DNA from: a virus | Strand: one strand, 5' to 3' | Length of the DNA: 64,000 nt | Virus record (IMG/VR): IMGVR_UViG_3300027810_000010 | Coordinates: 1 to 64,000 of that record | Shown here: positions 1-64,000 of the stretch, one piece after another | Position numbering within the stretch: position 1 is the first letter of the stretch | Layout of the letters: the number at the start of each line of letters is the position of its first letter | Position numbers and translations under genes: made by a program | The notes under the pieces: model-generated | What the model saw: only the letters and a program-made list of their open reading frames with translations | What the model was told of the DNA's origin: nothing | The model's database searches: none

Positions 1-139
1 TTCTATTTCTGTCCTTATCTTCACAAACATACCAGTTCTGATATTGTGCAACTGGATATTGTTTAAATGCTACTTCACCTTTAGTGTCGTAATATGATAT
101 AATTACATCTCTGTCTCTTTGTTCGATATCTAATATCAT
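1..139 (-). CDS. N-terminal fragment of a gene, possibly family B DNA polymerase
   Basis: An open frame starts at the ATG at 137-139 and runs off the left edge, giving 46 residues that begin MILDIEQRDRDVIISYYD. The DIE near the start followed by a short beta-hairpin-like stretch and a conserved NW resembles the N-terminus of phage family B DNA polymerases, but this is recollection of style rather than a diagnostic motif; the exonuclease and polymerase motifs lie outside the window. An HNH homing endonuclease gene directly upstream would suit a polymerase locus, a common target of such elements in T4-like phages. No Shine-Dalgarno precedes the start. Confidence 0.4.
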   Translation of the reverse strand, partial: MILDIEQRDRDVIISYYDTKGEVAFKQYPVAQYQNWYVCEDKDRNR

Positions 140-163
140 TAATAGTTGTTTTTAGTTCGCATG

Positions 164-1120
164 TTATTTATACACGACATTAGTTAATTGTTTACCCTTT
201 TTCCAGATAAAACCTCTATATTCACCATCTTTATTTTTACTTCTACCATTAACTATGTGATTAATCATTTGTGCGCTAATATTTAAGTTTTCTTGAATTT
301 CCTTTCTGCTATTCCATATGTGAATTTCATTACCTTCTAAATCACATTGTATTATTTGCTTACTTATAATTACTTTATGATTTGAAGGATTCTTCTGTTT
401 TCCTGTTTTCTTATAAATGCGCTTCTTTGGTGGTATCATTTTATTAGGTTCAATATCAAAAGACCATCTAAATCCAGCTGCATAGTTTCTATTACCAGAT
501 GCTGCTAAATGTAAGTTTCCAATAGAAGAATAGTTAAGTGCTTCGCTTGCAGAATAAATACTTTGAAACTGTTGTATGAATATACCATCTTTATTAAACA
601 TATTTACACAAATTCTTCCAGTTCTGTCCTTTGTAATCATAGAAGGGTTTGATTCATATTGTTTAATTTCATTTACAACCTTTTTATATTTAAAAGAATT
701 TAATTGATTTGATTCTTTTATTTTTGGTAAATTATTTCTAATAATTTCAAAGGAGTTAATTAATTCATCAGTTAGTATTTTATTTTTATTTTTAAAATAC
801 TTAGTGTGTAGAATTTTCCTTAACTCAATGCCTTCTTCATATCTACCTGACCTCATATACCATACTAATCTATCTTGATCTTTTTGATATAACTTCCATA
901 ATAGCCAATGTGCTATTTTATGCTGTCTTATATCGAGTTCGATTAAATTTTCAATATTATTAGATCCACCAAAATGTTTTGGAAGTATGTGATGAACTTC
1001 TGTATATTTAGATCTGATTTGATATTTACCTAAACATAGGTTTTCATAAATTATGGAATACATGTAACTTAGAGATATTTTTCTTTTATTATATATCCCT
1101 AAGTTATATGAAAATTTCAA
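164..1120 (-). CDS. HNH homing endonuclease with NUMOD1-type DNA-binding repeats
   Basis: 318 aa. The N-terminal part holds an HNH nuclease core: EVHHILPKHFGG with the His pair at about 43-44, Asn at 55 and 58, and His at 67 and 71. The C-terminal half carries two helix-turn-helix-like NUMOD1-type modules at about 170-225 and 258-310, each starting with a short beta hairpin, then a segment like SIYSASEAL or SRKEIQEN, and ending in a GFxW motif. This is the architecture of free-standing phage homing endonucleases, which nick or cut a site in a neighbouring gene and spread by repair. It stands alone between a possible DNA polymerase start and dUTPase, suggesting insertion into a nucleotide and replication operon. 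The gene is intact; activity is inferred. Confidence 0.88.
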   Translation of the reverse strand: MKFSYNLGIYNKRKISLSYMYSIIYENLCLGKYQIRSKYTEVHHILPKHFGGSNNIENLIELDIRQHKIAHWLLWKLYQKDQDRLVWYMRSGRYEEGIELRKILHTKYFKNKNKILTDELINSFEIIRNNLPKIKESNQLNSFKYKKVVNEIKQYESNPSMITKDRTGRICVNMFNKDGIFIQQFQSIYSASEALNYSSIGNLHLAASGNRNYAAGFRWSFDIEPNKMIPPKKRIYKKTGKQKNPSNHKVIISKQIIQCDLEGNEIHIWNSRKEIQENLNISAQMINHIVNGRSKNKDGEYRGFIWKKGKQLTNVVYK

Positions 1121-1128
1121 TAGTTTAA

Positions 1129-1596
1129 TTAATATCCATCCTTTTGTCTTTGGACGTTAGCTTCAGCTTTTGCGAAGTAATAGTTATAAGCTGTCTTTGC
1201 GTCTAATCCAATAGATGCGGCATAATTAATAAAGAAGTGTAGAATATCTACCCATTCCATATACAATTCCTTTTTGTCGCCTTCGGACATATCAGAAATC
1301 TTTAATTTATCGTATTTAGTAAAGTCTTTTTTCCAGTATTTCCATACTGCATTTCCACTTCCGTCTTTAATACCTCCTAGAGCATCAGTCATTTCATGAA
1401 TTTCATCTACAACTGCATGTGTATTAACATGCCAGAAGTCCATGACTTCTCTGATAGTCATATCTTCAAAGTTAAACCCGTAGGTTTTTTCTTGCATCTT
1501 CTTTTGATGAGACATGATGTCTTCAAGGTGTGTCGTTGATTTATCGTAAAAATCTTTAACTTCTAGATCTTTACATTCGTTGTCAATATTTGCCAT
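1129..1596 (-). CDS. dimeric (all-alpha) dUTP diphosphatase
   Basis: 155 aa. Matches the dUTPase-2/MazG-like all-alpha NTP pyrophosphatase family: an ExxE pair (E65, E68) in VVDEIHEMTDALGG, KYWKK at about 86-90, then an ExxD pair (E114, D117) in YMEWVDILHF, and a C-terminal YFAKAEANVQRQKDGY signature. These acidic residues bind the Mg ions used to hydrolyse dUTP to dUMP and PPi, preventing uracil incorporation and feeding dTMP synthesis. The dCMP deaminase at 62249-62761 would act in the same pathway. It lies 8 nt upstream of the HNH gene. The all-helical type differs from the trimeric beta-type dUTPase and from T4 gp56 only in detail of the fold class. Confidence 0.85.
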   Translation of the reverse strand: MANIDNECKDLEVKDFYDKSTTHLEDIMSHQKKMQEKTYGFNFEDMTIREVMDFWHVNTHAVVDEIHEMTDALGGIKDGSGNAVWKYWKKDFTKYDKLKISDMSEGDKKELYMEWVDILHFFINYAASIGLDAKTAYNYYFAKAEANVQRQKDGY

Positions 1597-1634
1597 ATTT
1601 TTCGCTACTTTTTAATGTTTGTTATTTATTCTAC

Positions 1635-2876
1635 TTAAAATAATGAATCTGTTTTTAATTCTAGTGGTTTTTCTACCGATCTTTTATTAACATTGTTAAT
1701 AGCTTCAAAGAGATCAGTGTTAACAACTTCCGGAGCATTGTGCAATTTAGCTAACCTTACGGAATTTTTTCTAAACTCTTCTCTTCTTTCACTATTGTTT
1801 GCTAACTCTAGTATTTCTGGAATAGATGCTGCAATATCTTCTTTATCTACGAAGATTGCAAAATCTTTAAGTTGTATAAAAGGAACTCCTTCTGTTCTAT
1901 GAATAACGTGGGTTCCCCAGTGTTTGTCAAATAACGGTATAGTTCCCGCTGCAATAACTTCACACATTGCATATTCAATCATTGAACCATATAATCTTTC
2001 AGGAAGATTAAAGAATTCAGCACCAAACATAGATTTTCCAAGTTCTGCCATACCTTCGGCTAAATTATAAGGTCCATACATATACATTTTATCTTCAACC
2101 TGTGGATATGTAACTGGGTTTTTAATTGGATGAACTTCAAAGATATCTTCTCTTAAAGTTTTTCTATCTTCTTGTAAAAACATCGGAAGAGCACCTATAG
2201 ATCTTTCAACTCCTCTACATTCTGTTACGAAATTATTACCCTTTAATAGTTCCATAATATCGAACATTCTAAAAGGATCTTTAAATCCAGCGAATCGGCC
2301 GAAGTATGTGGCTCTTCTTTCCTGTTCTTCTACAGGAACTACAGTATTAGACCATGCATCATAGTCATATGAATTAAGATTCATTTCAATCAAAGGAGTA
2401 TCAGGTGCATGCTCTCTTAATTTATTTGCAAAATTAGATCTTGCAGAATAATTAAACATAGCATCCATGGATTTCATGATTTCCCAATACTTGTAATTCT
2501 TTGATAAGTTTGCAGTATTATGATCTAAGCAATTTCCAATTTTAATAGGACTTTCTAAACCATATATACAATGTTCAATAAAATCTTCATTGAATTCGTC
2601 TCCTACTGATTTGTGAGGATATGATGTATAATATACTACGTCGTTCTTTTCAAGTTCTTTAGCAATATTAGGGATATCCTTTCTCTTAAATTCAGTGCAA
2701 ACTATATCTGTTGTTTTATGGCGGGGCCATTTCTTTTCTACAGCTGCAAAGATAGTTGCCTCATGGCCTTCTTTAATCAACCAATTGTAAAACTCAATAG
2801 TGTGTCTTGTAAGACCACATCCTTCAACTCCTTTTGCTAATACTAATGCTATTTTCATATGATTATTGTTTTTCAT
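1635..2876 (-). CDS. GT-B fold glycosyltransferase
   Basis: 413 aa (407 if the internal Met at 2856-2858, reading MKIALVLAKG, is the true start; that start would remove the overlap with the upstream gene). The N-terminal Rossmann-like half has a Gly-rich loop (KGVEGCGLTRHTIEF). The C-terminal half has YFGRFAGFKDP and a nucleotide-sugar-binding segment near FNLPERLYGSMIEYAMCEVIAAGTIPLFD, equivalent to the E-x7-E region of GT4-type enzymes. Acceptor is not predictable: phage DNA bases (as with T4 alpha/beta glucosyltransferases), a virion protein, or host surface glycan are all possible. The RmlB-like and cytidylyltransferase genes about 2 kb away suggest a shared sugar-nucleotide pathway. Confidence 0.75.
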   Translation of the reverse strand: MKNNNHMKIALVLAKGVEGCGLTRHTIEFYNWLIKEGHEATIFAAVEKKWPRHKTTDIVCTEFKRKDIPNIAKELEKNDVVYYTSYPHKSVGDEFNEDFIEHCIYGLESPIKIGNCLDHNTANLSKNYKYWEIMKSMDAMFNYSARSNFANKLREHAPDTPLIEMNLNSYDYDAWSNTVVPVEEQERRATYFGRFAGFKDPFRMFDIMELLKGNNFVTECRGVERSIGALPMFLQEDRKTLREDIFEVHPIKNPVTYPQVEDKMYMYGPYNLAEGMAELGKSMFGAEFFNLPERLYGSMIEYAMCEVIAAGTIPLFDKHWGTHVIHRTEGVPFIQLKDFAIFVDKEDIAASIPEILELANNSERREEFRKNSVRLAKLHNAPEVVNTDLFEAINNVNKRSVEKPLELKTDSLF

Positions 2877-3132
2877 TTATGTAATTGTCTAGACCCTGTA
2901 TATATGCTACTGCATCTAGTAAGTTATCTCTTTTATGATTGTAGCTTTCTCTAGAAAATTTAAGGGCTACTAATGCTTTAAACATATCTGCACCTGTTAC
3001 TTCATGGCCTGTCATACCTTGAAAGATCATCGCTGCTCTATCCATACCTTCTGAAAAAGGACCGTAATTACGATCTGCTTCTTCGCTTCTGTTGTTTACA
3101 ATTGAATTTGCTTCTTCTAAAATACTTTTCAT
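2863..3132 (-). CDS. small conserved phage protein, DUF6378-like
   Basis: 89 aa. The pattern EANSIVNNRSEEADRNYG, then FSEGMDRAAMIFQGMTG, then DMFKALVALKFSRES, then KRDNLLDAVAYIQGL is that of a widespread phage family (DUF6378 as I recall it), whose function is unknown; the helical acidic pattern has a loose MazG-like look. The 3' end overlaps the annotated start of the glycosyltransferase by 14 nt, implying translational coupling or the later start of that gene. A CATATATA motif lies 24 nt upstream of its ATG. Confidence 0.6.
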   Translation of the reverse strand: MKSILEEANSIVNNRSEEADRNYGPFSEGMDRAAMIFQGMTGHEVTGADMFKALVALKFSRESYNHKRDNLLDAVAYIQGLDNYINEKQ

Positions 3133-3156
3133 AAAATGTGTTTGGTTATTATACTC

Positions 3157-3164
3157 TATATATG
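3157..3164 (-). promoter_or_regulatory. candidate late promoter element (variant CATATATA)
   Basis: On the minus strand CATATATA followed by GAGTATAATAACC, 24 nt before the ATG of the 89-aa gene. Differs from the recurrent GATATATA at the first base, so it is a weaker member of the set. Confidence 0.3.
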
Positions 3165-3176
3165 TGTTTTGTTTCG

Positions 3177-3383
3177 TTATAGTTTCGTAAGTGGTGTTAA
3201 TACTCCATTTACTAATTTGTGGGGAATTCCATTCTTAAAAATAAAGCCTGAAGTTGTGACCTTCTTTTCCTCATTTCCAAGAGCACGTTGCTTTGCATTT
3301 TCAAAATCGTCGGATGTTGTTCTACTTCTAACAATACTCCTATCTACTTTCTTTTTTCTACGAGGTCCGTTATAATATGCCAT
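3177..3383 (-). CDS. small basic hypothetical protein
   Basis: 68 aa, not recognised. N-terminus is very basic (MAYYNGPRRKKKVDRSIVR), followed by a helix with DDFENAKQRALGNEEK and a C-terminal stretch FIFKNGIPHKLVNG. The start overlaps the stop of a 55-aa gene upstream by 14 nt, typical of this operon. The basic N-terminus could bind nucleic acid; that is only inference. Confidence 0.6.
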   Translation of the reverse strand: MAYYNGPRRKKKVDRSIVRSRTTSDDFENAKQRALGNEEKKVTTSGFIFKNGIPHKLVNGVLTPLTKL

Positions 3384-3537
3384 CTTTCTTTTTATTGTTT
3401 TCTACTATTTGTTCTAATTCGATTGCAAGATCTTCGATTCCTTCGTTATAAGCCCATTGTGTTTCATCGCCTGGATTTCCGTATCTGATGTTTTCTGATG
3501 CACGTTCTAATAAGATTTGTAATTCTTTTAATGTCAT
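3370..3537 (-). CDS. small hypothetical protein
   Basis: A 55-codon frame from the ATG at 3535-3537 to TAA at 3370-3372. It reads MTLKELQILLERASENIR, then a short loop with NPGDETQWAYNEG, then IEDLAIELEQIVENN. Two predicted amphipathic helices, acidic overall, good codon use, and tight packing (5 nt from the gene before, 14 nt overlap with the gene after) support it as real. Function unknown. Confidence 0.6.
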   Translation of the reverse strand: MTLKELQILLERASENIRYGNPGDETQWAYNEGIEDLAIELEQIVENNKKKDGIL

Positions 3538-3542
3538 GTCTT

Positions 3543-4484
3543 TTATTTTAATAAGTTTTCCATTCCAAGTTCTTCGGCGAAAGCAACTGTGATATCTTTC
3601 AATAGCTTTATGTTTTCTTCTGAGAAATCGGTGTTGTCAAATTTAAATGAAATTGTTTTATCATTGGCACCTGAACTTTCTTTTACGAATTCAAAACCTG
3701 GAACTTTAGATTTTATACTATCAAGAATCTTTCCTGTTTCATCGATGATTCTATTAAGTCCATGATCTCTAACTAAATATCCAGATATTTTAATTCCAAG
3801 GTCATTGTTCTTTTGATTAATAACCCATTCGATACCTAATCTAGAACCAGTATATGCCTTTCCAATATAAAGGTATCTACTACGGTGTGGTAAGTCTTTT
3901 CTATTTTTGAATCCCATTTCAGATGAAGCAACTTTCATCCATTTTAAACCAAGTTCTTCAAGTGAAGCGAGTTTAACAGTAACCTTTTCCTTCTTTTCTT
4001 CTATTCCATACACATCTGCGAAATAACCTTGGTCGTTAAATCTTAAGTGAATTGCATAAGAATCTTCCATCTTAGAAAATTCATTAAGATAGGGTGCATC
4101 GAATTCTTTAAACGCGATAGCAAAGGAATATACTTGTTCGTAATCTTGTTTAAGTCTATTAGATTTAAGATAGAACTGTTCATGGTGATCATTGTCCCAT
4201 TTACCTTTTTGAGATTGACTCATCACTTCAAAGTAATACATTTGTCCTTCGTCTTCAAACGTAAGGTCGGCTCTTTTAGTTGCCATTCCGATTGTTATCG
4301 GAGTTTCTAATTTTCTATCTATATCTTCAATGCTAGATAAACCACATGCTTCGATTACAGTGTTCATTTCTTCTTTGCCAAAAAAGGCTTCTACGAATTG
4401 AGTTTCTCTATTACATTCGTATGATGAGAATACTTCTGCTAAAGAGTGGTCGTTGGTTTTAATTCCTTTTGAATATCTTTTCAT
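3543..4484 (-). CDS. hypothetical protein, possible PD-(D/E)XK-like fold
   Basis: 313 aa, not recognised with certainty. Residues around 70-110 read KRADLTFEDEGQMYYFEVM followed by SQSQKGKWDNDHHEQFYLK. The arrangement of an Asp, then a beta strand ending in ExM, then Gln/Lys-rich helix resembles the core of PD-(D/E)XK nucleases and the related DUF4268-like proteins, but the final Lys of ExK is replaced by Met, so catalysis is doubtful. The C-terminal third (ISGYLVRDHGLNRIIDETGKIL to FKFDNTDF) looks like an alpha/beta domain. It is the first gene after a clear terminator, so it should have its own promoter. Confidence 0.6.
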   Translation of the reverse strand: MKRYSKGIKTNDHSLAEVFSSYECNRETQFVEAFFGKEEMNTVIEACGLSSIEDIDRKLETPITIGMATKRADLTFEDEGQMYYFEVMSQSQKGKWDNDHHEQFYLKSNRLKQDYEQVYSFAIAFKEFDAPYLNEFSKMEDSYAIHLRFNDQGYFADVYGIEEKKEKVTVKLASLEELGLKWMKVASSEMGFKNRKDLPHRSRYLYIGKAYTGSRLGIEWVINQKNNDLGIKISGYLVRDHGLNRIIDETGKILDSIKSKVPGFEFVKESSGANDKTISFKFDNTDFSEENIKLLKDITVAFAEELGMENLLK

Positions 4485-4521
4485 TTATTGCTTGTTTATT
4501 AATTACTATACTAATATAAGC

Positions 4522-4549
4522 AAAAAACCCGAGATAAAAAAATCTCGGG
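4522..4549 (-). terminator. intrinsic terminator
   Basis: Perfect 8-bp stem CCCGAGAT/ATCTCGGG (4528-4535 with 4542-4549) with a six-base A loop. On the minus strand the stem is followed at once by TTTTTT (4522-4527). It closes the sugar-nucleotide operon that ends with the 74-aa gene at 4579. Confidence 0.85.
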
Positions 4550-4578
4550 CTGTTTATTTTCAAAAAAGTTTTAAATTA

Positions 4579-4803
4579 CTATAAGGCTTCTAATACGGAG
4601 CCATAATACTTATCAATTGCGTGTAGCCTATCATCGGCATCTACTAACATGATTAGTGCTTCTTCGGCGTTCTTATAAAAGTCACCCGTTGAATGATCTC
4701 CGATACCTGTTCCTTTATTTCCTAATAAATCTAACGATAATAGGGCTTTTGCTCTATCAGCTTCTGCTGATGCTTTTAACATTGTGATTAATGCTGGATT
4801 CAT
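4579..4803 (-). CDS. small hypothetical protein
   Basis: 74 aa. Mostly helical: KASAEADRAKALLSLDLL, then a Gly-rich loop NKGTGIGDHSTGDFYKNAEE, then a second helix ALIMLVDADDRLHAIDKYYG. Not assigned a function. Its start overlaps the stop of the RmlB-like gene by 4 nt (ATGA-type coupling) and it is the last gene before the terminator at 4522-4549. Confidence 0.6.
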   Translation of the reverse strand: MNPALITMLKASAEADRAKALLSLDLLGNKGTGIGDHSTGDFYKNAEEALIMLVDADDRLHAIDKYYGSVLEAL

Positions 4804-5732
4804 AATTGTTCTTGTTTTAAATTATATACTTGTTCTAATAAATATTCCTCGAATGATAGTGGTATTGTTTCTCCGAAAATAGAATTTAATTTACCATTGT
4901 TTAGTGCATATCGTTTATCATGTCCTAATCTATCTGCAACAAATTCATATTCTGGATTCTTATTCATCATAGTTCCAATCATGTCTATGATCTCTAAATT
5001 AGTGTATCTTTCGCCAGATCCTATATTAAATGTTTCATTAACTCTGTCAGATAACATTATCTCATATATCAATTGAGTATTGTCCGTTACGTCTATCCAC
5101 TCTCTGACATGTTGGCCATCGCCATATACTGGAATTTTCTTTCCTTCTTTAATTGATCTCATAATAGTCGGGATGAATTTTTCAGAATGTTGGTTTTCTC
5201 CGTAGTTATTACATGTTCTAGTAATGATGTATGGTAATCCAAATGTTCGGGCAGCTGAAAGAACTAACATATCCGAAGATGCTTTAGTCGCTGAGTAATA
5301 AGAGGATGCAACTAAGGGAAATTCCTCATCAGCTGTAACATCTATACTAATATCTGCCATATCTCCATAGACTTCATCTGTTGATATATGGATGAACTTC
5401 TTAAGGCTCTTATTCTGTCTAGCACATTCTAATAAATTAAATGTTCCTTCGACATTAGTTCTAATAAATGGTTTTCCGTCTTTAATAGAGTTATCAACAT
5501 GGCTTTCAGCTGCAAAGTGAACGATATAGTCATAAGAACCTAGGTCTTCGGCGGTTACATCACATATATCCTTTTCGAGGAAATCAATATTAGGTACATT
5601 AATTCTACGTGCATCTGCAGCATACGTTAAGTTATCAACTACCAATACTTCTGCATTTGGGTTTTTTCTTCCAATTGTGTTTACGAACTCAGATCCTATG
5701 AATCCAAATCCACCTGTTACTATTATTCTCAT
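4800..5732 (-). CDS. NAD-dependent sugar-nucleotide 4,6-dehydratase (RmlB-like)
   Basis: 310 aa, extended short-chain dehydrogenase/reductase. Rossmann motif GGFGFIG at 7-13, NAD ribose Asp in VVDNLTYAAD (33), HFAAESHVDNS at 72-82, catalytic STDEVYGD at 117-124 (Thr, Asp and Glu of the RmlB active site), YSATK at 146-150 (Tyr and Lys), and RTCNNYGENQHSEKFIPT. These are close to dTDP-glucose 4,6-dehydratase, which makes dTDP-4-keto-6-deoxyglucose. Slightly shorter than typical RmlB (about 330-360 aa). Overlaps the cytidylyltransferase by 4 nt. The substrate could be CDP- or dTDP-glucose; with a cytidylyltransferase beside it the nucleotide is uncertain. Confidence 0.88.
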   Translation of the reverse strand: MRIIVTGGFGFIGSEFVNTIGRKNPNAEVLVVDNLTYAADARRINVPNIDFLEKDICDVTAEDLGSYDYIVHFAAESHVDNSIKDGKPFIRTNVEGTFNLLECARQNKSLKKFIHISTDEVYGDMADISIDVTADEEFPLVASSYYSATKASSDMLVLSAARTFGLPYIITRTCNNYGENQHSEKFIPTIMRSIKEGKKIPVYGDGQHVREWIDVTDNTQLIYEIMLSDRVNETFNIGSGERYTNLEIIDMIGTMMNKNPEYEFVADRLGHDKRYALNNGKLNSIFGETIPLSFEEYLLEQVYNLKQEQL

Positions 5733-6307
5733 GCGTCTTCTAATAATTCTTTAATTCCATTTTTATATTGCTCTTCTGTCAAGTTACCTTCAACATACTG
5801 TGCTATTTCATCTCTAATAGCTAACATTAAATGCTGCGCAGCTGTCGTGTCTACGTCATTCTTTGCTCTATCAATTAGTTCTGGGTTTTGTTTTACGGTT
5901 TGCATTGTAATTAAATCTTTTAGTTTAGTGGTTGACCATCCATGTGAACGAGTAGTATAAATTATCTCAATATCTAGATGATCTCCAGTAAATCTTTTAC
6001 CAATATAATCATCTCCTAATATTCTAACATCAGGCTTATAGAATTCCATTAACTCTATTAAGTCTTCTTCCGTTTGATACGTAACAACTTCGTCAACGCA
6101 TTCTAATGCCATTAATGTTTTATAACGCTCGTATAGTGGTATGACTGGTTTGTATTTTGTGAATCTTGTTTCAGAAGGATCTCTTTGTAAAAAGACCATG
6201 AAATAATCACAATTTTCCTTTGCAGTTTCGAATGTATAAATATACCCAGGATGAAGTAAATCAAAATTACCTGCAGTGAATCCTATTTTACCCTTAGTGT
6301 GATGCAT
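5729..6307 (-). CDS. cytidylyltransferase-like nucleotidyltransferase (TagD/RfaE type)
   Basis: 192 aa. Residues 1-135 form the class I nucleotidyltransferase fold: GNFDLLHPGYIYTFETAK at 13-30 is the HxGH region, but the final His is Tyr (HPGY). Y60-ERYKTLMALECVDEVV and GDDYIGKRFTG follow, then the C-terminal nucleotide-binding motif RSHGWSTTKLKD at about 129-140. TagD and RfaE relatives join a nucleotide to a sugar or polyol phosphate. The last 50 residues form an extra helical tail rich in Glu. Overlaps the dehydratase start by 4 nt and the 81-aa gene by 14 nt, so the three are probably translated together. Confidence 0.75.
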   Translation of the reverse strand: MHHTKGKIGFTAGNFDLLHPGYIYTFETAKENCDYFMVFLQRDPSETRFTKYKPVIPLYERYKTLMALECVDEVVTYQTEEDLIELMEFYKPDVRILGDDYIGKRFTGDHLDIEIIYTTRSHGWSTTKLKDLITMQTVKQNPELIDRAKNDVDTTAAQHLMLAIRDEIAQYVEGNLTEEQYKNGIKELLEDA

Positions 6308-6539
6308 ATATTTTGCTTTTTTGTAATTTAATTCTTAGCCATAATTGATGTATGATAATGTCCATCGAAAATTCATCAGCATCTTCAAGTGCTGTAATTA
6401 TTGTAAAATTATCCACCATGTTCTTTGCAGCCTCAAGGTGGGCTTCGTTCTTACAAGAATCAATTACCTTCTCTAATTTAGTAAGGGCCTCGATCGACCA
6501 CTTTTTGAAATTGTCAGGTCTAAATATAATGTTTTCCAT
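6294..6539 (-). CDS. small hypothetical protein
   Basis: 81 aa, not recognised. Predicted helical throughout: WSIEALTKLEKVIDSCKNEAHLEAAKNMVDNF and DADEFSMDIIIHQLWLRIKL. First gene after the structured 134-nt gap at 6540-6673, and overlaps the cytidylyltransferase start by 14 nt. Possibly a regulatory or partner subunit, but nothing in the sequence fixes this. Confidence 0.55.
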   Translation of the reverse strand: MENIIFRPDNFKKWSIEALTKLEKVIDSCKNEAHLEAAKNMVDNFTIITALEDADEFSMDIIIHQLWLRIKLQKSKIYASH

Positions 6540-6582
6540 ATCTTTTTAATAAACTAATACAATGTGCAATCCTATACATACT

Positions 6583-6615
6583 AAGAATGCTCTGTAGTTT
6601 ATACAGAGCATTCTT
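6583..6615 (-). terminator. long perfect hairpin in intergenic gap, possible terminator
   Basis: Perfect 14-bp inverted repeat AAGAATGCTCTGTA (6583-6596) and TACAGAGCATTCTT (6602-6615) with a 5-nt loop. It lies after the 711-aa polyprotein gene. No strong T-run follows on the minus strand, so it may be a weak terminator, an RNA processing site or a stabilising 3' end. Confidence 0.55.
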
Positions 6616-6621
6616 TAATTG

Positions 6622-6663
6622 TTTCAACATGTAGTTGAAGTGTATTTCGTTGATACGCGAAAT
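6622..6663 (-). other. two further short hairpins between the polyprotein stop and the 14-bp hairpin
   Basis: TTCAAC/GTTGAA (6623-6628 with 6634-6639, 5-nt loop) and ATTTCG/CGAAAT (6644-6649 with 6658-6663, 8-nt loop) lie side by side. With the 14-bp hairpin they make three consecutive stem-loops in a 134-nt gap, the most structured non-coding stretch in the window. Confidence 0.5.
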
Positions 6664-6673
6664 TAGTTATATG

Positions 6674-8809
6674 TTAATATTCAAACGGAGGAGTTCCATA
6701 GTCTGCTATCTTAACAGCATACCATACTCCTTTGTATCTGAAATACCAAAATCTTTCTGATTCTAGAATCCATATTTCACCTTTAGGTGAAACTGGCTTG
6801 TAACCTCCTCTTGTGAAGTACTTTGTAACCGGAACTCCATCTTCCCACGTTTTAGTTGTCGACTGAGCTTCCATTGAACTTCCATCGAATGTAGCTAAAT
6901 GCACATTAGCGTCTTGTCCTTCATCTTGTTCATCATTCATGAATTTTAATAAAGAGTCTGGAGCCTCAGACTTAGCCTCTGTAACTACAGATTCTTTAAT
7001 TCCCATAAAGTCAGCTGCTGCTTTCTTTAATTCTTCATATGTATATTTGTCTGTTAGTGCATCTTTTAAAATAGTTCCACCTTTTTTACCAATAGCATAA
7101 AGAGATACGTGATCAAATCCGAGCCAAGGTCCTACATATTCATCTGTAGCATTCAATCCTAAATCTATTGATAAAGTTCTAGCAAGAGAATTCTTTCCTA
7201 AGAATTGATCATTATAACCTAATTTACCAGCCTTAATATAATCGCTTGCATTAAAACGAATAGCTTCAGTAACTACTGATTCATTCTTAGGGAAAGAAGA
7301 TAATACTTCATCCTTTTGTTTATCATTAAGCCTTTTCCATGATTTTTTAAACATTTCCTCTGATTTATCATGAAGTTGTGAATTACCATAATATGGAGGT
7401 AATACGTCTCTACCCTGATAATATGTTTCAGTACCTGGCCTTGCTTCATTAACTGTTGAATTATCTTCTCTTAAATTAAACCCAGCGTTTGTAAGATCAA
7501 ATAATTTTTTATACAATGTAGAAATTTGCTTTTGTAAAACTCTGGCTTTTTTTGGATCCATTTCGATAATAGCACGCTCAATGTCTAATCCACTGTCTTC
7601 GTCTAATAATAATGCAAGAAGATCGGCAAACTCTTTTATTGTTTGTCCATTAGATTCGTTAATTACTGATTCGGCAACGATAGTATCATAATGAACATCT
7701 TGAACATCACCATTATAATCAGCGTAAACATCGATAGACCATTCTTTACCATCATCATCTTTACCTAACCAGAATTGATCTTGACCCTCATTACCATGAT
7801 CATCAATTATATCTTCGTAATCAAATTCAACTTTATGTTTTGTGCTACCTATTTTAAATTCAACGTAGGGCCATTCTTTCTTAGTAACCTTAATTGATTT
7901 AGCTTCAGTTATTACTGATTCCTTTACGAAATTCTTAAGATCATCTGGATCTATAGAGTATTCTACTTCATCAGCATCGCTCCAAAGAATAACTTCATCT
8001 TTACCAATTTCGTAAATTTCGAATGATGAGTTTTTTAAGATTTCAGATCCATCAACGTCGTTAGTTTTATCATAAACATCTCCATCAAAATCATCGCTAT
8101 CGCTTTTGGCTTTAATATATTGTCCTTTTTTAAATTTAGCTTCGTTAATTACTGATTCAGCAACTTTGATATTTTCCATTTCATCACGAACCCAGTTCTT
8201 TTCCTTTGAACCTAGTTTATCAAAATCCATACCAAATTCATCATTTGCTAATTCATCTTCTAAATCCATTTGTTCATTAGTTACAGATTCTTTTAAGTTT
8301 TTAATAGTCTTTATAATAGTTTTAATGTCATCATCCATATTACCATAAGTCGGTGATACGTTCGTTTTACGATTCCATGTTGCCATATTGACTACTGAAC
8401 CATCATCATTAATATTATATGAACCACCTGCATATTCATCACCGTCAACATCTAAATCAAATGAATCTTCTTCATAATCAGAACTAACAGTATATTTCAT
8501 ACCGTCTAATTTTGTGAGAGCTGCTGCAAATTTCTGTGCAACTTTTAGAGTTTCCTTTTTAGAAAGACCAGCTCTTTTAGCTTCTAAAAGCATAGCAGTC
8601 GTTTCAATCTCAACATCATTAGAATCATTTTCTTTTAGATGAGATACGTAATTTTCGAATGATTTAAACATTTTCTTTAATTTTTTATTTTTCTTCTTCT
8701 TTGAACCGGAAGGAACATCACCCGAGCCTGTTTCTGTTTCAGTCGGTAGGGAGATTTCTCCCATACCTCCAATATTTGCTGGAGTTATATTTTCTTCTAG
8801 TTCTTTCAT
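6674..8809 (-). CDS. mosaic polyprotein punctuated by putative prohead-protease sites
   Basis: 711 aa. The peptide ESV(I/V)(T/N)EA or a close variant recurs with the scissile Glu at 179 (ESVTNE), 223, 302, 385, 455 (TVNEA), 515 and 611, dividing the chain into segments of about 60-100 aa after a 223-aa first part. Each site fits the (L/I/V)-x-E rule of T4 prohead protease gp21. Segments differ: 85-172 is paralogous to the adjacent 124-aa protein (FDLDVDGDEYAGGSYNI), 224-302 and 303-385 are acidic beta-rich units, 386-455 is helical, 612-711 ends in a Trp/Tyr-rich beta unit. The N-terminus (NITPANIGGMGEISLP, then a Lys-rich stretch) resembles phage structural proteins. I infer a head-internal precursor matured to several peptides. 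Overlaps the upstream gene by 4 nt. Confidence 0.75.
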   Translation of the reverse strand: MKELEENITPANIGGMGEISLPTETETGSGDVPSGSKKKKNKKLKKMFKSFENYVSHLKENDSNDVEIETTAMLLEAKRAGLSKKETLKVAQKFAAALTKLDGMKYTVSSDYEEDSFDLDVDGDEYAGGSYNINDDGSVVNMATWNRKTNVSPTYGNMDDDIKTIIKTIKNLKESVTNEQMDLEDELANDEFGMDFDKLGSKEKNWVRDEMENIKVAESVINEAKFKKGQYIKAKSDSDDFDGDVYDKTNDVDGSEILKNSSFEIYEIGKDEVILWSDADEVEYSIDPDDLKNFVKESVITEAKSIKVTKKEWPYVEFKIGSTKHKVEFDYEDIIDDHGNEGQDQFWLGKDDDGKEWSIDVYADYNGDVQDVHYDTIVAESVINESNGQTIKEFADLLALLLDEDSGLDIERAIIEMDPKKARVLQKQISTLYKKLFDLTNAGFNLREDNSTVNEARPGTETYYQGRDVLPPYYGNSQLHDKSEEMFKKSWKRLNDKQKDEVLSSFPKNESVVTEAIRFNASDYIKAGKLGYNDQFLGKNSLARTLSIDLGLNATDEYVGPWLGFDHVSLYAIGKKGGTILKDALTDKYTYEELKKAAADFMGIKESVVTEAKSEAPDSLLKFMNDEQDEGQDANVHLATFDGSSMEAQSTTKTWEDGVPVTKYFTRGGYKPVSPKGEIWILESERFWYFRYKGVWYAVKIADYGTPPFEY
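8141..8158 (-). repeat. DNA copy of the cleavage-motif repeat (INEA type)
   Basis: Encodes ESVINEA in the 711-aa polyprotein. One of a family of near-identical 20-nt repeats that include 7266-7279 and 7905-7918 in the same gene, with a palindromic core. Confidence 0.5.
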
Positions 8810-9180
8810 ATCTTAGAAGATTTAGAAGTATCAGATCCTGTTGACTCAAGTGCCTTATACTTTTTAAATTTACCTTTCTTTATATTCTTAACAAGATCGT
8901 CAACAGAATCTGCTATGTTTCCATATATTTCTAAACCTGTTGCTGCGTTAACTATTTCACCAGAATCTCCGATGAAGTATGATCCTCCTTCGAATTCTTC
9001 TCCATCATAGTCAAGATCAAAACCACCTGCGTCTAAAGATCCTTTGGTAACATTAACTTTTACTCCTTCTATCTTAGAAATAGCTGCAGATAACCTAGAG
9101 GCAATTGCTGCAGTATCTCTTTGCTTTACTTCATTTAAAGATTCATTAATAAATCTAGCGAAGGTTCTAAATATTTTCAT
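8806..9180 (-). CDS. putative head-internal protein with capsid-targeting-like N-terminus
   Basis: 124 aa. Begins MKIFRTFARFINESLNEVKQ: short basic/aromatic helix then INE (11-13) and LNE (15-17). T4 internal proteins such as IPIII start with a similar roughly 10-residue targeting peptide ending in an I/L-x-E site cleaved by gp21. Residues 24-103 are paralogous to 85-172 of the downstream 711-aa polyprotein (shared GGFDLDYDGEEFEGGSYFI, VNAAT, YGN), with an alternating helix then acidic beta sheet. The tail is Ser/Lys-rich. A GATATATA motif lies 31 nt before its ATG, making it the first gene of a transcript that continues into the polyprotein (4-nt overlap). Confidence 0.65.
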   Translation of the reverse strand: MKIFRTFARFINESLNEVKQRDTAAIASRLSAAISKIEGVKVNVTKGSLDAGGFDLDYDGEEFEGGSYFIGDSGEIVNAATGLEIYGNIADSVDDLVKNIKKGKFKKYKALESTGSDTSKSSKI

Positions 9181-9211
9181 ATTTCTTTCTTGTTTTTATA
9201 ATTTTATACTG

Positions 9212-9219
9212 TATATATC
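9212..9219 (-). promoter_or_regulatory. candidate late promoter element GATATATA
   Basis: Minus-strand AAAGATATATACAG, 31 nt upstream of the 124-aa gene, in a 46-nt gap. One of at least seven exact copies at block starts. Confidence 0.55.
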
Positions 9220-9226
9220 TTTAAAA

Positions 9227-10345
9227 TTAATGAATTGAATCATGTGCTAATTCATGAACGAAATCCTGATATTCATCTTGTAATTCTGAACACTCTTCTT
9301 CTGAAAGAGCTTTTCCATTCGTGTATTCAGCATATTCAATATATGCATCCGAGAAGTCAGGATAATCTCTCATATCTACATCTCCTATTTCAATAGAACC
9401 GACATCTACTTTTTTACCTTTAAATTTAAGAGTGTTAGCTTCATTTATAAATGAATCAAATTCAGTAGATATCATGTTTTCATTAACTGTGATTCCTTTA
9501 AGAATTCTTTTTCCTAATTTAGAAAGAGTTATTCCTTCTTCAGATACTAGAAAGAATCTTTTATTTGATGCCATCCATCTTTTAGAATTTGAAGAAAGTT
9601 CTTTTAAAATTCTATCAAATTCACCGGCTGCTACTTTACCATCTCTAATAGCTTCTAGCATTTTATTTCTGATTTTAGCTGTCATTCCAACTGTTTGAGC
9701 TGGATGATTGTCTCCATATTTTCTTTTAGTAATTACTCTCTTCTCTTGAATAGCTTCTTCACTTACCATATCATCATACATCGATTCAGCCCACTTAATA
9801 GTTTCTTTAGTCTTTTCTATTTTACCTTCAAATTCTTTAAAAAATCTTTTGATAAAGTCTGAAAGGTTTCTAGCTTCTTTCGCTATCATATCTATTTTTG
9901 ACATTGTTCCTTCTAGAAGTTGAAATGATTCAGGAATTCCATCGTAGTTTTGACTCCTAAGAACTGTAATGATATTGTATACTACTGATTGTAATGGAAT
10001 GTCATATTTCTTAGCCATTTTCTCGATAAATGAATTAACAGATCTGTGAACATCTCTGCTTACGTTTTCATGAAGTTCGAATTCTTCAGTAGATTCACTA
10101 ATAACTAATTTTGCATCTTTGTTTTTGCCAGCTACTGCATCATCCAGTTCCTTTACAAGTGCTTTCTTTTTGATTGTTAAATCTATTAACTGCTGTCTAG
10201 ATGCTGCTTTATCGTCGCTTCCATCTTCCGCAGAAGTGTATACTTTTACAATTTCTTTCATCTTTACAACTGTTTCTGTAAATTCTTTAGAGATCTTATT
10301 AATTGAACGGGCCTCGTTAATTGTGTTATGGTTATACTTGTTCAT
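9227..10345 (-). CDS. putative head-internal protein with protease-site motifs and C-terminal acidic domain
   Basis: 372 aa. N-terminus MNKYNHNTINEARS places an INE site at residue 11; further candidate sites are VNE at 289 and INE at 302 (FINEANTLKF). Between them is a long helical region (about 20-280) rich in Lys and Glu. The part after 302 is a 70-residue acidic unit with GDVDMRDYPDFSDAYIEYAEY and a helical end, which I recall as a small domain common in T4-like phages, function unknown. Cleavage would free it. Three consecutive ATAAAT units just before the start are probably simple AT richness. Not assigned an enzyme function. Confidence 0.6.
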   Translation of the reverse strand: MNKYNHNTINEARSINKISKEFTETVVKMKEIVKVYTSAEDGSDDKAASRQQLIDLTIKKKALVKELDDAVAGKNKDAKLVISESTEEFELHENVSRDVHRSVNSFIEKMAKKYDIPLQSVVYNIITVLRSQNYDGIPESFQLLEGTMSKIDMIAKEARNLSDFIKRFFKEFEGKIEKTKETIKWAESMYDDMVSEEAIQEKRVITKRKYGDNHPAQTVGMTAKIRNKMLEAIRDGKVAAGEFDRILKELSSNSKRWMASNKRFFLVSEEGITLSKLGKRILKGITVNENMISTEFDSFINEANTLKFKGKKVDVGSIEIGDVDMRDYPDFSDAYIEYAEYTNGKALSEEECSELQDEYQDFVHELAHDSIH

Positions 10346-10367
10346 TTTTATTTATTTATATTTATAT

Positions 10368-11501
10368 TTATCTTAACTGTATTGCAAAACTAGCTCCTTG
10401 TGAACTTGCACGTTCTCCGAAACTAGGAGGACTCGCAACCTGTAGAATGTTCTTTTCAAATAAGGACATAATTGTTTTTGAATCTGAAGTTGATATTAAA
10501 AATTTATTTGTAATATATTTAGGTGTTTTTCCCTTAGGATACGACACTAAAACTATGTATTTAAATTTTTCTATTTGTAAGTAATATGCATAATATATTT
10601 GTAATAGTATTTTGTTAAAAACTTCTACGTCAAAATCTCCATTCTCAGATATCGCTTTAACAAATGCTTGATTAGGTATTTTAGCACTTAATAAATAGGT
10701 CTTATATACCTCACCGAGTTCTGCAGAGATCGCAGCTATTTCTCTTTTATCAAAGGGCTTTTCATTTGCCATTGCCTTTAAGCATTTTCCAAAGGATCCT
10801 GAACGCTCCTTTGTTATATTCCAGCTAAGATCTGATTTATTTGAATCGTCTAATATGTTTTGTGGGATTGTTCTTCCAATTGTTTTACATATTTCATTTA
10901 CTCCGGTTTTAAAATTATCTCTCATCTTTTTACCGTCGCCATATCCATGGGTTCCTTGTAATCTTGCACCGTTTCCCTTTACTTCAAATTCCTTGTTATC
11001 AATAATAGTATCTCCCTTTTCTTTAGAGTTTGGTCTTCTACCTTCCTTAAACATAAGAGATAGCCATACCTCTCCAATTCCTGTCGATGGAGTAGAATTC
11101 CATGTAAATTGAAATAATTGTTCAGCAGCTGCTGCATCTAAGCCTATTAAATCTTGTGCCAATTTAATTGGATCTGCTGCTTTTCCAAGTGCACTAGTAT
11201 ATTGAAGTGTTCTATTTTTAAAATACTCCATCATTTTAACGGGATCTTGACTTCTTTTAAGTATATTAAATCCGGTTTCTACATGCTGTTCATGTGGTAG
11301 TCCAATTTCATCTCTTAGAAAGTTTTTTAATTCTACTTCAAACCCAGCACCTTGAACAGTTGCTTTCAGTTCAGCTATTGTTCTTTCATCGTCTGCACTT
11401 ATAGCACCTATGACAGTGCTTCCTATTGATACTGGTAATGATTTAGCCTCGTTTAATTTATTTAAAAGATACTCGAAATTATTTCTTATTGAATTAGCCA
11501 T
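10368..11501 (-). CDS. PD-(D/E)XK-type nuclease-like protein with capsid-targeting-like N-terminus
   Basis: 377 aa. The centre carries a restriction-endonuclease-like signature: GIGEVWLSLMF with Glu at 144, GDTIID with Asp at 164, then EFEVKG with Glu 173 and Lys 175, i.e. E...D-x8-ExK. The motif is followed by a Gly-rich loop and basic helix. N-terminus FEYLLNKLNEAKS has an LNE site at 16-18, like T4 internal-protein targeting peptides. I infer a metal-dependent DNase, possibly packaged and injected to attack host or rival DNA; the fold call is by motif only. Start overlaps the stop of the ligase-NMNAT gene by 8 nt. Confidence 0.6.
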   Translation of the reverse strand: MANSIRNNFEYLLNKLNEAKSLPVSIGSTVIGAISADDERTIAELKATVQGAGFEVELKNFLRDEIGLPHEQHVETGFNILKRSQDPVKMMEYFKNRTLQYTSALGKAADPIKLAQDLIGLDAAAAEQLFQFTWNSTPSTGIGEVWLSLMFKEGRRPNSKEKGDTIIDNKEFEVKGNGARLQGTHGYGDGKKMRDNFKTGVNEICKTIGRTIPQNILDDSNKSDLSWNITKERSGSFGKCLKAMANEKPFDKREIAAISAELGEVYKTYLLSAKIPNQAFVKAISENGDFDVEVFNKILLQIYYAYYLQIEKFKYIVLVSYPKGKTPKYITNKFLISTSDSKTIMSLFEKNILQVASPPSFGERASSQGASFAIQLR

Positions 11502-13365
11502 TGTTTTCTAAAAATTGTTTAAATGTTAATAATGATTCTGTAACTTCATTTGATTCTGAAGCGCCTACTGAATCTTCTAATTTTTTCTTAAGTTCACTAT
11601 ACATTTTGTGTAAAGCTTTTGGCGTTGTAGACTTGAATAGTTTTTCATCTCCGTCTAACATTGCATTTCTAACCTGAGTCGCTGAAATATTATCATCTGT
11701 TCTTGGAATTTCAAATAATCCAAAATCACTTCTAACTCCAAGATCTTCTCTATAAGAATCTTTATTTACTTGGAATCCATATGTTTTCATTCTATCACTT
11801 CCTGTTCCCCATAATACAGGTTCATATTTAGGTCTCATTGCGTTAAACATAGTATCAATACCTCCAGTTGGAATTACAAAAATTTCTTTTAGGAATGGAT
11901 ATTGTTTTTGAACAGCTTTGAACATATCTAATTGTGTCTTCTCGTCATAAGGTCTCTTAAATGCATCTTCCTTTTTCTTGTTCTTAGCTTTTACTAATAG
12001 AACTACAACAGGATGGCCGTTTTCTTTATGAATTGTTTCTAATACCTTGGCATGTCCAAGTGTAAATGGCTGGAATCTTCCAACAAACATATTCACTAAT
12101 TCTTTACCCTGTTCAGGATATTTAACAGTAAGAGCTTCTGAAAGATTTACAGTTGCCTTTATTTGATTATGTAGCATGAAATTGCTATAATCATATATAG
12201 AATTTTCATCTGTATTTTCAACAAAAATCTTTTTATTGATTTCAGAAATTACTGAGTTGACATGGTTTAACATATCCTTAGTGATAATATCACTTTCTTT
12301 AGTTCTTTCTTTTCTAAATGATCCTAGCATTATTTTAAATAACTCTGCTAATATAGGGTTAGTAGTATTTGAAAGTGTAGTTTCGTTCTTAATGTATTTT
12401 GTATTAAGCTTGAATGATTCTAAATCTGCAAAATCTGCACTTTCAAAATTAACACCAATAAATTTAGTTGCATTTTCTTTAACATATTCGTTAAAGATAA
12501 CTGACATTAATTCAATGTATCTCCAATCTGCAGATTCTTCATTTAATTGAATATCTGACAGTTTATAAGTTGACATGTATTCTACTAAATTAGCGATAGT
12601 AATCTGATACATATGACTAGATTCTTTTTTCTCATTAAGATCTCTAGCAAAATCTTCTAATTTAAACGATCTAATTTTTTTATCACCAATAAAAGAAACT
12701 ATTAATCCATCGATCTCAACTTCAAAATCTTCATTAAGAGTAGGTGATGAAATTGATTCATTAAATACCTTAATCATTGCTTGTGTAAATGGAAGCTTAG
12801 CATCAGTATTAGGATTGTAATCGAATTTATTTTTAAATTCATTATCAGATATTGAAAGTATTTCAATAATTCTATCCTTTTGTAATTGTGAAAGCATTCC
12901 ATCAAAGATGATACTTGGCTCCTGTACTTCTAATACCCTAGACCATTTCCTAAGAAGGGAAGGGTCGCTTACGACTTTAGATATTTTACCAGATTCATTC
13001 ATGACCTGGATATGTGTTAATATTAAATTGTTCTTAGGTAATTTCGTATACTTATATTGAGAAACTCCAGATTCAGGTAAATATTCAAAACCGAATTTCC
13101 AGTCAAATGGCATATCTTCCTTAACACTAGGAGGTAAGCTCTGAATGTGCTTAATGGCAGTTTCATATAAACTAGTTATCGTTCTATCTACCATTGTCAT
13201 CTTCTTATCAGAAGATTTAAAATATTCAAACTTATCTTGATTTCTTCTAACGTGAAAAGATGCTCCTTGTATTTTTTCAGTGACAATCACCCTTTCTTTT
13301 AACATTTCGCCAAAGGCATTAATGTTAGTTTCTTGAAATACTTGTCTTAATTTTTTAAGTGCCAT
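11494..13365 (-). CDS. RNA-ligase-like nucleotidyltransferase fused to NMN adenylyltransferase-like domain
   Basis: 623 aa. N-terminal half has a covalent nucleotidyltransferase layout: VTEKIQGASF with the candidate nucleotidyl Lys 31 (KIQG, where Asp of KxDG is Gln), FGFEYL near 91-95 (motif III-like), EIDGLIVSF at 217-225 (motif IV) and SFKLEDF at 233-239 (motif V). C-terminal half is a NadM-like adenylyltransferase: GRFQPFTLGH at 429-438 (HxGH variant LGH region) and ISATQVRNAM at 560-569. Such pairs recall phage NAD salvage and RNA or DNA repair enzymes that use or recycle NAD/ATP. The last 16 residues after VTE (608-610) repeat the protease-motif style. 22 nt separate it from the second ligase. 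Confidence 0.75.
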   Translation of the reverse strand: MALKKLRQVFQETNINAFGEMLKERVIVTEKIQGASFHVRRNQDKFEYFKSSDKKMTMVDRTITSLYETAIKHIQSLPPSVKEDMPFDWKFGFEYLPESGVSQYKYTKLPKNNLILTHIQVMNESGKISKVVSDPSLLRKWSRVLEVQEPSIIFDGMLSQLQKDRIIEILSISDNEFKNKFDYNPNTDAKLPFTQAMIKVFNESISSPTLNEDFEVEIDGLIVSFIGDKKIRSFKLEDFARDLNEKKESSHMYQITIANLVEYMSTYKLSDIQLNEESADWRYIELMSVIFNEYVKENATKFIGVNFESADFADLESFKLNTKYIKNETTLSNTTNPILAELFKIMLGSFRKERTKESDIITKDMLNHVNSVISEINKKIFVENTDENSIYDYSNFMLHNQIKATVNLSEALTVKYPEQGKELVNMFVGRFQPFTLGHAKVLETIHKENGHPVVVLLVKAKNKKKEDAFKRPYDEKTQLDMFKAVQKQYPFLKEIFVIPTGGIDTMFNAMRPKYEPVLWGTGSDRMKTYGFQVNKDSYREDLGVRSDFGLFEIPRTDDNISATQVRNAMLDGDEKLFKSTTPKALHKMYSELKKKLEDSVGASESNEVTESLLTFKQFLENNG

Positions 13366-13386
13366 ATTCTGTTGTATTGTTAATAA

Positions 13387-14760
13387 TTAATTTCCGTATT
13401 TTATAATTCCCATTAGCTGATTAATCGCAGCAAAAGTACCGGTAAGCTTAAACGTCTTTCCGTTATATATGAATACTAAACCTTCGGTTGGAATTATTGA
13501 TTCTATTCCTCCGATTGTTTCTAATCTATTTAACTCTCTTTCCACCTTAGCGATTTGAGTTAAATCTCCGTTCTTTTTAATTTTACCAGCCTCAGTTCTG
13601 ATTTGAGTATGTAACCTCTGCTTTTCAGCTTCAGGGTTTGCAGCAACAAAGTTTGAAACATTTTTAAGAACATCAGATCCTAACTCTAAAAATAAATTTT
13701 CAAAGGGAAGTATGTTTTCTTTATATTTCTTTAGTCTGTTTTTGTCAAATTCTTTAATAGCTTTAATCTGATCTTTATCTACTAATTTCTTAATATTAAC
13801 CATGTTTAGAGTTTGCTTGTCACCGTATGCCCATCTTAGTAAAAGGCCATGCTTAACATCTGATAATAATTCAGAGAATTCATTTTCAATTTGATTTCTC
13901 CACCACATTTCATGATACATCTTAACTTCATCAGTATCAGAAAGCTTATAGGTGTCTCTTAGTTTATCAATTTTCTTGATATAGTAATCAACCTTTGAAT
14001 CAAATTCAATGTCCTTGTGCATCTTAAGTATCTGTGGAGGTATGATAGTGAATGTCTTCTGAATGTCAGCTTTTAATTCTTTTAATATTTTAGCAAGCTT
14101 TCCACCTACTTTAGAATCAGTTCCTGTAATATTACCGCTTCCATCCGTGTGTGTAATTCCGTGGAATTGAATAACATCTCTGTCATATCTTATTACATTT
14201 GGATTTTTAGAATAAATAAGCTCCATATTCATGAAAGAAGTTCCATCCTTAAATTCTGAATAGTCTTTTAATTTTCCTAGTGCTTCTGATAAATCAGTAG
14301 CTGCAAAGATATATGTTTCTTCTACTAATTTAGAAGCATGCCCAGTGAACATTTTGATAACTCCATTTAAATCAAGTGGAGATATTAATTGTCCTTTATT
14401 TCTAGCGAATAATACAATACCGTCTTTTACTGTTACAAATAAGTTTTGTCCATCTGTTTTTTCGGTAGGTTGTTCCTCGAAATTAAGTTCTCCTTGAAGT
14501 GCGCTTGTTGCAATTCTTTTAAAATCTCCAAATGTTAAATCTTGATCATCAAAAGGGTGCATCATGTGTCCTGCTGCTCCGCCTTCGTTAATTATCTCTA
14601 AGTTGCTCCAAGTTTTAAAGTTTTCCTTTATTAAATTAAATTGATCATACGGCATTATAATGTTTTCACTCAAATAGATAGCAGAGTATTCTTCTCTAGT
14701 CATACCTAATTCATCTGCGTGAAATTTAATAAAGTCCTGATAATTGGTCCATGTTTTCAT
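13387..14760 (-). CDS. ATP-dependent RNA/DNA ligase-like nucleotidyltransferase
   Basis: 457 aa. Motif I TEKTDGQNLFV (Lys 101, KTDG) is a textbook nucleotidyl-transfer site; FARNKGQ at about 118-124 is motif Ia-like, FMNMELIY near 175-182 motif III-like, PTEGLVFIY at about 425-430 motif IV and GKTFKLTG near 434-441 motif V. Between them lies a 200-aa helical insert. Residues 1-59 are a separate helical leader ending in EIINEGGAAGHMMHPFDD; INE at 57-59 is a candidate prohead-protease site directly before the conserved domain. Substrate unknown: nicked RNA, DNA or a capping-type reaction. Immediately downstream of a terminator's T-run, followed by the ligase-NMNAT fusion. Confidence 0.72.
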   Translation of the reverse strand: MKTWTNYQDFIKFHADELGMTREEYSAIYLSENIIMPYDQFNLIKENFKTWSNLEIINEGGAAGHMMHPFDDQDLTFGDFKRIATSALQGELNFEEQPTEKTDGQNLFVTVKDGIVLFARNKGQLISPLDLNGVIKMFTGHASKLVEETYIFAATDLSEALGKLKDYSEFKDGTSFMNMELIYSKNPNVIRYDRDVIQFHGITHTDGSGNITGTDSKVGGKLAKILKELKADIQKTFTIIPPQILKMHKDIEFDSKVDYYIKKIDKLRDTYKLSDTDEVKMYHEMWWRNQIENEFSELLSDVKHGLLLRWAYGDKQTLNMVNIKKLVDKDQIKAIKEFDKNRLKKYKENILPFENLFLELGSDVLKNVSNFVAANPEAEKQRLHTQIRTEAGKIKKNGDLTQIAKVERELNRLETIGGIESIIPTEGLVFIYNGKTFKLTGTFAAINQLMGIIKYGN

Positions 14761-14790
14761 AATATCCTATGTTGTTATTGCTAATATAAT

Positions 14791-14826
14791 AAAAAAGAAT
14801 GACCCGGAAAAATCCAGGCCAACTTT
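14791..14826 (-). terminator. intrinsic terminator
   Basis: Minus strand GGCCTGG-ATTTTT-CCGGGTC (7 pairs including two G-U, 14801-14820) followed by ATTCTTTTTT. It ends the 696-aa polyprotein transcript. On the plus strand the same hairpin is followed by a run of T, but no plus-strand gene is present. Confidence 0.75.
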
Positions 14827-14839
14827 TTTTAATAATTTT

Positions 14840-16930
14840 TTATGCTAATGAAGATTGTAATGCACCGATCATAGCTCCATAATCTTCTCCGTGTTTTGAT
14901 ATTAATCCGGAAATTACTTCTTCAGCTTTTGTTTCATCATAGTCTTCTTCAAATGCATTTTGTAAAACTGCAGTTGCATATTCTCTAAAATCTTCAGCGG
15001 AAGATACTTCAGCTTCATTGACATTTGATTCTACTAACACTAACCCTATGTCTTTATAATCTATTTCATGTTCTTCTCCGTCTTGGTCTACTGCAAATAC
15101 TGAATTATCGTTCCACATTGCTGCATTATCATCGTTATTAGAATCAGGATTGTAGATTACATATTCTTTTCCATTTCCAGTTTGAATAGTTGCATCGTCT
15201 GCTTTACCTAATTTCTTTAATAGTGATTTTTTATTGTATTTAGCTTCAGTAATTACTGATTCTGAGAATTCTTCAAGATATTCAACGTCTACTGCGTTAT
15301 TACCTTCCATATCCTTTTGTATTTCCTTGGACTTTAATAACTTTTCTAGTTTTTTAATGTCGTATGGTCCGTCACCTAGCTCGTCTTGAGCCCAATCAGC
15401 TAATATATAATATTCGTTAGAAGAATATCCTTCACCATCTCTAAAATCTCCGATTTCTTCGATCGCAGCTTTAGTAATTTTCTTAGCTTCAGTAATTACT
15501 GATTCAAAGGCTGGAACTAATCCAGTTTTTTTGTAAGTATCTGCCATCATCCATTTTTTAGATTTTACATCCCATAAATAAACGAATTCTGCACCTTCCT
15601 CGTCGCGAGCATCTTGTAAATACTTATCGATTCTTTTAATAGATCCGTTACTTGCAACAGAACCATCTCCATAGAAGTTTATTTTACTTATATCACTATC
15701 TAATCCTGAATTTGCTCCTTTAGAAAGAATAGTATCTACATTTTTACCACCTTTAAAAGATTTCTTAATAATTGGTAACATATTGTCTGGGTAAGAATCA
15801 TAATGAGTATATACTGATGTGATATTTCCTTTATTATCTATTTTACCAAATTGACCTCTTGTTCCTTCTAATATTAAAGACTCAGTTAATGTGTTTTCTT
15901 TAATAAGAACAGGATATTTCTTTCCGTTAAATTCGAATTCTTCTAAACCTTCATCTTTAGCTTTTTTAGCGGCAGCAGCAAATGCTCTACCTTCAATTAC
16001 CTTTTGACCTAATTCTTCAGTTGATTCAAATGCAGAGTTAAACATATCTAACATATCTTGGGCTTCTTTAGTAGCTCCTATTGAATCTAAGTATATTGCT
16101 GTTCCTTCTGCGATTGCAATTCCACTCCAGTCACCTGCCGTAGATACTTTACTAGTAACTTGTTGTAATGCATCTTTGATTTTATTAACGCTCACCTTAA
16201 CTGCTAAATTAGCTAATCCTGCAACTTTAATTTCTACAGGAGATATAGAACCTTTAATCTTGTTCATGCATGACATTTCTCTATGAAAATTTGCGTCTTC
16301 TAGAGCATACATACCTAAAACTTTAATACATCCTTTAATTAGATTATTGTTTTTAGATTGTGAAATTCCAGGCATTGAATCCATGATTCTTTTATATGCC
16401 GTAAAAACTTTTTTAGCATCTCTTTTACCAGTAACGTCAATAGCTTCTGTAACTGCTGATTCATATGTAGCATATGTTGCCTTTTCTAAAAGTTCTTGGG
16501 TTTTTAATGAGATAAATTCAATTGATTCTTCTTGCTCAAATTCTTCTTCTAGCATGTCATCTATTACCTCAATTAAAATTTCAGAAGCTTGATCTACTTT
16601 CTTATATAAATAAAGTCCTTCCATTCTTTTAGCAACAGAACGATCTATTTTTTCAGTAATAACAGACTCCGTTACTTCTTCAACTTCAACTTCAATTTCT
16701 TTAATATCTTCTTCAGATACGTCTCCGAATATCTTAGATATGATTTGTTGCTTCTGATCTTCTTCTAATCCTTCAAAAGAAGTTAGTCCCATTTCATCAA
16801 GAATAGTTGCTAATTTAGAAACTGATTCTTTTCTTTTTAATTCATTCTCTTCTCTAAGCTTCATTACAGTGTCTTGTGTTCTAACCTCTGTAAACGACTT
16901 AAAAGATGAAATCTTATTAACTTTTGCCAT
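14840..16930 (-). CDS. mosaic polyprotein punctuated by putative prohead-protease sites
   Basis: 696 aa. Sites of the ESVITEA class have their Glu at 93 (ESVITEK), 162 (ESAVTEA), 350/355 (LTESLILEG), 481, 562 and 639 (ESNVNEA). Segments are about 69, 190, 126, 81, 77 and 57 aa. Segment 1-93 is an acidic helix, 163-350 an Ala-rich helical domain, 356-481 starts RGQFGKIDNKGNITSVYTHY (a fold I have seen as stand-alone phage proteins), 482-562 and 563-639 are acidic units ending in a short strand such as EIDYKDIGLVLV. The design matches the 711-aa polyprotein although the cassettes differ. Inferred head-internal precursor. A GATATATA lies 33 nt upstream and a terminator follows. Confidence 0.75.
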   Translation of the reverse strand: MAKVNKISSFKSFTEVRTQDTVMKLREENELKRKESVSKLATILDEMGLTSFEGLEEDQKQQIISKIFGDVSEEDIKEIEVEVEEVTESVITEKIDRSVAKRMEGLYLYKKVDQASEILIEVIDDMLEEEFEQEESIEFISLKTQELLEKATYATYESAVTEAIDVTGKRDAKKVFTAYKRIMDSMPGISQSKNNNLIKGCIKVLGMYALEDANFHREMSCMNKIKGSISPVEIKVAGLANLAVKVSVNKIKDALQQVTSKVSTAGDWSGIAIAEGTAIYLDSIGATKEAQDMLDMFNSAFESTEELGQKVIEGRAFAAAAKKAKDEGLEEFEFNGKKYPVLIKENTLTESLILEGTRGQFGKIDNKGNITSVYTHYDSYPDNMLPIIKKSFKGGKNVDTILSKGANSGLDSDISKINFYGDGSVASNGSIKRIDKYLQDARDEEGAEFVYLWDVKSKKWMMADTYKKTGLVPAFESVITEAKKITKAAIEEIGDFRDGEGYSSNEYYILADWAQDELGDGPYDIKKLEKLLKSKEIQKDMEGNNAVDVEYLEEFSESVITEAKYNKKSLLKKLGKADDATIQTGNGKEYVIYNPDSNNDDNAAMWNDNSVFAVDQDGEEHEIDYKDIGLVLVESNVNEAEVSSAEDFREYATAVLQNAFEEDYDETKAEEVISGLISKHGEDYGAMIGALQSSLA
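15246..15259. repeat. 14-bp perfect palindrome within cleavage-motif repeat
   Basis: TCAGTAATTACTGA is its own reverse complement and encodes the core of ESVITEA. A second exact copy is at 15489-15502; one-mismatch copies are at 7266-7279, 7905-7918, 63490-63503 and 63964-63977, in three different genes. Confidence 0.7.
15489..15502. repeat. second exact copy of the 14-bp palindrome
   Basis: Same 14-mer as at 15246-15259, in the same gene, 243 nt apart, again coding for ESVITEA and flanked by a conserved TAGCT on the plus strand. Confidence 0.7.
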
Positions 16931-16962
16931 TTTATTTGCTTTTTAATTTGTTTTATTATTAG

Positions 16963-18471
16963 TTATATATCTCCATCAAATTTGACTTTCTTAATACTAT
17001 ATTCAAATTTTTCTTGTTTATAAATTTTTTGCCTAGCAATACTATGCTTATATAGGTAATTGTCCCATTCGTCTGTTCTAATATCATCTACAAAATCGAC
17101 TATTAATACTGCATCTTTAGACTCATGCTGCCTTAGACCTCTACCAATTGACTGTCTGATGATTACCTCGGATTTGAATGACTCTGTAAAGAATATGTTG
17201 TGAATTTTCTTGATAGAGATACCTGTCGAGAACGTTCCATAAGAAGCTACGATAACCACCTCATCTCCGGCTTCCATCTTCTTCTTATATTCTTCTCTAA
17301 TATCAGTTGCTGTTCCTCCGTCTACATAATATACCCTCTTATTTGTATTCTGTCTAAGATGCTCATATATTTTTTTACCATGCTCAATCCTATGAAACAA
17401 GACAAGTGAGTTCCTAGGAACCTTGCCAATAACACTACATATAAAGTTTAGTCGTCCGAATGAGTTTATTATGTAGTTTTGTTCTAGTTGGAATACATCC
17501 TTCCTGTCGTATTTATTATGTGCTAATTCTTCGAATGCCTTCTTTGCTTTTTCCGGAGCATAGTCCATTTCTATAACTTTGACTTTACATTTTGCAATGT
17601 GACCTTGTTGTTGTAGAAAACTTGCCTTAACTTCACTAATAACAGGACCCGTCTGGCTCATTAATGTTAATTTATCTAAAGATCCGTCCTTCGGAATAGT
17701 ACCTGATAAACCATATTTATAAATTGCACTTGTGCATTTTTGTAGTATAGTCTTGATTGAGTTAGATTTTGCTTTGTGAGTTTCATCAACAATGACAGCG
17801 TCGAACTGCTCGAAATATTCCTTTGGCTTTTTAACCAGAGATTGATATGTACCTATAACTACATTTCTATCAGATTTGATTTTCTGACCAGCGTAGATTT
17901 GTTGGATTTTTAAATTAATCCTATTCTTGTTATTGTATTCGTGGAAATCTTCATGTGCTTGAACAACTAGAGATACGTTAGGAACTATGAACAATATCTT
18001 TTTAGCATGTTCTTTTTCTAACATATAAGCTACTGTCAAGAATGATATTAGGGTTTTACCAGCAGATGTCGCTAGCTCAGCTAAACATCTTCTAAATTTA
18101 AGAATATTAAATGCTGTTTCTATTTGATAATCCCTTGGTGTAAATTTACTTCCTTCAAAGAACTCCAATGACCATGACTCAAAGGACTCTGCTCCTATGT
18201 TTCTATCAAATAGTCTTTCAATTCCATTAAGTTTAAGATCAAACTTGTATTCCTTACAAACGAGCATAACGTATCTCCAGAGACCAGCGGGAATCCACTT
18301 ATCATCTTTGATATATGAGACATACCCGTCCCATATTCCTTTTTTCACTAAAGGATTAAATCTCCAACTATCAATTCTTTTAGTTAAAGATATTTTAATC
18401 TGCTCTAGCTCAAGTTCCTCTGCTTCATCAATTCTTAAAAATTGATCATCTTCGGTTAAAGTTAAAATCAA
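16963..18471 (-). CDS. uvsW: UvsW-like DNA/RNA helicase (SF2)
   Basis: 502 aa, the length of T4 UvsW. An N-terminal domain (1-100) with WRFNPLVKKGIWDGYV precedes the helicase core: FTPRDYQIETA (Q-like motif, about 110-120), Walker A ATSAGKT at about 134-140, DETH box 229-232, SGT 256-258, then motif IV-VI with LVLFHRIEHG, VASYGTFSTGIS and QSIGRGLRQH. UvsW unwinds branched recombination intermediates and R-loops and shifts T4 replication from origin-dependent to recombination-dependent initiation. It sits with UvsY, primase and gp32 genes, so the replication/recombination set is conserved. The stop overlaps the promoter-like motif of the next block. Confidence 0.92.
   Translation of the reverse strand: MILTLTEDDQFLRIDEAEELELEQIKISLTKRIDSWRFNPLVKKGIWDGYVSYIKDDKWIPAGLWRYVMLVCKEYKFDLKLNGIERLFDRNIGAESFESWSLEFFEGSKFTPRDYQIETAFNILKFRRCLAELATSAGKTLISFLTVAYMLEKEHAKKILFIVPNVSLVVQAHEDFHEYNNKNRINLKIQQIYAGQKIKSDRNVVIGTYQSLVKKPKEYFEQFDAVIVDETHKAKSNSIKTILQKCTSAIYKYGLSGTIPKDGSLDKLTLMSQTGPVISEVKASFLQQQGHIAKCKVKVIEMDYAPEKAKKAFEELAHNKYDRKDVFQLEQNYIINSFGRLNFICSVIGKVPRNSLVLFHRIEHGKKIYEHLRQNTNKRVYYVDGGTATDIREEYKKKMEAGDEVVIVASYGTFSTGISIKKIHNIFFTESFKSEVIIRQSIGRGLRQHESKDAVLIVDFVDDIRTDEWDNYLYKHSIARQKIYKQEKFEYSIKKVKFDGDI
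16964..16971 (-). promoter_or_regulatory. candidate late promoter element GATATATA
   Basis: Minus-strand GGAGATATATAACTAA, 33 nt before the ATG of the 696-aa polyprotein, embedded in the last codons and stop of uvsW. Confidence 0.55.
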
Positions 18472-18488
18472 ATTTCATTTGACTATTT

Positions 18489-18923
18489 TTATAATCTTGA
18501 AATATCTAGGCGATTCTTTATTGCAAAGCCCATATTATCAAGAGTTTTTACTGAACCTTCTATGAAGGCTTTCTGGCTTTCAAGTAAATCCAGAATTTGT
18601 CTATCGTCAGAAAGATCTGCATCAATAAATCGCTCTCTCTGTTTGTCTGTTATTTTATAATCGAACTTATAATATTCGATCCATTTCTGTTTGTATAATT
18701 TGTCAATAGTTGCTTTTTGTCCTCTAATCTTAGATGCGATAGTGGCTAAACTTTCAACTAAGATTTGTCTATAGCTTAAAGTATATGCACTTACCTCTTC
18801 CAAAAGAACACCTGCTTTTAAATTTTCAGTAAGATCTTTGATTTTTACAGTCCATTCTGATCTTTGACTTGAAAGATATTCATCAAGTTGAACTATTTTT
18901 GATTTACTAGATTGCTCTATCAT
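18489..18923 (-). CDS. uvsY: UvsY-like recombination mediator
   Basis: 144 aa, close to T4 UvsY (137 aa). Mostly helical, with YYKFDYKITDKQRERFIDADLS in the middle and a C-terminal SVKTLDNMGFAIKNRLDISRL that matches the T4 C-terminal pattern of a helix ending in RGFAIKH. UvsY loads the UvsX recombinase onto gp32-covered single-stranded DNA. Lies 17 nt before uvsW, as fits the same recombination pathway. Sequence similarity is judged by eye. Confidence 0.72.
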   Translation of the reverse strand: MIEQSSKSKIVQLDEYLSSQRSEWTVKIKDLTENLKAGVLLEEVSAYTLSYRQILVESLATIASKIRGQKATIDKLYKQKWIEYYKFDYKITDKQRERFIDADLSDDRQILDLLESQKAFIEGSVKTLDNMGFAIKNRLDISRL

Positions 18924-18934
18924 ATTATGTTGTA

Positions 18935-19144
18935 TTAAAATAATGAATTATTTTTATTATTACGTTTAACATATACTTCGCTCTTAAATTTCTTTTTAAA
19001 TTTAGGAACTATTTTTATCTCTTTCTCAGAATGAGATAAATCAGAAGATTCAAAATCCATTAGCATTTTTAAATTCTTATGTCTTTTACCGTCTTCTTCA
19101 AATTGGTCTAATTCATCATTTACCATTTCTATAAAATCCATCAT
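18935..19144 (-). CDS. small hypothetical protein
   Basis: 69 aa, acidic N-terminal helix (MMDFIEMVNDELDQFEEDGK) and a strongly basic C-terminus (VPKFKKKFKSEVYVKRNNKN). Overlaps the primase stop by 4 nt. Not recognised; may be a small DNA-transaction partner, judging only from its neighbours uvsY and primase. Confidence 0.5.
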   Translation of the reverse strand: MMDFIEMVNDELDQFEEDGKRHKNLKMLMDFESSDLSHSEKEIKIVPKFKKKFKSEVYVKRNNKNNSLF

Positions 19145-20220
19145 ATATAGTAAGCATCTAGACGTGAATCACTAAAATACTTATCTAACGTAGATAGGCA
19201 ATTATTTTTTATTTTCCATGCAGCAAGAACTAAATCGTTTAAGTCCTTTATCTTATTAGGATATTTATCCATATTAGTTTCGGACAGAAATTTATCCCAA
19301 GTAAATACTTGCTTTCCTTTTTTCAGTTTCTGCATCATTTTTGTTTTTCCGGCTTCGTCATTATCAAACATATATCTAATAGTAGGTATCTCGTCAAGCT
19401 CTTCAGTTGATCTACTAACAGAAGCAAGGGCGAGAGAGTTTGGCATAAATAATGCATCTAAGGGACCTTCGAATATAGTGCATGGCATCTGAAAATTAAC
19501 ATTCATAATACCGAATAATGTTGATAACTTCTTTGCTGATATTAATTCCTCGTCAATTAGATTTAATTCCTTACCCATCTCTTGATATATCTTCTCGATA
19601 TCATATGTAAGGTATCGTGTATTCTTACTCTTGAATAGTGATCTACTTTGAAATCCAATTACTTTATTCTCGGGTGCTAGATTTAATACTAGAAGCCTCT
19701 TATCTTTAGGAGAATACATAAAGTTATTTGCCTTCTTATGTAAAAATCTATTCTTTAAATAAAACCATGCAGCATCTCCGGGTTCTATATCAATAAGCTT
19801 TAGACTCTTTTTAAGTTCTGTTCTAGTTGGAGCTACATCATATAGCCTCTTAAATACACCATGTTGTAAAGTATCTACTTCGTTGACAGCTACTTTATGT
19901 TCCTTAATGTATTCGATTACATTAATAGAATCTTGAGTGTCCTGAAATTTAATATGATGATCTTTGAGAAATCTATATAAGTCTGAGTGTTGTCCGCAAT
20001 TAAAACAATGAAATTGCAAAGTGGCCCAATACAAGTTTCCTCTCTTCTTATGAGATTCTCCATGTGAGTCACCACAATAAGGGCATGCCAGGTTTAAACG
20101 ACCTGGCATTTCCTTAATCATGTGTTTTGAAGGGTCAGCATGTTCTTTTACACATACTTGTTTAACTAAACTTCTGACCTTCTGTTTTAAATCTTCTGTT
20201 ATCTTAGATTCCGATCTCAT
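19141..20220 (-). CDS. 61: DNA primase (T4 gp61-like)
   Basis: 359 aa (T4 gp61 is 342). N-terminal zinc ribbon CPYC at 46-49 and CFNC at 72-75 with GDSHGESHKKR between; C-terminal TOPRIM with the glutamate motif EGPLDALF at 251-258 and the DxD motif DNDEAGK at 286-292. It makes RNA primers for lagging-strand synthesis with the gp41 helicase. The ITE in its N-terminus (SKITEDL) is part of a normal helix and not treated as a cleavage site. Start overlaps the gp32 stop by 17 nt, so the pair is translationally coupled. Confidence 0.88.
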   Translation of the reverse strand: MRSESKITEDLKQKVRSLVKQVCVKEHADPSKHMIKEMPGRLNLACPYCGDSHGESHKKRGNLYWATLQFHCFNCGQHSDLYRFLKDHHIKFQDTQDSINVIEYIKEHKVAVNEVDTLQHGVFKRLYDVAPTRTELKKSLKLIDIEPGDAAWFYLKNRFLHKKANNFMYSPKDKRLLVLNLAPENKVIGFQSRSLFKSKNTRYLTYDIEKIYQEMGKELNLIDEELISAKKLSTLFGIMNVNFQMPCTIFEGPLDALFMPNSLALASVSRSTEELDEIPTIRYMFDNDEAGKTKMMQKLKKGKQVFTWDKFLSETNMDKYPNKIKDLNDLVLAAWKIKNNCLSTLDKYFSDSRLDAYYI

Positions 20221-21139
20221 CCAAGAAAGAATCTAGATCATCACTATCAGTTGAAGAAGTTGTTGCTGGAGCATCTGGCGAAGTTGTCATTGTGTCCGGG
20301 AACTCAAAGTCACTACTTCCAGAGGAAACGGCTTCAGCTACTTTCTTTGCAACTGGCCTTGGTTTAGAGATAACTGAATCAATGGAATCTCCTGGGTTTA
20401 AGTATTGTCTTAAAATACCATTAACAAAATCCATTGTTTCTGAATCCCATTTCTTGTAACCGTAAGGTTCTAATGATGGAGCTGCATCTAATTCTGTTTT
20501 AATAACGGACATTGCTTCTTTAGTTCTTTCAGCTGGTTTGCCTTCTATTGCAACCGCTGATCTCGTAGATGAGAACTTAGATTTGTCATAGTTGTTATAT
20601 TCACCTTGTCTTGTGATAATTAATTCGAAGTTCTTTCCTTCAAATAAATCATATATTTGGGTAGGTTCACCGAAAGCTGGTTTAGTTTCTTCTTCAATTT
20701 TTTCTTTGATCTTATAACCAAATTTAAAAATCTTGTAAGTTCCTTCTAATTCAGGATTCTGTGGATCTTTAATTACTTTAATTAATGAGTAGTATTGTTC
20801 TCTACGCTTAAGCTTATCGCTCATCTTACGATCAACTGCTGAGTCGCTTTTACGTAATTTGAAGAATGCTTCTGCGATTGGACATTTGTCTCCTACTGTT
20901 GAAGGTGAGTCAACTAATCTTCCGTCGCCACTTGCATTTGTCAACCAGTGTACATACTTTTTAACTAGTGAATTTCTAGGGTTTGATGGATTTGGTACAA
21001 AACGAATCATCGCTTTATAGGTTCCGTCTTTTCCATCGTCTGCTGATGGTTTGTAAATTTCGTTTGTAGAGTTAGAACTCTGTGTTTCGTGAGTGTCAAC
21101 GTCTGCAACGCTCAAGTTAAAAATGTCAAAATCTGCCAT
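20204..21139 (-). CDS. 32: single-stranded DNA-binding protein (T4 gp32-like)
   Basis: 311 aa (T4 gp32 is 301). Features of gp32: central OB-fold core with GTYKAMIRFVPNPSNPRNSLVKKYVHWL, KCPIAEAFFKL, REQYYSLIKVIKDPQNPELEGTYKIFKFG and FEGKNFELIITRQGEYNNYD, and an acidic Ser/Asp tail ending DDLDSFLDEIGI that in T4 contacts replisome partners. It coats single-stranded DNA during replication and recombination. The 5' leader has a repeat array typical of autoregulation, described separately. Position just upstream of primase is as expected for a replication operon. Confidence 0.92.
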   Translation of the reverse strand: MADFDIFNLSVADVDTHETQSSNSTNEIYKPSADDGKDGTYKAMIRFVPNPSNPRNSLVKKYVHWLTNASGDGRLVDSPSTVGDKCPIAEAFFKLRKSDSAVDRKMSDKLKRREQYYSLIKVIKDPQNPELEGTYKIFKFGYKIKEKIEEETKPAFGEPTQIYDLFEGKNFELIITRQGEYNNYDKSKFSSTRSAVAIEGKPAERTKEAMSVIKTELDAAPSLEPYGYKKWDSETMDFVNGILRQYLNPGDSIDSVISKPRPVAKKVAEAVSSGSSDFEFPDTMTTSPDAPATTSSTDSDDLDSFLDEIGI

Positions 21140-21187
21140 GTCTTTAATGTTTCTTTAATTTTCGTTAATGTCTTTAATTCTTTAAAA
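21140..21187 (-). promoter_or_regulatory. gp32 leader repeat array, probable autoregulatory operator
   Basis: Immediately before the gp32 ATG the mRNA-sense strand contains ATTAAAGA-type units at nearly 10-nt spacing (TTAAAGA, ATTAAAGAC, ATTAACGAA, ATTAAAGAA, ATTAAAGAC). In T4, gp32 represses its own translation by binding an unstructured leader with repeated UUAAA sequences next to a pseudoknot. The repeats here fit that operator; the pseudoknot is not evident, though a small hairpin-forming ATAACTATTAT stretch lies upstream. Confidence 0.6.
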
Positions 21188-21241
21188 ACTTATAATAGTT
21201 ATACATGTAAATCTAAAAAGGTTTCACAATTATAACTAATC

Positions 21242-21249
21242 TATATATC
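21242..21249 (-). promoter_or_regulatory. candidate promoter element GATATATA upstream of gp32
   Basis: Minus-strand CGGATATATAGATTAG, 102 nt before the gp32 ATG, giving room for a long regulated leader. A GC-rich stretch with a GCCGGC palindrome lies just upstream. Confidence 0.5.
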
Positions 21250-21278
21250 CGTATCGGGCCGGCAGGCTCTCTATATTA

Positions 21279-21467
21279 TTAAGCTGTAGTGTAGGTAGAA
21301 CCCTGTTCATCGATCCATTCGGAAGAAGATTCAGGTGATCTCGATAATCCTGCTTTTCTTAAAACATCTAGCATTTCTGCTTCTGTTATTCTATTTTGTT
21401 GTAACATCTCTGTTAGAACTGTTTTTAGAGATAATAATCTGGCTGATGATATCACTTGGTTTTGCAT
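21279..21467 (-). CDS. small hypothetical protein
   Basis: 62 aa: SARLLSLKTVLTEMLQQNRITEAEMLDVLRKAGLS is a pair of helices, followed by a Ser-rich tail. Not recognised. Flanked by two non-coding gaps (139 and 82 nt), so it is probably expressed alone. The ITEA inside a helix is judged coincidental. Confidence 0.5.
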   Translation of the reverse strand: MQNQVISSARLLSLKTVLTEMLQQNRITEAEMLDVLRKAGLSRSPESSSEWIDEQGSTYTTA

Positions 21468-21549
21468 AGTATTCTATCTTTTTTTATTATTATGAAACTT
21501 TATGGGGCATATACAGTATAACTTAAGTCTTTAAGCCTCTGTGGTAAAT

Positions 21550-22242
21550 CTATTCCACAGTGCTATCTTTAAGGGTCCTTATATAGTCTGTTAGAAAGTA
21601 AGCGTCAACTAAGTCGTCAAACGGTTTAGGTATCTTTTTAGATGGGCCAATTTCGTTAACACAAAAATTATGTATAGGGTGTTTAGCTAAAATAGGGTCT
21701 TCTAAAACATTATTTAAAAAGACATCCCATAGAGCAGACTTATTCATGTTACCCTTTCCGGCATGTTTCTTTAAAGAAGTAGGAGCTATCGTAAATATAT
21801 TATGGACATCAAGGTCTGAAAGCATTCTTTCTTTAAGAATTGCTGCTCCTGCCGCCATGTCTATAATATTATTAGTTCCCATAGCAGAACCATAAGAAGA
21901 TCCTTCGAAAGAAATAATATAGTCTTGTTTAGTTTGAGTTATGCTTATTATAAGTTGAACCAGAATATCAGCTGTTGCTATATACCTTCTAATCTTTAAA
22001 AGTTCTCCACTTGAGTATTCTGAAGATTTGGGCCAATCTGGTTGATGTAATAGGGTTACGCCTTTGAGGTGTGATATATCTTCTTGCCATGCACGTTCTT
22101 TCTTAGTGCCTTGTCCTTCCTTTATATAAGATATAAAATGATATTGGTTAGTGTCGTCCTGGTATATACAAATACCGGGTGAGTTTAATGAAAAGTCTAC
22201 TGATACGTAATTCAAATTAAAATGATTTACCAATTGCAGCAC
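21550..22242 (-). CDS. RuvC-like (RNase H fold) Holliday-junction-resolvase-type nuclease
   Basis: 230 aa. First strand with acidic residue VSVDFSLNSPGICIY (Asp at about 16), second ISFEGSSYGSAMGTN with Glu (about 112), third region IAPTSLKKHAGKGNMNKSALW, and a C-terminal acidic pair PFDDLVDAYFLTDYIR. This D, E, DD pattern is that of RuvC-type resolvases found in many phages, which resolve branched DNA before packaging. Differs from T4 endonuclease VII (gp49), which is a His-Cys fold. Start overlaps the previous gene by 26 nt. Clear fold motif, but specificity is inferred. Confidence 0.7.
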   Translation of the reverse strand: MLQLVNHFNLNYVSVDFSLNSPGICIYQDDTNQYHFISYIKEGQGTKKERAWQEDISHLKGVTLLHQPDWPKSSEYSSGELLKIRRYIATADILVQLIISITQTKQDYIISFEGSSYGSAMGTNNIIDMAAGAAILKERMLSDLDVHNIFTIAPTSLKKHAGKGNMNKSALWDVFLNNVLEDPILAKHPIHNFCVNEIGPSKKIPKPFDDLVDAYFLTDYIRTLKDSTVE

Positions 22243-22585
22243 CTAATCCGGCACCTACCAATCTTGAAGTTAATAAATTATAGAATATACCTTTTTCGAT
22301 ACCTAAAACCTTGGCAATAGTTTTACCAATAGTTTTACCTAATGCAAAACCAGTAAGTCCTCCCATGATAGAACCTAAGAAACCTTCATTAGTAACCTCT
22401 TCATTGAATCTATCAAAATCAAAAGTTCCGTCTTCTTTTCCATATTGTAAAACGAATTCTTCTAAAGCAGAGTCTACCTTTGATTCAAGCTCTTCATTCC
22501 ATTCAGATTGTAAGGATTCTTGTAAAAGTATAATCTCTTCAGATGAGATATCTTGTTCGTTTATTAATTCTAAAAATGTTTTCAT
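22217..22585 (-). CDS. glycine-zipper protein with capsid-targeting-like N-terminus
   Basis: 122 aa. Starts MKTFLELINEQDISSEE with an INE at 8-10, similar to T4 internal-protein leaders. Middle is acidic and helical (EWNEELESKVDSALEEF). The last 45 residues are two glycine-zipper segments (GGLTGFALGKTIGKTIAKVLG and LVGAGLGAAIGKSF) typical of membrane-inserting or oligomeric channel peptides. I infer a head- or tail-internal protein that enters the host membrane at infection; other roles possible. A GATATATA lies 21 nt upstream, so it heads a transcript that includes the RuvC-like gene. Confidence 0.55.
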   Translation of the reverse strand: MKTFLELINEQDISSEEIILLQESLQSEWNEELESKVDSALEEFVLQYGKEDGTFDFDRFNEEVTNEGFLGSIMGGLTGFALGKTIGKTIAKVLGIEKGIFYNLLTSRLVGAGLGAAIGKSF

Positions 22586-22606
22586 ATTGTATGGTTGTAT
22601 TCTAAG

Positions 22607-22614
22607 TATATATC
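22607..22614 (-). promoter_or_regulatory. candidate late promoter element GATATATA
   Basis: Minus-strand TAAAGATATATACTTAG, 21 nt before the glycine-zipper gene, in a 30-nt gap. Confidence 0.5.
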
Positions 22615-22615
22615 T

Positions 22616-23167
22616 TTAATCTATTTCCGATATAATATTGAATTTGTTATAATAAAAATTAAGGGTAAATGTTGTAAATTCTGCAACGTTACTTGACATA
22701 TTCAATTCTAATTCTGAAATAGCATTCATAATAGGCTTTTCAAATACAGCGCTCATTACATGTATTCCCTCTGAATCCATTACTTGTAACTTAAGGTCAT
22801 TTATGAAAGGTTCTTTAACACCCTTTGAATAATAATAAAGTAAAGTGTCTTGCATTATCCAATAATTAATATAACCGTCCAATAATTGTAAATCAATAGA
22901 AAATTGTCTCTCTATTGTATTTTGAATAGGGGATGATCCTCTGTGATATGTTATAGTTCCATCATTTGGAGATTGTTGAACAGGTTCAAAGTTAATACCG
23001 GGAATTGATATACCTTGTATAGAATAATTAACATAGTCTATTGGCTCGCTAACTAAATTACCTGGCATTCTATCAAGATATTTCCTGTATTTATTAGCAA
23101 CTTCTTCGGGTATAAAAGTCCTTGGAAATTTAAAATTAAATAAATTATTTCTACTATTTAATATCAT
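22616..23167 (-). CDS. tail protein with tail-tube-like fold
   Basis: 183 aa. N-terminal basic/aromatic segment, then PDY-like loop, and a beta-rich C-terminal half: NTIERQFSIDLQLLDGYINYWIM, LKLQVMDSEGIHVMSAVFEKPIMNAISELEL and AEFTTFTLNFYYNKFN. The ending resembles the tail-tube (gp19/gp54) fold, where two strands near the end pack as a ring-forming sheet, but the assignment is by shape only. One-base overlap (23167) with the following large structural gene. Confidence 0.45.
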   Translation of the reverse strand: MILNSRNNLFNFKFPRTFIPEEVANKYRKYLDRMPGNLVSEPIDYVNYSIQGISIPGINFEPVQQSPNDGTITYHRGSSPIQNTIERQFSIDLQLLDGYINYWIMQDTLLYYYSKGVKEPFINDLKLQVMDSEGIHVMSAVFEKPIMNAISELELNMSSNVAEFTTFTLNFYYNKFNIISEID

Positions 23168-25221
23168 TATACGATTGTTACTTTTCCGTGGTATAATAGA
23201 GATTGTGTTTCTCCATTCTTTATGTTTATATAAAACTTATTTAAAATACTCTTAGCACCTTGTTTGTCAAATCTAACAGCTGAATCTTTTGGTATTTTAA
23301 AGAATACTTCACCTTGTCCTAAATCTATATTAGGAAACGAAGGATCGTGTGAAATTCTCTGTTCCGTTTTACCGCTTTGTATGATTAATATAAGATCTTC
23401 GGCACTTACAAGTGAAACGGCCTTTGTTCCATTACTTCCATCTGGTTGTGCTATTGTAAATTTAACAAAGTTATCAGATACTGTAGATAGTTGAATTGTT
23501 GCCTTTCCTTCTGGTTTTAATTTTTTAGTAATAGTTCTTCCAGCTGTAAGGTCCATTCCGACCGATGAAACAGATGCAAGAATTCCATAAGTATCTATTG
23601 CTACTGGCACATATTTAGTTTCTCCTACAGTTGGTCTTATCGAATTTACAAATTGATTCAATTCTCTATTAACAGCAGTATTAGGTAATTTATTATAAAT
23701 GACAGTAGGATCTACATTTCTAAGATTAATCTTTTCCATTCTTGTTCCATACTTCTTAGTATTAGAAGATGCCGTAGTTGAAACTTTAATTATTTGTGTA
23801 TTATCAGTTTCATTATAAATTCTCATAGTATGTCTAATCAAAAAAGAACTGGCTATATTTGCATTAAATATAATAGGTCTGAATGGAATAGGCTCTTCAT
23901 AATTTGTAGTCTGTGTAAACGTCATTGAAGATGTATTCAAAAAGTCCAAACCGATTTGTTCACTCATCTCAATATCATGAAATATAATTATATCATCACT
24001 TGAAGTTTCGAGTCTATTATTTATATAATTTTCAAAGCCCTGTCTAGAACCGTCTTTAGTTCCAAACACGTGAAAATAATCCATATCTGCAACTTCTTCT
24101 ATATTAGCAGATATGTCTAAATATTCATCTTCTCTAGAAACAGTAACATCAAGAGTATCTTCGACGTTGATATATTGTTGATCGTTTAAATCTGTTAATT
24201 CATTAATTAATTTATAGCTAACTTCGTAATTTGAAGTGTTAGATGGTGCCTCATTTCCTGTTCCGAAAAATTCATCACTAAACTCCTTATTTTTAGTAGA
24301 ATCATCTAAGTAAATTAAAGAAGGAACTTTAATTTGAATATACTTAGAGTATGAAGTATCTCCTAACACAAATGAGTTTGGATTACTTATTTCAAAATTA
24401 GAATGATTCAGATATACTATAGACGTAAAGTAACTATAAACACCTGTTGCTTTCTTTACTTTTACCTGGAACAAGAAACCTTCTTTTCCTCTAGCTGCGA
24501 AAGAAAACCCAGTTCTAAGATGCAATCTTATAGTTTCATAGTGAACAGCATCTACTAAAGTGTCACTAACTACTGGAAGTGTATTGTCTCCGTTCCAATC
24601 TGAATTACTTAAATAGTCTAAGTTATTTTCTAATAAAGCCCATGTTCCTTTAAATTTAGAAGGGACTGCGTAATATCTACCAATTTCACCGGTTGCAGTT
24701 TTAATACTATTACCCGTTTCTTGTTCTGGTTCTGCAAATAATGGATTTGCTCTATTTCCTACGTTAATTTCTCCTACTTTAGATTTTACACCAGCTAGAT
24801 CTTCATAAGAATATTCATATTTTCCATTAATTCCAGGAGTATACACTAGGGTATTCCCTTGTAAATTAGTAGTAGCTCCGTTTATCGTAAAACCACTAGG
24901 ATTATCGATAGAAGAATCTGATAAATTAAATTTATAAGTTTTACCGTTCTTTAACACTAATTGTCTAGATGCAAAATCATTAATAAAAACATATCCACCA
25001 TCTATCCTTACTGTAAAATTAACAACATCTGCTCCTAATTCGTGAACTAGAAATTTAGACGTAGATTGATCTCCACTTACTGTGTTTAAAAATTTTAATT
25101 GACTTCCATTGTCATCATTTTCTATCCTTGCATCATCAACATAATTTATGTTCTGATCATGATACATGAATTCCAATAAGATGTCTTCATCCAGTCTTAA
25201 AAATTTTGATGATTGTGCCAT
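23167..25221 (-). CDS. large virion structural protein of the tail/baseplate
   Basis: 684 aa, not identified. Beta-rich throughout: several Ig-like stretches (TYKFNLSDSSIDNPSGFTI; DTLDVTVSREDEYLDIS) with an RGKEGF loop and a C-terminal half in which VDPTVIYNKLPNTAVNRELN precedes beta strands (KATIQLSTVSDNFVKF). N-terminus begins with FLRLDEDILLEFMYHD. Located among fibre and baseplate genes, overlapping the tail-tube-fold gene by one base. Could be part of baseplate periphery or a fibre base. Confidence 0.5.
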   Translation of the reverse strand: MAQSSKFLRLDEDILLEFMYHDQNINYVDDARIENDDNGSQLKFLNTVSGDQSTSKFLVHELGADVVNFTVRIDGGYVFINDFASRQLVLKNGKTYKFNLSDSSIDNPSGFTINGATTNLQGNTLVYTPGINGKYEYSYEDLAGVKSKVGEINVGNRANPLFAEPEQETGNSIKTATGEIGRYYAVPSKFKGTWALLENNLDYLSNSDWNGDNTLPVVSDTLVDAVHYETIRLHLRTGFSFAARGKEGFLFQVKVKKATGVYSYFTSIVYLNHSNFEISNPNSFVLGDTSYSKYIQIKVPSLIYLDDSTKNKEFSDEFFGTGNEAPSNTSNYEVSYKLINELTDLNDQQYINVEDTLDVTVSREDEYLDISANIEEVADMDYFHVFGTKDGSRQGFENYINNRLETSSDDIIIFHDIEMSEQIGLDFLNTSSMTFTQTTNYEEPIPFRPIIFNANIASSFLIRHTMRIYNETDNTQIIKVSTTASSNTKKYGTRMEKINLRNVDPTVIYNKLPNTAVNRELNQFVNSIRPTVGETKYVPVAIDTYGILASVSSVGMDLTAGRTITKKLKPEGKATIQLSTVSDNFVKFTIAQPDGSNGTKAVSLVSAEDLILIIQSGKTEQRISHDPSFPNIDLGQGEVFFKIPKDSAVRFDKQGAKSILNKFYINIKNGETQSLLYHGKVTIV

Positions 25222-25237
25222 TATCTTTTTATTAATT

Positions 25238-26032
25238 TTAGAATCTTAGCCATGATGGAGAATAATATACACCTAAACCTATCGAAGGTCCTGTACTTAT
25301 TACTTGATTATTGTTGAGGTTAATTCCATATCCGAAACCTACACCAACAGACCATCCTGCCTTTTTCTTTTGTTTTTTATTTAATCTAGTATTTATTAGA
25401 TTTATATTTTCTATATTAGATATATTAAGACCAGGATAACTTGTAGAAATCTTTATCTCATCATATCCTTTATTATCTTCGATCGCTGCCATTAAATTAA
25501 TAGTTTGTTGTAGTGTTATAGTAGGATTTCCATAACTATAAATACTATCGAATCTAGTAATCTTTAATTCTCCGAATAAAGTCCTAGTGTTTCCGTTTCC
25601 AAAATCGTCAGACCTGTTGAATGCTAATATACTGTTATTACTATCTATCTCTGTTAGATTAGAGCTTGCAATAATGCTATCTTTAATGTTTACGTTTACA
25701 GCTAATAGAGTGTTTACCTTGTTCAGATCTTTATTTAAGTTTAAAGAAGTTTTGTATTTATCTAAAAGATCTGATTGTTCCTGTTTTAAATCTGATAAAT
25801 CAAATTTATAACTTCTTATTTCAGAAATTAAATTACCGTTATCTGCTATTAGAGTCTTTATAGAATCTTTAGAAGCTAGGTAATTGTTAAAATTTCTGTT
25901 AGAATCTTCCTTAGCTAATTCAACTTCTCTCTTTAAACTCTGATTAGAATTACACTGTTGCATTAGCGCAAATATCATCACAGCTATTAAGCCATAAATT
26001 ATAGTGTTCTTATATTTGTTAATTATATTCAT
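25238..26032 (-). CDS. membrane-anchored coiled-coil protein, spanin-like candidate
   Basis: 264 aa. One N-terminal transmembrane helix (about 9-26, IIYGLIAVMIFALMQQC), then a long coiled coil to about 110 (SLKREVELAKEDS; SDLKQEQSDLLDKYK), and a C-terminal beta segment GWSVGVGFGYGINLNNNQ followed by SIGLGVYYSPSW, which resembles an outer-membrane beta-hairpin or barrel edge. An anchor plus coil plus outer-membrane-like end is the outline of a spanin that bridges inner and outer membranes in lysis, as in flavobacterial phages where Rz-type genes are divergent. Alternative: a tail chaperone or host-surface factor. It lies between structural genes. Confidence 0.45.
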   Translation of the reverse strand: MNIINKYKNTIIYGLIAVMIFALMQQCNSNQSLKREVELAKEDSNRNFNNYLASKDSIKTLIADNGNLISEIRSYKFDLSDLKQEQSDLLDKYKTSLNLNKDLNKVNTLLAVNVNIKDSIIASSNLTEIDSNNSILAFNRSDDFGNGNTRTLFGELKITRFDSIYSYGNPTITLQQTINLMAAIEDNKGYDEIKISTSYPGLNISNIENINLINTRLNKKQKKKAGWSVGVGFGYGINLNNNQVISTGPSIGLGVYYSPSWLRF

Positions 26033-26067
26033 ATTTAAAGTTATTTACGCCACATGGCACTATTAAT

Positions 26068-28521
26068 TTACGTTACTACTATTTCTACAGTAAACGTTTC
26101 AACGATAACACCATTAATTCTTATAAACATATCATACTGTGTATCATCACCGGAATAATTTCCGAAGAAATATACATGAAAAGTCTGAGCTGTTCCGCCA
26201 TTTCCACTAGACCTACTGAATGATACACCATGATTGGCCGGCAGATTTGAGCTATCTAAGGTCCATGCACCTGATGCTGTTATCGATCCAAGCTGTGATG
26301 CGGGAGTCCCTTCATCAAAGTTAACAGATGTTGTACTAGCATTGTTACTATTATTGCCGGATGCAAATGTTATTGTCGCGGTGCCTGTTGGGATCAAGAA
26401 CAGCTCATCCTGATTTTGAAAAACACGGATCCAATCTACATGAGCTCCGTTCTCGTCTTTTAATTTTAACCATAGATTTCTAGCCGGCAAGCTTGTATTG
26501 TTTCTCACCAGCCATGTGGAAGGTGTAATTCGGTAATAACCTGTACCGTTAATAGTGTTGATTGCCGAAGAAGTACTACCAATCCAATATACTGAACTTG
26601 GTAATGCGTCTGGTGCAGTGTCATCACCATCATACGTTTCAATAGTATATTGCGCTATATTAGCGGAGGTAGAGGACCACGTAATGTCGACGTTATCATT
26701 GCTATTCACAGGTGGAACTAATTGAGAAGTGTTATCCCATCCATGATTTACTGCAGGTATAAGTACAATATTACTTGCAATTTGACCAGGAACTGTGATT
26801 TGAAAATCAGCAGTGGCTCCCAGGTTGGTAGTTACTGAAAATGTATATACTTTAGCGGAACTATTTTGTCCGTATGCTAGAGCTTGATTAGATGGAAAAC
26901 TTGGCCTAAAATCACTCAAGTGTCTAGGAAAAGAACCACCACCAACGATGCTTGAGCTTGAAAAGTAAGTACTAATATCGCCGGCAATAGAAGTACTGGG
27001 TGCACTTCCTCCGTTAAGTGTTATATTGACATCTGTCACATAATGATCTGCATAATTGCCTATGGCGTCAGGGTTTAAGCTTACCTGTATTTTATCTGCA
27101 GTTCCCGCTGTATAGTCAGGAAAAGTATACGATGAAGCGGGAGCTGCTTCAGACGAACCCGATGAATCAATGTATACTAGCTGTGCCGTCGCTGCAGGTA
27201 CATTAAATGTTAAATCACTTAATCCTAAATATATCAATTGAGGAGTTCTTACTATTCTATATTCTGGAGAATATGCAGTATTAGTAGGATCAGTGTTGGT
27301 TGCACTTGAAAGTGGATATATTGTATCTGAACTCGTATCGATAAACATCGTATGAGTATTTGCCGAAGGGTTAAACACATTAACCTGTCCACCTCCTAGT
27401 ATATTCTCGACTCCATCTGAACTTATATTAGATGAAGTAGATCCATTTGAATTTACCGTAAATTGAAAAGAATTTAAATTAGGAACAGTATAAGATGCTG
27501 TTCCGTTTTGCCATGTTCTCCCGTTACATAAATACCATCCTTCGTAAGCCGTACCTACTACACCTCTTCCGATTTCAATATCTAATTCCCAAGGATCAGT
27601 TGTAGTTAAACTACTAAAATCCTGAATTTTTATAAAATTGTTAGAGTCATAAAATATTTCTTCTAACATAGATGTTATTGTACCTATTGGAACACCTGCT
27701 CCAATGTCAGTAGGATCCATCCATCCCACAGTTCCTGCTGAATCTAAAGCTACTGCTATCCTACCAACTGCCGGATTATTAATACCGGACGGGTCGATTG
27801 TACTTATTTTAAATACAGGAGAGTTAAATGTTGCATCTGCGTCGGCTGTAAAAGATCCTGTAAAGAAAGTACCTGCTGATGTAATCTTTACCTTTTGTGA
27901 ATTTGCTGCATCTACTATTCCAAACTCATCGGCCTGAAATACAAATCTATTGTTTGGATTTGTGGCTTGTTGGTTAAATCCTATGTAAAACTTACTTTCA
28001 CCAGGGGTGCTAAGATCTAAATTGAAATCAACAAAATTTTCAGCATCTTTTTCAGTTATTAATCTAATGTTAGACTCTAATAGACTAGAATTTTTGTTAA
28101 TAACTAGAGAAGATTTATAAAAGGATGGATTGTTAATACCTGGGTTGGCGTATTCGTCATCTGAATTAGATAAACCTAATATAACAATAGGTGGATGTAC
28201 CTGTGCGACACCTTGAGAAGTATTATGTACTGGCGAAATATTAAGAATCTTTAATTGCCCTATTTGAAACGATGCAGCTGTTCGCCATTTACTTTCCGTT
28301 AAGTCAGCAACTGGGCCTTGATTACCCTGATATCCCTGTGGACCGTCAATCCCTTGATTCCCTGTTAAACCGGAAGCACCGGTATCTCCAATAAGTCCAG
28401 GAGTTCCCATAGGACCTCCTCCATTCGCGATTAACTGATCAAAATTATAATTTATTTTGTCTAGTCTCTCGGCTGAAGTATCAGATTGTAATATCTGTTT
28501 TAGATTAATAGGTATTGCCAT
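26068..28521 (-). CDS. collagen-like tail fibre with collar-type domain
   Basis: 817 aa. After a short N-terminal segment with LDKINYNFDQLIANGG, a Gly-X-Y stretch runs about residues 35-70 (GPMGTPGLIGDTGASG). It then has a beta-rich body, the collar-like motif GWYLCNGRTWQNG near 335 with Y-x-V-P-N-L-N after it, and a C-terminal region of Ser/Thr/Asn-rich beta strands. Paralogous to the 1005-aa protein immediately upstream (same N-terminus DKINYNF, collagen repeat and YLCN motif). Likely a trimeric fibre that recognises the host surface; specificity lies in the C-terminal half. Preceded by a GAATATATA motif. Confidence 0.72.
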   Translation of the reverse strand: MAIPINLKQILQSDTSAERLDKINYNFDQLIANGGGPMGTPGLIGDTGASGLTGNQGIDGPQGYQGNQGPVADLTESKWRTAASFQIGQLKILNISPVHNTSQGVAQVHPPIVILGLSNSDDEYANPGINNPSFYKSSLVINKNSSLLESNIRLITEKDAENFVDFNLDLSTPGESKFYIGFNQQATNPNNRFVFQADEFGIVDAANSQKVKITSAGTFFTGSFTADADATFNSPVFKISTIDPSGINNPAVGRIAVALDSAGTVGWMDPTDIGAGVPIGTITSMLEEIFYDSNNFIKIQDFSSLTTTDPWELDIEIGRGVVGTAYEGWYLCNGRTWQNGTASYTVPNLNSFQFTVNSNGSTSSNISSDGVENILGGGQVNVFNPSANTHTMFIDTSSDTIYPLSSATNTDPTNTAYSPEYRIVRTPQLIYLGLSDLTFNVPAATAQLVYIDSSGSSEAAPASSYTFPDYTAGTADKIQVSLNPDAIGNYADHYVTDVNITLNGGSAPSTSIAGDISTYFSSSSIVGGGSFPRHLSDFRPSFPSNQALAYGQNSSAKVYTFSVTTNLGATADFQITVPGQIASNIVLIPAVNHGWDNTSQLVPPVNSNDNVDITWSSTSANIAQYTIETYDGDDTAPDALPSSVYWIGSTSSAINTINGTGYYRITPSTWLVRNNTSLPARNLWLKLKDENGAHVDWIRVFQNQDELFLIPTGTATITFASGNNSNNASTTSVNFDEGTPASQLGSITASGAWTLDSSNLPANHGVSFSRSSGNGGTAQTFHVYFFGNYSGDDTQYDMFIRINGVIVETFTVEIVVT

Positions 28522-28543
28522 TGTTAGAGTATTTCTATTTGTT

Positions 28544-28551
28544 TATATATT
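28544..28551 (-). promoter_or_regulatory. candidate late promoter element (variant GAATATATA)
   Basis: Minus-strand TTGAATATATAAACAAATAG, 22 nt upstream of the 817-aa fibre gene. Confidence 0.35.
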
Positions 28552-28564
28552 CAATTTATATTTG

Positions 28565-31500
28565 TTAAGTTGTAGGAATAAAATGCACTTTATAGAGGGG
28601 ATAAAAATAAGAATTATTACACGCAGTAAAATTACTGACGTCCTGCCATTCTGCATACACATCATACATAAAACCTCCTACGCTGACAGTATGTCCCAAT
28701 TCCCATAATACATTTGATCCTATTGCAGTTATCGTAACATTGTTGTTTGATGAATTAGTGTATGTGACAGAATTAGTATCATCGTTTCCGGCAGGATTAA
28801 TATTTATTGTACACCCGCTTCCGAAAGTGAAGGTAGGATTATGTCGTTTAATATCTACATCTGCAATAGTAGACCACGATACGTTTGGTATTGCATATAT
28901 AGTTGTATACCTCCTACCACCAAACCAGCTATGGTTAGCTCCTCTTACGTTATCTCCAATTTCAACATATCCTGAGCCTACTGGTTCACTATACATAGTT
29001 GAAAACTGGGAAGCTGATTGGGAAAAATAAGGTCCAACTGTAACCGGACATGAATTTAATTGATTTCCTAATATTTTTGAATTTGATGTAATTTGATCAT
29101 ATTTTCCAACATCTAATCCTCCTGTTGCTGCTATAATAGGGTTATCATTAAATGTTGATATATCTCTAATCTTTTCAAGAGCATATGCACCTAAGGCAGT
29201 TCCTGTATTATATGAATTTGTAAATGTACCAAAGGTCTTATATGCGTAAATAGTTGCATCCATTTGTTGTGAGTCTAGTCCTTGGAATCTGGTAGAAATT
29301 GTATGATTGACTGCATTTCCCGAAGAACCGTCTGTTATATCTTGACCGTTATTTGAAAAGAAAAGAACACGCTTTGCATTAGTTCCACATGCATTAGAAA
29401 TGGCATTAGTTCCTTCCTCAATAGACCATGTAGCATAGTTGACTAATATTTCGTCAGAATATATTGCCGTTCCTTCGAAGGCTGTTCCATTCCAATATTT
29501 ACGTGCTGTATTTTCAAAAATACCAGTATTTGTGCCAAGCGGTCTAAGTATTCTGTACCATCCTGCATCAGGCTGAACGATATTACCACTACTATCAATT
29601 GACCATATAGTTTGAGTTTGCTGTGCATATGAATATTCATGTGCACTTCTAGATGTAATTATCTGTGGAGATGATACATAAAGCTGCTTATATTTTTGAG
29701 TGAAGGAATCCATTATATATTGGAAAATTTGACCGGTTCCCACTGTATTTACACCATGTACCTGTGTGTCATAATTAAACCACGCTTGTTCGGATGGAAT
29801 ACATATATCTGTTCCTCCAACAAACCCAGTTCCTTTTAAATAATATCTAGTAATGTTAGTGCCATCCTCTGAAAAGAAGCCTGTCTCTACTTCGTCTCCA
29901 TTTTGATATACCCTAACACCAGTCCCTGAGAAGTTAAGATCGTCATACCAGAATACTCCAAAGGCATTTGTTGTTGCAAAGGAAGGGCCTGTCCAAGAAT
30001 ATGTTTCAGTATCATTTGAACATATGTACGATGCGGCTGGATCTGTAAAGTCAGGTAGTGCGTTGACGCCTGTTGTCTGTTGCTCGTATCTTAAAGAAAT
30101 AGAATTTAGTATTCCATTGCTATTTATATTAGACCATGTTAAATCAAAATCACCCAAATACACAATATATACCTGCTCTCCGAATACTTCATTCTCAACA
30201 GCAGCATAACTACTATTATACGTTCCAATAAAAACCGGTTTTTCTTGTGCATCCATAGTGGATGTCATACTACCTGAATTTAATTCAATTGCATTAACAG
30301 TCCCTGCATGTAATATTTTTGTAGTGTTACCTGACGCGATATTAAGAACGGATGGGTAGTTGCTAAATAAAGGAATTCCTGTAGTTGATACGTTGAATGA
30401 CCATTCAAATGAGTTTAAATCAGGTGTATTATATATTTTAGCTCCCTGATCTGACCACTGTCTACTATTACATAAATACCATCCAGGATAATTTCCTGAT
30501 ATTTTACCCGCTCCGAAATTACTATGGAATTTAGTGGCAGTAATTCCATCTATCGAAGTAACGGAAGAAGTTATATTAAAATTGTCTTCTGTGAAGAAAG
30601 TAGAAGGTATTCTAATAATAGAACCCAGGGGATATGTCGAAACTAAACTATTGATATGTGCCCATTCCACTTTACCCGATCCATCTGATTGTTTTAATAC
30701 ATTTCTAAATAGAGTGCCCGGTACGCTGTACTTGATTTTACCTACATAGAATTGTGAGACTCCTCCTGTTGAATCTACTGTAATAGGGTTGTTAAATTCG
30801 CTGTCAGATCCTAGATAATCCATTGCACCTGGGTTACCTCCAGTTGCGTCGAATTCTATACTGTCTCCTCTGAATATTATCTTTTCATCTTCGGTCGTAG
30901 AAGGTGTTCCGCTTGATATTAATTTACTAGAAAAAATTAAAGAATTAAGGGGCGTACTTCCTGATCCATCGTGGTTTAACCTTATATTAAAAGATCTTGT
31001 ATGTTGACCGTCTTCTATGAATTCAATAGCTCCTAGCGGAGAATAAATCGGTGCATTCATGTTATTGGCCGGATCTACACGTCTAGTATGTGCCTCGGTA
31101 ATTAAATTCAATACTCCCGATTTCCTATAAGTTCCAATTACTCCTGAATCCCAATTAGGTATTAAAGAACCTGTAATAATGTCAAACTTAAATTCTTCTT
31201 CATCATAAAAATTACTTAAATAATAAGAAGAAGGGATATCCCTATGGGCAGAATTACCAATAATTGGAGCTACTATTCCGTTAAACTCGGTAGTAGGCCA
31301 AAGGTATGAATAACCTTCATTTTCTGCATAGTTCCATTGTGTTCCCTCTAGAGGACCTGCAATTCCCTGAAATCCTTGAGCTCCGATTGCTCCTTCTGGT
31401 CCTTGATTTCCTTTAATTCCATCCTGTCCATCCTGTCCATGTAAACCATCCGGACCTGACGGTCCGCCATTAGCGAATTGGCTAAAATTATAATTAATCT

Positions 31501-31582
31501 TGTCTATTTTATCAGTAGACCACCAAGATACGCTGTTAGGATCTAGATCACTTTTAAAAAGTTCTTTAATGTTTATTTTCAT
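28565..31582 (-). CDS. collagen-like tail fibre with collar-type domain, longer paralogue
   Basis: 1005 aa. N-terminus has IDKINYNFSQFANGG followed by a Gly-X-Y run at about 39-76 (GPSGPDGLHGQDGQ). A beta-rich body leads to GWYLCNSRQWSD near 370 and D-L-N-S-F. The C-terminal half is long and Asn/Ser/Tyr-rich with YLKGTGFVGGTDICIP and VNHTISTRFQGL, probably the receptor-binding part. Paralogous to the next gene, so the pair looks like a duplication that diverged to recognise different receptors or strains. Three nt separate its start from the giant protein before it. Confidence 0.72.
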   Translation of the reverse strand: MKINIKELFKSDLDPNSVSWWSTDKIDKINYNFSQFANGGPSGPDGLHGQDGQDGIKGNQGPEGAIGAQGFQGIAGPLEGTQWNYAENEGYSYLWPTTEFNGIVAPIIGNSAHRDIPSSYYLSNFYDEEEFKFDIITGSLIPNWDSGVIGTYRKSGVLNLITEAHTRRVDPANNMNAPIYSPLGAIEFIEDGQHTRSFNIRLNHDGSGSTPLNSLIFSSKLISSGTPSTTEDEKIIFRGDSIEFDATGGNPGAMDYLGSDSEFNNPITVDSTGGVSQFYVGKIKYSVPGTLFRNVLKQSDGSGKVEWAHINSLVSTYPLGSIIRIPSTFFTEDNFNITSSVTSIDGITATKFHSNFGAGKISGNYPGWYLCNSRQWSDQGAKIYNTPDLNSFEWSFNVSTTGIPLFSNYPSVLNIASGNTTKILHAGTVNAIELNSGSMTSTMDAQEKPVFIGTYNSSYAAVENEVFGEQVYIVYLGDFDLTWSNINSNGILNSISLRYEQQTTGVNALPDFTDPAASYICSNDTETYSWTGPSFATTNAFGVFWYDDLNFSGTGVRVYQNGDEVETGFFSEDGTNITRYYLKGTGFVGGTDICIPSEQAWFNYDTQVHGVNTVGTGQIFQYIMDSFTQKYKQLYVSSPQIITSRSAHEYSYAQQTQTIWSIDSSGNIVQPDAGWYRILRPLGTNTGIFENTARKYWNGTAFEGTAIYSDEILVNYATWSIEEGTNAISNACGTNAKRVLFFSNNGQDITDGSSGNAVNHTISTRFQGLDSQQMDATIYAYKTFGTFTNSYNTGTALGAYALEKIRDISTFNDNPIIAATGGLDVGKYDQITSNSKILGNQLNSCPVTVGPYFSQSASQFSTMYSEPVGSGYVEIGDNVRGANHSWFGGRRYTTIYAIPNVSWSTIADVDIKRHNPTFTFGSGCTININPAGNDDTNSVTYTNSSNNNVTITAIGSNVLWELGHTVSVGGFMYDVYAEWQDVSNFTACNNSYFYPLYKVHFIPTT

Positions 31583-31584
31583 TT

Positions 31585-34500
31585 CTAGGCTTGTATTTTA
31601 GTATGAACCCTTAATTTATAATTATATCCAGGTTTTTTATTATATATTAACCTGAAATTTAAAGGCTTTTCGGCAAACCTTCTAATTTCAAAATTAGTAA
31701 GAGGTAAATATCCACCTTCCATTATGTTAACTGGATCTACTACACTATTTAACTCTGTTTCACTTTCATTTGTTGGTAATCCATATACTAAGATGTCATC
31801 GATTATAAATCTCGGAATTATATTTTCTTTAATGTATTCGTTAACATCATCTTCAATTGTTGTTTTATCTCCATATGAATTAGCAGCATTCACATAATTA
31901 GAGTAATGTGCAGAAATATTATCTTCCTTTAGTTCATTTATAAAAGAATCTATTATATAAAAATCTATGTATATCTTTTGAGAATCTTCATAAAGATATG
32001 CACTTTGTTTTGCTTTTTCAGAATATCGTATAGAATCTAAATCTCTTAGGCTATTCATACTTGTATTTGAGTAAGATGTAATGTTGTATACGTCTTTTAC
32101 TTTCATTATAGTAGATGCAAAGAATGACCTTTCCTCAATAGGACTAAGTGTACCATGGACATTCTCAGATACACCTCCTTCGAGAGATCTTATATAATAA
32201 TCCTTTGCATATTTACTTTTAAATAAATTCAAGTCTCTTTTTTCTATTGCTATTTCACCAATCAAAGGATATAGGGGTAATTTATCCGTTTCTTTACTTA
32301 ACTTAAGAACGGAATTACCCTTTTCATTAATTTTATGATAAAAGAAGTTTTTTAATATGCCGTAATCACTCCCAGTTTTTAGGTAAGATGAAAAGACAGT
32401 GTTATATTCCGTAGTTCTTTTGTATTTTGCTTCTTCGATAATTTGTATACTATCTATATCTAACGCTGGATCCAACTGTCTAGTAGGATCTATCATTTTA
32501 TTATTTCTAAATAAATTAGTAAATGTAACTATTTCATTAAACATCGGATTGTATTTTCCGTTCATCCTTCTAAGGGTAGTAAAATATCCACCGTCTTCCC
32601 TCGCTACAAGTTCTTTACCTATTTTATTATTGTTCAACTTAAATGCCTTTGGCCTAATTTCGTCTAATTCAACATCCAATATTGATGTTTTAATAAATTC
32701 CGTCCCATCCTCTATTTCAATTGTAAATTTATTATTATCTACATTTCCATCCTCTAGAATTGTAACGTATGAAACGTTTTCATTAGCATTAATATCGTTA
32801 GCAAAACCAAAAGATGCAATACTCTCTAGTACATTTGACCATGAATTTTTACCACCTTGATAATATACAAGAGGTATATCATTAGGTATAGCCGATGCCG
32901 ATGCTGATGTAATTGGGGTTTGCCCGGGAATTACCTTTCCGGTTGAGGTTTCCCACAATTGAGGAACACCCTTTACTATAATATTTTTTTCATCAACGGC
33001 TGAAATAATTTCAAGAGCATATGTATTACCGGTGTGTTCGAATAATATATATGAATATTCTTCCTCTATTTTAAACATGTCTGTAAAGAATCTAGGGGAA
33101 TTATCTCCAACTGATTGTATTGAACTAGATAATAATATTCCAGAAGTACCTCCCCAGGCTGATCCTATTCCGAAATCTAAAAATCCTCTAATTTTAGAGT
33201 TTTTAATTTCATTTTCTACAGTTACATCTTCTAGTGAATATACGTTATACCTATCTAAGAAATCTATATCATTAGCTACGATCTGTATGTGTATAAATAT
33301 TGTTATTGTTTTAAATTTGTCGTTTTTTATTACTTCAATATTAGCTTTATTGTTAGGCATATTGTTTGAATAAAATAACACTGTTGCGAATTTATAACCT
33401 TCAACAGACGAAGAAGATTTAAATGAAACAGGATTATCTAAATCAAATTCCTTTCTTTCTTTATAAACGTATCTTAAACCTCTAAATACTGTTGAAGTGA
33501 AATTAAATTCATTTCCACCTTCAAATGTAGTATACATTTTTCTAGTTTGGGCATTAACCCATTCTATATCTCCGTTTGTATTTTCTAGTTCTGCACCAGT
33601 ATAATTCAAATAACTGCTAAAATAATCAAAGGAAGTATCTTTAAATAAACTTGAAACAGTATCATATGTTTGTTGCGTACCTATGCTAGGGTTTACATAA
33701 TCTTTAATTTTTATGATGTTTTCTTTTTCCCTTAAATATGTAGGAATATTCCATATATGAAAATGTTCCATGTTTAATTTACTCGGATCTCTTTCAGAAA
33801 ATATAGATATGTCTGGAGATAAGTTATTAGTTCCAAATGCTTCGTTTACATTTAAAATATATGGCAAATTTCTAGCGTTAGTTCCATTTTTCAATGCAAA
33901 TTTACAAATAGTAGGTAATACTCTAGAATTTATAGATGTTTCTTTTAATTCATTCTCACTAAGCCTATCGTATTCTGAATATATTGAAGAGTCTGTAAGA
34001 TCTTTATCTGAATCATCTTCCGATATGATAGGATATAATGTTGTAAAGAACTCCTCTTTTACATTTGATTTATATGAAAAGAAATCTTCCAGACCAGGCA
34101 CTATTGTATTACCTACTCCAACGATAGGCTCATCGTTAGAATAAACAGAGGTGGTATTATAGGTTTCATTATATATTATTTTAGTAATTTTAATCCAATT
34201 ATCAATACCGATACTATCCTCTCCTAATATATAATCTCCAACCTCTAGAAAATCTCTAACATCTAATCCATTAAACTCTGTTATATATGATGTCGAGTTA
34301 TCAATTGTTTTTATACTAGAAGCAGAAGATACTATGAAAGATTTCTTGTCATCTGCATGATTTTGAATTTCTCCATTTAAATGAGAAATATCTGAATTCT
34401 TTGTGTCGTAAAAGTCAAAGTCAAAATCCTTGAAATCATATGCTGAAAATCTACCTAATCTAGTTCTATAAACATTATATGTAGGTAGTGTATTATCTCC

Positions 34501-36372
34501 TGAGAAATTAATTGGTTTATCGAAAATAACTCTATAGTTTTCAGAATATGGATCTTTAACTATTTCTACTACTCTACAATATACGTCTTTGTTTTTAGAT
34601 TTGATGTGGTCTCCGATTGAAATAAAACCCATAGAACCTGATGGAACTATTACGCTTTGTCCTATACTAGAACCACCTTTCATCGTGTATGTTTTATAAT
34701 CTCCAATTGATAGATTACCTGTAATACCAGATCCATGTGGAAACTGAACATTTGTTAAAGAAGTATCTGCCACTAGGTTATATGCTTTTTCGAATGCATC
34801 ATTAGCGGGCTTCGAATTAGAAACGTCTAAGAATACACGTGGATTACCAGTATGTATTCCGAAAATTGTCTTGTTTCTATTTCTTCCCTGTGCATAGTCA
34901 TCAATAATAACAGATGTTTTAATAGATTTTGCACCGTATTGTATGATTTCTCCATTTCGTATAGCTGCTGCCAGTGCCGAGGCGATTTGTGATAGATTAC
35001 CTTTACATGAATATCTGTTTCCTGAAATAGTTCCTATTGGAAGAGTGTCGTCGGCTATTAATAGGAAATCTCCTAGGTTAAATCTCTCTATTGATATTTC
35101 AGAAAGATTTCCAATAAATAACTTATCATTGTGTGTAGGTTTTTTAATGAATTCAAGAGATATGAATCCTACTAAAGGAACATCCTTTGAAATTACATCA
35201 ATGTTATATGGTGTTTTAACAAATTCTTTAAAAACCGAAGTATCTCCTGAGAAAGATGTTTTAATTTCATTCTCACTATAATTTATAGAATTTTTAATGT
35301 GGTGAAAATCATCATTTCTATCTTTCACCCAAGATAACGAGGGTACAGAAAGATCACTCTTGCTAGGGATGTAATTATATATATTAGCAGAATCTACGGA
35401 TACACCGTATTCATCCTCTACACTTACAGGATCAATCGTTATAGTTCCCTTTGGATTTATTTCGTTTGCAATAAATGAACATTCTAAATGAGAATCAGCA
35501 TATACTCCAAAGTATCGGTATATGTTATAATCGTCAGCTTCTTTATCATCAAATAAAAACTCTAGGTTTATTATGTTAGCTGAAATTATACCGTTTCTTT
35601 CAAAACTAGTAGTTAGTGTATTATTAGCTAATATTTCCGGAAGATCTTCTTTAATGTAATCGTCATCTATATAATCTGATTTATTTACAAAGCCACCTGT
35701 CATGACGTCTATTCCATTAAAGTAAGTAGGTTCTTCTATTTCAAAATTAAAAGATAGATGGGAATCAGGCATTAGCGCATCATTAATATGGCTATTTAAA
35801 TATGTGCCTATTCTAGAGTCTATAGACATGTCGAATGTTTTGACAATGGTAGCCTTTGAAAGCATTTCCATTATTCTATAATTCTGACCTTCGGCATTAT
35901 CATCATAGATCTTTTCATAATCTACATCTTTAATTCTATAGATTACAAAGTTTTCAGGAATCTTCTTTTCTAACCATATTGGTGCAAATATTCTATATTG
36001 TTCATCATATACTTTAGTAAAGTTAAATGACGCACCGTAATTGTACATGTTTTCGAACTGGTTTGCATAGTTGTCAGATACTATTAAATCTGAAACTTCT
36101 CTACCTACTCTATATCTCTCGTCTTTTGGTAATTTACCGTAAAATGAAGCAACATCCCTAGAGAATTCTCCGGAATCTGATATTGGATATTTTTGAAATT
36201 CAGCTTGCGTTAATGTTCTGCTAGCTTTAATAGAACTTAAATAAATATCTCCCTCAGATTCAACTACTAATTTTACATTAGAAGTTAATTTAGGGTTTGT
36301 TCTTAAAAGTGAAAATGATTTGGTTTCTTCAACTAAATCGTACTTCGCTTCAGTGTTTATTTGTTTCGCCAT
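31585..36372 (-). CDS. giant virion structural protein (1595 aa)
   Basis: 1595 aa, the longest gene in the window; not identified. The N-terminal part contains FAPIWLEKKIPENFVIYRI, which looks like a large baseplate or fibre-attachment protein. The middle has repeated beta segments and KDYY, and the C-terminus ends FRLIYNKKPGYNYKLRVHTK. Many short acidic-Asn loops suggest multi-domain beta structure, typical of adhesion platforms. Preceded by an exact GATATATA 27 nt upstream plus a perfect 10-bp palindrome just before the ATG. It may be a scaffold for the two collagen fibres that follow. Confidence 0.5.
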   Translation of the reverse strand: MAKQINTEAKYDLVEETKSFSLLRTNPKLTSNVKLVVESEGDIYLSSIKASRTLTQAEFQKYPISDSGEFSRDVASFYGKLPKDERYRVGREVSDLIVSDNYANQFENMYNYGASFNFTKVYDEQYRIFAPIWLEKKIPENFVIYRIKDVDYEKIYDDNAEGQNYRIMEMLSKATIVKTFDMSIDSRIGTYLNSHINDALMPDSHLSFNFEIEEPTYFNGIDVMTGGFVNKSDYIDDDYIKEDLPEILANNTLTTSFERNGIISANIINLEFLFDDKEADDYNIYRYFGVYADSHLECSFIANEINPKGTITIDPVSVEDEYGVSVDSANIYNYIPSKSDLSVPSLSWVKDRNDDFHHIKNSINYSENEIKTSFSGDTSVFKEFVKTPYNIDVISKDVPLVGFISLEFIKKPTHNDKLFIGNLSEISIERFNLGDFLLIADDTLPIGTISGNRYSCKGNLSQIASALAAAIRNGEIIQYGAKSIKTSVIIDDYAQGRNRNKTIFGIHTGNPRVFLDVSNSKPANDAFEKAYNLVADTSLTNVQFPHGSGITGNLSIGDYKTYTMKGGSSIGQSVIVPSGSMGFISIGDHIKSKNKDVYCRVVEIVKDPYSENYRVIFDKPINFSGDNTLPTYNVYRTRLGRFSAYDFKDFDFDFYDTKNSDISHLNGEIQNHADDKKSFIVSSASSIKTIDNSTSYITEFNGLDVRDFLEVGDYILGEDSIGIDNWIKITKIIYNETYNTTSVYSNDEPIVGVGNTIVPGLEDFFSYKSNVKEEFFTTLYPIISEDDSDKDLTDSSIYSEYDRLSENELKETSINSRVLPTICKFALKNGTNARNLPYILNVNEAFGTNNLSPDISIFSERDPSKLNMEHFHIWNIPTYLREKENIIKIKDYVNPSIGTQQTYDTVSSLFKDTSFDYFSSYLNYTGAELENTNGDIEWVNAQTRKMYTTFEGGNEFNFTSTVFRGLRYVYKERKEFDLDNPVSFKSSSSVEGYKFATVLFYSNNMPNNKANIEVIKNDKFKTITIFIHIQIVANDIDFLDRYNVYSLEDVTVENEIKNSKIRGFLDFGIGSAWGGTSGILLSSSIQSVGDNSPRFFTDMFKIEEEYSYILFEHTGNTYALEIISAVDEKNIIVKGVPQLWETSTGKVIPGQTPITSASASAIPNDIPLVYYQGGKNSWSNVLESIASFGFANDINANENVSYVTILEDGNVDNNKFTIEIEDGTEFIKTSILDVELDEIRPKAFKLNNNKIGKELVAREDGGYFTTLRRMNGKYNPMFNEIVTFTNLFRNNKMIDPTRQLDPALDIDSIQIIEEAKYKRTTEYNTVFSSYLKTGSDYGILKNFFYHKINEKGNSVLKLSKETDKLPLYPLIGEIAIEKRDLNLFKSKYAKDYYIRSLEGGVSENVHGTLSPIEERSFFASTIMKVKDVYNITSYSNTSMNSLRDLDSIRYSEKAKQSAYLYEDSQKIYIDFYIIDSFINELKEDNISAHYSNYVNAANSYGDKTTIEDDVNEYIKENIIPRFIIDDILVYGLPTNESETELNSVVDPVNIMEGGYLPLTNFEIRRFAEKPLNFRLIYNKKPGYNYKLRVHTKIQA

Positions 36373-36399
36373 TATGAGTCGACTCTATTTTTGTTAGAG

Positions 36400-36407
36400 T
36401 ATATATC
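36400..36407 (-). promoter_or_regulatory. candidate late promoter element GATATATA
   Basis: Minus-strand GTGAGATATATACTCTAAC, 27 nt upstream of the 1595-aa gene. A perfect GAGTCGACTC palindrome at 36376-36385 lies between motif and start codon. Confidence 0.55.
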
Positions 36408-36428
36408 TCACTCTGTCGAGGCAAGATA

Positions 36429-39400
36429 TTATCTGTAAGGACGTGCGTCGAAATCGTATAATCTAGAAGAATTGAAATCATTATAGTTTGTAAAGAACCT
36501 TCTTCTATTATTCCACCAAGATGACCCGGATCCAGAGTTATATTTGCTTAGCATTATCTTATTAATACTATTCTTATTAGTTCCAACAGCTCTATATTTA
36601 GCGTAAATTTCTATATCAAATTTAAATTCATTTCTATAAGAATCTATGATATCTAAACCTATCTTCTTAGAATATATTAAGTTAGAGAATTTGTTACCAT
36701 AAATACCACCTATTCTACCTCTACCTGAATCTCCTTTTCCATAATAATCTGTCATTCTATATTGAAATACCATATCAACTGATACTGCATTCTGACTTCC
36801 ACCTTCTATTAATTTCTTACCGAATTTACTAGGTGCATCGACTGAAAGTGTATTTTGATTAGTTGGAGATAAATATAAGAAAGATCCACATGATTTACCA
36901 CCTAATAAGTATTGATCATCTTCTGTAAATGAATTCTTAATAGCTTTTCTAGAGATCTGAACATTTTGGTTATTTTGAGGTCCTTCTGAAGTTCCATCAA
37001 TATACTCAATAGTTAAAGGCTGATATGGCGTCTGTTTTTGTCCATCTTTATCTAAAGATCTTTTCACGGCATACTTAGGCATCGAAACTATTCCATTAGA
37101 AATGATTTCATCAATACTTAAACTATTAGCTTCGTTTTGTATTAGAGGATGATTAATATGCATAAATAAACCTCTATCATATATGGCAGGTGTAATACTT
37201 CCAGTTCCAAAGTCTGCACGTAGAGGTGCATTTGATGTAGAATCATAGTTTCCATTCCACACGAAATTGATTTCGTTTTCAGCAATTGATCCAGTTCCAT
37301 CTAACGTATCAAACTCTGCATTAGAAAAATTTCTTAAATGAGTTCTATTTCCGGAAATACTGCTAATTGTTTTACCACTCTTTAAAGAATAACTTAAACC
37401 ATATTCCATAGTAGTGACTCCAGTTGCATTAGATTCAATAGTTGAAAGTGTGTCAGGATTAATTATAGAATATAAATCACCGTTATCTGATATGTTTCTA
37501 AATCTTGAATATATGTATTGACCCTTTAATTGTGAAGATTGATCAGGCGCTTCATCGAAATGATTATACGAAGAAGCTCCTCCTGTTAAATTTTGATAAA
37601 TAACGGGAACTAAATCATATTTACCTTCTTTTGTATAATATGTATCAGATGATATATCTGTATGTGGTCCATAAGGGCCGGTATTCTTTTCACCGGTTTC
37701 CGGGTCTATAATACCGAGTCCAAATGCATATGAATCAGTAGAAGTAAATACTGGTTGTTTTAAATCTCCAACTATTTTAGAAGTTAATTCTAAATCGGAT
37801 GCCTTTGTGTTATGTAATTCTATTTTAAAATTCTTAGTAACAATATATCCTTTAGTTACTCCAGTTGGAACATCATCAACATAATATCCTGCAAATATTT
37901 TGGCAGACGTATTGTTTTTAACAAGTGTGACGTTACCGTCTTCGTCGATGATCTTAACTTGAAGTTCACCAACTGCACCATCTACCTTTGCTTGTAATCT
38001 TTCTAATTGATTTTGTAATTCTAGCAATTTACCATATATACTAATAGGTGATTGCTCCGTAGTTAAAAACCCGGACGCTAAATCATCTGCACCGTGTGCA
38101 AAATATTGATCTCCTGAAGTAAATCCTGAATCTAAGTGCTGAAATAAACCTTGTGATTCTAGATCATCGTTTATTTCCACTTTAATATTATCTAAATCAT
38201 TCTGGTTAATTAAATCGTTTGCAGAATCTCCACCTATTTCTCCGTCAGGAAATTGAATGTTTATTATCTCAGACCATTCTGATTCGACAGGTGTTGATGG
38301 AAAACCAGCTTCAGATACTGACTTAATCATCATTTCAATAATCTCTCCTTTTTGTATAGAAAGATCGATTGAATTAAAGTTAACAGCATTTGCATCTTCT
38401 TCAGATTCTATAATCCATTTATATCCTCCGTTTTCTTGTTTCTGTCTTCTTCTTATAGGTCCTTTAACTTCTACCCAATTTGAAAAAGCGGCTGTTTTTT
38501 CAGAATTTTTATCTGTAAATTTAATTTGTTCAATTGTTGACGTTTTACCATTAGCAGAAACGTATCTATATCTAATAACAAATTGTACTACTTCTTGTGA
38601 AACTTCTTCACCGATTTTCTTCGCGTCTGGAATTGACCAAAAACCTCTTACTCTGTATTTAGGAGCAACCTTAGGTAATTCGTTTGATTCAGCGATAGAT
38701 TTAATTTCACTAACACTTGTAGAGAATACTTTAACTTCTGATTCCTTAGATCTAATTAAAGAAACTAATTCATTCTTTTCTCTGTTTCTCTCAATTTTAG
38801 ACGAGAATTTTCTAGTAGCAATTAATTGCCTTTTCTTCTTAATAGTACCATCAATTTTCTTGATGTTTTCTTTAGCTGCAATCTTATCAGTCTTGATCTT
38901 CTTAACCTTTTCTACACTTGCGTTATCAGTTAAATGCTTATTCACCTGTATAACTTTAAAGTTATTAGATGAAATAATAGGAGAATCAGGTATAATACCC
39001 TCAGATGCAGGTGGAATATAATCTACCTTTAATCCTTTGATAAACTGACCAAAATCAGAAACCTCTTCATTATAATATTTCGCTAAAGTAGTTACAACTC
39101 CATCTTCCTTTTCAATAGTCAACTCATTTGAGAAAAACGCAATTCCAGGAGAATATTCCGTAGAAGGAATTTTAGAGATAGGATCGATAGGTTTCATAAA
39201 GACAACCTGTCTTTCATTGAATCCTACTTTAATTTCAACCGATACAGCTGCATCGATATCTTTATAAATAGAGAGTGCGTTTGCTCCTATCTTTATAGGT
39301 GCATATCCTTCTAATAGTTTTAATTCTACTTGAGAAGTTGATGCATCAATAGATACCACTTCGTATCTTGTGTTATATTCTTTATTATTAACAACTAATG

Positions 39401-40193
39401 AATCTCCGGTTTTTAAAGATTCGGTGTCATTCATTACTTTATTAGAATCTGAATACGTTAATTTATTTAAAGTAAAAACCTTTGTAGTTTTAATTTGACT
39501 AGCTCCATCGACCATTACGGTTTTTTGAACATTTTCAGATTTTAAAACATCTAGCTCTCCATTGTATTGAATAGATCTAATAGGCATATCAACTACCTCT
39601 GAATCTATTCTATATTTTAATCCACGTTCTTTGATTGCTGAAACGAAATCAACATGATTTAATTCATTATCTCCCTTAAACACTTCATCAAATTCTTCAG
39701 TAGAATTAAGATCTTCGTGATCGAAAATAAATCTTTCAGTATAAACTCTTTCAGTGTCTACTGGAATCTGTCCCTTAACATCTAAATTAATAGTTAATAG
39801 TGGATTCAGAAAATCTTCGAAGAAATCGTTAAGTTTTGTATTAAATTCTCTAGGAGTTGCTAATGACGTAATAGGAGAAGAAGGGCCTTTAAGTTTAGAA
39901 GTATGTATTCTTCTATAAGAACCATCTTTAAGTCTAAGATTAGCGCTTGAAGTATCTAGACCGCTGATAGCAGTTACATTCTTATCAAGTCTTTCTATTT
40001 CTCTTTTCAAAAACCCGAACGCAGGTATTTGAATGGCAGTCATCTCACCAGTCCTGTTATCGAATAAATCGATTGTAACCGTTTCCTTATCTGTGGAAAT
40101 GGCCTCATTAATACGCTCAAAAGTTTCAAGTGAATTAGTATTTAATTCAAGAAACTGTTCAAGTAGATGGGATATAGAATTGCTAGCGCTCAT
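36429..40193 (-). CDS. large virion structural protein with FN3-like domains (1254 aa)
   Basis: 1254 aa, not identified. N-terminus MSASNSISHLLEQFLELNTN; middle contains a coiled-coil (about 440-500, DKIAAKENIKKIDGTIKKKR), then FN3-like strands (VVQFVIRYRYVSANGK; EIIEMMIKSVSEAGFP), a short coiled region ending LLELQNQLERLQAKVDG at about 725, and a beta-rich C-terminal part with RGRIGGIYGNK. Two bases separate it from the following gene. Coiled coil plus FN3-like modules suggest a long fibre or baseplate component. Function by context only. Confidence 0.5.
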   Translation of the reverse strand: MSASNSISHLLEQFLELNTNSLETFERINEAISTDKETVTIDLFDNRTGEMTAIQIPAFGFLKREIERLDKNVTAISGLDTSSANLRLKDGSYRRIHTSKLKGPSSPITSLATPREFNTKLNDFFEDFLNPLLTINLDVKGQIPVDTERVYTERFIFDHEDLNSTEEFDEVFKGDNELNHVDFVSAIKERGLKYRIDSEVVDMPIRSIQYNGELDVLKSENVQKTVMVDGASQIKTTKVFTLNKLTYSDSNKVMNDTESLKTGDSLVVNNKEYNTRYEVVSIDASTSQVELKLLEGYAPIKIGANALSIYKDIDAAVSVEIKVGFNERQVVFMKPIDPISKIPSTEYSPGIAFFSNELTIEKEDGVVTTLAKYYNEEVSDFGQFIKGLKVDYIPPASEGIIPDSPIISSNNFKVIQVNKHLTDNASVEKVKKIKTDKIAAKENIKKIDGTIKKKRQLIATRKFSSKIERNREKNELVSLIRSKESEVKVFSTSVSEIKSIAESNELPKVAPKYRVRGFWSIPDAKKIGEEVSQEVVQFVIRYRYVSANGKTSTIEQIKFTDKNSEKTAAFSNWVEVKGPIRRRQKQENGGYKWIIESEEDANAVNFNSIDLSIQKGEIIEMMIKSVSEAGFPSTPVESEWSEIINIQFPDGEIGGDSANDLINQNDLDNIKVEINDDLESQGLFQHLDSGFTSGDQYFAHGADDLASGFLTTEQSPISIYGKLLELQNQLERLQAKVDGAVGELQVKIIDEDGNVTLVKNNTSAKIFAGYYVDDVPTGVTKGYIVTKNFKIELHNTKASDLELTSKIVGDLKQPVFTSTDSYAFGLGIIDPETGEKNTGPYGPHTDISSDTYYTKEGKYDLVPVIYQNLTGGASSYNHFDEAPDQSSQLKGQYIYSRFRNISDNGDLYSIINPDTLSTIESNATGVTTMEYGLSYSLKSGKTISSISGNRTHLRNFSNAEFDTLDGTGSIAENEINFVWNGNYDSTSNAPLRADFGTGSITPAIYDRGLFMHINHPLIQNEANSLSIDEIISNGIVSMPKYAVKRSLDKDGQKQTPYQPLTIEYIDGTSEGPQNNQNVQISRKAIKNSFTEDDQYLLGGKSCGSFLYLSPTNQNTLSVDAPSKFGKKLIEGGSQNAVSVDMVFQYRMTDYYGKGDSGRGRIGGIYGNKFSNLIYSKKIGLDIIDSYRNEFKFDIEIYAKYRAVGTNKNSINKIMLSKYNSGSGSSWWNNRRRFFTNYNDFNSSRLYDFDARPYR

Positions 40194-40194
40194 A

Positions 40195-42183
40195 TTATCT
40201 TAAAATATCGTATTCAAACGTTTTGTTTACTTCATCTATACATACTATTTCTATATAAGGTTGGTTACTTAATAATATGGATGCAGGAATGTTGATTTTT
40301 TCAGACCAACCTCCTTTTTTATCAGTCCATACTGAAATAGAGTGCGTAGATAAATCTTTAATTTTATCTTTGAAAGATACTCTAACTACTTGGCCTTTTT
40401 TCCAAGAAGACACAGTATCGTCTAAGTATATATTTAGGTTAGAATCAAAGCTCTCGTTATAATCAGTGTAAATTCTAATTAAATTATCGAACGGCTTAAC
40501 TCGTTGCCATACTGCTTTAGTTCCAGATTCACTCGGCAAGAATGGAGCATTTTTAGAAATTACTCTTTCATTCATACTGCCAATTGTGTCATACACATAA
40601 GATTGTCCTATGCTATAACCAAAGTTAGTATTATTAATTTTAACTTTACCGTTACTAGATTTGTCTATAGATACACCAGTGTTACCCGGTTGTAATACAT
40701 CTGTATTATATTGTATCTCTGCTGGGATTGTTCCAGCGATGACCTGATTCAATCTAGAGTTGGTATTTGTTATAATATCTAATAGAGATCTTTCATCTTG
40801 AAAATTAAGTGTTGCATTTTCTAAGTCAGATTGCATTGAATCTAATCTTTTAGAAATTCCTTGTAAATTGTCAGAAGTTAAAAAGAAACTTTCTAACATT
40901 TCCACCTTTTCAGATATCTTATTATATCTCTTATTTGCATCTTTTAATAATTGCACTGCATTCTCCAAAGTACTTGTAGTATCTAGGAAAATGTCCATGG
41001 AAAATGTAGAATAATCATTAATATTCTTTTCCACTCCAACATTATCTAAAGAAGAGTTGAATTTAAGATTTAACTTTAATGCGAATGCATTACCATTAAG
41101 TCCCGTTATTTCATTAGGCTTATATTTTGTAAGCTCAGGAATATACCATCCATCATTCGATGTATCTTCTTTCCAGTTATCTAATATAATTATACCGTAT
41201 AAATTGGTAGCTTTATTACCCACTGTTGATTTAGAATATAAATCATAGTAAACTAATATAGCATTAAATCTAAAATCACCACCTCTTCTAGAATAATCTA
41301 AAAGTGTATTTAATTCCGGATCATCTATTATCTTAGCGTATGCTTCTGCATTCCAATCGATTCCAATAGCAGGGACCTCAACAGGATTGACATTGTATGT
41401 TCCGTCGTCTTGATCTGTGTAGCTTTCAACATTCATGAAAGGATCAGGATGCACATAATCTGGAGTTCTACCTTCAACGGATTCTCCAGGAACGAACTTA
41501 GTATTGTTAGTATTGTAATTAGTAGCTTTAAGTAAAATTTCAGGAGTATACCCTACAGAAGAAGGAACGTTAACAAATATTTCATTGTATTGTTGTCCTT
41601 GATAATTCTTATCGTTAGTTACATCTATGTTTCCAACGTATTTTATAATTTTACTATATTCAGAACCAGACTGAAGTGAATCATCTAATTCTATCATTCT
41701 AGAATATCCGGTTGAAACTTCCTGTGAATTCGCACTTCTAACTCTCATTGCATTTATGTGATAAAGATATTTAAAGAATATCTTTTCTGCATCTGATTGA
41801 TATATTACATCATCAAAATCATCGTTAGTTTCTGGATTAAGTAACATGTTCTCTAAATTAAGAGCATATCCTTGAAGAGTTCTAGTAAAATGAACATTAC
41901 CATTTCCGTCATGTAAAGTGTCATTATATGAATCGGCTCCTGCACCACCTCCACCTTCGAATAATCGAGTGTAGTCTATATAGTTAGGTCCCGTATACGT
42001 GTCGTCATCGGGATCAGATTGTATCGAATCTGCATAAACCGGTAGGTCTATCAGAGCGAACTTTGAAAATTCAAAGTTCATGTCCGGATTATAATATGCA
42101 CGTGTCAAATCTCTTGCTGCACTAGCAAAAGCATACATCGTACCTCCCTGTTCCTGTGGAATCCTTATTAGTGGTGTAGCCAT
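40195..42183 (-). CDS. virion structural protein (662 aa), baseplate periphery candidate
   Basis: 662 aa, not identified. N-terminus MATPLIRIPQEQGGTMYAFASAARD, an acidic Gly-rich loop (GGGGAGADSYND), a middle with FRFNAILVYYDLYSKSTVG that recalls beta-hub proteins, a coiled coil at about 410-470 (KRYNKISEKVEMLESFFL), and a beta-rich end with DDTVSSWKKGQVVRVSF. Sits in the late structural block between gp7-like and the 1254-aa protein. Could be a baseplate wedge or fibre-connector protein. Confidence 0.45.
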   Translation of the reverse strand: MATPLIRIPQEQGGTMYAFASAARDLTRAYYNPDMNFEFSKFALIDLPVYADSIQSDPDDDTYTGPNYIDYTRLFEGGGGAGADSYNDTLHDGNGNVHFTRTLQGYALNLENMLLNPETNDDFDDVIYQSDAEKIFFKYLYHINAMRVRSANSQEVSTGYSRMIELDDSLQSGSEYSKIIKYVGNIDVTNDKNYQGQQYNEIFVNVPSSVGYTPEILLKATNYNTNNTKFVPGESVEGRTPDYVHPDPFMNVESYTDQDDGTYNVNPVEVPAIGIDWNAEAYAKIIDDPELNTLLDYSRRGGDFRFNAILVYYDLYSKSTVGNKATNLYGIIILDNWKEDTSNDGWYIPELTKYKPNEITGLNGNAFALKLNLKFNSSLDNVGVEKNINDYSTFSMDIFLDTTSTLENAVQLLKDANKRYNKISEKVEMLESFFLTSDNLQGISKRLDSMQSDLENATLNFQDERSLLDIITNTNSRLNQVIAGTIPAEIQYNTDVLQPGNTGVSIDKSSNGKVKINNTNFGYSIGQSYVYDTIGSMNERVISKNAPFLPSESGTKAVWQRVKPFDNLIRIYTDYNESFDSNLNIYLDDTVSSWKKGQVVRVSFKDKIKDLSTHSISVWTDKKGGWSEKINIPASILLSNQPYIEIVCIDEVNKTFEYDILR

Positions 42184-42206
42184 CTAATTATTAGTTTTTA
42201 TTTTAA

Positions 42207-42764
42207 TTACGATATCGTGGCCTTAAAAGAACCAACAATATACCATTTACCATTTCCTGAATCGTCTCCTAATAAAGAGATAGAACCGCTAGTGTCAACT
42301 GAAATTACAGTAGCTCCGTGAACCTCTCCTGTTAAAGAGATAGTAAAACCAGCTGCATTAGATGAAACTATAGTTAATAACTGTCCAGATGCACTTGCTC
42401 CTAATGTAATAGAACCTGTTCCCGTATAGTTATATGCACCTAGTGAAGGTGTACTTGTAGGGAATGTTAAGGTATCTCCAAACGAAGTTAATAAAGTTTT
42501 CTCTAAGGTAACTACTTTTTGAAAAACTGCAGGAACTCCTGCGGTTAAAGTCGTAGATGTTACATTAAACGTACTTAATGAGCCATTCGTTAATGAAATA
42601 CTTCCTGCACTAATTAATCCCGTTAATGATAGTGTAGAGTTTGTCGTGTCAAGGACATTCGCAATATAACCTAATTCTTCATTGACGTTATCAAAGTTGT
42701 CGTTGATAGTAAGTCTAGATGATGAAAGGCTGTGCGTTCCTAAGATTGTTGTAATACTTGCCAT
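42207..42764 (-). CDS. small virion surface or fibre-like protein
   Basis: 185 aa. The start SRLTINDNFDNVNEELGYIANVLD resembles the N-terminal helix of phage fibre proteins. The remainder is a low-complexity beta/Ser-Thr-Gly-rich region (GSISLTNGSLST, GTGSITLGASASGQL) like decoration proteins. Directly abuts the 926-aa baseplate protein (no gap). Function unconfirmed; a baseplate or tail decoration is the simplest reading. Confidence 0.45.
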   Translation of the reverse strand: MASITTILGTHSLSSSRLTINDNFDNVNEELGYIANVLDTTNSTLSLTGLISAGSISLTNGSLSTFNVTSTTLTAGVPAVFQKVVTLEKTLLTSFGDTLTFPTSTPSLGAYNYTGTGSITLGASASGQLLTIVSSNAAGFTISLTGEVHGATVISVDTSGSISLLGDDSGNGKWYIVGSFKATIS

Positions 42765-45545
42765 TTATTTAATTGTTAAGATATTTTTCTTTGTTATGTT
42801 TCTATTTCCGTTAACATCAGTCAATTCAAGCTCAACCGTGTATTCTCCTTTTTCGTCGAATAAGTATGTTAGCCACTGATTATCATAATATATATCTTCT
42901 TTATTTATGCTATTATTTATCAACCTCCATTTCTGAGAGACAATACCTGGCATTTCACTTATATCATATGAAAATGTCATGTGATTAAGAAGACTAATTT
43001 TTTCGTGATCCTGTATAGTATATGCATCATTGTAGTTAGGATTATACACCTGGTACTTTACAAATGATGATGGATTTATTGTTCCTGTCGTAGATGTAAC
43101 GTTATGGAAATCATAACTTTCGTTAGCTTGTTTTGAAACAACCAACATATAATTACATACATCTGCTCCATTAAAACCGTTCGTTATATTGTTGTCAGTA
43201 TCGACATACACTGGATTCCAATTAAACTTAGTAAATATAGGCCATTGATTTGCATTAAGAGAATTTAATTCTAGTTTAATGTTTTCCCATGCAACAAAAT
43301 CAGTATTCGTAGTCGGATACGTTGAAGTTGGGAAATATGTTTCAAATATTTCAAGCCCTGTGAAAGTGTCAATTTGTGAAATAGTAATAGAACCATTCAA
43401 GGAACCTGCTAATTCAACTTTAAACGAGGAATTTAAATCAGGGCCTATTCTAGTTTGGTTCCAGCTAGTGCTGTCTCCGTCTTTCCATGTGTGTTTTCTT
43501 AATGATTTCCACTGATATGGTCCTGTGGTTTCATTGAAACCTGTTAAAGTATTAGAATCCGCAAATCTTCTTACAACTGAAAATTCTTTACCTTCTTCAT
43601 CATCATTTAAATAATTTGCTCTATCTGACGATAAATAGTATGTAGAAATTGAATCTTCAACCAGACTTAAGTTTTCTCTTCCGTATTCCCATGAAGAACC
43701 TGCTTCATTCCATTTATATTTATAATCTGACCAATTTAATTCCGGCGTTAACTTTTGATATAATCCGTATATTTGAATGTTCTTAGATTCAACTGTTATT
43801 TTTCTATTGAACGAAATACTCCTAACATTATATAGATCCCAAAATGCAGCATCTATTGAATATTCTCCGCTATACGGTAATATTAAAGGTAGGGTATACC
43901 ATTCGTCAATAGGTCCTCTGATTGTTTTCTTAAATTTTCTAGGGCCAGTTATTATCCATTCAACTTCATATACGCTTCTTTTCCACCAATCGTCCCATGT
44001 CAAATATGGATCTTGTAGAGTAGACTGTCCATTTGAATGTAAAACATTCGCGTCGCTATCTGTGTCGTTTGCATCTATGAATGTGAATTCTGCGTCATCC
44101 CATGTATCTTTCAATGAAGTAGCTCTAAGAACAATAGGTGCTCCAACTGGAATACCTGCTATAGTGTTATGTGAAGACATATCTTCATCGTGGTATGACT
44201 TATAAAATTTAGTAATAGATTCTTCTATCTCGTTTCTATTTGTCTTATCAAACACTCTGATGTCTTGTTTGAATCCTTTCAATCTATGATCTACTTTTCT
44301 TAAATCTTCTAAATATATTGTTTTGATTTCGGGTAGAATATCATAGTGAACATCCTGACCTGCCGTTTGTGCATGTATTTGATGCTGATTACTCCATGTT
44401 CTTTGGCTTACACTATCAAAATAATCACCTTCACCTGTAATGTCTACGATCTTAGCTTGTAACGGTAAATATTCTCTTTGTAGCTTTCTCTTAAGAGCAT
44501 ACAATTTTATTAGTATTTCATCGGGTGAAAAGTCAGATACTTCCTCAACTTCCGGTAAATCAAATTCGTTTAATTTTCCAGTGGGAGTATTTAACCTATA
44601 TGCTAATGAAAACCTAGAAGTCTTCTTTTGATTTGAACTAGGCAGGTTTGTATTCCTACTTTTCTTAGCTAAAAAACCTACCTCAGTTTGATTAGGAACT
44701 GCAACTGCAATTAATTTACCAAAGGACTCGGCCTTTTCATTTATATTTAACCAATATTCTCTAAGGGATACATTACTGTATCCGAAGAAATCTATTACAT
44801 TTAATAGTGCTTTATACGTTCCAATAAATGGCTTTATAGTAGATGCCTGTAATAACAGTTCTTTTCTTTTTTCATTTAATAGAATATAATCAACTCCAAG
44901 ATCCTTAATGTCAGAATCTCTAAATATTAGATAATCGTTTTCATCTAAATTAAGAGCCATGTTCGTTAAAAGATCTTTAAGCCTGTCATCTTCTCCTACT
45001 GTTTCACCATATACTTTTATTTCAGCGACTTTAGTTTTAACTCCATCTTCTTCTACACTAACAATAAGAGTTCTAATGTGGAATTTCTCATCACTTGAAC
45101 TTAATGCAATATTTGCAATACAAGAAGATGGTTGCAAGGCTGCCATATTTAATGGAATAATCTTAAAACCATCACTGTCTATTGCACCACTATATTTAGT
45201 CTTTGACTGCATTAAACTACTTTGAGTCTTATCTACTACCACTTCAAAGTCATTTTCAACGATCTTTCCACTGTAAAGAAATATATCATCACTTGATGTA
45301 TACTCACTTACAAATTCAAATGTTATTTTTGCAGAGTCAGTATTAGCTCCAATAGGCTGAACAAATCTGGGATTATTTAAATCATCCCTAACTTCCTCTA
45401 AAACATATAAGTTTAAAGTTTCATAAAGGCCTACAGATACTTCAGGTAGAAATGAACTACCTGTTAAATATCCTAATGACGAATTATACGTTAAGTTTAA
45501 TTCGTTAGATGTATTGTCAAAAAATCTAAGATTTTGATATGCCAT
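42765..45545 (-). CDS. gp7-like baseplate wedge candidate with C-terminal PKD-type domain
   Basis: 926 aa. Placed as in T4-like wedge clusters after gp25 and gp6. The middle segment around 230-290 (FIGTYKALLNVIDFFGYSN) resembles the P2 gpI/gp7-type tail protein region. The C-terminal 90 residues (TFSYDISEMPGIVSQKW; YLFDEKGEYTVELELTDVNGN) form an apparent PKD/Ig-like domain. T4 gp7 is 1032 aa and makes the outer wedge arm. The match is based on order, size and this segment, not on a diagnostic signature, so confidence is moderate. Confidence 0.5.
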   Translation of the reverse strand: MAYQNLRFFDNTSNELNLTYNSSLGYLTGSSFLPEVSVGLYETLNLYVLEEVRDDLNNPRFVQPIGANTDSAKITFEFVSEYTSSDDIFLYSGKIVENDFEVVVDKTQSSLMQSKTKYSGAIDSDGFKIIPLNMAALQPSSCIANIALSSSDEKFHIRTLIVSVEEDGVKTKVAEIKVYGETVGEDDRLKDLLTNMALNLDENDYLIFRDSDIKDLGVDYILLNEKRKELLLQASTIKPFIGTYKALLNVIDFFGYSNVSLREYWLNINEKAESFGKLIAVAVPNQTEVGFLAKKSRNTNLPSSNQKKTSRFSLAYRLNTPTGKLNEFDLPEVEEVSDFSPDEILIKLYALKRKLQREYLPLQAKIVDITGEGDYFDSVSQRTWSNQHQIHAQTAGQDVHYDILPEIKTIYLEDLRKVDHRLKGFKQDIRVFDKTNRNEIEESITKFYKSYHDEDMSSHNTIAGIPVGAPIVLRATSLKDTWDDAEFTFIDANDTDSDANVLHSNGQSTLQDPYLTWDDWWKRSVYEVEWIITGPRKFKKTIRGPIDEWYTLPLILPYSGEYSIDAAFWDLYNVRSISFNRKITVESKNIQIYGLYQKLTPELNWSDYKYKWNEAGSSWEYGRENLSLVEDSISTYYLSSDRANYLNDDEEGKEFSVVRRFADSNTLTGFNETTGPYQWKSLRKHTWKDGDSTSWNQTRIGPDLNSSFKVELAGSLNGSITISQIDTFTGLEIFETYFPTSTYPTTNTDFVAWENIKLELNSLNANQWPIFTKFNWNPVYVDTDNNITNGFNGADVCNYMLVVSKQANESYDFHNVTSTTGTINPSSFVKYQVYNPNYNDAYTIQDHEKISLLNHMTFSYDISEMPGIVSQKWRLINNSINKEDIYYDNQWLTYLFDEKGEYTVELELTDVNGNRNITKKNILTIK

Positions 45546-45547
45546 TA

Positions 45548-45817
45548 TTATCTAATTTTTTTATCATTCTTTTTCATAGTATACGACTTATGAATTTTTA
45601 AATGATTAACTGCGTCTACAAGATCTGCTAAAACTTCTTGAGAAAATTTAATAAAATCACTCATTCTAGAATTTCTCCAAATATGAGGAGATATTGAATT
45701 TTTAAGCATATTAGATCTATAGTCGTTACCTAAATTCTTTCTATCATCGAATGCTGTTTTCCTAGATTCGTATAGATTCTTTCTTCTACTTTTAAATAGA
45801 TTATCAAATAAATTCAT
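45548..45817 (-). CDS. small hypothetical baseplate-associated protein
   Basis: 89 aa, basic: MNLFDNLFKSRRKNLYESRK, then SISPHIWRNSRMSDFIKFSQEVLADLVDAVNHLKIHKSY. Sits 2 nt before the 926-aa gene and abuts gp6. Not recognised; position between gp6 and gp7-like suggests an assembly or bridging role, possibly a small wedge subunit. Confidence 0.5.
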   Translation of the reverse strand: MNLFDNLFKSRRKNLYESRKTAFDDRKNLGNDYRSNMLKNSISPHIWRNSRMSDFIKFSQEVLADLVDAVNHLKIHKSYTMKKNDKKIR

Positions 45818-47638
45818 TTAATATTGTTTTCTATTTTTAGCCTGTATTTTAGCAAATATTGTATTCTTTACGGCCGGTTCATCGAAATAAACAGACATAG
45901 CTGCTTGTTCTCCTAGCTTTACAGAATCATCAACTCTTAATCCAAACCTATCTTCCCATCCACCTCGTATTAGTGCAATTTCTTCTTTTTCAAGAAGTAT
46001 ATCTCCGAAAGAATCTAAGTTTATTACATTCTCAGGAAGAGCTGCTCCTTCTTCAAATTTAACTTGTTTCTCAGTAACCGTTCTTTTAAAGTAAACCATT
46101 TTTTGTTTACCATTTGAAATTTCCTCTAACACAGGTGTCATTGGAGTTACAGTCACGGTCTTAGAAATATAATATCCGTTTTTTCTAGCAGTTTCTTCTT
46201 TTTCTGAAACAAATCTAATATTAACCGAATCTATTCCTTCAATTGATTCTATGATTGCTATAATGTCTGATTTTGGAAGACGATCTCTTCTTGTTATATT
46301 GATTAAGTATTCTGCGACTCTAGATCTTATCTCAGTAAATAGATTAGCTTTATGATATCCTTCAAAATATCTTACTTTAATATCCATTCTAAAATATTGT
46401 GCAACTGGATCTACTATTTTCACTTCAGTAGTTACCATCTGCCTTCCCGACTTTTCTAAAAGTCCAAGTATTCCTTCTTTTTCTATTTCAGTAAAAAGAA
46501 ATTCAGAAGAATCTAAACTAAAATAATCTTTATTATTTTGTAACTTCTTTTTAGTATCTGGCAACATAAACAAATAGATAACATTATCATCATCTAAATA
46601 TCCGTCATCTGTTGTGTTATATGCATCTAAATATGAAAACATTCCATATCTTGATAAAAAATGTTCATAATTATCAGGTGTAGCTAATACAAAAGAGTGT
46701 GATTGTAGAGGAGCTATTAATTTTGTTAATTCAATCTGTTCAGGGTTTGCTCCCATCATCGGAGTAACTGTAAATTTACTTTCTAACAATGCATTAAGGT
46801 CGTGTGTATTTCCTAAAGAATCAGTTCCTTCTGTTTCGAATTTAAATGTAAGATCTGTTTTACCATTTAAATTACCCATGGCACCTTCATTTTTTAAATA
46901 TTCTACGACGATAGATGCTCCATTCATTGGAATTTCACCAAATGAACCATTACCGAAATAAATATCTAAACCACCTGTAATTCCAGTCTTTACCATATAA
47001 CCCTGAGTTCCTCTTTTCATATCGTATAGAGAATCATATTTAGTCCATATACTAGAATTAATAGTAACTCTTACGAGTGAATGATCAGTTATTCCTTTAG
47101 TTATTATATTAAAGGATTGAAATGATTCTCCAGTTGAAGTAACTGTCTGTGATTCAAATTCACCTTGAACTACAGGGATTGTTATAAACCCAGAATTAGA
47201 TTTTTCTAATCTAAACTGGTCGTTATTTGTTCTTAGGGTGTAAACTAATGAATTATCATTTGATTTGATAGTAGCATTAGCAGGAATGTTTAAGGCATCT
47301 CCGGCTATATCATCTGTTCCCATCGTATTTAATCTAATCTCTATTTCACCAGAAGCGGCAGCTCCTCTAAATGAATCATGTCCAGCCAATCTCGCTAATC
47401 CGTAAATAGATTCAGGATTTTGTGCTGTCAGTATATTTTGCTCTACTGTTGCGTCTTCTATATAAAAGAATATTAATTTGGATATTTGAGATAATACATC
47501 TAATACCTGTGAAAAGGGAGATGCTGTAGTAAATAAGGTACCTGCGTTACCATATATTCTACTAACATACGTTCTAATGTCCGATATCATTTCTCCAGTT
47601 TTTATTCTAGAAGCTGATAAAAATTTATTTTCTGCCAT
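45818..47638 (-). CDS. 6: baseplate wedge protein gp6-like (baseplate J)
   Basis: 606 aa (T4 gp6 is 660). N-terminus FTTASPFSQVLDVLSQISKLIFFYIEDATVEQN and ESIYGLARLAGHDSFRGAAASGEIEIRL are typical of the gp6/baseplate-J family that forms the inner ring around the hub in contractile tails. The region KSDIIAIIESIEGIDSVNIRF near 465 fits the conserved C-terminal part. Follows gp25 directly, as in other phages. Strong call. Confidence 0.82.
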   Translation of the reverse strand: MAENKFLSASRIKTGEMISDIRTYVSRIYGNAGTLFTTASPFSQVLDVLSQISKLIFFYIEDATVEQNILTAQNPESIYGLARLAGHDSFRGAAASGEIEIRLNTMGTDDIAGDALNIPANATIKSNDNSLVYTLRTNNDQFRLEKSNSGFITIPVVQGEFESQTVTSTGESFQSFNIITKGITDHSLVRVTINSSIWTKYDSLYDMKRGTQGYMVKTGITGGLDIYFGNGSFGEIPMNGASIVVEYLKNEGAMGNLNGKTDLTFKFETEGTDSLGNTHDLNALLESKFTVTPMMGANPEQIELTKLIAPLQSHSFVLATPDNYEHFLSRYGMFSYLDAYNTTDDGYLDDDNVIYLFMLPDTKKKLQNNKDYFSLDSSEFLFTEIEKEGILGLLEKSGRQMVTTEVKIVDPVAQYFRMDIKVRYFEGYHKANLFTEIRSRVAEYLINITRRDRLPKSDIIAIIESIEGIDSVNIRFVSEKEETARKNGYYISKTVTVTPMTPVLEEISNGKQKMVYFKRTVTEKQVKFEEGAALPENVINLDSFGDILLEKEEIALIRGGWEDRFGLRVDDSVKLGEQAAMSVYFDEPAVKNTIFAKIQAKNRKQY

Positions 47639-47654
47639 TGTTATTTCTATTTCT

Positions 47655-48008
47655 TTATACGTAAACTCCTAATTGATATTTATTATCAATTATTATGTTT
47701 ATGAAAACCAGGTGCCTGTCTACTTCTTGTGTGAAATCTACATCAACTGATAGTTGATATTTTTGTGCAAGTGGAACATATTGATATATTTGTTCCATTA
47801 CTACGTTTTTTAATAAGTAATCATTGTAACTTAGTGAATATACGTAATCATTCAAATTGGCTCCAAAGTCAGGATCTCCTAATACATCTCCTTTTCTTGT
47901 GAAAAGAACCGTTTCGATCTGCGCTAACATACCGGAAATTTCAGTTGAATTTTCCAATTTTAAGGGGTCGAAATTAGGATCACCTAATGTTTTAATATAA
48001 AATTCCAT
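47655..48008 (-). CDS. 25: baseplate wedge protein gp25-like
   Basis: 117 aa (T4 gp25 is 132). The signature TRKGDVLGDPDFGANLNDYVY is that of the GPW_gp25 family (E/KGxxLGxPxFG), followed by a helix, LLKNVVMEQIYQYVP, and a C-terminal strand pair IINNKYQLGVYV-like ending. gp25 forms part of the inner baseplate and controls sheath assembly. A GAATATATA motif 5 nt before the ATG is too close to be a normal promoter. Confidence 0.88.
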   Translation of the reverse strand: MEFYIKTLGDPNFDPLKLENSTEISGMLAQIETVLFTRKGDVLGDPDFGANLNDYVYSLSYNDYLLKNVVMEQIYQYVPLAQKYQLSVDVDFTQEVDRHLVFINIIIDNKYQLGVYV

Positions 48009-48024
48009 TAAACTATATATTCTT

Positions 48025-48855
48025 TTAAGAATGCATCATCCAATCAGTGCCTTCATCATTTTTAATTTCTTCTATAACTGCTTCTAATTCTCCTTCACCA
48101 AGACCTTGTATAGCATCTGCATTAACTTCTACATTTCCAGGAAGTGCAAATCCAAATATACTTAATTTCTGTCCTAGTGAAATTTTAATCTTAGCTGCAC
48201 AGTATCTAAAAAAAGCTTCATCTTCAAATAATGCGCATTCAGGAATAGTTTCATATACTTCTAAAATTATATTCTTATTAGGAGTTTCACCCGTAAATCT
48301 TATTTCATGGGTTAATTGGTTATAGTGATACCCTATTGGGTTTTCTAAGATTTGCCTAGCAAGATCAAAAAAGCTTTCGTTTACGACATAATATTGTAAA
48401 TTTTCTGCAGCATCAACTACTCCATCTCCGGAGAACATTCCAGTATATAACATTCTGTCAATCGCAAAATCTCCTTGTGAGAAATTAGAATCAGATCCAG
48501 CGTATTTTGATCCTGTTTCGAAACAACCATATACCGAATATACTTCACCTCCACCAGTAGCGGCATCCATTCCTGGAAGTGTAAATGATCTTTTAGTTTT
48601 AAAGTATTCTGATGAAAATAATTCAACAGGTAACACTACAAAGTTTTCTTTCATAGAATACTCATAGTTCTTATAAAACCATTTCTTCGCTCTTTTAACT
48701 ATTCTCTGAACCTCTGCCTTAGGAAGGTTCATAGGGATCATACATGACCCTGTTACTTCAGATGCTAGTTCATCAACAAAATTATTAAAACATTCCGTAT
48801 CCCAACTAGGAACACTTGTCATGTCATTTTCATTACCAATTATTATATCACTCAT
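48025..48855 (-). CDS. virion structural protein, neck or baseplate candidate
   Basis: 276 aa, not identified. A helical N-terminal part (IPMNLPKAEVQRIVKRAKKWFYKNYEYS) is followed by beta strands and a region of acid-rich helix at the end (LGEGELEAVIEEIKNDEGTD). Context: first gene after the amidoligase-like gene and immediately upstream of gp25. Proteins of this shape are common as head-tail or tail-completion proteins in T4-like phages, but no diagnostic motif is visible. Confidence 0.45.
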   Translation of the reverse strand: MSDIIIGNENDMTSVPSWDTECFNNFVDELASEVTGSCMIPMNLPKAEVQRIVKRAKKWFYKNYEYSMKENFVVLPVELFSSEYFKTKRSFTLPGMDAATGGGEVYSVYGCFETGSKYAGSDSNFSQGDFAIDRMLYTGMFSGDGVVDAAENLQYYVVNESFFDLARQILENPIGYHYNQLTHEIRFTGETPNKNIILEVYETIPECALFEDEAFFRYCAAKIKISLGQKLSIFGFALPGNVEVNADAIQGLGEGELEAVIEEIKNDEGTDWMMHS

Positions 48856-48870
48856 ATTGTTTTATTGTTT

Positions 48871-50166
48871 TTAAACTTCAGTGTAAAGTATTTTTTCTGT
48901 CTTATCGAACTTTGCAGTTCTTTTATCGTATCTACCCATTCTAAATATACCGCCTGTCATAGAACCTTTCATAAGTCCGTTTCCGTATATATAGCAATCG
49001 TTTAATTTACATGATTGATGAACGTATGAACTTTCTAATTTAGATGAATTTAATTGCGTGGATTGATAGAAATTACTAGAATGTATATCAGAGCCATTGA
49101 CATCACATCCAAAGAAATCACACTCAGTGAATTCTCCTCTGACATAACATCTTACGAATTCATAACCTCTAAGATCTACACAATACGGCAATCTACCACC
49201 CTCAATTTGAATCATACCATTATCTGAATCATAATTAATATGACCGGATTCTAATTCTCCATGTGAAAATAATCTTAAAACCCTCTCTTTTATATTAGAC
49301 CAATGCATGTCTATAATCTGTGGAGTGTCTTTAAGATCAACTGTTAATTTAACCTTACCTGACCATCCTTTTTCAATACTTTTCCAAGATGATCTTGCAT
49401 TAATGATCCTCTCATTACTTGCTAATATTTTTCTAAGTTCTATTGCATGTAATGGATCAAACGAAGTATTCTCAGTGCTTTTCCATAGTTGCATAAGAAA
49501 CATATCAAGTAGATGTAATATTTTAGTAGTCTTTTTCTCCCAGTCTTTTCCACCAATATATCTAAATTCTAAATAATTGTTATGTCTTTTTTCAAAATTA
49601 ACTCCATAATATTTAGAATCTGGAAATGTAAATGCAAGTGGAGTAATATTTAATCCATCAAAAAAGAAATTATCAGACTTAGGCAATACGAACTTAATTG
49701 ATTTTGCGTATGCAGAGTCTTTTCTTTCTGGAAAAAACTTAAAAACTTGAGCTTCTTTAAAATCTAAAATAAACTTAAGAACATTCATCTTAGAGATTCT
49801 GTATTTATTTTCTATAAGATTTTTATCAAATGAAATATTCAAGTGAATGGAAGATCTATCATTTGTATATCCATTTTCTTCAATCCACTTACATACTTTA
49901 ATAATCATCATCCTACTAGAATAATAGGGAACTGCGCCTGTTACGAGTTCCATTAGCTTCTCGCCACCGCTCATATCAGGTTCAATCTTAAATTCATCAG
50001 CTGTTACTTCAAAATCACTATGTGCCTTTGCCTCTACTCTAATTTTCTTACCTAAAAGAATCGATATTTCTTTCGCAGTATCTTCAATACTTTTGTTAGA
50101 ATAGAATTCAAATTCTACCCCGACAAGAGCTTTCTTTAATACTTCTGAATCGTTGAATGTGTTCAT
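48871..50166 (-). CDS. amidoligase-like enzyme with C-terminal pentapeptide repeats
   Basis: 431 aa. N-terminal two-thirds match the putative amidoligase (ATP-grasp-related, carboxylate-amine ligase-like) family: GVEFEFYS at 16-23, DFEVTADEFKIEPDMSG, MELVTGAVPY at about 72-81 (canonical EivTPpl region), and SSIHLNISFD at 105-114 (H-x-N/H-x-S). The C-terminal 345-395 is a pentapeptide-repeat array with repeats such as CDFFG, CDVNG, SDIHS, SNFYQ, STQLN, SSKLE. Amidoligases form peptide bonds between amines and carboxylates and in phages may modify cell wall, virion or host proteins. Pentapeptide quadrilateral helices can mimic DNA. Own promoter-like GATATATA 28 nt upstream. Confidence 0.65.
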   Translation of the reverse strand: MNTFNDSEVLKKALVGVEFEFYSNKSIEDTAKEISILLGKKIRVEAKAHSDFEVTADEFKIEPDMSGGEKLMELVTGAVPYYSSRMMIIKVCKWIEENGYTNDRSSIHLNISFDKNLIENKYRISKMNVLKFILDFKEAQVFKFFPERKDSAYAKSIKFVLPKSDNFFFDGLNITPLAFTFPDSKYYGVNFEKRHNNYLEFRYIGGKDWEKKTTKILHLLDMFLMQLWKSTENTSFDPLHAIELRKILASNERIINARSSWKSIEKGWSGKVKLTVDLKDTPQIIDMHWSNIKERVLRLFSHGELESGHINYDSDNGMIQIEGGRLPYCVDLRGYEFVRCYVRGEFTECDFFGCDVNGSDIHSSNFYQSTQLNSSKLESSYVHQSCKLNDCYIYGNGLMKGSMTGGIFRMGRYDKRTAKFDKTEKILYTEV

Positions 50167-50194
50167 TTACGTGTTTATATAACTTAAGTTGGTT

Positions 50195-50202
50195 TATATA
50201 TC
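50195..50202 (-). promoter_or_regulatory. candidate late promoter element GATATATA
   Basis: Minus-strand AGAAAGATATATAAACC, 28 nt upstream of the amidoligase-like gene and downstream of the terminator of the S1 gene. Confidence 0.55.
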
Positions 50203-50223
50203 TTTCTTAGATATTCTTCCAAA

Positions 50224-50250
50224 TAAAAAAAGCCCGGTCAAGACCGGGCT
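50224..50250 (-). terminator. intrinsic terminator after the S1-like gene
   Basis: 9-bp perfect stem AGCCCGGTC/GACCGGGCT (50231-50239 with 50242-50250) and a 2-nt loop, followed on the minus strand by TTTTTTTATTT. A clear rho-independent terminator that isolates the S1 gene from the structural gene after it. Confidence 0.9.
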
Positions 50251-50270
50251 TATCTATAATTAATTCAATA

Positions 50271-51560
50271 TTACAGTTTCAAAAACACCTTTCGAGTATC
50301 TTCTTCAACTCTCACAACTTGAACTGTGATATTTGAACCTCTATCGATAGTTTTAATATCTATATTATCTGGAAATTCAGAAATATGTAATAGTCCAACG
50401 ACTCCTTCTTCTATTTCTATAAATAGACCATAGTCTTTTGTCGATTTTACAGTTCCTATAACCTCAGTTTTTTCCGTATATCTTGTAGAAATACCTTCCC
50501 ATGGATCAACTTTCTTTTCAGCCGGAGCACCCTGCACTAATGTGATCTTTCTTTCACTAATAACTTCTTTTACAAAGAATTTAATTTCAGTTCCAGGTTC
50601 TATACTTCTTTCTCTATGAGCTTTTCCAGTTTCCATATCTAGGTCGTTAACGTGAATCATTCCAGTTAAACAACCTTCAAACTCAACAAATACACCATAC
50701 TTGGCAGAACCAGTAACATTACCTATTCTTTCAATGGAAATGTCTTCAGAAATTTCTTCTAATTTGTTAGGTATAAGTGCTCTAAGATATGCTCTATGAG
50801 AAACTACAACAGTTCCTTTTTCGGGAGAATAACTAACTGGCACTACATACATTTCTTCTCCGATAATTGATTCGAAGTCTACTAGTTTATTAATTCCTGC
50901 AAGAGATCCTGGCATAAAACATTCAACTCCTTGAATATCTAAAATATAACCTCCACCTGGGATCATTCTAAGGACCTTACTCGTATATGCAGTTGTTCCT
51001 GCCTCAATAGAACTAATGATATCCTTGATGATCTTAGTTTTTAATCCAGCTGAAACAGAACCTAACATATGTTTAGCACCACCTACACCGGACTTAGATA
51101 TTAACTGAACATCAACTTCTGCATTTTGTTTTAAAACTTCAAGTGTTTGTGCATTTTCTCTAGAAAGATTTACATAAATAAGTTCTCTATATCCTACGTC
51201 AATAGAGGCCCATTCTGTATCGATACCGTATACTTTACCAGTATAACTTGCACCTTCTTCTATTGAATATACTAATGGATTAAGAATTTCATTTTCTTCC
51301 ATACTATTATATAACTCCTGTGCGTAGCTTTCTCTAGAGAATACTCTATCGCCATTTCTGGTTTTAATATGTGGATTGGGTTTTCTGAATCTGGTAGGGC
51401 ATGTAGCTTCGTATGCTTCCCAGTCGAATTCTTCTGGCGGAACGTTTGCATTTTCAAGTGCTGTTGATTCCTTTGTGATAGTTGGAGAGTCTACTACTAC
51501 TTCAACTTTTTCTTTTTTTGGTGAGAGATCTAATCTCTTTCTTTTTGTGTCTGTTGACAT
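50271..51560 (-). CDS. ribosomal protein S1 homologue (four S1 domains)
   Basis: 429 aa. Four S1/OB repeats: about 103-172, 188-260, 275-343 and 364-429; the last two have textbook S1 signatures (GSAKYGVFVEFEGCLTGMIH; KDYGLFIEIEEGVVGLLHIS). N-terminal region with EEFDWEAYE at 43-51 resembles the start of Bacteroidetes ribosomal protein S1, as I recall it. In bacteria S1 captures mRNA on the 30S subunit and is central where Shine-Dalgarno sites are absent. A phage S1 could replace or compete with host S1 to favour its own leaders. Isolated monocistronic unit: GATATATA 40 nt upstream and a strong terminator. Confidence 0.85.
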   Translation of the reverse strand: MSTDTKRKRLDLSPKKEKVEVVVDSPTITKESTALENANVPPEEFDWEAYEATCPTRFRKPNPHIKTRNGDRVFSRESYAQELYNSMEENEILNPLVYSIEEGASYTGKVYGIDTEWASIDVGYRELIYVNLSRENAQTLEVLKQNAEVDVQLISKSGVGGAKHMLGSVSAGLKTKIIKDIISSIEAGTTAYTSKVLRMIPGGGYILDIQGVECFMPGSLAGINKLVDFESIIGEEMYVVPVSYSPEKGTVVVSHRAYLRALIPNKLEEISEDISIERIGNVTGSAKYGVFVEFEGCLTGMIHVNDLDMETGKAHRERSIEPGTEIKFFVKEVISERKITLVQGAPAEKKVDPWEGISTRYTEKTEVIGTVKSTKDYGLFIEIEEGVVGLLHISEFPDNIDIKTIDRGSNITVQVVRVEEDTRKVFLKL

Positions 51561-51600
51561 TTAGTTTATTTTAAAAGTGTTAATGTATAAATTTACTAGT

Positions 51601-51608
51601 TATATATC
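51601..51608 (-). promoter_or_regulatory. candidate late promoter element GATATATA upstream of S1 gene
   Basis: Minus-strand ATGTGATATATAACTAG, 40 nt upstream of the S1-like gene; overlaps the end of the preceding structural gene. Confidence 0.55.
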
Positions 51609-53268
51609 ACATTACGGTGGCGTCAAATCCTATCATAGGAATGAAAGGAACTATAGGAACTGTAATTCCTCCAAGGTATATGAACTTCATTTGTGAAAGA
51701 TGTGTAAAATAAGAATACGCTAATGCACTAGCGACTGCCGCTGCTGCGTCAGGTGCAGAATTCATATCTTTTCCAGAATTAAGTGCTCTTCTTAGATTAT
51801 CTGCAAGCTTTTTTTGATTACCATAACTTACACCAACGTAAAGACCACCTAATGGTAAATTAATGGTGCATGGTGGAGTTGGTGACATTGGAGCAAATGG
51901 AGCTACTGCTGCTGCTTTCCAATATTCTAATGTGGCTTTTGCTAATTCTTTATAAGGATCGTCCTTACTTCCGCCTTCAGCTAACATCTCATCTTCCAGT
52001 GCCTTTTCAGCTATCATCTTATTTCTTATTTGCTTGAAAAGTGTTCCACATTCTGAAAGATCTGCATTTAATATCTGCTGATCTCCATCACCTGCACCTA
52101 GAGGACATCCTTGCCATTTTTTTCTTAATTCTGTCTTTTCATAATATTCTATCTTAGGGCCAGGATTACCGTAACTACGACTTCCTACATCCCTGTACGT
52201 CATGTCTATAATTACTTCCGTCATCAGAACCGGTGGCATCTTTGCATTTTCATCAAAAGATTCCTGTATTTTAAATCTATTTAATTCAAACGGATATCTT
52301 ACTAATAATTTATCAGCAGGTTCCATGTCATCATATCCCTCTGGAAGTTCTTTAGTAAAAGGCCACCATACTGTAGCGTCTACTTCTTTCACAGCTGCCC
52401 TATCTATAGCTTTATTCCTTGCGCTTTCTTCTGTTATCGTTCGAGTATATTTCCTACCACTTACATAATATACTTCTTCCGTAGAAAAAGGATGCGTCTG
52501 AAACATTTCATGTGTAACATATGCATAAACTTCATTATATATGTCATACTGTGAATTGGCTCCTGTTACAGACCTCGTAACTGCCTTTACTTTACTCCTG
52601 CAACTTTGAGTAGCACTGTAATTCGTTACAAGATTTGAGGTAGATTCCTTAAAAGCATTCATAAAATCCCAGAACCTTTTTCTTTCATCTGATTTTTTTA
52701 ATTCTTTGAATTGCATTAATAACCTTGTTGCAAATATTTTAGCAAGTTGCATTGGTGTTTCCTCTCCATCAAGTCTATGAAATTCAAAGTTTTCAAATTT
52801 AGATAAATTTTCTACATCATCATCCTTATAGTCTTCTATATACTTGTCAAGTTCCTCACTTGGTTCATATGAAATACCTCCACCTATGTCTTCTTCTAGT
52901 TTTTCATAATCTGGATCTTGATCCTTGCCTTCAACTGTAAGCCTAGTTTCCTGTCCTTCGGGAGTTGCTAGGAAATTTAGCATATTTTGCTTTTCGTTTA
53001 CTATAGGTGCTTCATCATCGGGAGTCAACATAACGGGTTCACCCTTTTCAAAAAGATCTTGAAACCATTGTTCATAGCTTGAAATAAATGAAGGTTCTCC
53101 AGGAGATGACATGTGTTTCGCATTACCAGGAATACACACTGCTTTAGTTTTTACAGCTGAAAGATATTCTGCTGCAAGTTTATTTCCAAAGTCAGGAGCT
53201 GACTCTGGAGATTGACTTAATAGAATAGTAGTTACGTTACTTATAAAAGTTCCCCAATCTGCTGCCAT
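51607..53268 (-). CDS. virion structural protein, tail/baseplate candidate
   Basis: 553 aa, not identified. Acidic N-terminal third (LEEDIGGGISYEPSEELDKYIEDYKDDD), central DELKR helices and YVSGRKYTRTITEESARNKAI, and a C-terminal Ala/Pro-rich end (VAPFAPMSPTPPCTINLPLGG; SAPDAAAAVASALAYSYF). It follows gp5-like by 7 nt. Could be a hub-associated or tail-tape-like companion, but no family signature is seen. Confidence 0.45.
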   Translation of the reverse strand: MAADWGTFISNVTTILLSQSPESAPDFGNKLAAEYLSAVKTKAVCIPGNAKHMSSPGEPSFISSYEQWFQDLFEKGEPVMLTPDDEAPIVNEKQNMLNFLATPEGQETRLTVEGKDQDPDYEKLEEDIGGGISYEPSEELDKYIEDYKDDDVENLSKFENFEFHRLDGEETPMQLAKIFATRLLMQFKELKKSDERKRFWDFMNAFKESTSNLVTNYSATQSCRSKVKAVTRSVTGANSQYDIYNEVYAYVTHEMFQTHPFSTEEVYYVSGRKYTRTITEESARNKAIDRAAVKEVDATVWWPFTKELPEGYDDMEPADKLLVRYPFELNRFKIQESFDENAKMPPVLMTEVIIDMTYRDVGSRSYGNPGPKIEYYEKTELRKKWQGCPLGAGDGDQQILNADLSECGTLFKQIRNKMIAEKALEDEMLAEGGSKDDPYKELAKATLEYWKAAAVAPFAPMSPTPPCTINLPLGGLYVGVSYGNQKKLADNLRRALNSGKDMNSAPDAAAAVASALAYSYFTHLSQMKFIYLGGITVPIVPFIPMIGFDATVM

Positions 53269-53275
53269 GTTTTTA

Positions 53276-53998
53276 TTATTTACCCTTTTGTTGATACGTT
53301 ATGTGCTCAAGTTCCACAAAGGGAACCTGTAGAGTGCTAGATGGACCAACTCCAGTTGGATGAATATGCGCTTTATAATCTGCGATGAAATGTTCTAAGA
53401 ATGTTTGAAGAGATCCACCTCTGGTTACGGGTTCTAAATCATCAGAGCCAACATCATCTGATGTTTTACCATCTTTACCGTCGTTAGATAAAAATATATC
53501 TGATGCATCTAAGAATATCTCAGCATCTGTAGATATTTTAATAGTTCCAAATGTGTCAATTTGTATTACTGGTCTTTCTTTGAGACCTTTTCCTCTACAT
53601 ATTACTAGCCCATCGTCTACTGAATGATATATTCTAAGCATTCTTTCAGCATCATATACTAAACTAATAACGTTATGGGGCTCAGACTGTGCGTCTAATA
53701 CTTCTGTTTTAAGATCTTTGTTTTGATTTATCTGAAACCAATATTCTGGATGGTACAGGTTACCGTTATCGAATCTAGCAGAAACAATATCACCTATTCT
53801 TGGAATATGATGAGATCCTACTGCATCTCTATTCATAGCGGTTGCCCATGGAATAGCCTCATCTGGCAGATTATCGTATTTTCCTAAGACTTTAACTTTA
53901 CACCTACCTAAGTTCAAGGGATCCTCATTATCTACGACTTCTCCTAGCCAGTGAGTATCTCTTAAGTTATCTCTTTCTAATTCCTTTTCAGTTGACAT
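53276..53998 (-). CDS. gp5-type baseplate spike base (OB-fold) without lysozyme domain
   Basis: 240 aa. N-terminal OB fold typical of gp5/gpV/VgrG spikes: WLGEVVDNEDPLNLGRCKVKVLGKYDNLPDEAIPWA and GDIVSARFDNGNLYHPEYWF. The rest has short beta strands (GLKERPVIQIDTFGTIKI) that may be the start of a spike beta-helix, and a C-terminal THIHPTGVG-like end. T4 gp5 is 575 aa with a lysozyme domain between OB fold and needle; none is here, so peptidoglycan-cutting activity must be elsewhere or absent. Located between structural genes as the hub module expects. Confidence 0.75.
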   Translation of the reverse strand: MSTEKELERDNLRDTHWLGEVVDNEDPLNLGRCKVKVLGKYDNLPDEAIPWATAMNRDAVGSHHIPRIGDIVSARFDNGNLYHPEYWFQINQNKDLKTEVLDAQSEPHNVISLVYDAERMLRIYHSVDDGLVICRGKGLKERPVIQIDTFGTIKISTDAEIFLDASDIFLSNDGKDGKTSDDVGSDDLEPVTRGGSLQTFLEHFIADYKAHIHPTGVGPSSTLQVPFVELEHITYQQKGK

Positions 53999-54002
53999 AT
54001 TA

Positions 54003-55259
54003 TTAATCGTTTACGTTACCTAAGGCTCCACCTGCTGCATTGTTAAGTGCATTTCCCACGCTTCCGGAAGTGTCTACATTAAATACATTCTCTGCGATAT
54101 TTTTACCTACATTATCAACAGAGTCTCCTACTCCTTTTAATGCGCTTTGATAGATGTTCTCGAAATTTGGAGTATTTCTTCTTACCAAATCAGATGCACC
54201 TTGTATTAATTCATTTTTCTTTTCTTCGGCTAATCTCTTAAGATCAGCGACAGCCCTAGCTTTAAGTTGTTCTACTTTAGCTTTAATTTTATCTTCTAGG
54301 AATCCACCTAATCCATCTGCTGCATAATCTTCAGAGTCAGATGCTGGTGAAAATCCATTAGGTAGAGTATCTTCAACAATTCCGTTTAAAACTCTAGCAT
54401 CCATTTTTTCAATAATCTCATATGAAATATCAATCTGTTGTCTTGCCTGTTCACTTGGATTTTTCGTAAGATCCGCAAATGGAGTTGAACCTGAATTTAA
54501 ATCAAATGTACATTCTCCGAATTTGAAAAGGAAAAAGGGTCTGTTTGCAGAACCAGATATTCCTTCATTACTATTATCTACCCCTAATTTAGGTTTAAAA
54601 TTACCTGGGAAACCTTTAATAGCTTCCATATTTAATTCTGTAGGAATTCCACCTACTTTGATATTAGACATGTTTTTAATCTTTCTAACTTCAGTTACAT
54701 AAACTGTCATTGAAAATTTCCTAAGATTTTCAGGTAAGATCCAACTCCATTTCTGTTCATCGAATACTGCCTTTCTATATAGATACATTAAACCTGATAC
54801 TCTAAGGTTAAGAGATTCTAGGCAACTTATTGATATCTTAGCATCATCACCTCCTGAATACGGAGATAGAGGATCATATTGTGAAATTGCTCTATCCATA
54901 CCTTGAATACCTTGGAAAAACCATGGTGTATTTTTATTAAGGTCTGTTAGAGCTGTTTTAAACTTTATTAAAGATTCTAATCTATCTTGATAGAATAATG
55001 TTCTTGGATTTGTAGCTTGGCCCGCAGGAGGTGTTTCAGTTCCTGTAGCACCTTGCATTTTAGTTGCCGTCTTTTCAGTTCTAGGAGATAGGTTTAATTG
55101 TTTAGCATACCAGTCTGCTGCAGCACCTGAAAGTAAAGGCGAATCTGTATGACTATGCATATCGAATAGTATCACGAATGAAAGATACGTAGGATCCTGG
55201 TAAGGCGACTGTGCCATCTTTCCTTTCTGAAAATCTATTATGTTTTTAAAATCTGCCAT
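54003..55259 (-). CDS. tail-tube-fold baseplate protein (gp54/gp48-like candidate)
   Basis: 418 aa. N-terminal DPTYLSFVILFDMHSHTDSPL and a beta core with FSMTVYVTEVRKIKNMSN and FFLFKFGECTFDLNSG followed by QIDISYEIIEKMDARVLNG show the tail-tube-type fold. The C-terminal third is helical with a long coiled segment (KIKAKVEQLKARAVADLKRLAEEKKNELI) and a Gly/Ala/Asn-rich tail. gp48/gp54 cap the tube at the baseplate. Good candidate by fold and location, but the exact role is unconfirmed. Confidence 0.5.
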   Translation of the reverse strand: MADFKNIIDFQKGKMAQSPYQDPTYLSFVILFDMHSHTDSPLLSGAAADWYAKQLNLSPRTEKTATKMQGATGTETPPAGQATNPRTLFYQDRLESLIKFKTALTDLNKNTPWFFQGIQGMDRAISQYDPLSPYSGGDDAKISISCLESLNLRVSGLMYLYRKAVFDEQKWSWILPENLRKFSMTVYVTEVRKIKNMSNIKVGGIPTELNMEAIKGFPGNFKPKLGVDNSNEGISGSANRPFFLFKFGECTFDLNSGSTPFADLTKNPSEQARQQIDISYEIIEKMDARVLNGIVEDTLPNGFSPASDSEDYAADGLGGFLEDKIKAKVEQLKARAVADLKRLAEEKKNELIQGASDLVRRNTPNFENIYQSALKGVGDSVDNVGKNIAENVFNVDTSGSVGNALNNAAGGALGNVND

Positions 55260-55292
55260 TTTAATATATATTCTTGTTTTTTAAGATTAGAA

Positions 55293-57533
55293 TTATGGAC
55301 GTTTCTCTGGGGCAGATTGCCATGCTTGTTTCCATTTAACTGCCAGACGATCTTTTACTTCCGTATATTCTTCGCCTTCTGCTCCTTGAACTATTCCTCC
55401 CATTACAAAGTTTCCAGAACCTTTAGATGCTTCGTTATCGAATCCTTCTGAAGATAATGTATACTTACCGATGTATATTCCGGGTGTTTCATCGTTAACC
55501 ATCTGCTGAGTGAATAGCTGTTTATCTTTTTTCTTTTTACCCGTTGCAATGCTATTCGGCAACCATTCTTTGCCGTTTTCCCATGCCATAAATTCGACAG
55601 TTAATTCTTCAGTTATTACGATATCATCATATGTTAATTCTAAGATAACATTTAATTTTTCATCTTCTCTTCCTTTCATAAGATCTGCCGCAACTTCAAC
55701 CTCTGCGTTATATTCAATACGGTCCCATAGGTCTCCGCCGTTATCCTGCATTTCGGCATGTACTGTAGCGTCTAAAACTAATTCGTCAGGTCCATCTGCA
55801 TCGAACATTATCTTAATAGTAGGATCTTTATCTATTAATTCTTTATCGTTAATAGTCCATTTAAAGAATCTAGTCTGTGCAAACCATCCTCCATATTTCT
55901 TTCTCCAGTTAACTGCCTTTATTGTAAATTCAGGATCCGCTGGAATCTCTGGCTCTGGCTCTGGCTCAGGTGCTGGAGCCGGTGGAGGTGGAGGTGGTGG
56001 AGTAGGAGCTGGTGGAGGTGGCGGTGGAGTTTCCTCTGCCATCACTTCAGTTGTAATATTAGCAAGTCTACTAGGCCATTCTCTTCTTAATAATGTGAGT
56101 GTTTGAATAATACCAGTGCTTGCTTTGTATGTATATTTAATTCCTCCTATAACGTATGCCGCTGAAATAAACTCATCTGGAACCTGATCAACATCCTGTG
56201 AATTCTCTTCATTTAGTTCAGATGGAGATTCAAATCCCTTGTCTTTTTTATCACTGTTGGCTAGCATATTACCCTGAATAGCTGTAAATCCTGCTTTTAA
56301 AATATTAACAGGAAGCTTTTGCCACATGTGAACTCCAGGATTGAACGTATCTAGGGTTAACTCTAATTGCATTTTCTTTAATTCATCTATATTCTGCTGG
56401 TTGAACAGAGAAGACCATGAATAGTGTAAGTGACATGCAGGTGATTCGTCTGATTGGACGGGGAGCCTTCCTACATACTTTGACTTAACTTCTTTAGTAT
56501 ATCTGTCTTCACCTCTTCGTCCCTTCAGAGGTTCTTCGATGTCTTTTAAATTATCACTAGCCAGAGGTTCTACGTCGAACTTTAATATACCTTCCGCTGC
56601 TACATCAGTATCATTTTCAAAGTATATTGTAGTTCTCTTGTATCCGTTCTTCTTTGTAATATTACCACTATTATTAATTAACTTATAACTTCTCACAAAC
56701 ATATTAGTACCTCTCCATGCTTCTGCATTTGTTAATATATTTGGAACCTGTACTTTGTTGGATTCTGGAGATTCTTTATACTCGTCAAAATCTAATTGCA
56801 TATTAAGATACGTTTCATCCCATCCTTCATCTGAATTAATTAGAGCATTTAAATCTACGAAATTTATATTGTAATATGGATCTATAGAATATGTTTGAAA
56901 ACTGTTTTCTCCGACATATGAATGAGACACTAGATTTTCTAAAAATTCACTATTAGGCATAGATGCATTAAGGGCTTTCATCAAATCATCAGAAGCATCT
57001 ATATTTGTCGCTAATCCTAGTTTTAAATCTTTTGCAAATTCCTCTATCTGTTCTCTTGAAGTTCCGTCATATACCTTGCCTTCACCTTCTGAATGAAAGG
57101 TAGGAATTTTCATAATTCCTTCAATCAAGTATTTAGCACCGTTCTTTGCTTTTTCTAAATTTCTAGCAGGAGGACCCGACACTTCAGTTATATCAAAATC
57201 TATTCGTATATCTTTAAAAGTATCTTGTTGCCTTGCTGCTATTCTAACAGATACCACATCACCGTCCCTTGGGATGCTATCTGCGTCGAATTCACCCTTT
57301 ATATCTTGTATAGTAACTATTAAAGTTGGAAGAGTATCGGTGCAATCTAGTTCAAATCTTTTAATGCTTTCATCTGAAAATGAATATCCGTTAATGACGA
57401 CGAGCGGAACAGGACCTCCAAGTTCAGTGCTATGTGGAGCACCTCCTTCATCTTCACCCATTGCATCAAATGAAATTTTATCTAGAGCTTGCTCATGATC
57501 TATTACATTTAAAATATGATTATTTAATGGCAT
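55293..57533 (-). CDS. baseplate hub protein gp27-like with poly-proline linker
   Basis: 746 aa (T4 gp27 is 391). N-terminal half is gp27/gpD-like: GYSFSDESIKRFELDCTDTLPTLIVTIQD, FKDIRIDFDITEVSG, FLENLVSHSYVGENSFQTYSID and LTLDTFNPGVHMWQKLPVNI, then KYTYKASTGIIQTLTLLRREW. Residues about 499-530 are a Pro-rich linker (ETPPPPPPAPTPPPP then Glu-Pro pairs), followed by a C-terminal Ig-like extension (TIKAVNWRKKYGGWFAQT; ADGPDELVLDA) and a Gly-rich end. The extension is an addition to the T4 form and may be a hub-mounted effector or adhesin. Confidence 0.68.
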   Translation of the reverse strand: MPLNNHILNVIDHEQALDKISFDAMGEDEGGAPHSTELGGPVPLVVINGYSFSDESIKRFELDCTDTLPTLIVTIQDIKGEFDADSIPRDGDVVSVRIAARQQDTFKDIRIDFDITEVSGPPARNLEKAKNGAKYLIEGIMKIPTFHSEGEGKVYDGTSREQIEEFAKDLKLGLATNIDASDDLMKALNASMPNSEFLENLVSHSYVGENSFQTYSIDPYYNINFVDLNALINSDEGWDETYLNMQLDFDEYKESPESNKVQVPNILTNAEAWRGTNMFVRSYKLINNSGNITKKNGYKRTTIYFENDTDVAAEGILKFDVEPLASDNLKDIEEPLKGRRGEDRYTKEVKSKYVGRLPVQSDESPACHLHYSWSSLFNQQNIDELKKMQLELTLDTFNPGVHMWQKLPVNILKAGFTAIQGNMLANSDKKDKGFESPSELNEENSQDVDQVPDEFISAAYVIGGIKYTYKASTGIIQTLTLLRREWPSRLANITTEVMAEETPPPPPPAPTPPPPPPPAPAPEPEPEPEIPADPEFTIKAVNWRKKYGGWFAQTRFFKWTINDKELIDKDPTIKIMFDADGPDELVLDATVHAEMQDNGGDLWDRIEYNAEVEVAADLMKGREDEKLNVILELTYDDIVITEELTVEFMAWENGKEWLPNSIATGKKKKDKQLFTQQMVNDETPGIYIGKYTLSSEGFDNEASKGSGNFVMGGIVQGAEGEEYTEVKDRLAVKWKQAWQSAPEKRP

Positions 57534-57539
57534 TGTTTA

Positions 57540-58013
57540 TTAGATTGTTATTTTACCGTTACTTATGGATATATTGTCTTCACCTTCCTGTAACATGTTA
57601 GGTGGTAACATTTTCTTATTATATTTTTTACTTAAATATTGTATTCTATTTGCATCTTTAACTGGTAATCTTTTCGTGTTTATAAATTGATCACGTATAG
57701 GATTTTGACCAGGGCCTTCAGTTACTATTTTCCATTGTTTTTTACCTGAATCTAATGAAGGAATGTATAATATATCCCCTTCTGTTATCGAAAAAGGATT
57801 AGAGATTCCATTAAACTTTAGAATATAATCTACATGGTCATGAGAACCATATTCGCTCCTAGATACTATGTCTATTCTTCCAATTTCATTTGCAGTAACT
57901 ATATGAATAGATGTTGCAGTTGATTTATCCATTTCCATGAATAATAAAGTAGGTGAACTAACACTTAATTTATCTTCATTTACTTTTTTCTTTTCTAATG
58001 TATAAATTTTCAC
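57540..58013 (-). CDS. 53: baseplate wedge protein gp53-like (LysM-type)
   Basis: 157 aa. Core pattern VTANEIGRIDIVSRSEYGSHDHVDY then FNGISNPFSITEGDILYIPSLDS corresponds to the gp53/LysM-like pattern (R-x-D-x-I-S-x-x-x-Y-G ... N-P-F-x-I-x-x-G-x-x-L-Y-I-P). gp53 of T4 joins wedges together. Remaining C-terminal residues are basic and unique. Adjacent to the hub gene (6 nt) and overlapping the 592-aa gene by one base. Confidence 0.65.
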   Translation of the reverse strand: MKIYTLEKKKVNEDKLSVSSPTLLFMEMDKSTATSIHIVTANEIGRIDIVSRSEYGSHDHVDYILKFNGISNPFSITEGDILYIPSLDSGKKQWKIVTEGPGQNPIRDQFINTKRLPVKDANRIQYLSKKYNKKMLPPNMLQEGEDNISISNGKITI

Positions 58014-59791
58014 TATTGGTTTGCTATTTTTCTAAATTCAGCATTAAGCTGTTTACGATTATCGTTTCCACCATACGCAGTTTCATCATACGTCTTATTA
58101 ACATCAACGCCTTCATTTGGTTGAAGATAAAATCTACCTCTACCCATATTAAACATAGATTCAATATCTAATTTATCTCTTGCTCTACCTGGCTTCAATG
58201 TTATTTCAACAACCATTCTCTCAGGAAAATCTTGTATACCAAGTCCTCCTTCAAATGTAACGGTAGTATCTCTACATGTTAAATTACCTACCATCATCAT
58301 TGGGTTTAGCGGGTTTCCAACAGTAAGATGCCATTGGCCAGTAGGATCACCTGTTAAAAGAGCGGCAGCTGCTTGTCCACCTGATGGAGAATTAAACATT
58401 TTCATTAAAGTACCACCTAGTATGTTGTTTAGGAATTTTGAATCCTTTCCACTTGCTATATTCTTTATATCTTCCTTTGCCTTTCCGAACATACTGCTAA
58501 GACCGGCGCCAACTCCTTTAATAAATTCACCATATTTACCTTGCTTGATAAGACTAATATCTCCTAGTGGCTTTCCAACACTACCATCTCCTACATATCT
58601 AACAGCTCCTCCCCAGAATGGAGCTTGACTTGAAGTAAGAACCATTATGTTCGCAAGTTGATCTAACATCATTACCTTGGGGTTAGCTCCGCTAAAGCTT
58701 CTCATTTCGTATTCGAATTTAAGTTTAAATTCCTGATTAAACGTAAGACCCTGGTCTCTAAAAGAAACATCTTTAATTACATTAGTAGGTCCAAATATAT
58801 GATTAGGATATGTAGTAGACATGTGGTCAAAGCCACCTCCTCCGTTTTTCTTCGAAAGAGCGGTATGGCCGTCTACTCCAGCTGCGGCATTAGACATAGC
58901 AGATCCTATTACACTTGAATCAAGAAATTGACCAAATGCACCTCTTCTGTTTTTATTACTAGATTGTTTAGTTTCTACGGAGGCTGATTGATCTTTCCAA
59001 TTATATCCATGTGACCAATTTAATATACCGCTCATTGAGTTGCCTGTAACTTCACTCATCCATGTAACTGCTCTTGCAATGTCAGGCTGATCTACTGCCC
59101 TAGGCACTCCATCTTTATCAACATCCATTGGTGTTATAATATCATCCATTACGGGATACGGAAACCTTCTAAGCGTTAATAGATAGTTGTTAGGTATTTT
59201 CCCATTATATCTTGCGAGTGCAAAATCAGCATAATTGTATCTATATCCGTATGATGCAGTACCCTTTGCTGCTGTAAATTCAATAATTTTGGAAACAGTA
59301 GGGTTCTCTAAAGTTTTAGGATCGATCAAGTTATATTCTGAAAGAGGTATTCCTTCTTTTTTAGCGGCATAACCTGGTGTAAAGAAACTACCCCTGTGAT
59401 TAACTAAACTATACTTATTAAATATAGAATACGGTTTCACACCATCATGAATAAAATCACTAGTGCTATCCTTTCCATCTTTCTCTCTTTTAGCATACTT
59501 TACAGATTGTGTATTTTGAGTATAATATATGTTTCCGGTAGTAGGGACGGCATTACTTATAGGTGATCCTGCTGCTATAGTTCTAGCAACTACATTAGGA
59601 TCTGTATAATCTCCCTGTATTGCATCTCGTACATTTACTGCCTTAGGTGGGACTCCGTTTCCATCTGCACTTTCAAAGTTTAGTAACTCTGCACCAGAAT
59701 CTGCTAAATTAGAAGCTGTTTCTTTGGCGCTTTCAACACCAGATTTTAAAGCAGATCCGATAGAGGCTGCTGATATTCCGAATAATGGCAT
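58013..59791 (-). CDS. virion structural protein, tail/baseplate (592 aa)
   Basis: 592 aa, not confirmed. Ala-rich N-terminus (GISAASIGSALKSGVESAKETASNLADSG), central basic stretch with LLTLRRFPYPVMDDIITPMD, a run GGGGFDHMST, and a C-terminal WHLTVGNPLNPMMMVGNLTCRD followed by GLGIQDFPERMVVEITLKPGRARDKLDIESMF. This ending is common to large-phage baseplate or tail-tube-terminator proteins that I have seen only as hypothetical. Sits at the head of the structural block with a GAATATATA motif 24 nt upstream. Confidence 0.5.
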   Translation of the reverse strand: MPLFGISAASIGSALKSGVESAKETASNLADSGAELLNFESADGNGVPPKAVNVRDAIQGDYTDPNVVARTIAAGSPISNAVPTTGNIYYTQNTQSVKYAKREKDGKDSTSDFIHDGVKPYSIFNKYSLVNHRGSFFTPGYAAKKEGIPLSEYNLIDPKTLENPTVSKIIEFTAAKGTASYGYRYNYADFALARYNGKIPNNYLLTLRRFPYPVMDDIITPMDVDKDGVPRAVDQPDIARAVTWMSEVTGNSMSGILNWSHGYNWKDQSASVETKQSSNKNRRGAFGQFLDSSVIGSAMSNAAAGVDGHTALSKKNGGGGFDHMSTTYPNHIFGPTNVIKDVSFRDQGLTFNQEFKLKFEYEMRSFSGANPKVMMLDQLANIMVLTSSQAPFWGGAVRYVGDGSVGKPLGDISLIKQGKYGEFIKGVGAGLSSMFGKAKEDIKNIASGKDSKFLNNILGGTLMKMFNSPSGGQAAAALLTGDPTGQWHLTVGNPLNPMMMVGNLTCRDTTVTFEGGLGIQDFPERMVVEITLKPGRARDKLDIESMFNMGRGRFYLQPNEGVDVNKTYDETAYGGNDNRKQLNAEFRKIANQ

Positions 59792-59815
59792 ATAGTTAGA
59801 TTTGTTTTTCTACTC

Positions 59816-59823
59816 TATATATT
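59816..59823 (-). promoter_or_regulatory. candidate late promoter element (variant GAATATATA)
   Basis: Minus-strand GATGAATATATAGAGTAG, 24 nt upstream of the 592-aa structural gene; begins the main tail transcript. Confidence 0.4.
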
Positions 59824-59825
59824 CA

Positions 59826-60413
59826 TCACTCGATGTTATCCAATTCATCTGACGATGGTCTATATAAGAGTTTATTATAGTATCTATCCATATTAGGATC
59901 TCTATCTCCTAGGAATTTCTTCAGGTGAGCCTCGAATATGCCCTTGGTTTGATAATAATATTTACCCTCAGAATACACCGTTCTATTAGATAGTTCGAAT
60001 ATATCTTTAAAATTCTTTTCTATTAAAAAGTCTTGTATATTGTTAAATAGTTCTGTTATTTCCGATTTGGTCTTAACACACATAACAGAATCAACAGTTA
60101 CCATATAACTTTCCCATTTAGAGTTTATATGATTTTGTAGATCTGATAAACTTTTATAGTTTTTTCTACTAAGATTAAATGTAGTGGATTTTCCTTCAAA
60201 ATCTTTCGGGAATTTCATACCGAATAGATATCTTTTTAGGAAATCTATATTATCGTGGAATTTAGTAATTCTTAATTGATACTTTGGCATGTCTTCATCG
60301 AACTTAACGTCATGAATAACAGCGTATACTGGAAATACTATGTGAGAATGTCTGGCGTTTGAGATTAATACATGAACTCTTTCGCCTTTTGAAAAGAGTT
60401 TATGTCTTATCAT
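59826..60413 (-). CDS. hypothetical protein
   Basis: 195 aa, not recognised. Basic N-terminal SKGERVHVLISNARHSHIVFP, a beta/helix mixture, then ELFNNIQDFLIEKNFKDIFELSN and YYQTKGIFEAHLKKFLGD. Overlaps the next gene by 4 nt, so it belongs to an operon of small unknown proteins just upstream of the tail block. Confidence 0.5.
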   Translation of the reverse strand: MIRHKLFSKGERVHVLISNARHSHIVFPVYAVIHDVKFDEDMPKYQLRITKFHDNIDFLKRYLFGMKFPKDFEGKSTTFNLSRKNYKSLSDLQNHINSKWESYMVTVDSVMCVKTKSEITELFNNIQDFLIEKNFKDIFELSNRTVYSEGKYYYQTKGIFEAHLKKFLGDRDPNMDRYYNKLLYRPSSDELDNIE

Positions 60414-60805
60414 AGGTCTATGATCTTAACTATTTCGAACTTTTTTAATATTTCCTTAGGATAGTCATCCCTATTTATTACTACTAAGTTCAATGATGCA
60501 GTAGGTTCTATAGTATGTCCTAGAAACATTTTAAAATTATCAACAGTTTCATCATTTAACGTATTAAATAGATAGATGATTTTTTCTAGGTTTTCATGCT
60601 TGTTTAACATCGATACGAAAGTATCTCTAATTGCCAATCCTATGACAGAAGCATGAGGCTCCGTATCATAGGGATCAGATTTTACTAGTTTGTTTCGTAT
60701 GCTATAGTGATCTATAACTATTTCACCTGGGTTGTTTCTACAATATTTATTGAACTCCTTCTTACTGTTGCACCAGATGCATTCTATTACGATGTTATCG
60801 TTCAT
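60410..60805 (-). CDS. hypothetical protein
   Basis: 131 aa, not recognised. Sequence DNIVIECIWCNSKKEFNKYC gives a beta strand then Cys-rich loop; VIDHYSIRNKLVKSDPY and SVIGLAIRDTFVSML vaguely resemble the core after the P-loop of polynucleotide-kinase-like proteins, but no Walker A is present, so this is no more than a hint. Overlaps the previous gene by 4 nt and follows the 102-aa gene by 2 nt. Confidence 0.5.
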   Translation of the reverse strand: MNDNIVIECIWCNSKKEFNKYCRNNPGEIVIDHYSIRNKLVKSDPYDTEPHASVIGLAIRDTFVSMLNKHENLEKIIYLFNTLNDETVDNFKMFLGHTIEPTASLNLVVINRDDYPKEILKKFEIVKIIDL

Positions 60806-60807
60806 TT

Positions 60808-61116
60808 TTAATATTTCTCCAAATCCTGTATAAGTAACCTTAAGGATTGGACTTTGTTTTTTATTTCAATCGAAGACGGAACATAGTTCGGTCCCCAATC
60901 GGAGGTAATTTGAATCTGGTTAGATTGTTTGGAATTACCAAAATCTAAACCAATATCTATGCATATATCATGAATGAAATTAAGTTTATTTTCTAAACCT
61001 TTATCAAAATCATATACTACGACAGATTCATAATTCTCTCCTGCTGCATTGATGTTATCATCAGTCACTGTTTTAATAACTCCATTGTCTGCTAATTTTA
61101 AATTAACTTCCTGCAT
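60808..61116 (-). CDS. hypothetical protein
   Basis: 102 aa, not recognised. MQEVNLKLADNGVIKTVTDD then a helix (GLENKLNFIHDICIDIGL) and a C-terminal helix (SIEIKNKVQSLRLLIQDLEKY). Its start overlaps the 126-aa gene by 14 nt. Small structural or assembly partner is possible from its place; nothing more is visible. Confidence 0.5.
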   Translation of the reverse strand: MQEVNLKLADNGVIKTVTDDNINAAGENYESVVVYDFDKGLENKLNFIHDICIDIGLDFGNSKQSNQIQITSDWGPNYVPSSIEIKNKVQSLRLLIQDLEKY

Positions 61117-61483
61117 TTAGTCTTGCTTTTCTAGAATTATTAGCTTGCTTATTTAATTTCTTTGCTCTCTTTCTATCTTCGGCTTTAGTTTCTTTAATAG
61201 TAACGTTGGATAAACCGAATGCTTCTTCCAATATGTCAATTTCTTCTTGATTATATCCTTGATCTTTCCATGTTATTTTCAAGGCTTCTAATTTAACAGC
61301 CAATTGCTCTTCAAGTTGATCATTGATTCTATTTAGTTCCTTTTCGTGAAAGTCTCTACCTTCTTCTTGTTTTAAAGAAGCCCATGCAATTCCCTTTTCA
61401 GAGAATCTTCCCCATTGGTTCTTTGCCTTTAAGAGTCCTACTCTACCGTAAGTCTTTCTTCTGTTTTGTCTTGCGATTCCCAT
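61103..61483 (-). CDS. basic helical hypothetical protein
   Basis: 126 aa. Strongly basic ends (MGIARQNRRKTYGRVGLLK and AEDRKRAKKLNKQANNSRKARLN) flank an amphipathic middle (EEGRDFHEKELNRINDQLEEQLAVKLEALKI). Looks like a nucleic-acid-binding or assembly protein by charge, not recognised. Two nt from the next gene upstream, 14-nt overlap with the gene downstream. Confidence 0.5.
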   Translation of the reverse strand: MGIARQNRRKTYGRVGLLKAKNQWGRFSEKGIAWASLKQEEGRDFHEKELNRINDQLEEQLAVKLEALKITWKDQGYNQEEIDILEEAFGLSNVTIKETKAEDRKRAKKLNKQANNSRKARLNAGS

Positions 61484-61484
61484 A

Positions 61485-62015
61485 TTATGATTTGTAATAA
61501 TTAGTAACGAATTCGTTGATTTGTTCTTTTAAAAAGTCTTGCAAGTTATTTATCTCAATTTGAGATGCTGCCGATTTTGATATCTCTTCAAGTATTTCAC
61601 TAGATTCTTCTTCTGAGTTTTCAACTAACATGTTAAAAACTTCTTTCTTTGGTAGATTAATACCTACTGAAAGGTCGAATGATTCTACATTCTTAGAAGA
61701 TAATGTTTTTATTAATTTAGAAAGAGGGCTTGCTTCGATAGGTTCGACTATATTAGATACTGTCGCTGGCTTTATCGGGTTTATAGGATCAATTTGGGCT
61801 GTTGTCTTTTTAGTATCTATAGATTCTGCTCCTGGAAAAGGAAGTCCCTCTAGAGTCACTATTTCTAGAAACTCGCTAATCAATGATGTGTATATTCTGC
61901 CACCTGATTCAAAGTTTGTGAATTCTCCTTCAATTCCTTCTACAGTTTCAACCTGTCCGAATTTATCTCCTTTTTTCCATTGATATTGTATCGCTTCTTT
62001 CAAAGTATCTTGCAT
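61485..62015 (-). CDS. acidic hypothetical protein (start corrected)
   Basis: 176 aa from the ATG at 62013-62015 (MQDTLKEAIQYQWKKGDKFG). A longer reading back to 62147 would overlap the upstream 70-aa gene by 101 nt and add an odd hydrophobic stretch, so I reject it. The protein has a beta start, a Pro-rich linker (DPINPIKPATVSNIVEPIEAS) and an acidic helix (VENSEEESSEILEEISKSAASQ). Function unknown. Confidence 0.5.
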   Translation of the reverse strand: MQDTLKEAIQYQWKKGDKFGQVETVEGIEGEFTNFESGGRIYTSLISEFLEIVTLEGLPFPGAESIDTKKTTAQIDPINPIKPATVSNIVEPIEASPLSKLIKTLSSKNVESFDLSVGINLPKKEVFNMLVENSEEESSEILEEISKSAASQIEINNLQDFLKEQINEFVTNYYKS

Positions 62016-62046
62016 TTTAATGTGTTTAGGTATTATACCCTTTCTC

Positions 62047-62259
62047 TTAAAAAAGTTTAAGCTGAGGTATTTGATTAAATTCAATGTCTGTAGAATTATA
62101 AAATTTATAAAATTCTTCACAGAATGCATGTGAGTCATTAGGACCAATCACTGCATCCTTATTTCTAAGGTATCTGTTGTAAAACTCGTTGCTTCCGTTA
62201 TCTTTTAAATAAGATTCTAATACCTCTAATTCGGGTAAATATATTTTGTTAATGCTCAT
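62047..62259 (-). CDS. small hypothetical protein
   Basis: 70 aa, Asn/Tyr/Glu-rich: LPELEVLESYLKDNGSNEFYNRYLRNKDAVIG then HAFCEEFYKFYNST. Start overlaps the dCMP deaminase stop by 11 nt, so they are coupled. Not recognised. Confidence 0.5.
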   Translation of the reverse strand: MSINKIYLPELEVLESYLKDNGSNEFYNRYLRNKDAVIGPNDSHAFCEEFYKFYNSTDIEFNQIPQLKLF

Positions 62260-62761
62260 TCCATACTATTTCTTGTTCAACAATAATTCCTGCTTTTTCT
62301 AATAATTCAATACCTGACATATCTCTGTAGTCTTCACAGTAGTATACTTTACTGACACCTGACTGGATGATTAATTTAGCACATTCGAAACAAGGTGAAG
62401 TTGTAGTATAAAGAACTGATTCCTTTGACGTAAGTGTAGATTTAGCTATTTTCATTAGTGCATTTGATTCTGCATGTAGAACTTCGCGTTTTGTGATAGA
62501 GTTTGGTTTATGACAACATCCGTTATCACATGTAAATCCCTGTTCTATTAAATCTAAGGCAACATCTGGATTTTCGTAAAATCTATTATCGTCTTCTTCG
62601 CATGTATTATTAAATCCATGGGGAGTTCCGTTATATCCTACTGAAATAATCTGGTTATCTTTTACAATAACACATCCTACTTTTCTTCGTTCTGCATAAC
62701 TAAGTTTCGAAACCTGGTATGCAATTTGCATGTAAATTTTATCTACTGATATTCTTGGCAT
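62249..62761 (-). CDS. dCMP deaminase-like cytidine deaminase
   Basis: 170 aa. Zn-dependent deaminase motif: HAESNAL (His, Glu of HAE) at about 95-101 and SPCFECAKLI (PCxxC) at about 117-126. The N-terminal SYAERRKVGCVIVKDNQIISVGYNGTPHG is typical of dCMP deaminase, as is the CDNGCCHKPN segment. It converts dCMP to dUMP, feeding thymidylate synthesis with the dUTPase at 1129. Terminator hairpin 62777-62805 precedes it, so it needs its own promoter or read-through. Confidence 0.88.
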   Translation of the reverse strand: MPRISVDKIYMQIAYQVSKLSYAERRKVGCVIVKDNQIISVGYNGTPHGFNNTCEEDDNRFYENPDVALDLIEQGFTCDNGCCHKPNSITKREVLHAESNALMKIAKSTLTSKESVLYTTTSPCFECAKLIIQSGVSKVYYCEDYRDMSGIELLEKAGIIVEQEIVWNEH

Positions 62762-62770
62762 ATTATATAA

Positions 62771-62805
62771 AATAAAAAAGTCTGTGTAGATTATACACAG
62801 ACTTT
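62771..62805 (-). terminator. intrinsic terminator
   Basis: 12-bp stem AAAGTCTGTGTA/TACACAGACTTT (62777-62788 with 62794-62805) with a 5-nt loop; on the minus strand the stem runs into TTTTTTATTTT. It ends the acidic head-protein transcript (62834-63403). Confidence 0.85.
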
Positions 62806-62833
62806 AAAAATAGTTTAAATAAGTAGCTTCTGG

Positions 62834-63403
62834 TTATTCAGCAGGAGCTTCTTCACTAGGAGATTCATTAACCTCTTTCATTTCATTTACTTTCTTAGTA
62901 TATGCTTCAATCATTTCGTTACATGCAGCTTCAAAAGCTTCAACGGTATAATCTTCTTTCATATCTTTAAGAGATTTTGCAGATGTCGCAGCAACTAGTG
63001 CAGCGTTTTCTTTAAAGTATGTTTCAACAGTATGCTCGTCATGTGCATCATCTGCCCATACTTTAGCTTCGTTTTTACATGCTTCATACAATTCATGCAC
63101 CATATCAGATACAAGTTTTGCTTCTTCAGTCTCTTCAGTCTCTTCAACTTCTTTTTCCGTAGCTACAGGTTCGTCAGATTCTGTAACTTCTTCAGTTTCA
63201 CAGATACATTCAGATTCTCCACATGCTTCGCATGATTCTTTAATCTCTACATCTTCTGCAATGGCTTCACCGTTTCCTTGAACTTCCTCAGATTCTTCTT
63301 CAGGACGTTCTTCCGGCTCAGCTGTAGCTACAGTCTCCTGTTCTACTTCAGTAGCTCTATCCATTTCAGATAAAAACTGTTCAAATGATTTTAATTTTGC
63401 CAT
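62834..63403 (-). CDS. acidic Cys-containing head-internal candidate
   Basis: 189 aa. Starts MAKLKSFEQFLSEMDRATE: basic helix then LSE, the style of T4 internal-protein leaders. Then extremely Glu-rich (EERPEEESEEVQ; EEVTESDEPVATEKEVEETEET) with a Cys cluster KESCEACGESECICE. C-terminal half is a helical acidic domain (HELYEACKNEAKVWADDAHDE) that could bind divalent ions or neutralise DNA. I infer prohead-core or packaged internal protein; no homologue recognised. GATATATA 27 nt upstream. Confidence 0.55.
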   Translation of the reverse strand: MAKLKSFEQFLSEMDRATEVEQETVATAEPEERPEEESEEVQGNGEAIAEDVEIKESCEACGESECICETEEVTESDEPVATEKEVEETEETEEAKLVSDMVHELYEACKNEAKVWADDAHDEHTVETYFKENAALVAATSAKSLKDMKEDYTVEAFEAACNEMIEAYTKKVNEMKEVNESPSEEAPAE

Positions 63404-63422
63404 AATTTTATATTTTATTTAT

Positions 63423-64000
63423 TTACTTACTATATATCTTCGATTCTATGATGAATGCATTGAAGTCTGTTATGATAAAGGGCTTAGATTCAGTAACTAC
63501 TGATTCTGCAAATGCTTCAATATCCCATTGAATTCTCTGTAGTGGATCATCTCCTCTAAATTCTTTCTTAACCCAATCAATAAGTCCTGTTTCATTCTTA
63601 GCATTTTGTGCCATATCGAAAGCATTATCTGCTCCTCCATTTGCTGCCATATCTTCTAACCATTGATCGTATTTCTTTTGGTTCCATTTAACAGCCTTAA
63701 CTGCTTTCTTATGTGGTCCATCTCCTAATTTAGAAACAGATGCATCGTAAGAACCTGGAAGAAATACACCAACATCCTTACCATTACCATATCCAATTTC
63801 TTTTCTAAATCTTCTTAAAGAATATTCACCACTTTCGATTTGCTTTCTTCTAGAAACTTCACCTTGTTTTTTACCAAGTTCAATTTTCATTAACTCAGCA
63901 GTTTTAGGATCTGTTTCAAAATGCAATTGTTCTATATTATCAGTTTTAAAAGTAAATACACTCTCAGTAACTACTGATTCAAAGTCACCTTTGTTTTTGT
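63423..64000 (-). CDS. C-terminal part of a third protease-site-bearing protein (partial)
   Basis: The frame is open to the right edge, so the start lies outside the window; a start at the TTG near 63926 is not needed. It contains two copies of the recurrent peptide, FESVVTESV near the edge and FAESVVTESKPF (about 63490-63510), hence belongs with the two polyproteins. Between them is a helix-rich unit with RRFRKEIGYGNGKDVGVFLPGSY and QWDIEAF; the end is DFNAFIIESKIYSK. Inferred head-internal precursor or a capsid-associated protein cut by the prohead protease. Confidence 0.6.
   Translation of the reverse strand, partial: KNKGDFESVVTESVFTFKTDNIEQLHFETDPKTAELMKIELGKKQGEVSRRKQIESGEYSLRRFRKEIGYGNGKDVGVFLPGSYDASVSKLGDGPHKKAVKAVKWNQKKYDQWLEDMAANGGADNAFDMAQNAKNETGLIDWVKKEFRGDDPLQRIQWDIEAFAESVVTESKPFIITDFNAFIIESKIYSK
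63431..63438 (-). promoter_or_regulatory. candidate late promoter element GATATATA
   Basis: Minus-strand TCGAAGATATATAGTAAG, 27 nt upstream of the acidic protein gene, inside the last codons of the gene before it. Confidence 0.5.

Follow-up and report, generated by a model that had tools for sequence, protein, structure and literature searches.

A phage-lineage homologue of ribosomal protein bS1 encoded in the tail module of an uncultured virus

How start codons are chosen without Shine-Dalgarno (SD) pairing in the Bacteroidota is a question for which ribosomal protein bS1, the component of the bacterial ribosome that captures mRNA, is the main suspect. Phages, too, encode S1. Al-Shayeb et al. 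(2020) described rpS1 in phages, observed a correlation with the lack of SD sequences, and proposed that initiation is hijacked (PMC7162821). Mizuno et al. (2019) noted earlier hints of viral bS1 and showed that viral bS21 and bL12 are incorporated into ribosomes (PMC6375957). Bacteroidetes phages also encode bS21, the neighbour of S1 at the ribosome's mRNA exit site; bS21 substitution has been proposed, and incorporation has been shown for a pelagiphage bS21 (Mizuno et al., 2019, PMC6375957; Chen et al., 2022, PMC9723584). Phage S1 and its proposed role in initiation are, of course, already known, and the gene described here adds another member.

This gene lies in a stretch of 64,000 nucleotides ("the window"), positions 1 to 64,000 of the 64,891-base virus record IMGVR_UViG_3300027810_000010. 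It occupies exactly the interval listed in Table 1 and lies on the minus strand, as do all 48 predicted genes kept (at least 90 aa). The window also encodes a T4-type DNA alpha-glucosyltransferase (AGT; 1635-2876), which suggests glucosylated phage DNA; no tRNAs were found in it.

The protein matches residues 20-344 of E. coli bS1 collinearly, that is, domains 1-4 (D1-D4); it ends at its fourth OB fold (OB4) and has neither D5 nor D6. Only OB3 and OB4 pass the Pfam S1 cut-off. OB1 and OB2 are visible through the collinear E. coli match, the rpsA models, and an AlphaFold model. The last of these contains four OB folds with helices at residues 47-53 and 80-93 (mean pLDDT 79.6; pTM 0.53, a value at which domain orientations are unreliable).

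The best NCBIfam family is rpsA (E 2e-38), with models at 133 and 132 bits. PNPase reaches 37 bits and RNase R 23 bits, and in both only the S1 domain is matched. The rpsA equivalog cut-offs (368-918 bits) are far from reached by 133 bits, and this, in turn, means that the protein is a homologue of rpsA rather than an orthologous one. The predicted structure finds its top PDB match in the bS1 of a 30S mRNA delivery complex (E 1.5e-26); RNase R appears among the structural matches at 5e-5. The feature that marks membership in the bS1 family, tandem OB domains collinear with D1-D4 and including the FxPGS signature of D2, is present. By its scores, the tree, the structural match, and its N-terminal signature, the phage protein is a true bS1 homologue of the Bacteroidota type. 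Scores and domain order rule out an exoribonuclease (PNPase, RNase R) or the S1 domain of a regulator.

The Bacteroidota character is seen near the N-terminus. Over the first 150 residues, an FxW motif occurs in 25 of 26 Bacteroidota bS1 proteins, in 1 of 54 bS1 proteins from other bacteria, and in all 23 related phages; the S1 proteins of Prevotella Lak phages have it as well. The original prediction had read this locus, from the letters alone, as a ribosomal protein S1 homologue with four S1 domains and a Bacteroidetes-like FDWEAYE segment, placed amid tail genes in its own transcription unit. On each of these points the evidence given here and below agrees with it.

Whether such a protein might sit on a ribosome can be approached through residues known from E. 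coli. There, the anchors of bS1 on uS2 are Phe5 and Phe9 in an N-terminal helix, Lys43, which enters the zinc pocket of uS2, and Phe79, while Lys117, Phe120, and Phe130 of OB2 face the mRNA (PMC10123108). In the alignment, Phe5 and Phe9 correspond to the hydrophobic Leu83 and Met87 of the phage protein. At the position of Lys43, which is Lys in all ungapped bacterial sequences, 28 of 29 phages have Arg or Lys (all 23 related phages and all 5 huge phages), and Lak has Ser. Phe79 is not kept. Of the set that docks on uS2, the phage proteins have thus retained the hydrophobic residues of the helix and the basic residue, and not Phe79. On the mRNA-facing side, the Phe130 position (phage Phe215) is Phe in 29 of 29 phages, the Phe120 position (phage Tyr205) is Tyr or Phe, and the Lys117 position is Pro in most. 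Conservation along the protein is highest in OB2 and OB3, OB2 above all (28 of 65 columns invariant). Judged from these residues, phage S1 is likely to keep most of the features used for docking on the ribosome. The Lak proteins have neither a match to OB4 nor the basic residue facing uS2, and may work differently.

Among relatives, dN/dS of the S1 gene lies between 0.04 and 0.22; the gene is under purifying selection. What selection has kept can be compared with what E. coli needs. Cells whose bS1 lacks D5-D6 are viable, and D1-D3 suffice for 30S binding and form a minimal functional core; loss of D5-D6 does bring slower growth and cold sensitivity (PMC3858243).

A first scan of IMG/VR returned 43 relatives, and a wider one 548 stretches encoding relatives, of which the best 80, all with at least 51% identity, were kept. 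Among 50,697 phage records, real homologues were confined to huge phages (462-735 kb), all uncultured, and to Prevotella Lak phages. Two other high-ranking matches, in "Acinetobacter phage MD-2021a" and in MT835643, were set aside as bacterial sequence, the S1 there being full-length and grouping with bacteria. Ordinary bacterial rpsA stands in two public "phage" records, MT835643 and CAKLQH020000011, likely through bacterial contamination.

All 29 phage S1 proteins, the huge-phage and Lak copies included, fall into one clade (support 100) in a 112-sequence tree. A long branch sets this clade apart from every bacterial bS1; long branches also leave the exact root unsure. Identity between phage and bacterial proteins is about 25-30%. 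In a smaller tree, a union of the phages with the Bacteroidota was not rejected (p-AU 0.52). Recent capture of the gene from a present host is not supported, since the phage proteins are one old clade. Within the S1 family these proteins make up an old branch restricted to phages, hundreds of uncultured ones among them, and phage S1 is better regarded as a conserved core gene of many phages than as an occasional oddity of giant ones.

The surroundings of the gene (Table 1) are conserved. The tail module that houses S1 in the window does so at almost every distinct IMG/VR locus and in LR756500, a 462 kb phage: a gene for a gp5-type OB protein (the 53276-type gene) lies upstream of S1, and the 48871-type gene downstream. 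The immediate upstream neighbour is, for the most part, the 51607-type gene. With the gp5-type, Ad2-like, gp25-like, and gp6-like proteins around it, S1 is indeed surrounded by tail genes. The 48871-type gene is found near S1 across the clade, and elsewhere only in huge phages; in the window, its product has a weak pentapeptide-repeat match at the C-terminus. The neighbours of S1 are different in the 630-735 kb phages and in Lak phages.

Table 1. Features of the S1 locus and its surroundings, in window coordinates
Feature	Coordinates	Strand	Remarks
CDS, phage bS1 homologue	50271-51560	-	429 aa, OB1-OB4, no D5-D6
FDWEAYE, residues 45-51, Bacteroidota-type bS1 N-terminal FxW segment	51408-51428	-	
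Predicted N-terminal helix, residues 79-93, candidate uS2-docking helix	51282-51326	-	AlphaFold helix 80-93
OB1, residues 103-170	51051-51254	-	E. coli bS1 match, AlphaFold
Arg125, equivalent of E. coli bS1 Lys43	51186-51188	-	Alignment
OB2, residues 192-256, with FMPGS bS1 signature	50793-50987	-	Conservation
OB3, residues 276-345	50526-50735	-	Pfam S1, 35 bits
OB4, residues 360-428	50277-50483	-	Pfam S1, 41 bits; AlphaFold
Conserved upstream neighbour, tail module	51607-53268	-	Adjoins S1 in most relatives
Conserved downstream neighbour, Amidoligase_2-like	48871-50166	-	Own GATATATAA at 50194-50202
Head-tail adaptor Ad2-like protein	48025-48855	-	
gp25-like baseplate wedge protein (weak match)	47655-48008	-	
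gp6-like baseplate wedge protein	45818-47638	-	Homologues in cultured Bacteroidota phages
GATATATAA, promoter-like motif upstream of S1	51600-51608	-	Overlaps stop codon of upstream gene
GATATATAA, all exact minus-strand copies	1089-1097, 16963-16971, 50194-50202, 51600-51608	-	
Leader element TTAACACTTTTAAAA	51569-51583	-	TTAAC core common to most relatives
Intrinsic terminator after S1	50230-50251	-	9 bp stem and T-run, z -3.4

The gene has signals of its own on both sides. Every one of the four exact minus-strand copies of GATATATAA in the window lies 34-48 nt upstream of a gene start, a placement expected for 4.1% of the strand (p 3e-6), and the plus strand has no copy. By its placement, the motif resembles a promoter element of the phage. 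Upstream of S1 a TATATAA motif is conserved: an ATATATA core is found at -75 to -31 in 21 of 23 related phages (shuffled mean 0.8). The T4 late consensus TATAAATA was considered as the S1 promoter and shows no enrichment upstream; a sigma-70 scan gave no more matches than chance. Nor is the S1 leader specially conserved, as autoregulation might have it: its overall identity is no higher than that of other leaders. Downstream, most relatives have a hairpin and T-run after S1, and the stem sequences differ among them.

Leaders without SD sequences had figured in the original prediction, which argued from them to S1-dependent initiation and so to a role for the phage S1. The premise is correct: SD-like motifs occur in 3 of 48 window leaders, against 2.3 expected, which is the level of chance. 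The same test in other bacteria gives 86 of 300, against 38 expected. Further, A is enriched at -12 in the window leaders (0.75 versus 0.46). In F. johnsoniae, leaders have the same A-rich region, at -14 to -11, near domain 4 of bS1 (PMC6847099), and F. johnsoniae bS1 stimulates translation of an SD-less mRNA (PMC9976891).

The rest of the chain does not carry as an argument. Five cultured relatives, Bacteroidota phages with homologous baseplates (PTm1, pT24, PAU, MaF61, MA9V-1) encode neither S1 nor bS21, as judged for S1 with a profile that detects known positives. Their leaders have SD motifs in 3 of 141 cases and the same A-rich stretch at -14 to -11. Because these S1-less, bS21-less relatives are equally SD-less, the lack of SD sequences follows the host and not the phage S1, and the S1 gene is not needed for such leaders. 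As an argument for phage S1, the lack of SD is confounded by the host, and it must not be read as evidence of what phage S1 does.

It does bear on what the host is. The FxW signature, leaders of the Bacteroidota type, and the homologous baseplate proteins that cultured phages of Tenacibaculum, Flavobacterium, and Chryseobacterium encode together make a Bacteroidota host very likely; no direct link to a host was found.

S1 in most of these phages has a second ribosomal protein for company. Of 24 S1-positive records that are 54 kb or longer, 19 have a bS21 gene (PF01165), among them 4 of the 5 huge phages examined; Lak phages have none. With 0 of 5 among the S1-negative cultured relatives, the co-occurrence has p 0.002, an optimistic value, as near-identical contigs inflate the bS21 counts. 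The 94 kb contig IMGVR_UViG_3300002154_000004, whose S1 protein is identical, has bS21 at 71829-72026, about 23 kb from S1, a position that falls outside the window. Its bS21 gene is flanked by DnaJ-, PhoH-, and RNase HII-like genes, as judged by eye from the sequences. The phage bS21 ends KAIYRQ..., preserving an aromatic residue roughly where F. johnsoniae has Tyr54, the residue that blocks the anti-SD (PMC9723584). A tblastn search of phage records with the phage bS21 gave no matches, and hence no background rate. IF-3 was considered as a further regular partner and rejected; it was seen in just two of the huge phages, LR756500 and LR756501, both of which carry S1.

What, then, might the protein do? 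The reading that we narrowly favour, built on the computed bS1 homology, domain content, docking residues, clade, locus, selection, and bS21 co-occurrence, is that it is a late, ribosome-exchangeable bS1 core that would, with phage bS21, remodel the mRNA-exit site of the host 30S subunit. Here, a phage-lineage bS1, derived from or shaped by Bacteroidota bS1 and cut to the functional core OB1-OB4, would be expressed from a promoter of its own within the tail module. It would dock on uS2 of the host 30S, replacing the loosely bound host S1; phage bS21 would sit beside it at the exit site, and phage S1 would support initiation on SD-less, A-rich phage leaders. We infer the binding to ribosomes, which is likely, as well as the exchange with host S1 and the late timing; a preference for phage over host mRNA is speculative. 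Against this reading count the frequent Pro at Lys117, the missing Phe79, and Lak without an equivalent of Lys43, together with the low identity, the long branch, the score under the rpsA cut-offs, and the equally SD-less leaders of relatives that have no S1. A larger claim is more tentative, and we would sooner bet against it than for it: that a two-protein kit of D1-D4 bS1 and bS21 rebuilds the exit site, in an SD-independent host, into a phage-type platform preferring late phage mRNAs, throughout a large and ancient group of Bacteroidota phages.

Other readings use the same residues differently. A four-domain S1 seated on uS2 could displace the six-domain host S1 and so lower translation of those host mRNAs that depend on D5-D6, without any particular affinity for phage mRNA. 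The retained docking features, the missing D5-D6, and the slow growth and cold sensitivity of E. coli cells so truncated fit such a shut-off. Initiation remains good in these cells, however, and a pure blocker would not need the RNA-facing OB2 and OB3 that are the most conserved parts; we consider this unlikely. It is also rather improbable that the protein acts away from the ribosome, protecting phage mRNA from decay or serving as a cofactor of an RNase or of transcription, as host S1 does for T4 RegB. Free S1 has many such roles, and T4 RIII, by targeting S1, prevents it from activating RegB (PMC9409239), but an extra-ribosomal role does not predict that OB1 and the basic residue facing uS2 are kept or that bS21 is co-encoded.

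Should host S1 be lost, modified, or attacked, whether by phage or by host defence, phage S1 and bS21 might keep ribosomes active. The pairing with bS21 fits this, as does a clade that is old and highly divergent, yet under purifying selection; we give replacement of this kind only a small chance. Reuse of the S1 scaffold as a virion or tail-assembly protein, which the fixed position inside the tail module might suggest, is very improbable: the promoter-like motif and terminator set S1 apart from its neighbours, the S1 genes of the 630-735 kb and Lak phages do not stand beside homologues of these tail genes, and the RNA-binding residues of OB2 and OB3 are conserved. If the favoured reading of a ribosome-docked core holds or not, compact bS1 cores shaped by natural selection, and bS21 with them, are test pieces for learning which S1 domains and contacts matter.

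Set beside Bacteroidota bS1 (rpsA), the phage protein has the same FxW segment, the helix before OB1, the order OB1-OB4, and the D2 signature, but it differs in most of its sequence, in lacking D5-D6, and in standing outside all bacterial clades. A solved structure of a Bacteroidota-type bS1 exists (PDB 9zcd). The closest viral UniProt models are A0A7S9STL2 (Virus NIOZ-UU157), A0A8D9CG03, and A0A6J5NIG6, two of which are named 30S ribosomal protein S1 by database annotation only. Chen et al. (2022, PMC9723584) describe Bacteroidetes phage bS21 and mention no S1 in the main text, whereas window-type phages carry both. The rpS1 genes of Al-Shayeb et al. (2020), those of LR756500-LR756504, LR745206, and the Lak phages, fall in one clade with the window S1; the phages described here, unlike those huge phages, have contigs of 60-180 kb. 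What is new beyond that work is a clade with a conserved locus fixed in the tail module, residue-level evidence for docking, the pairing with bS21, and a host control for the lack of SD sequences.
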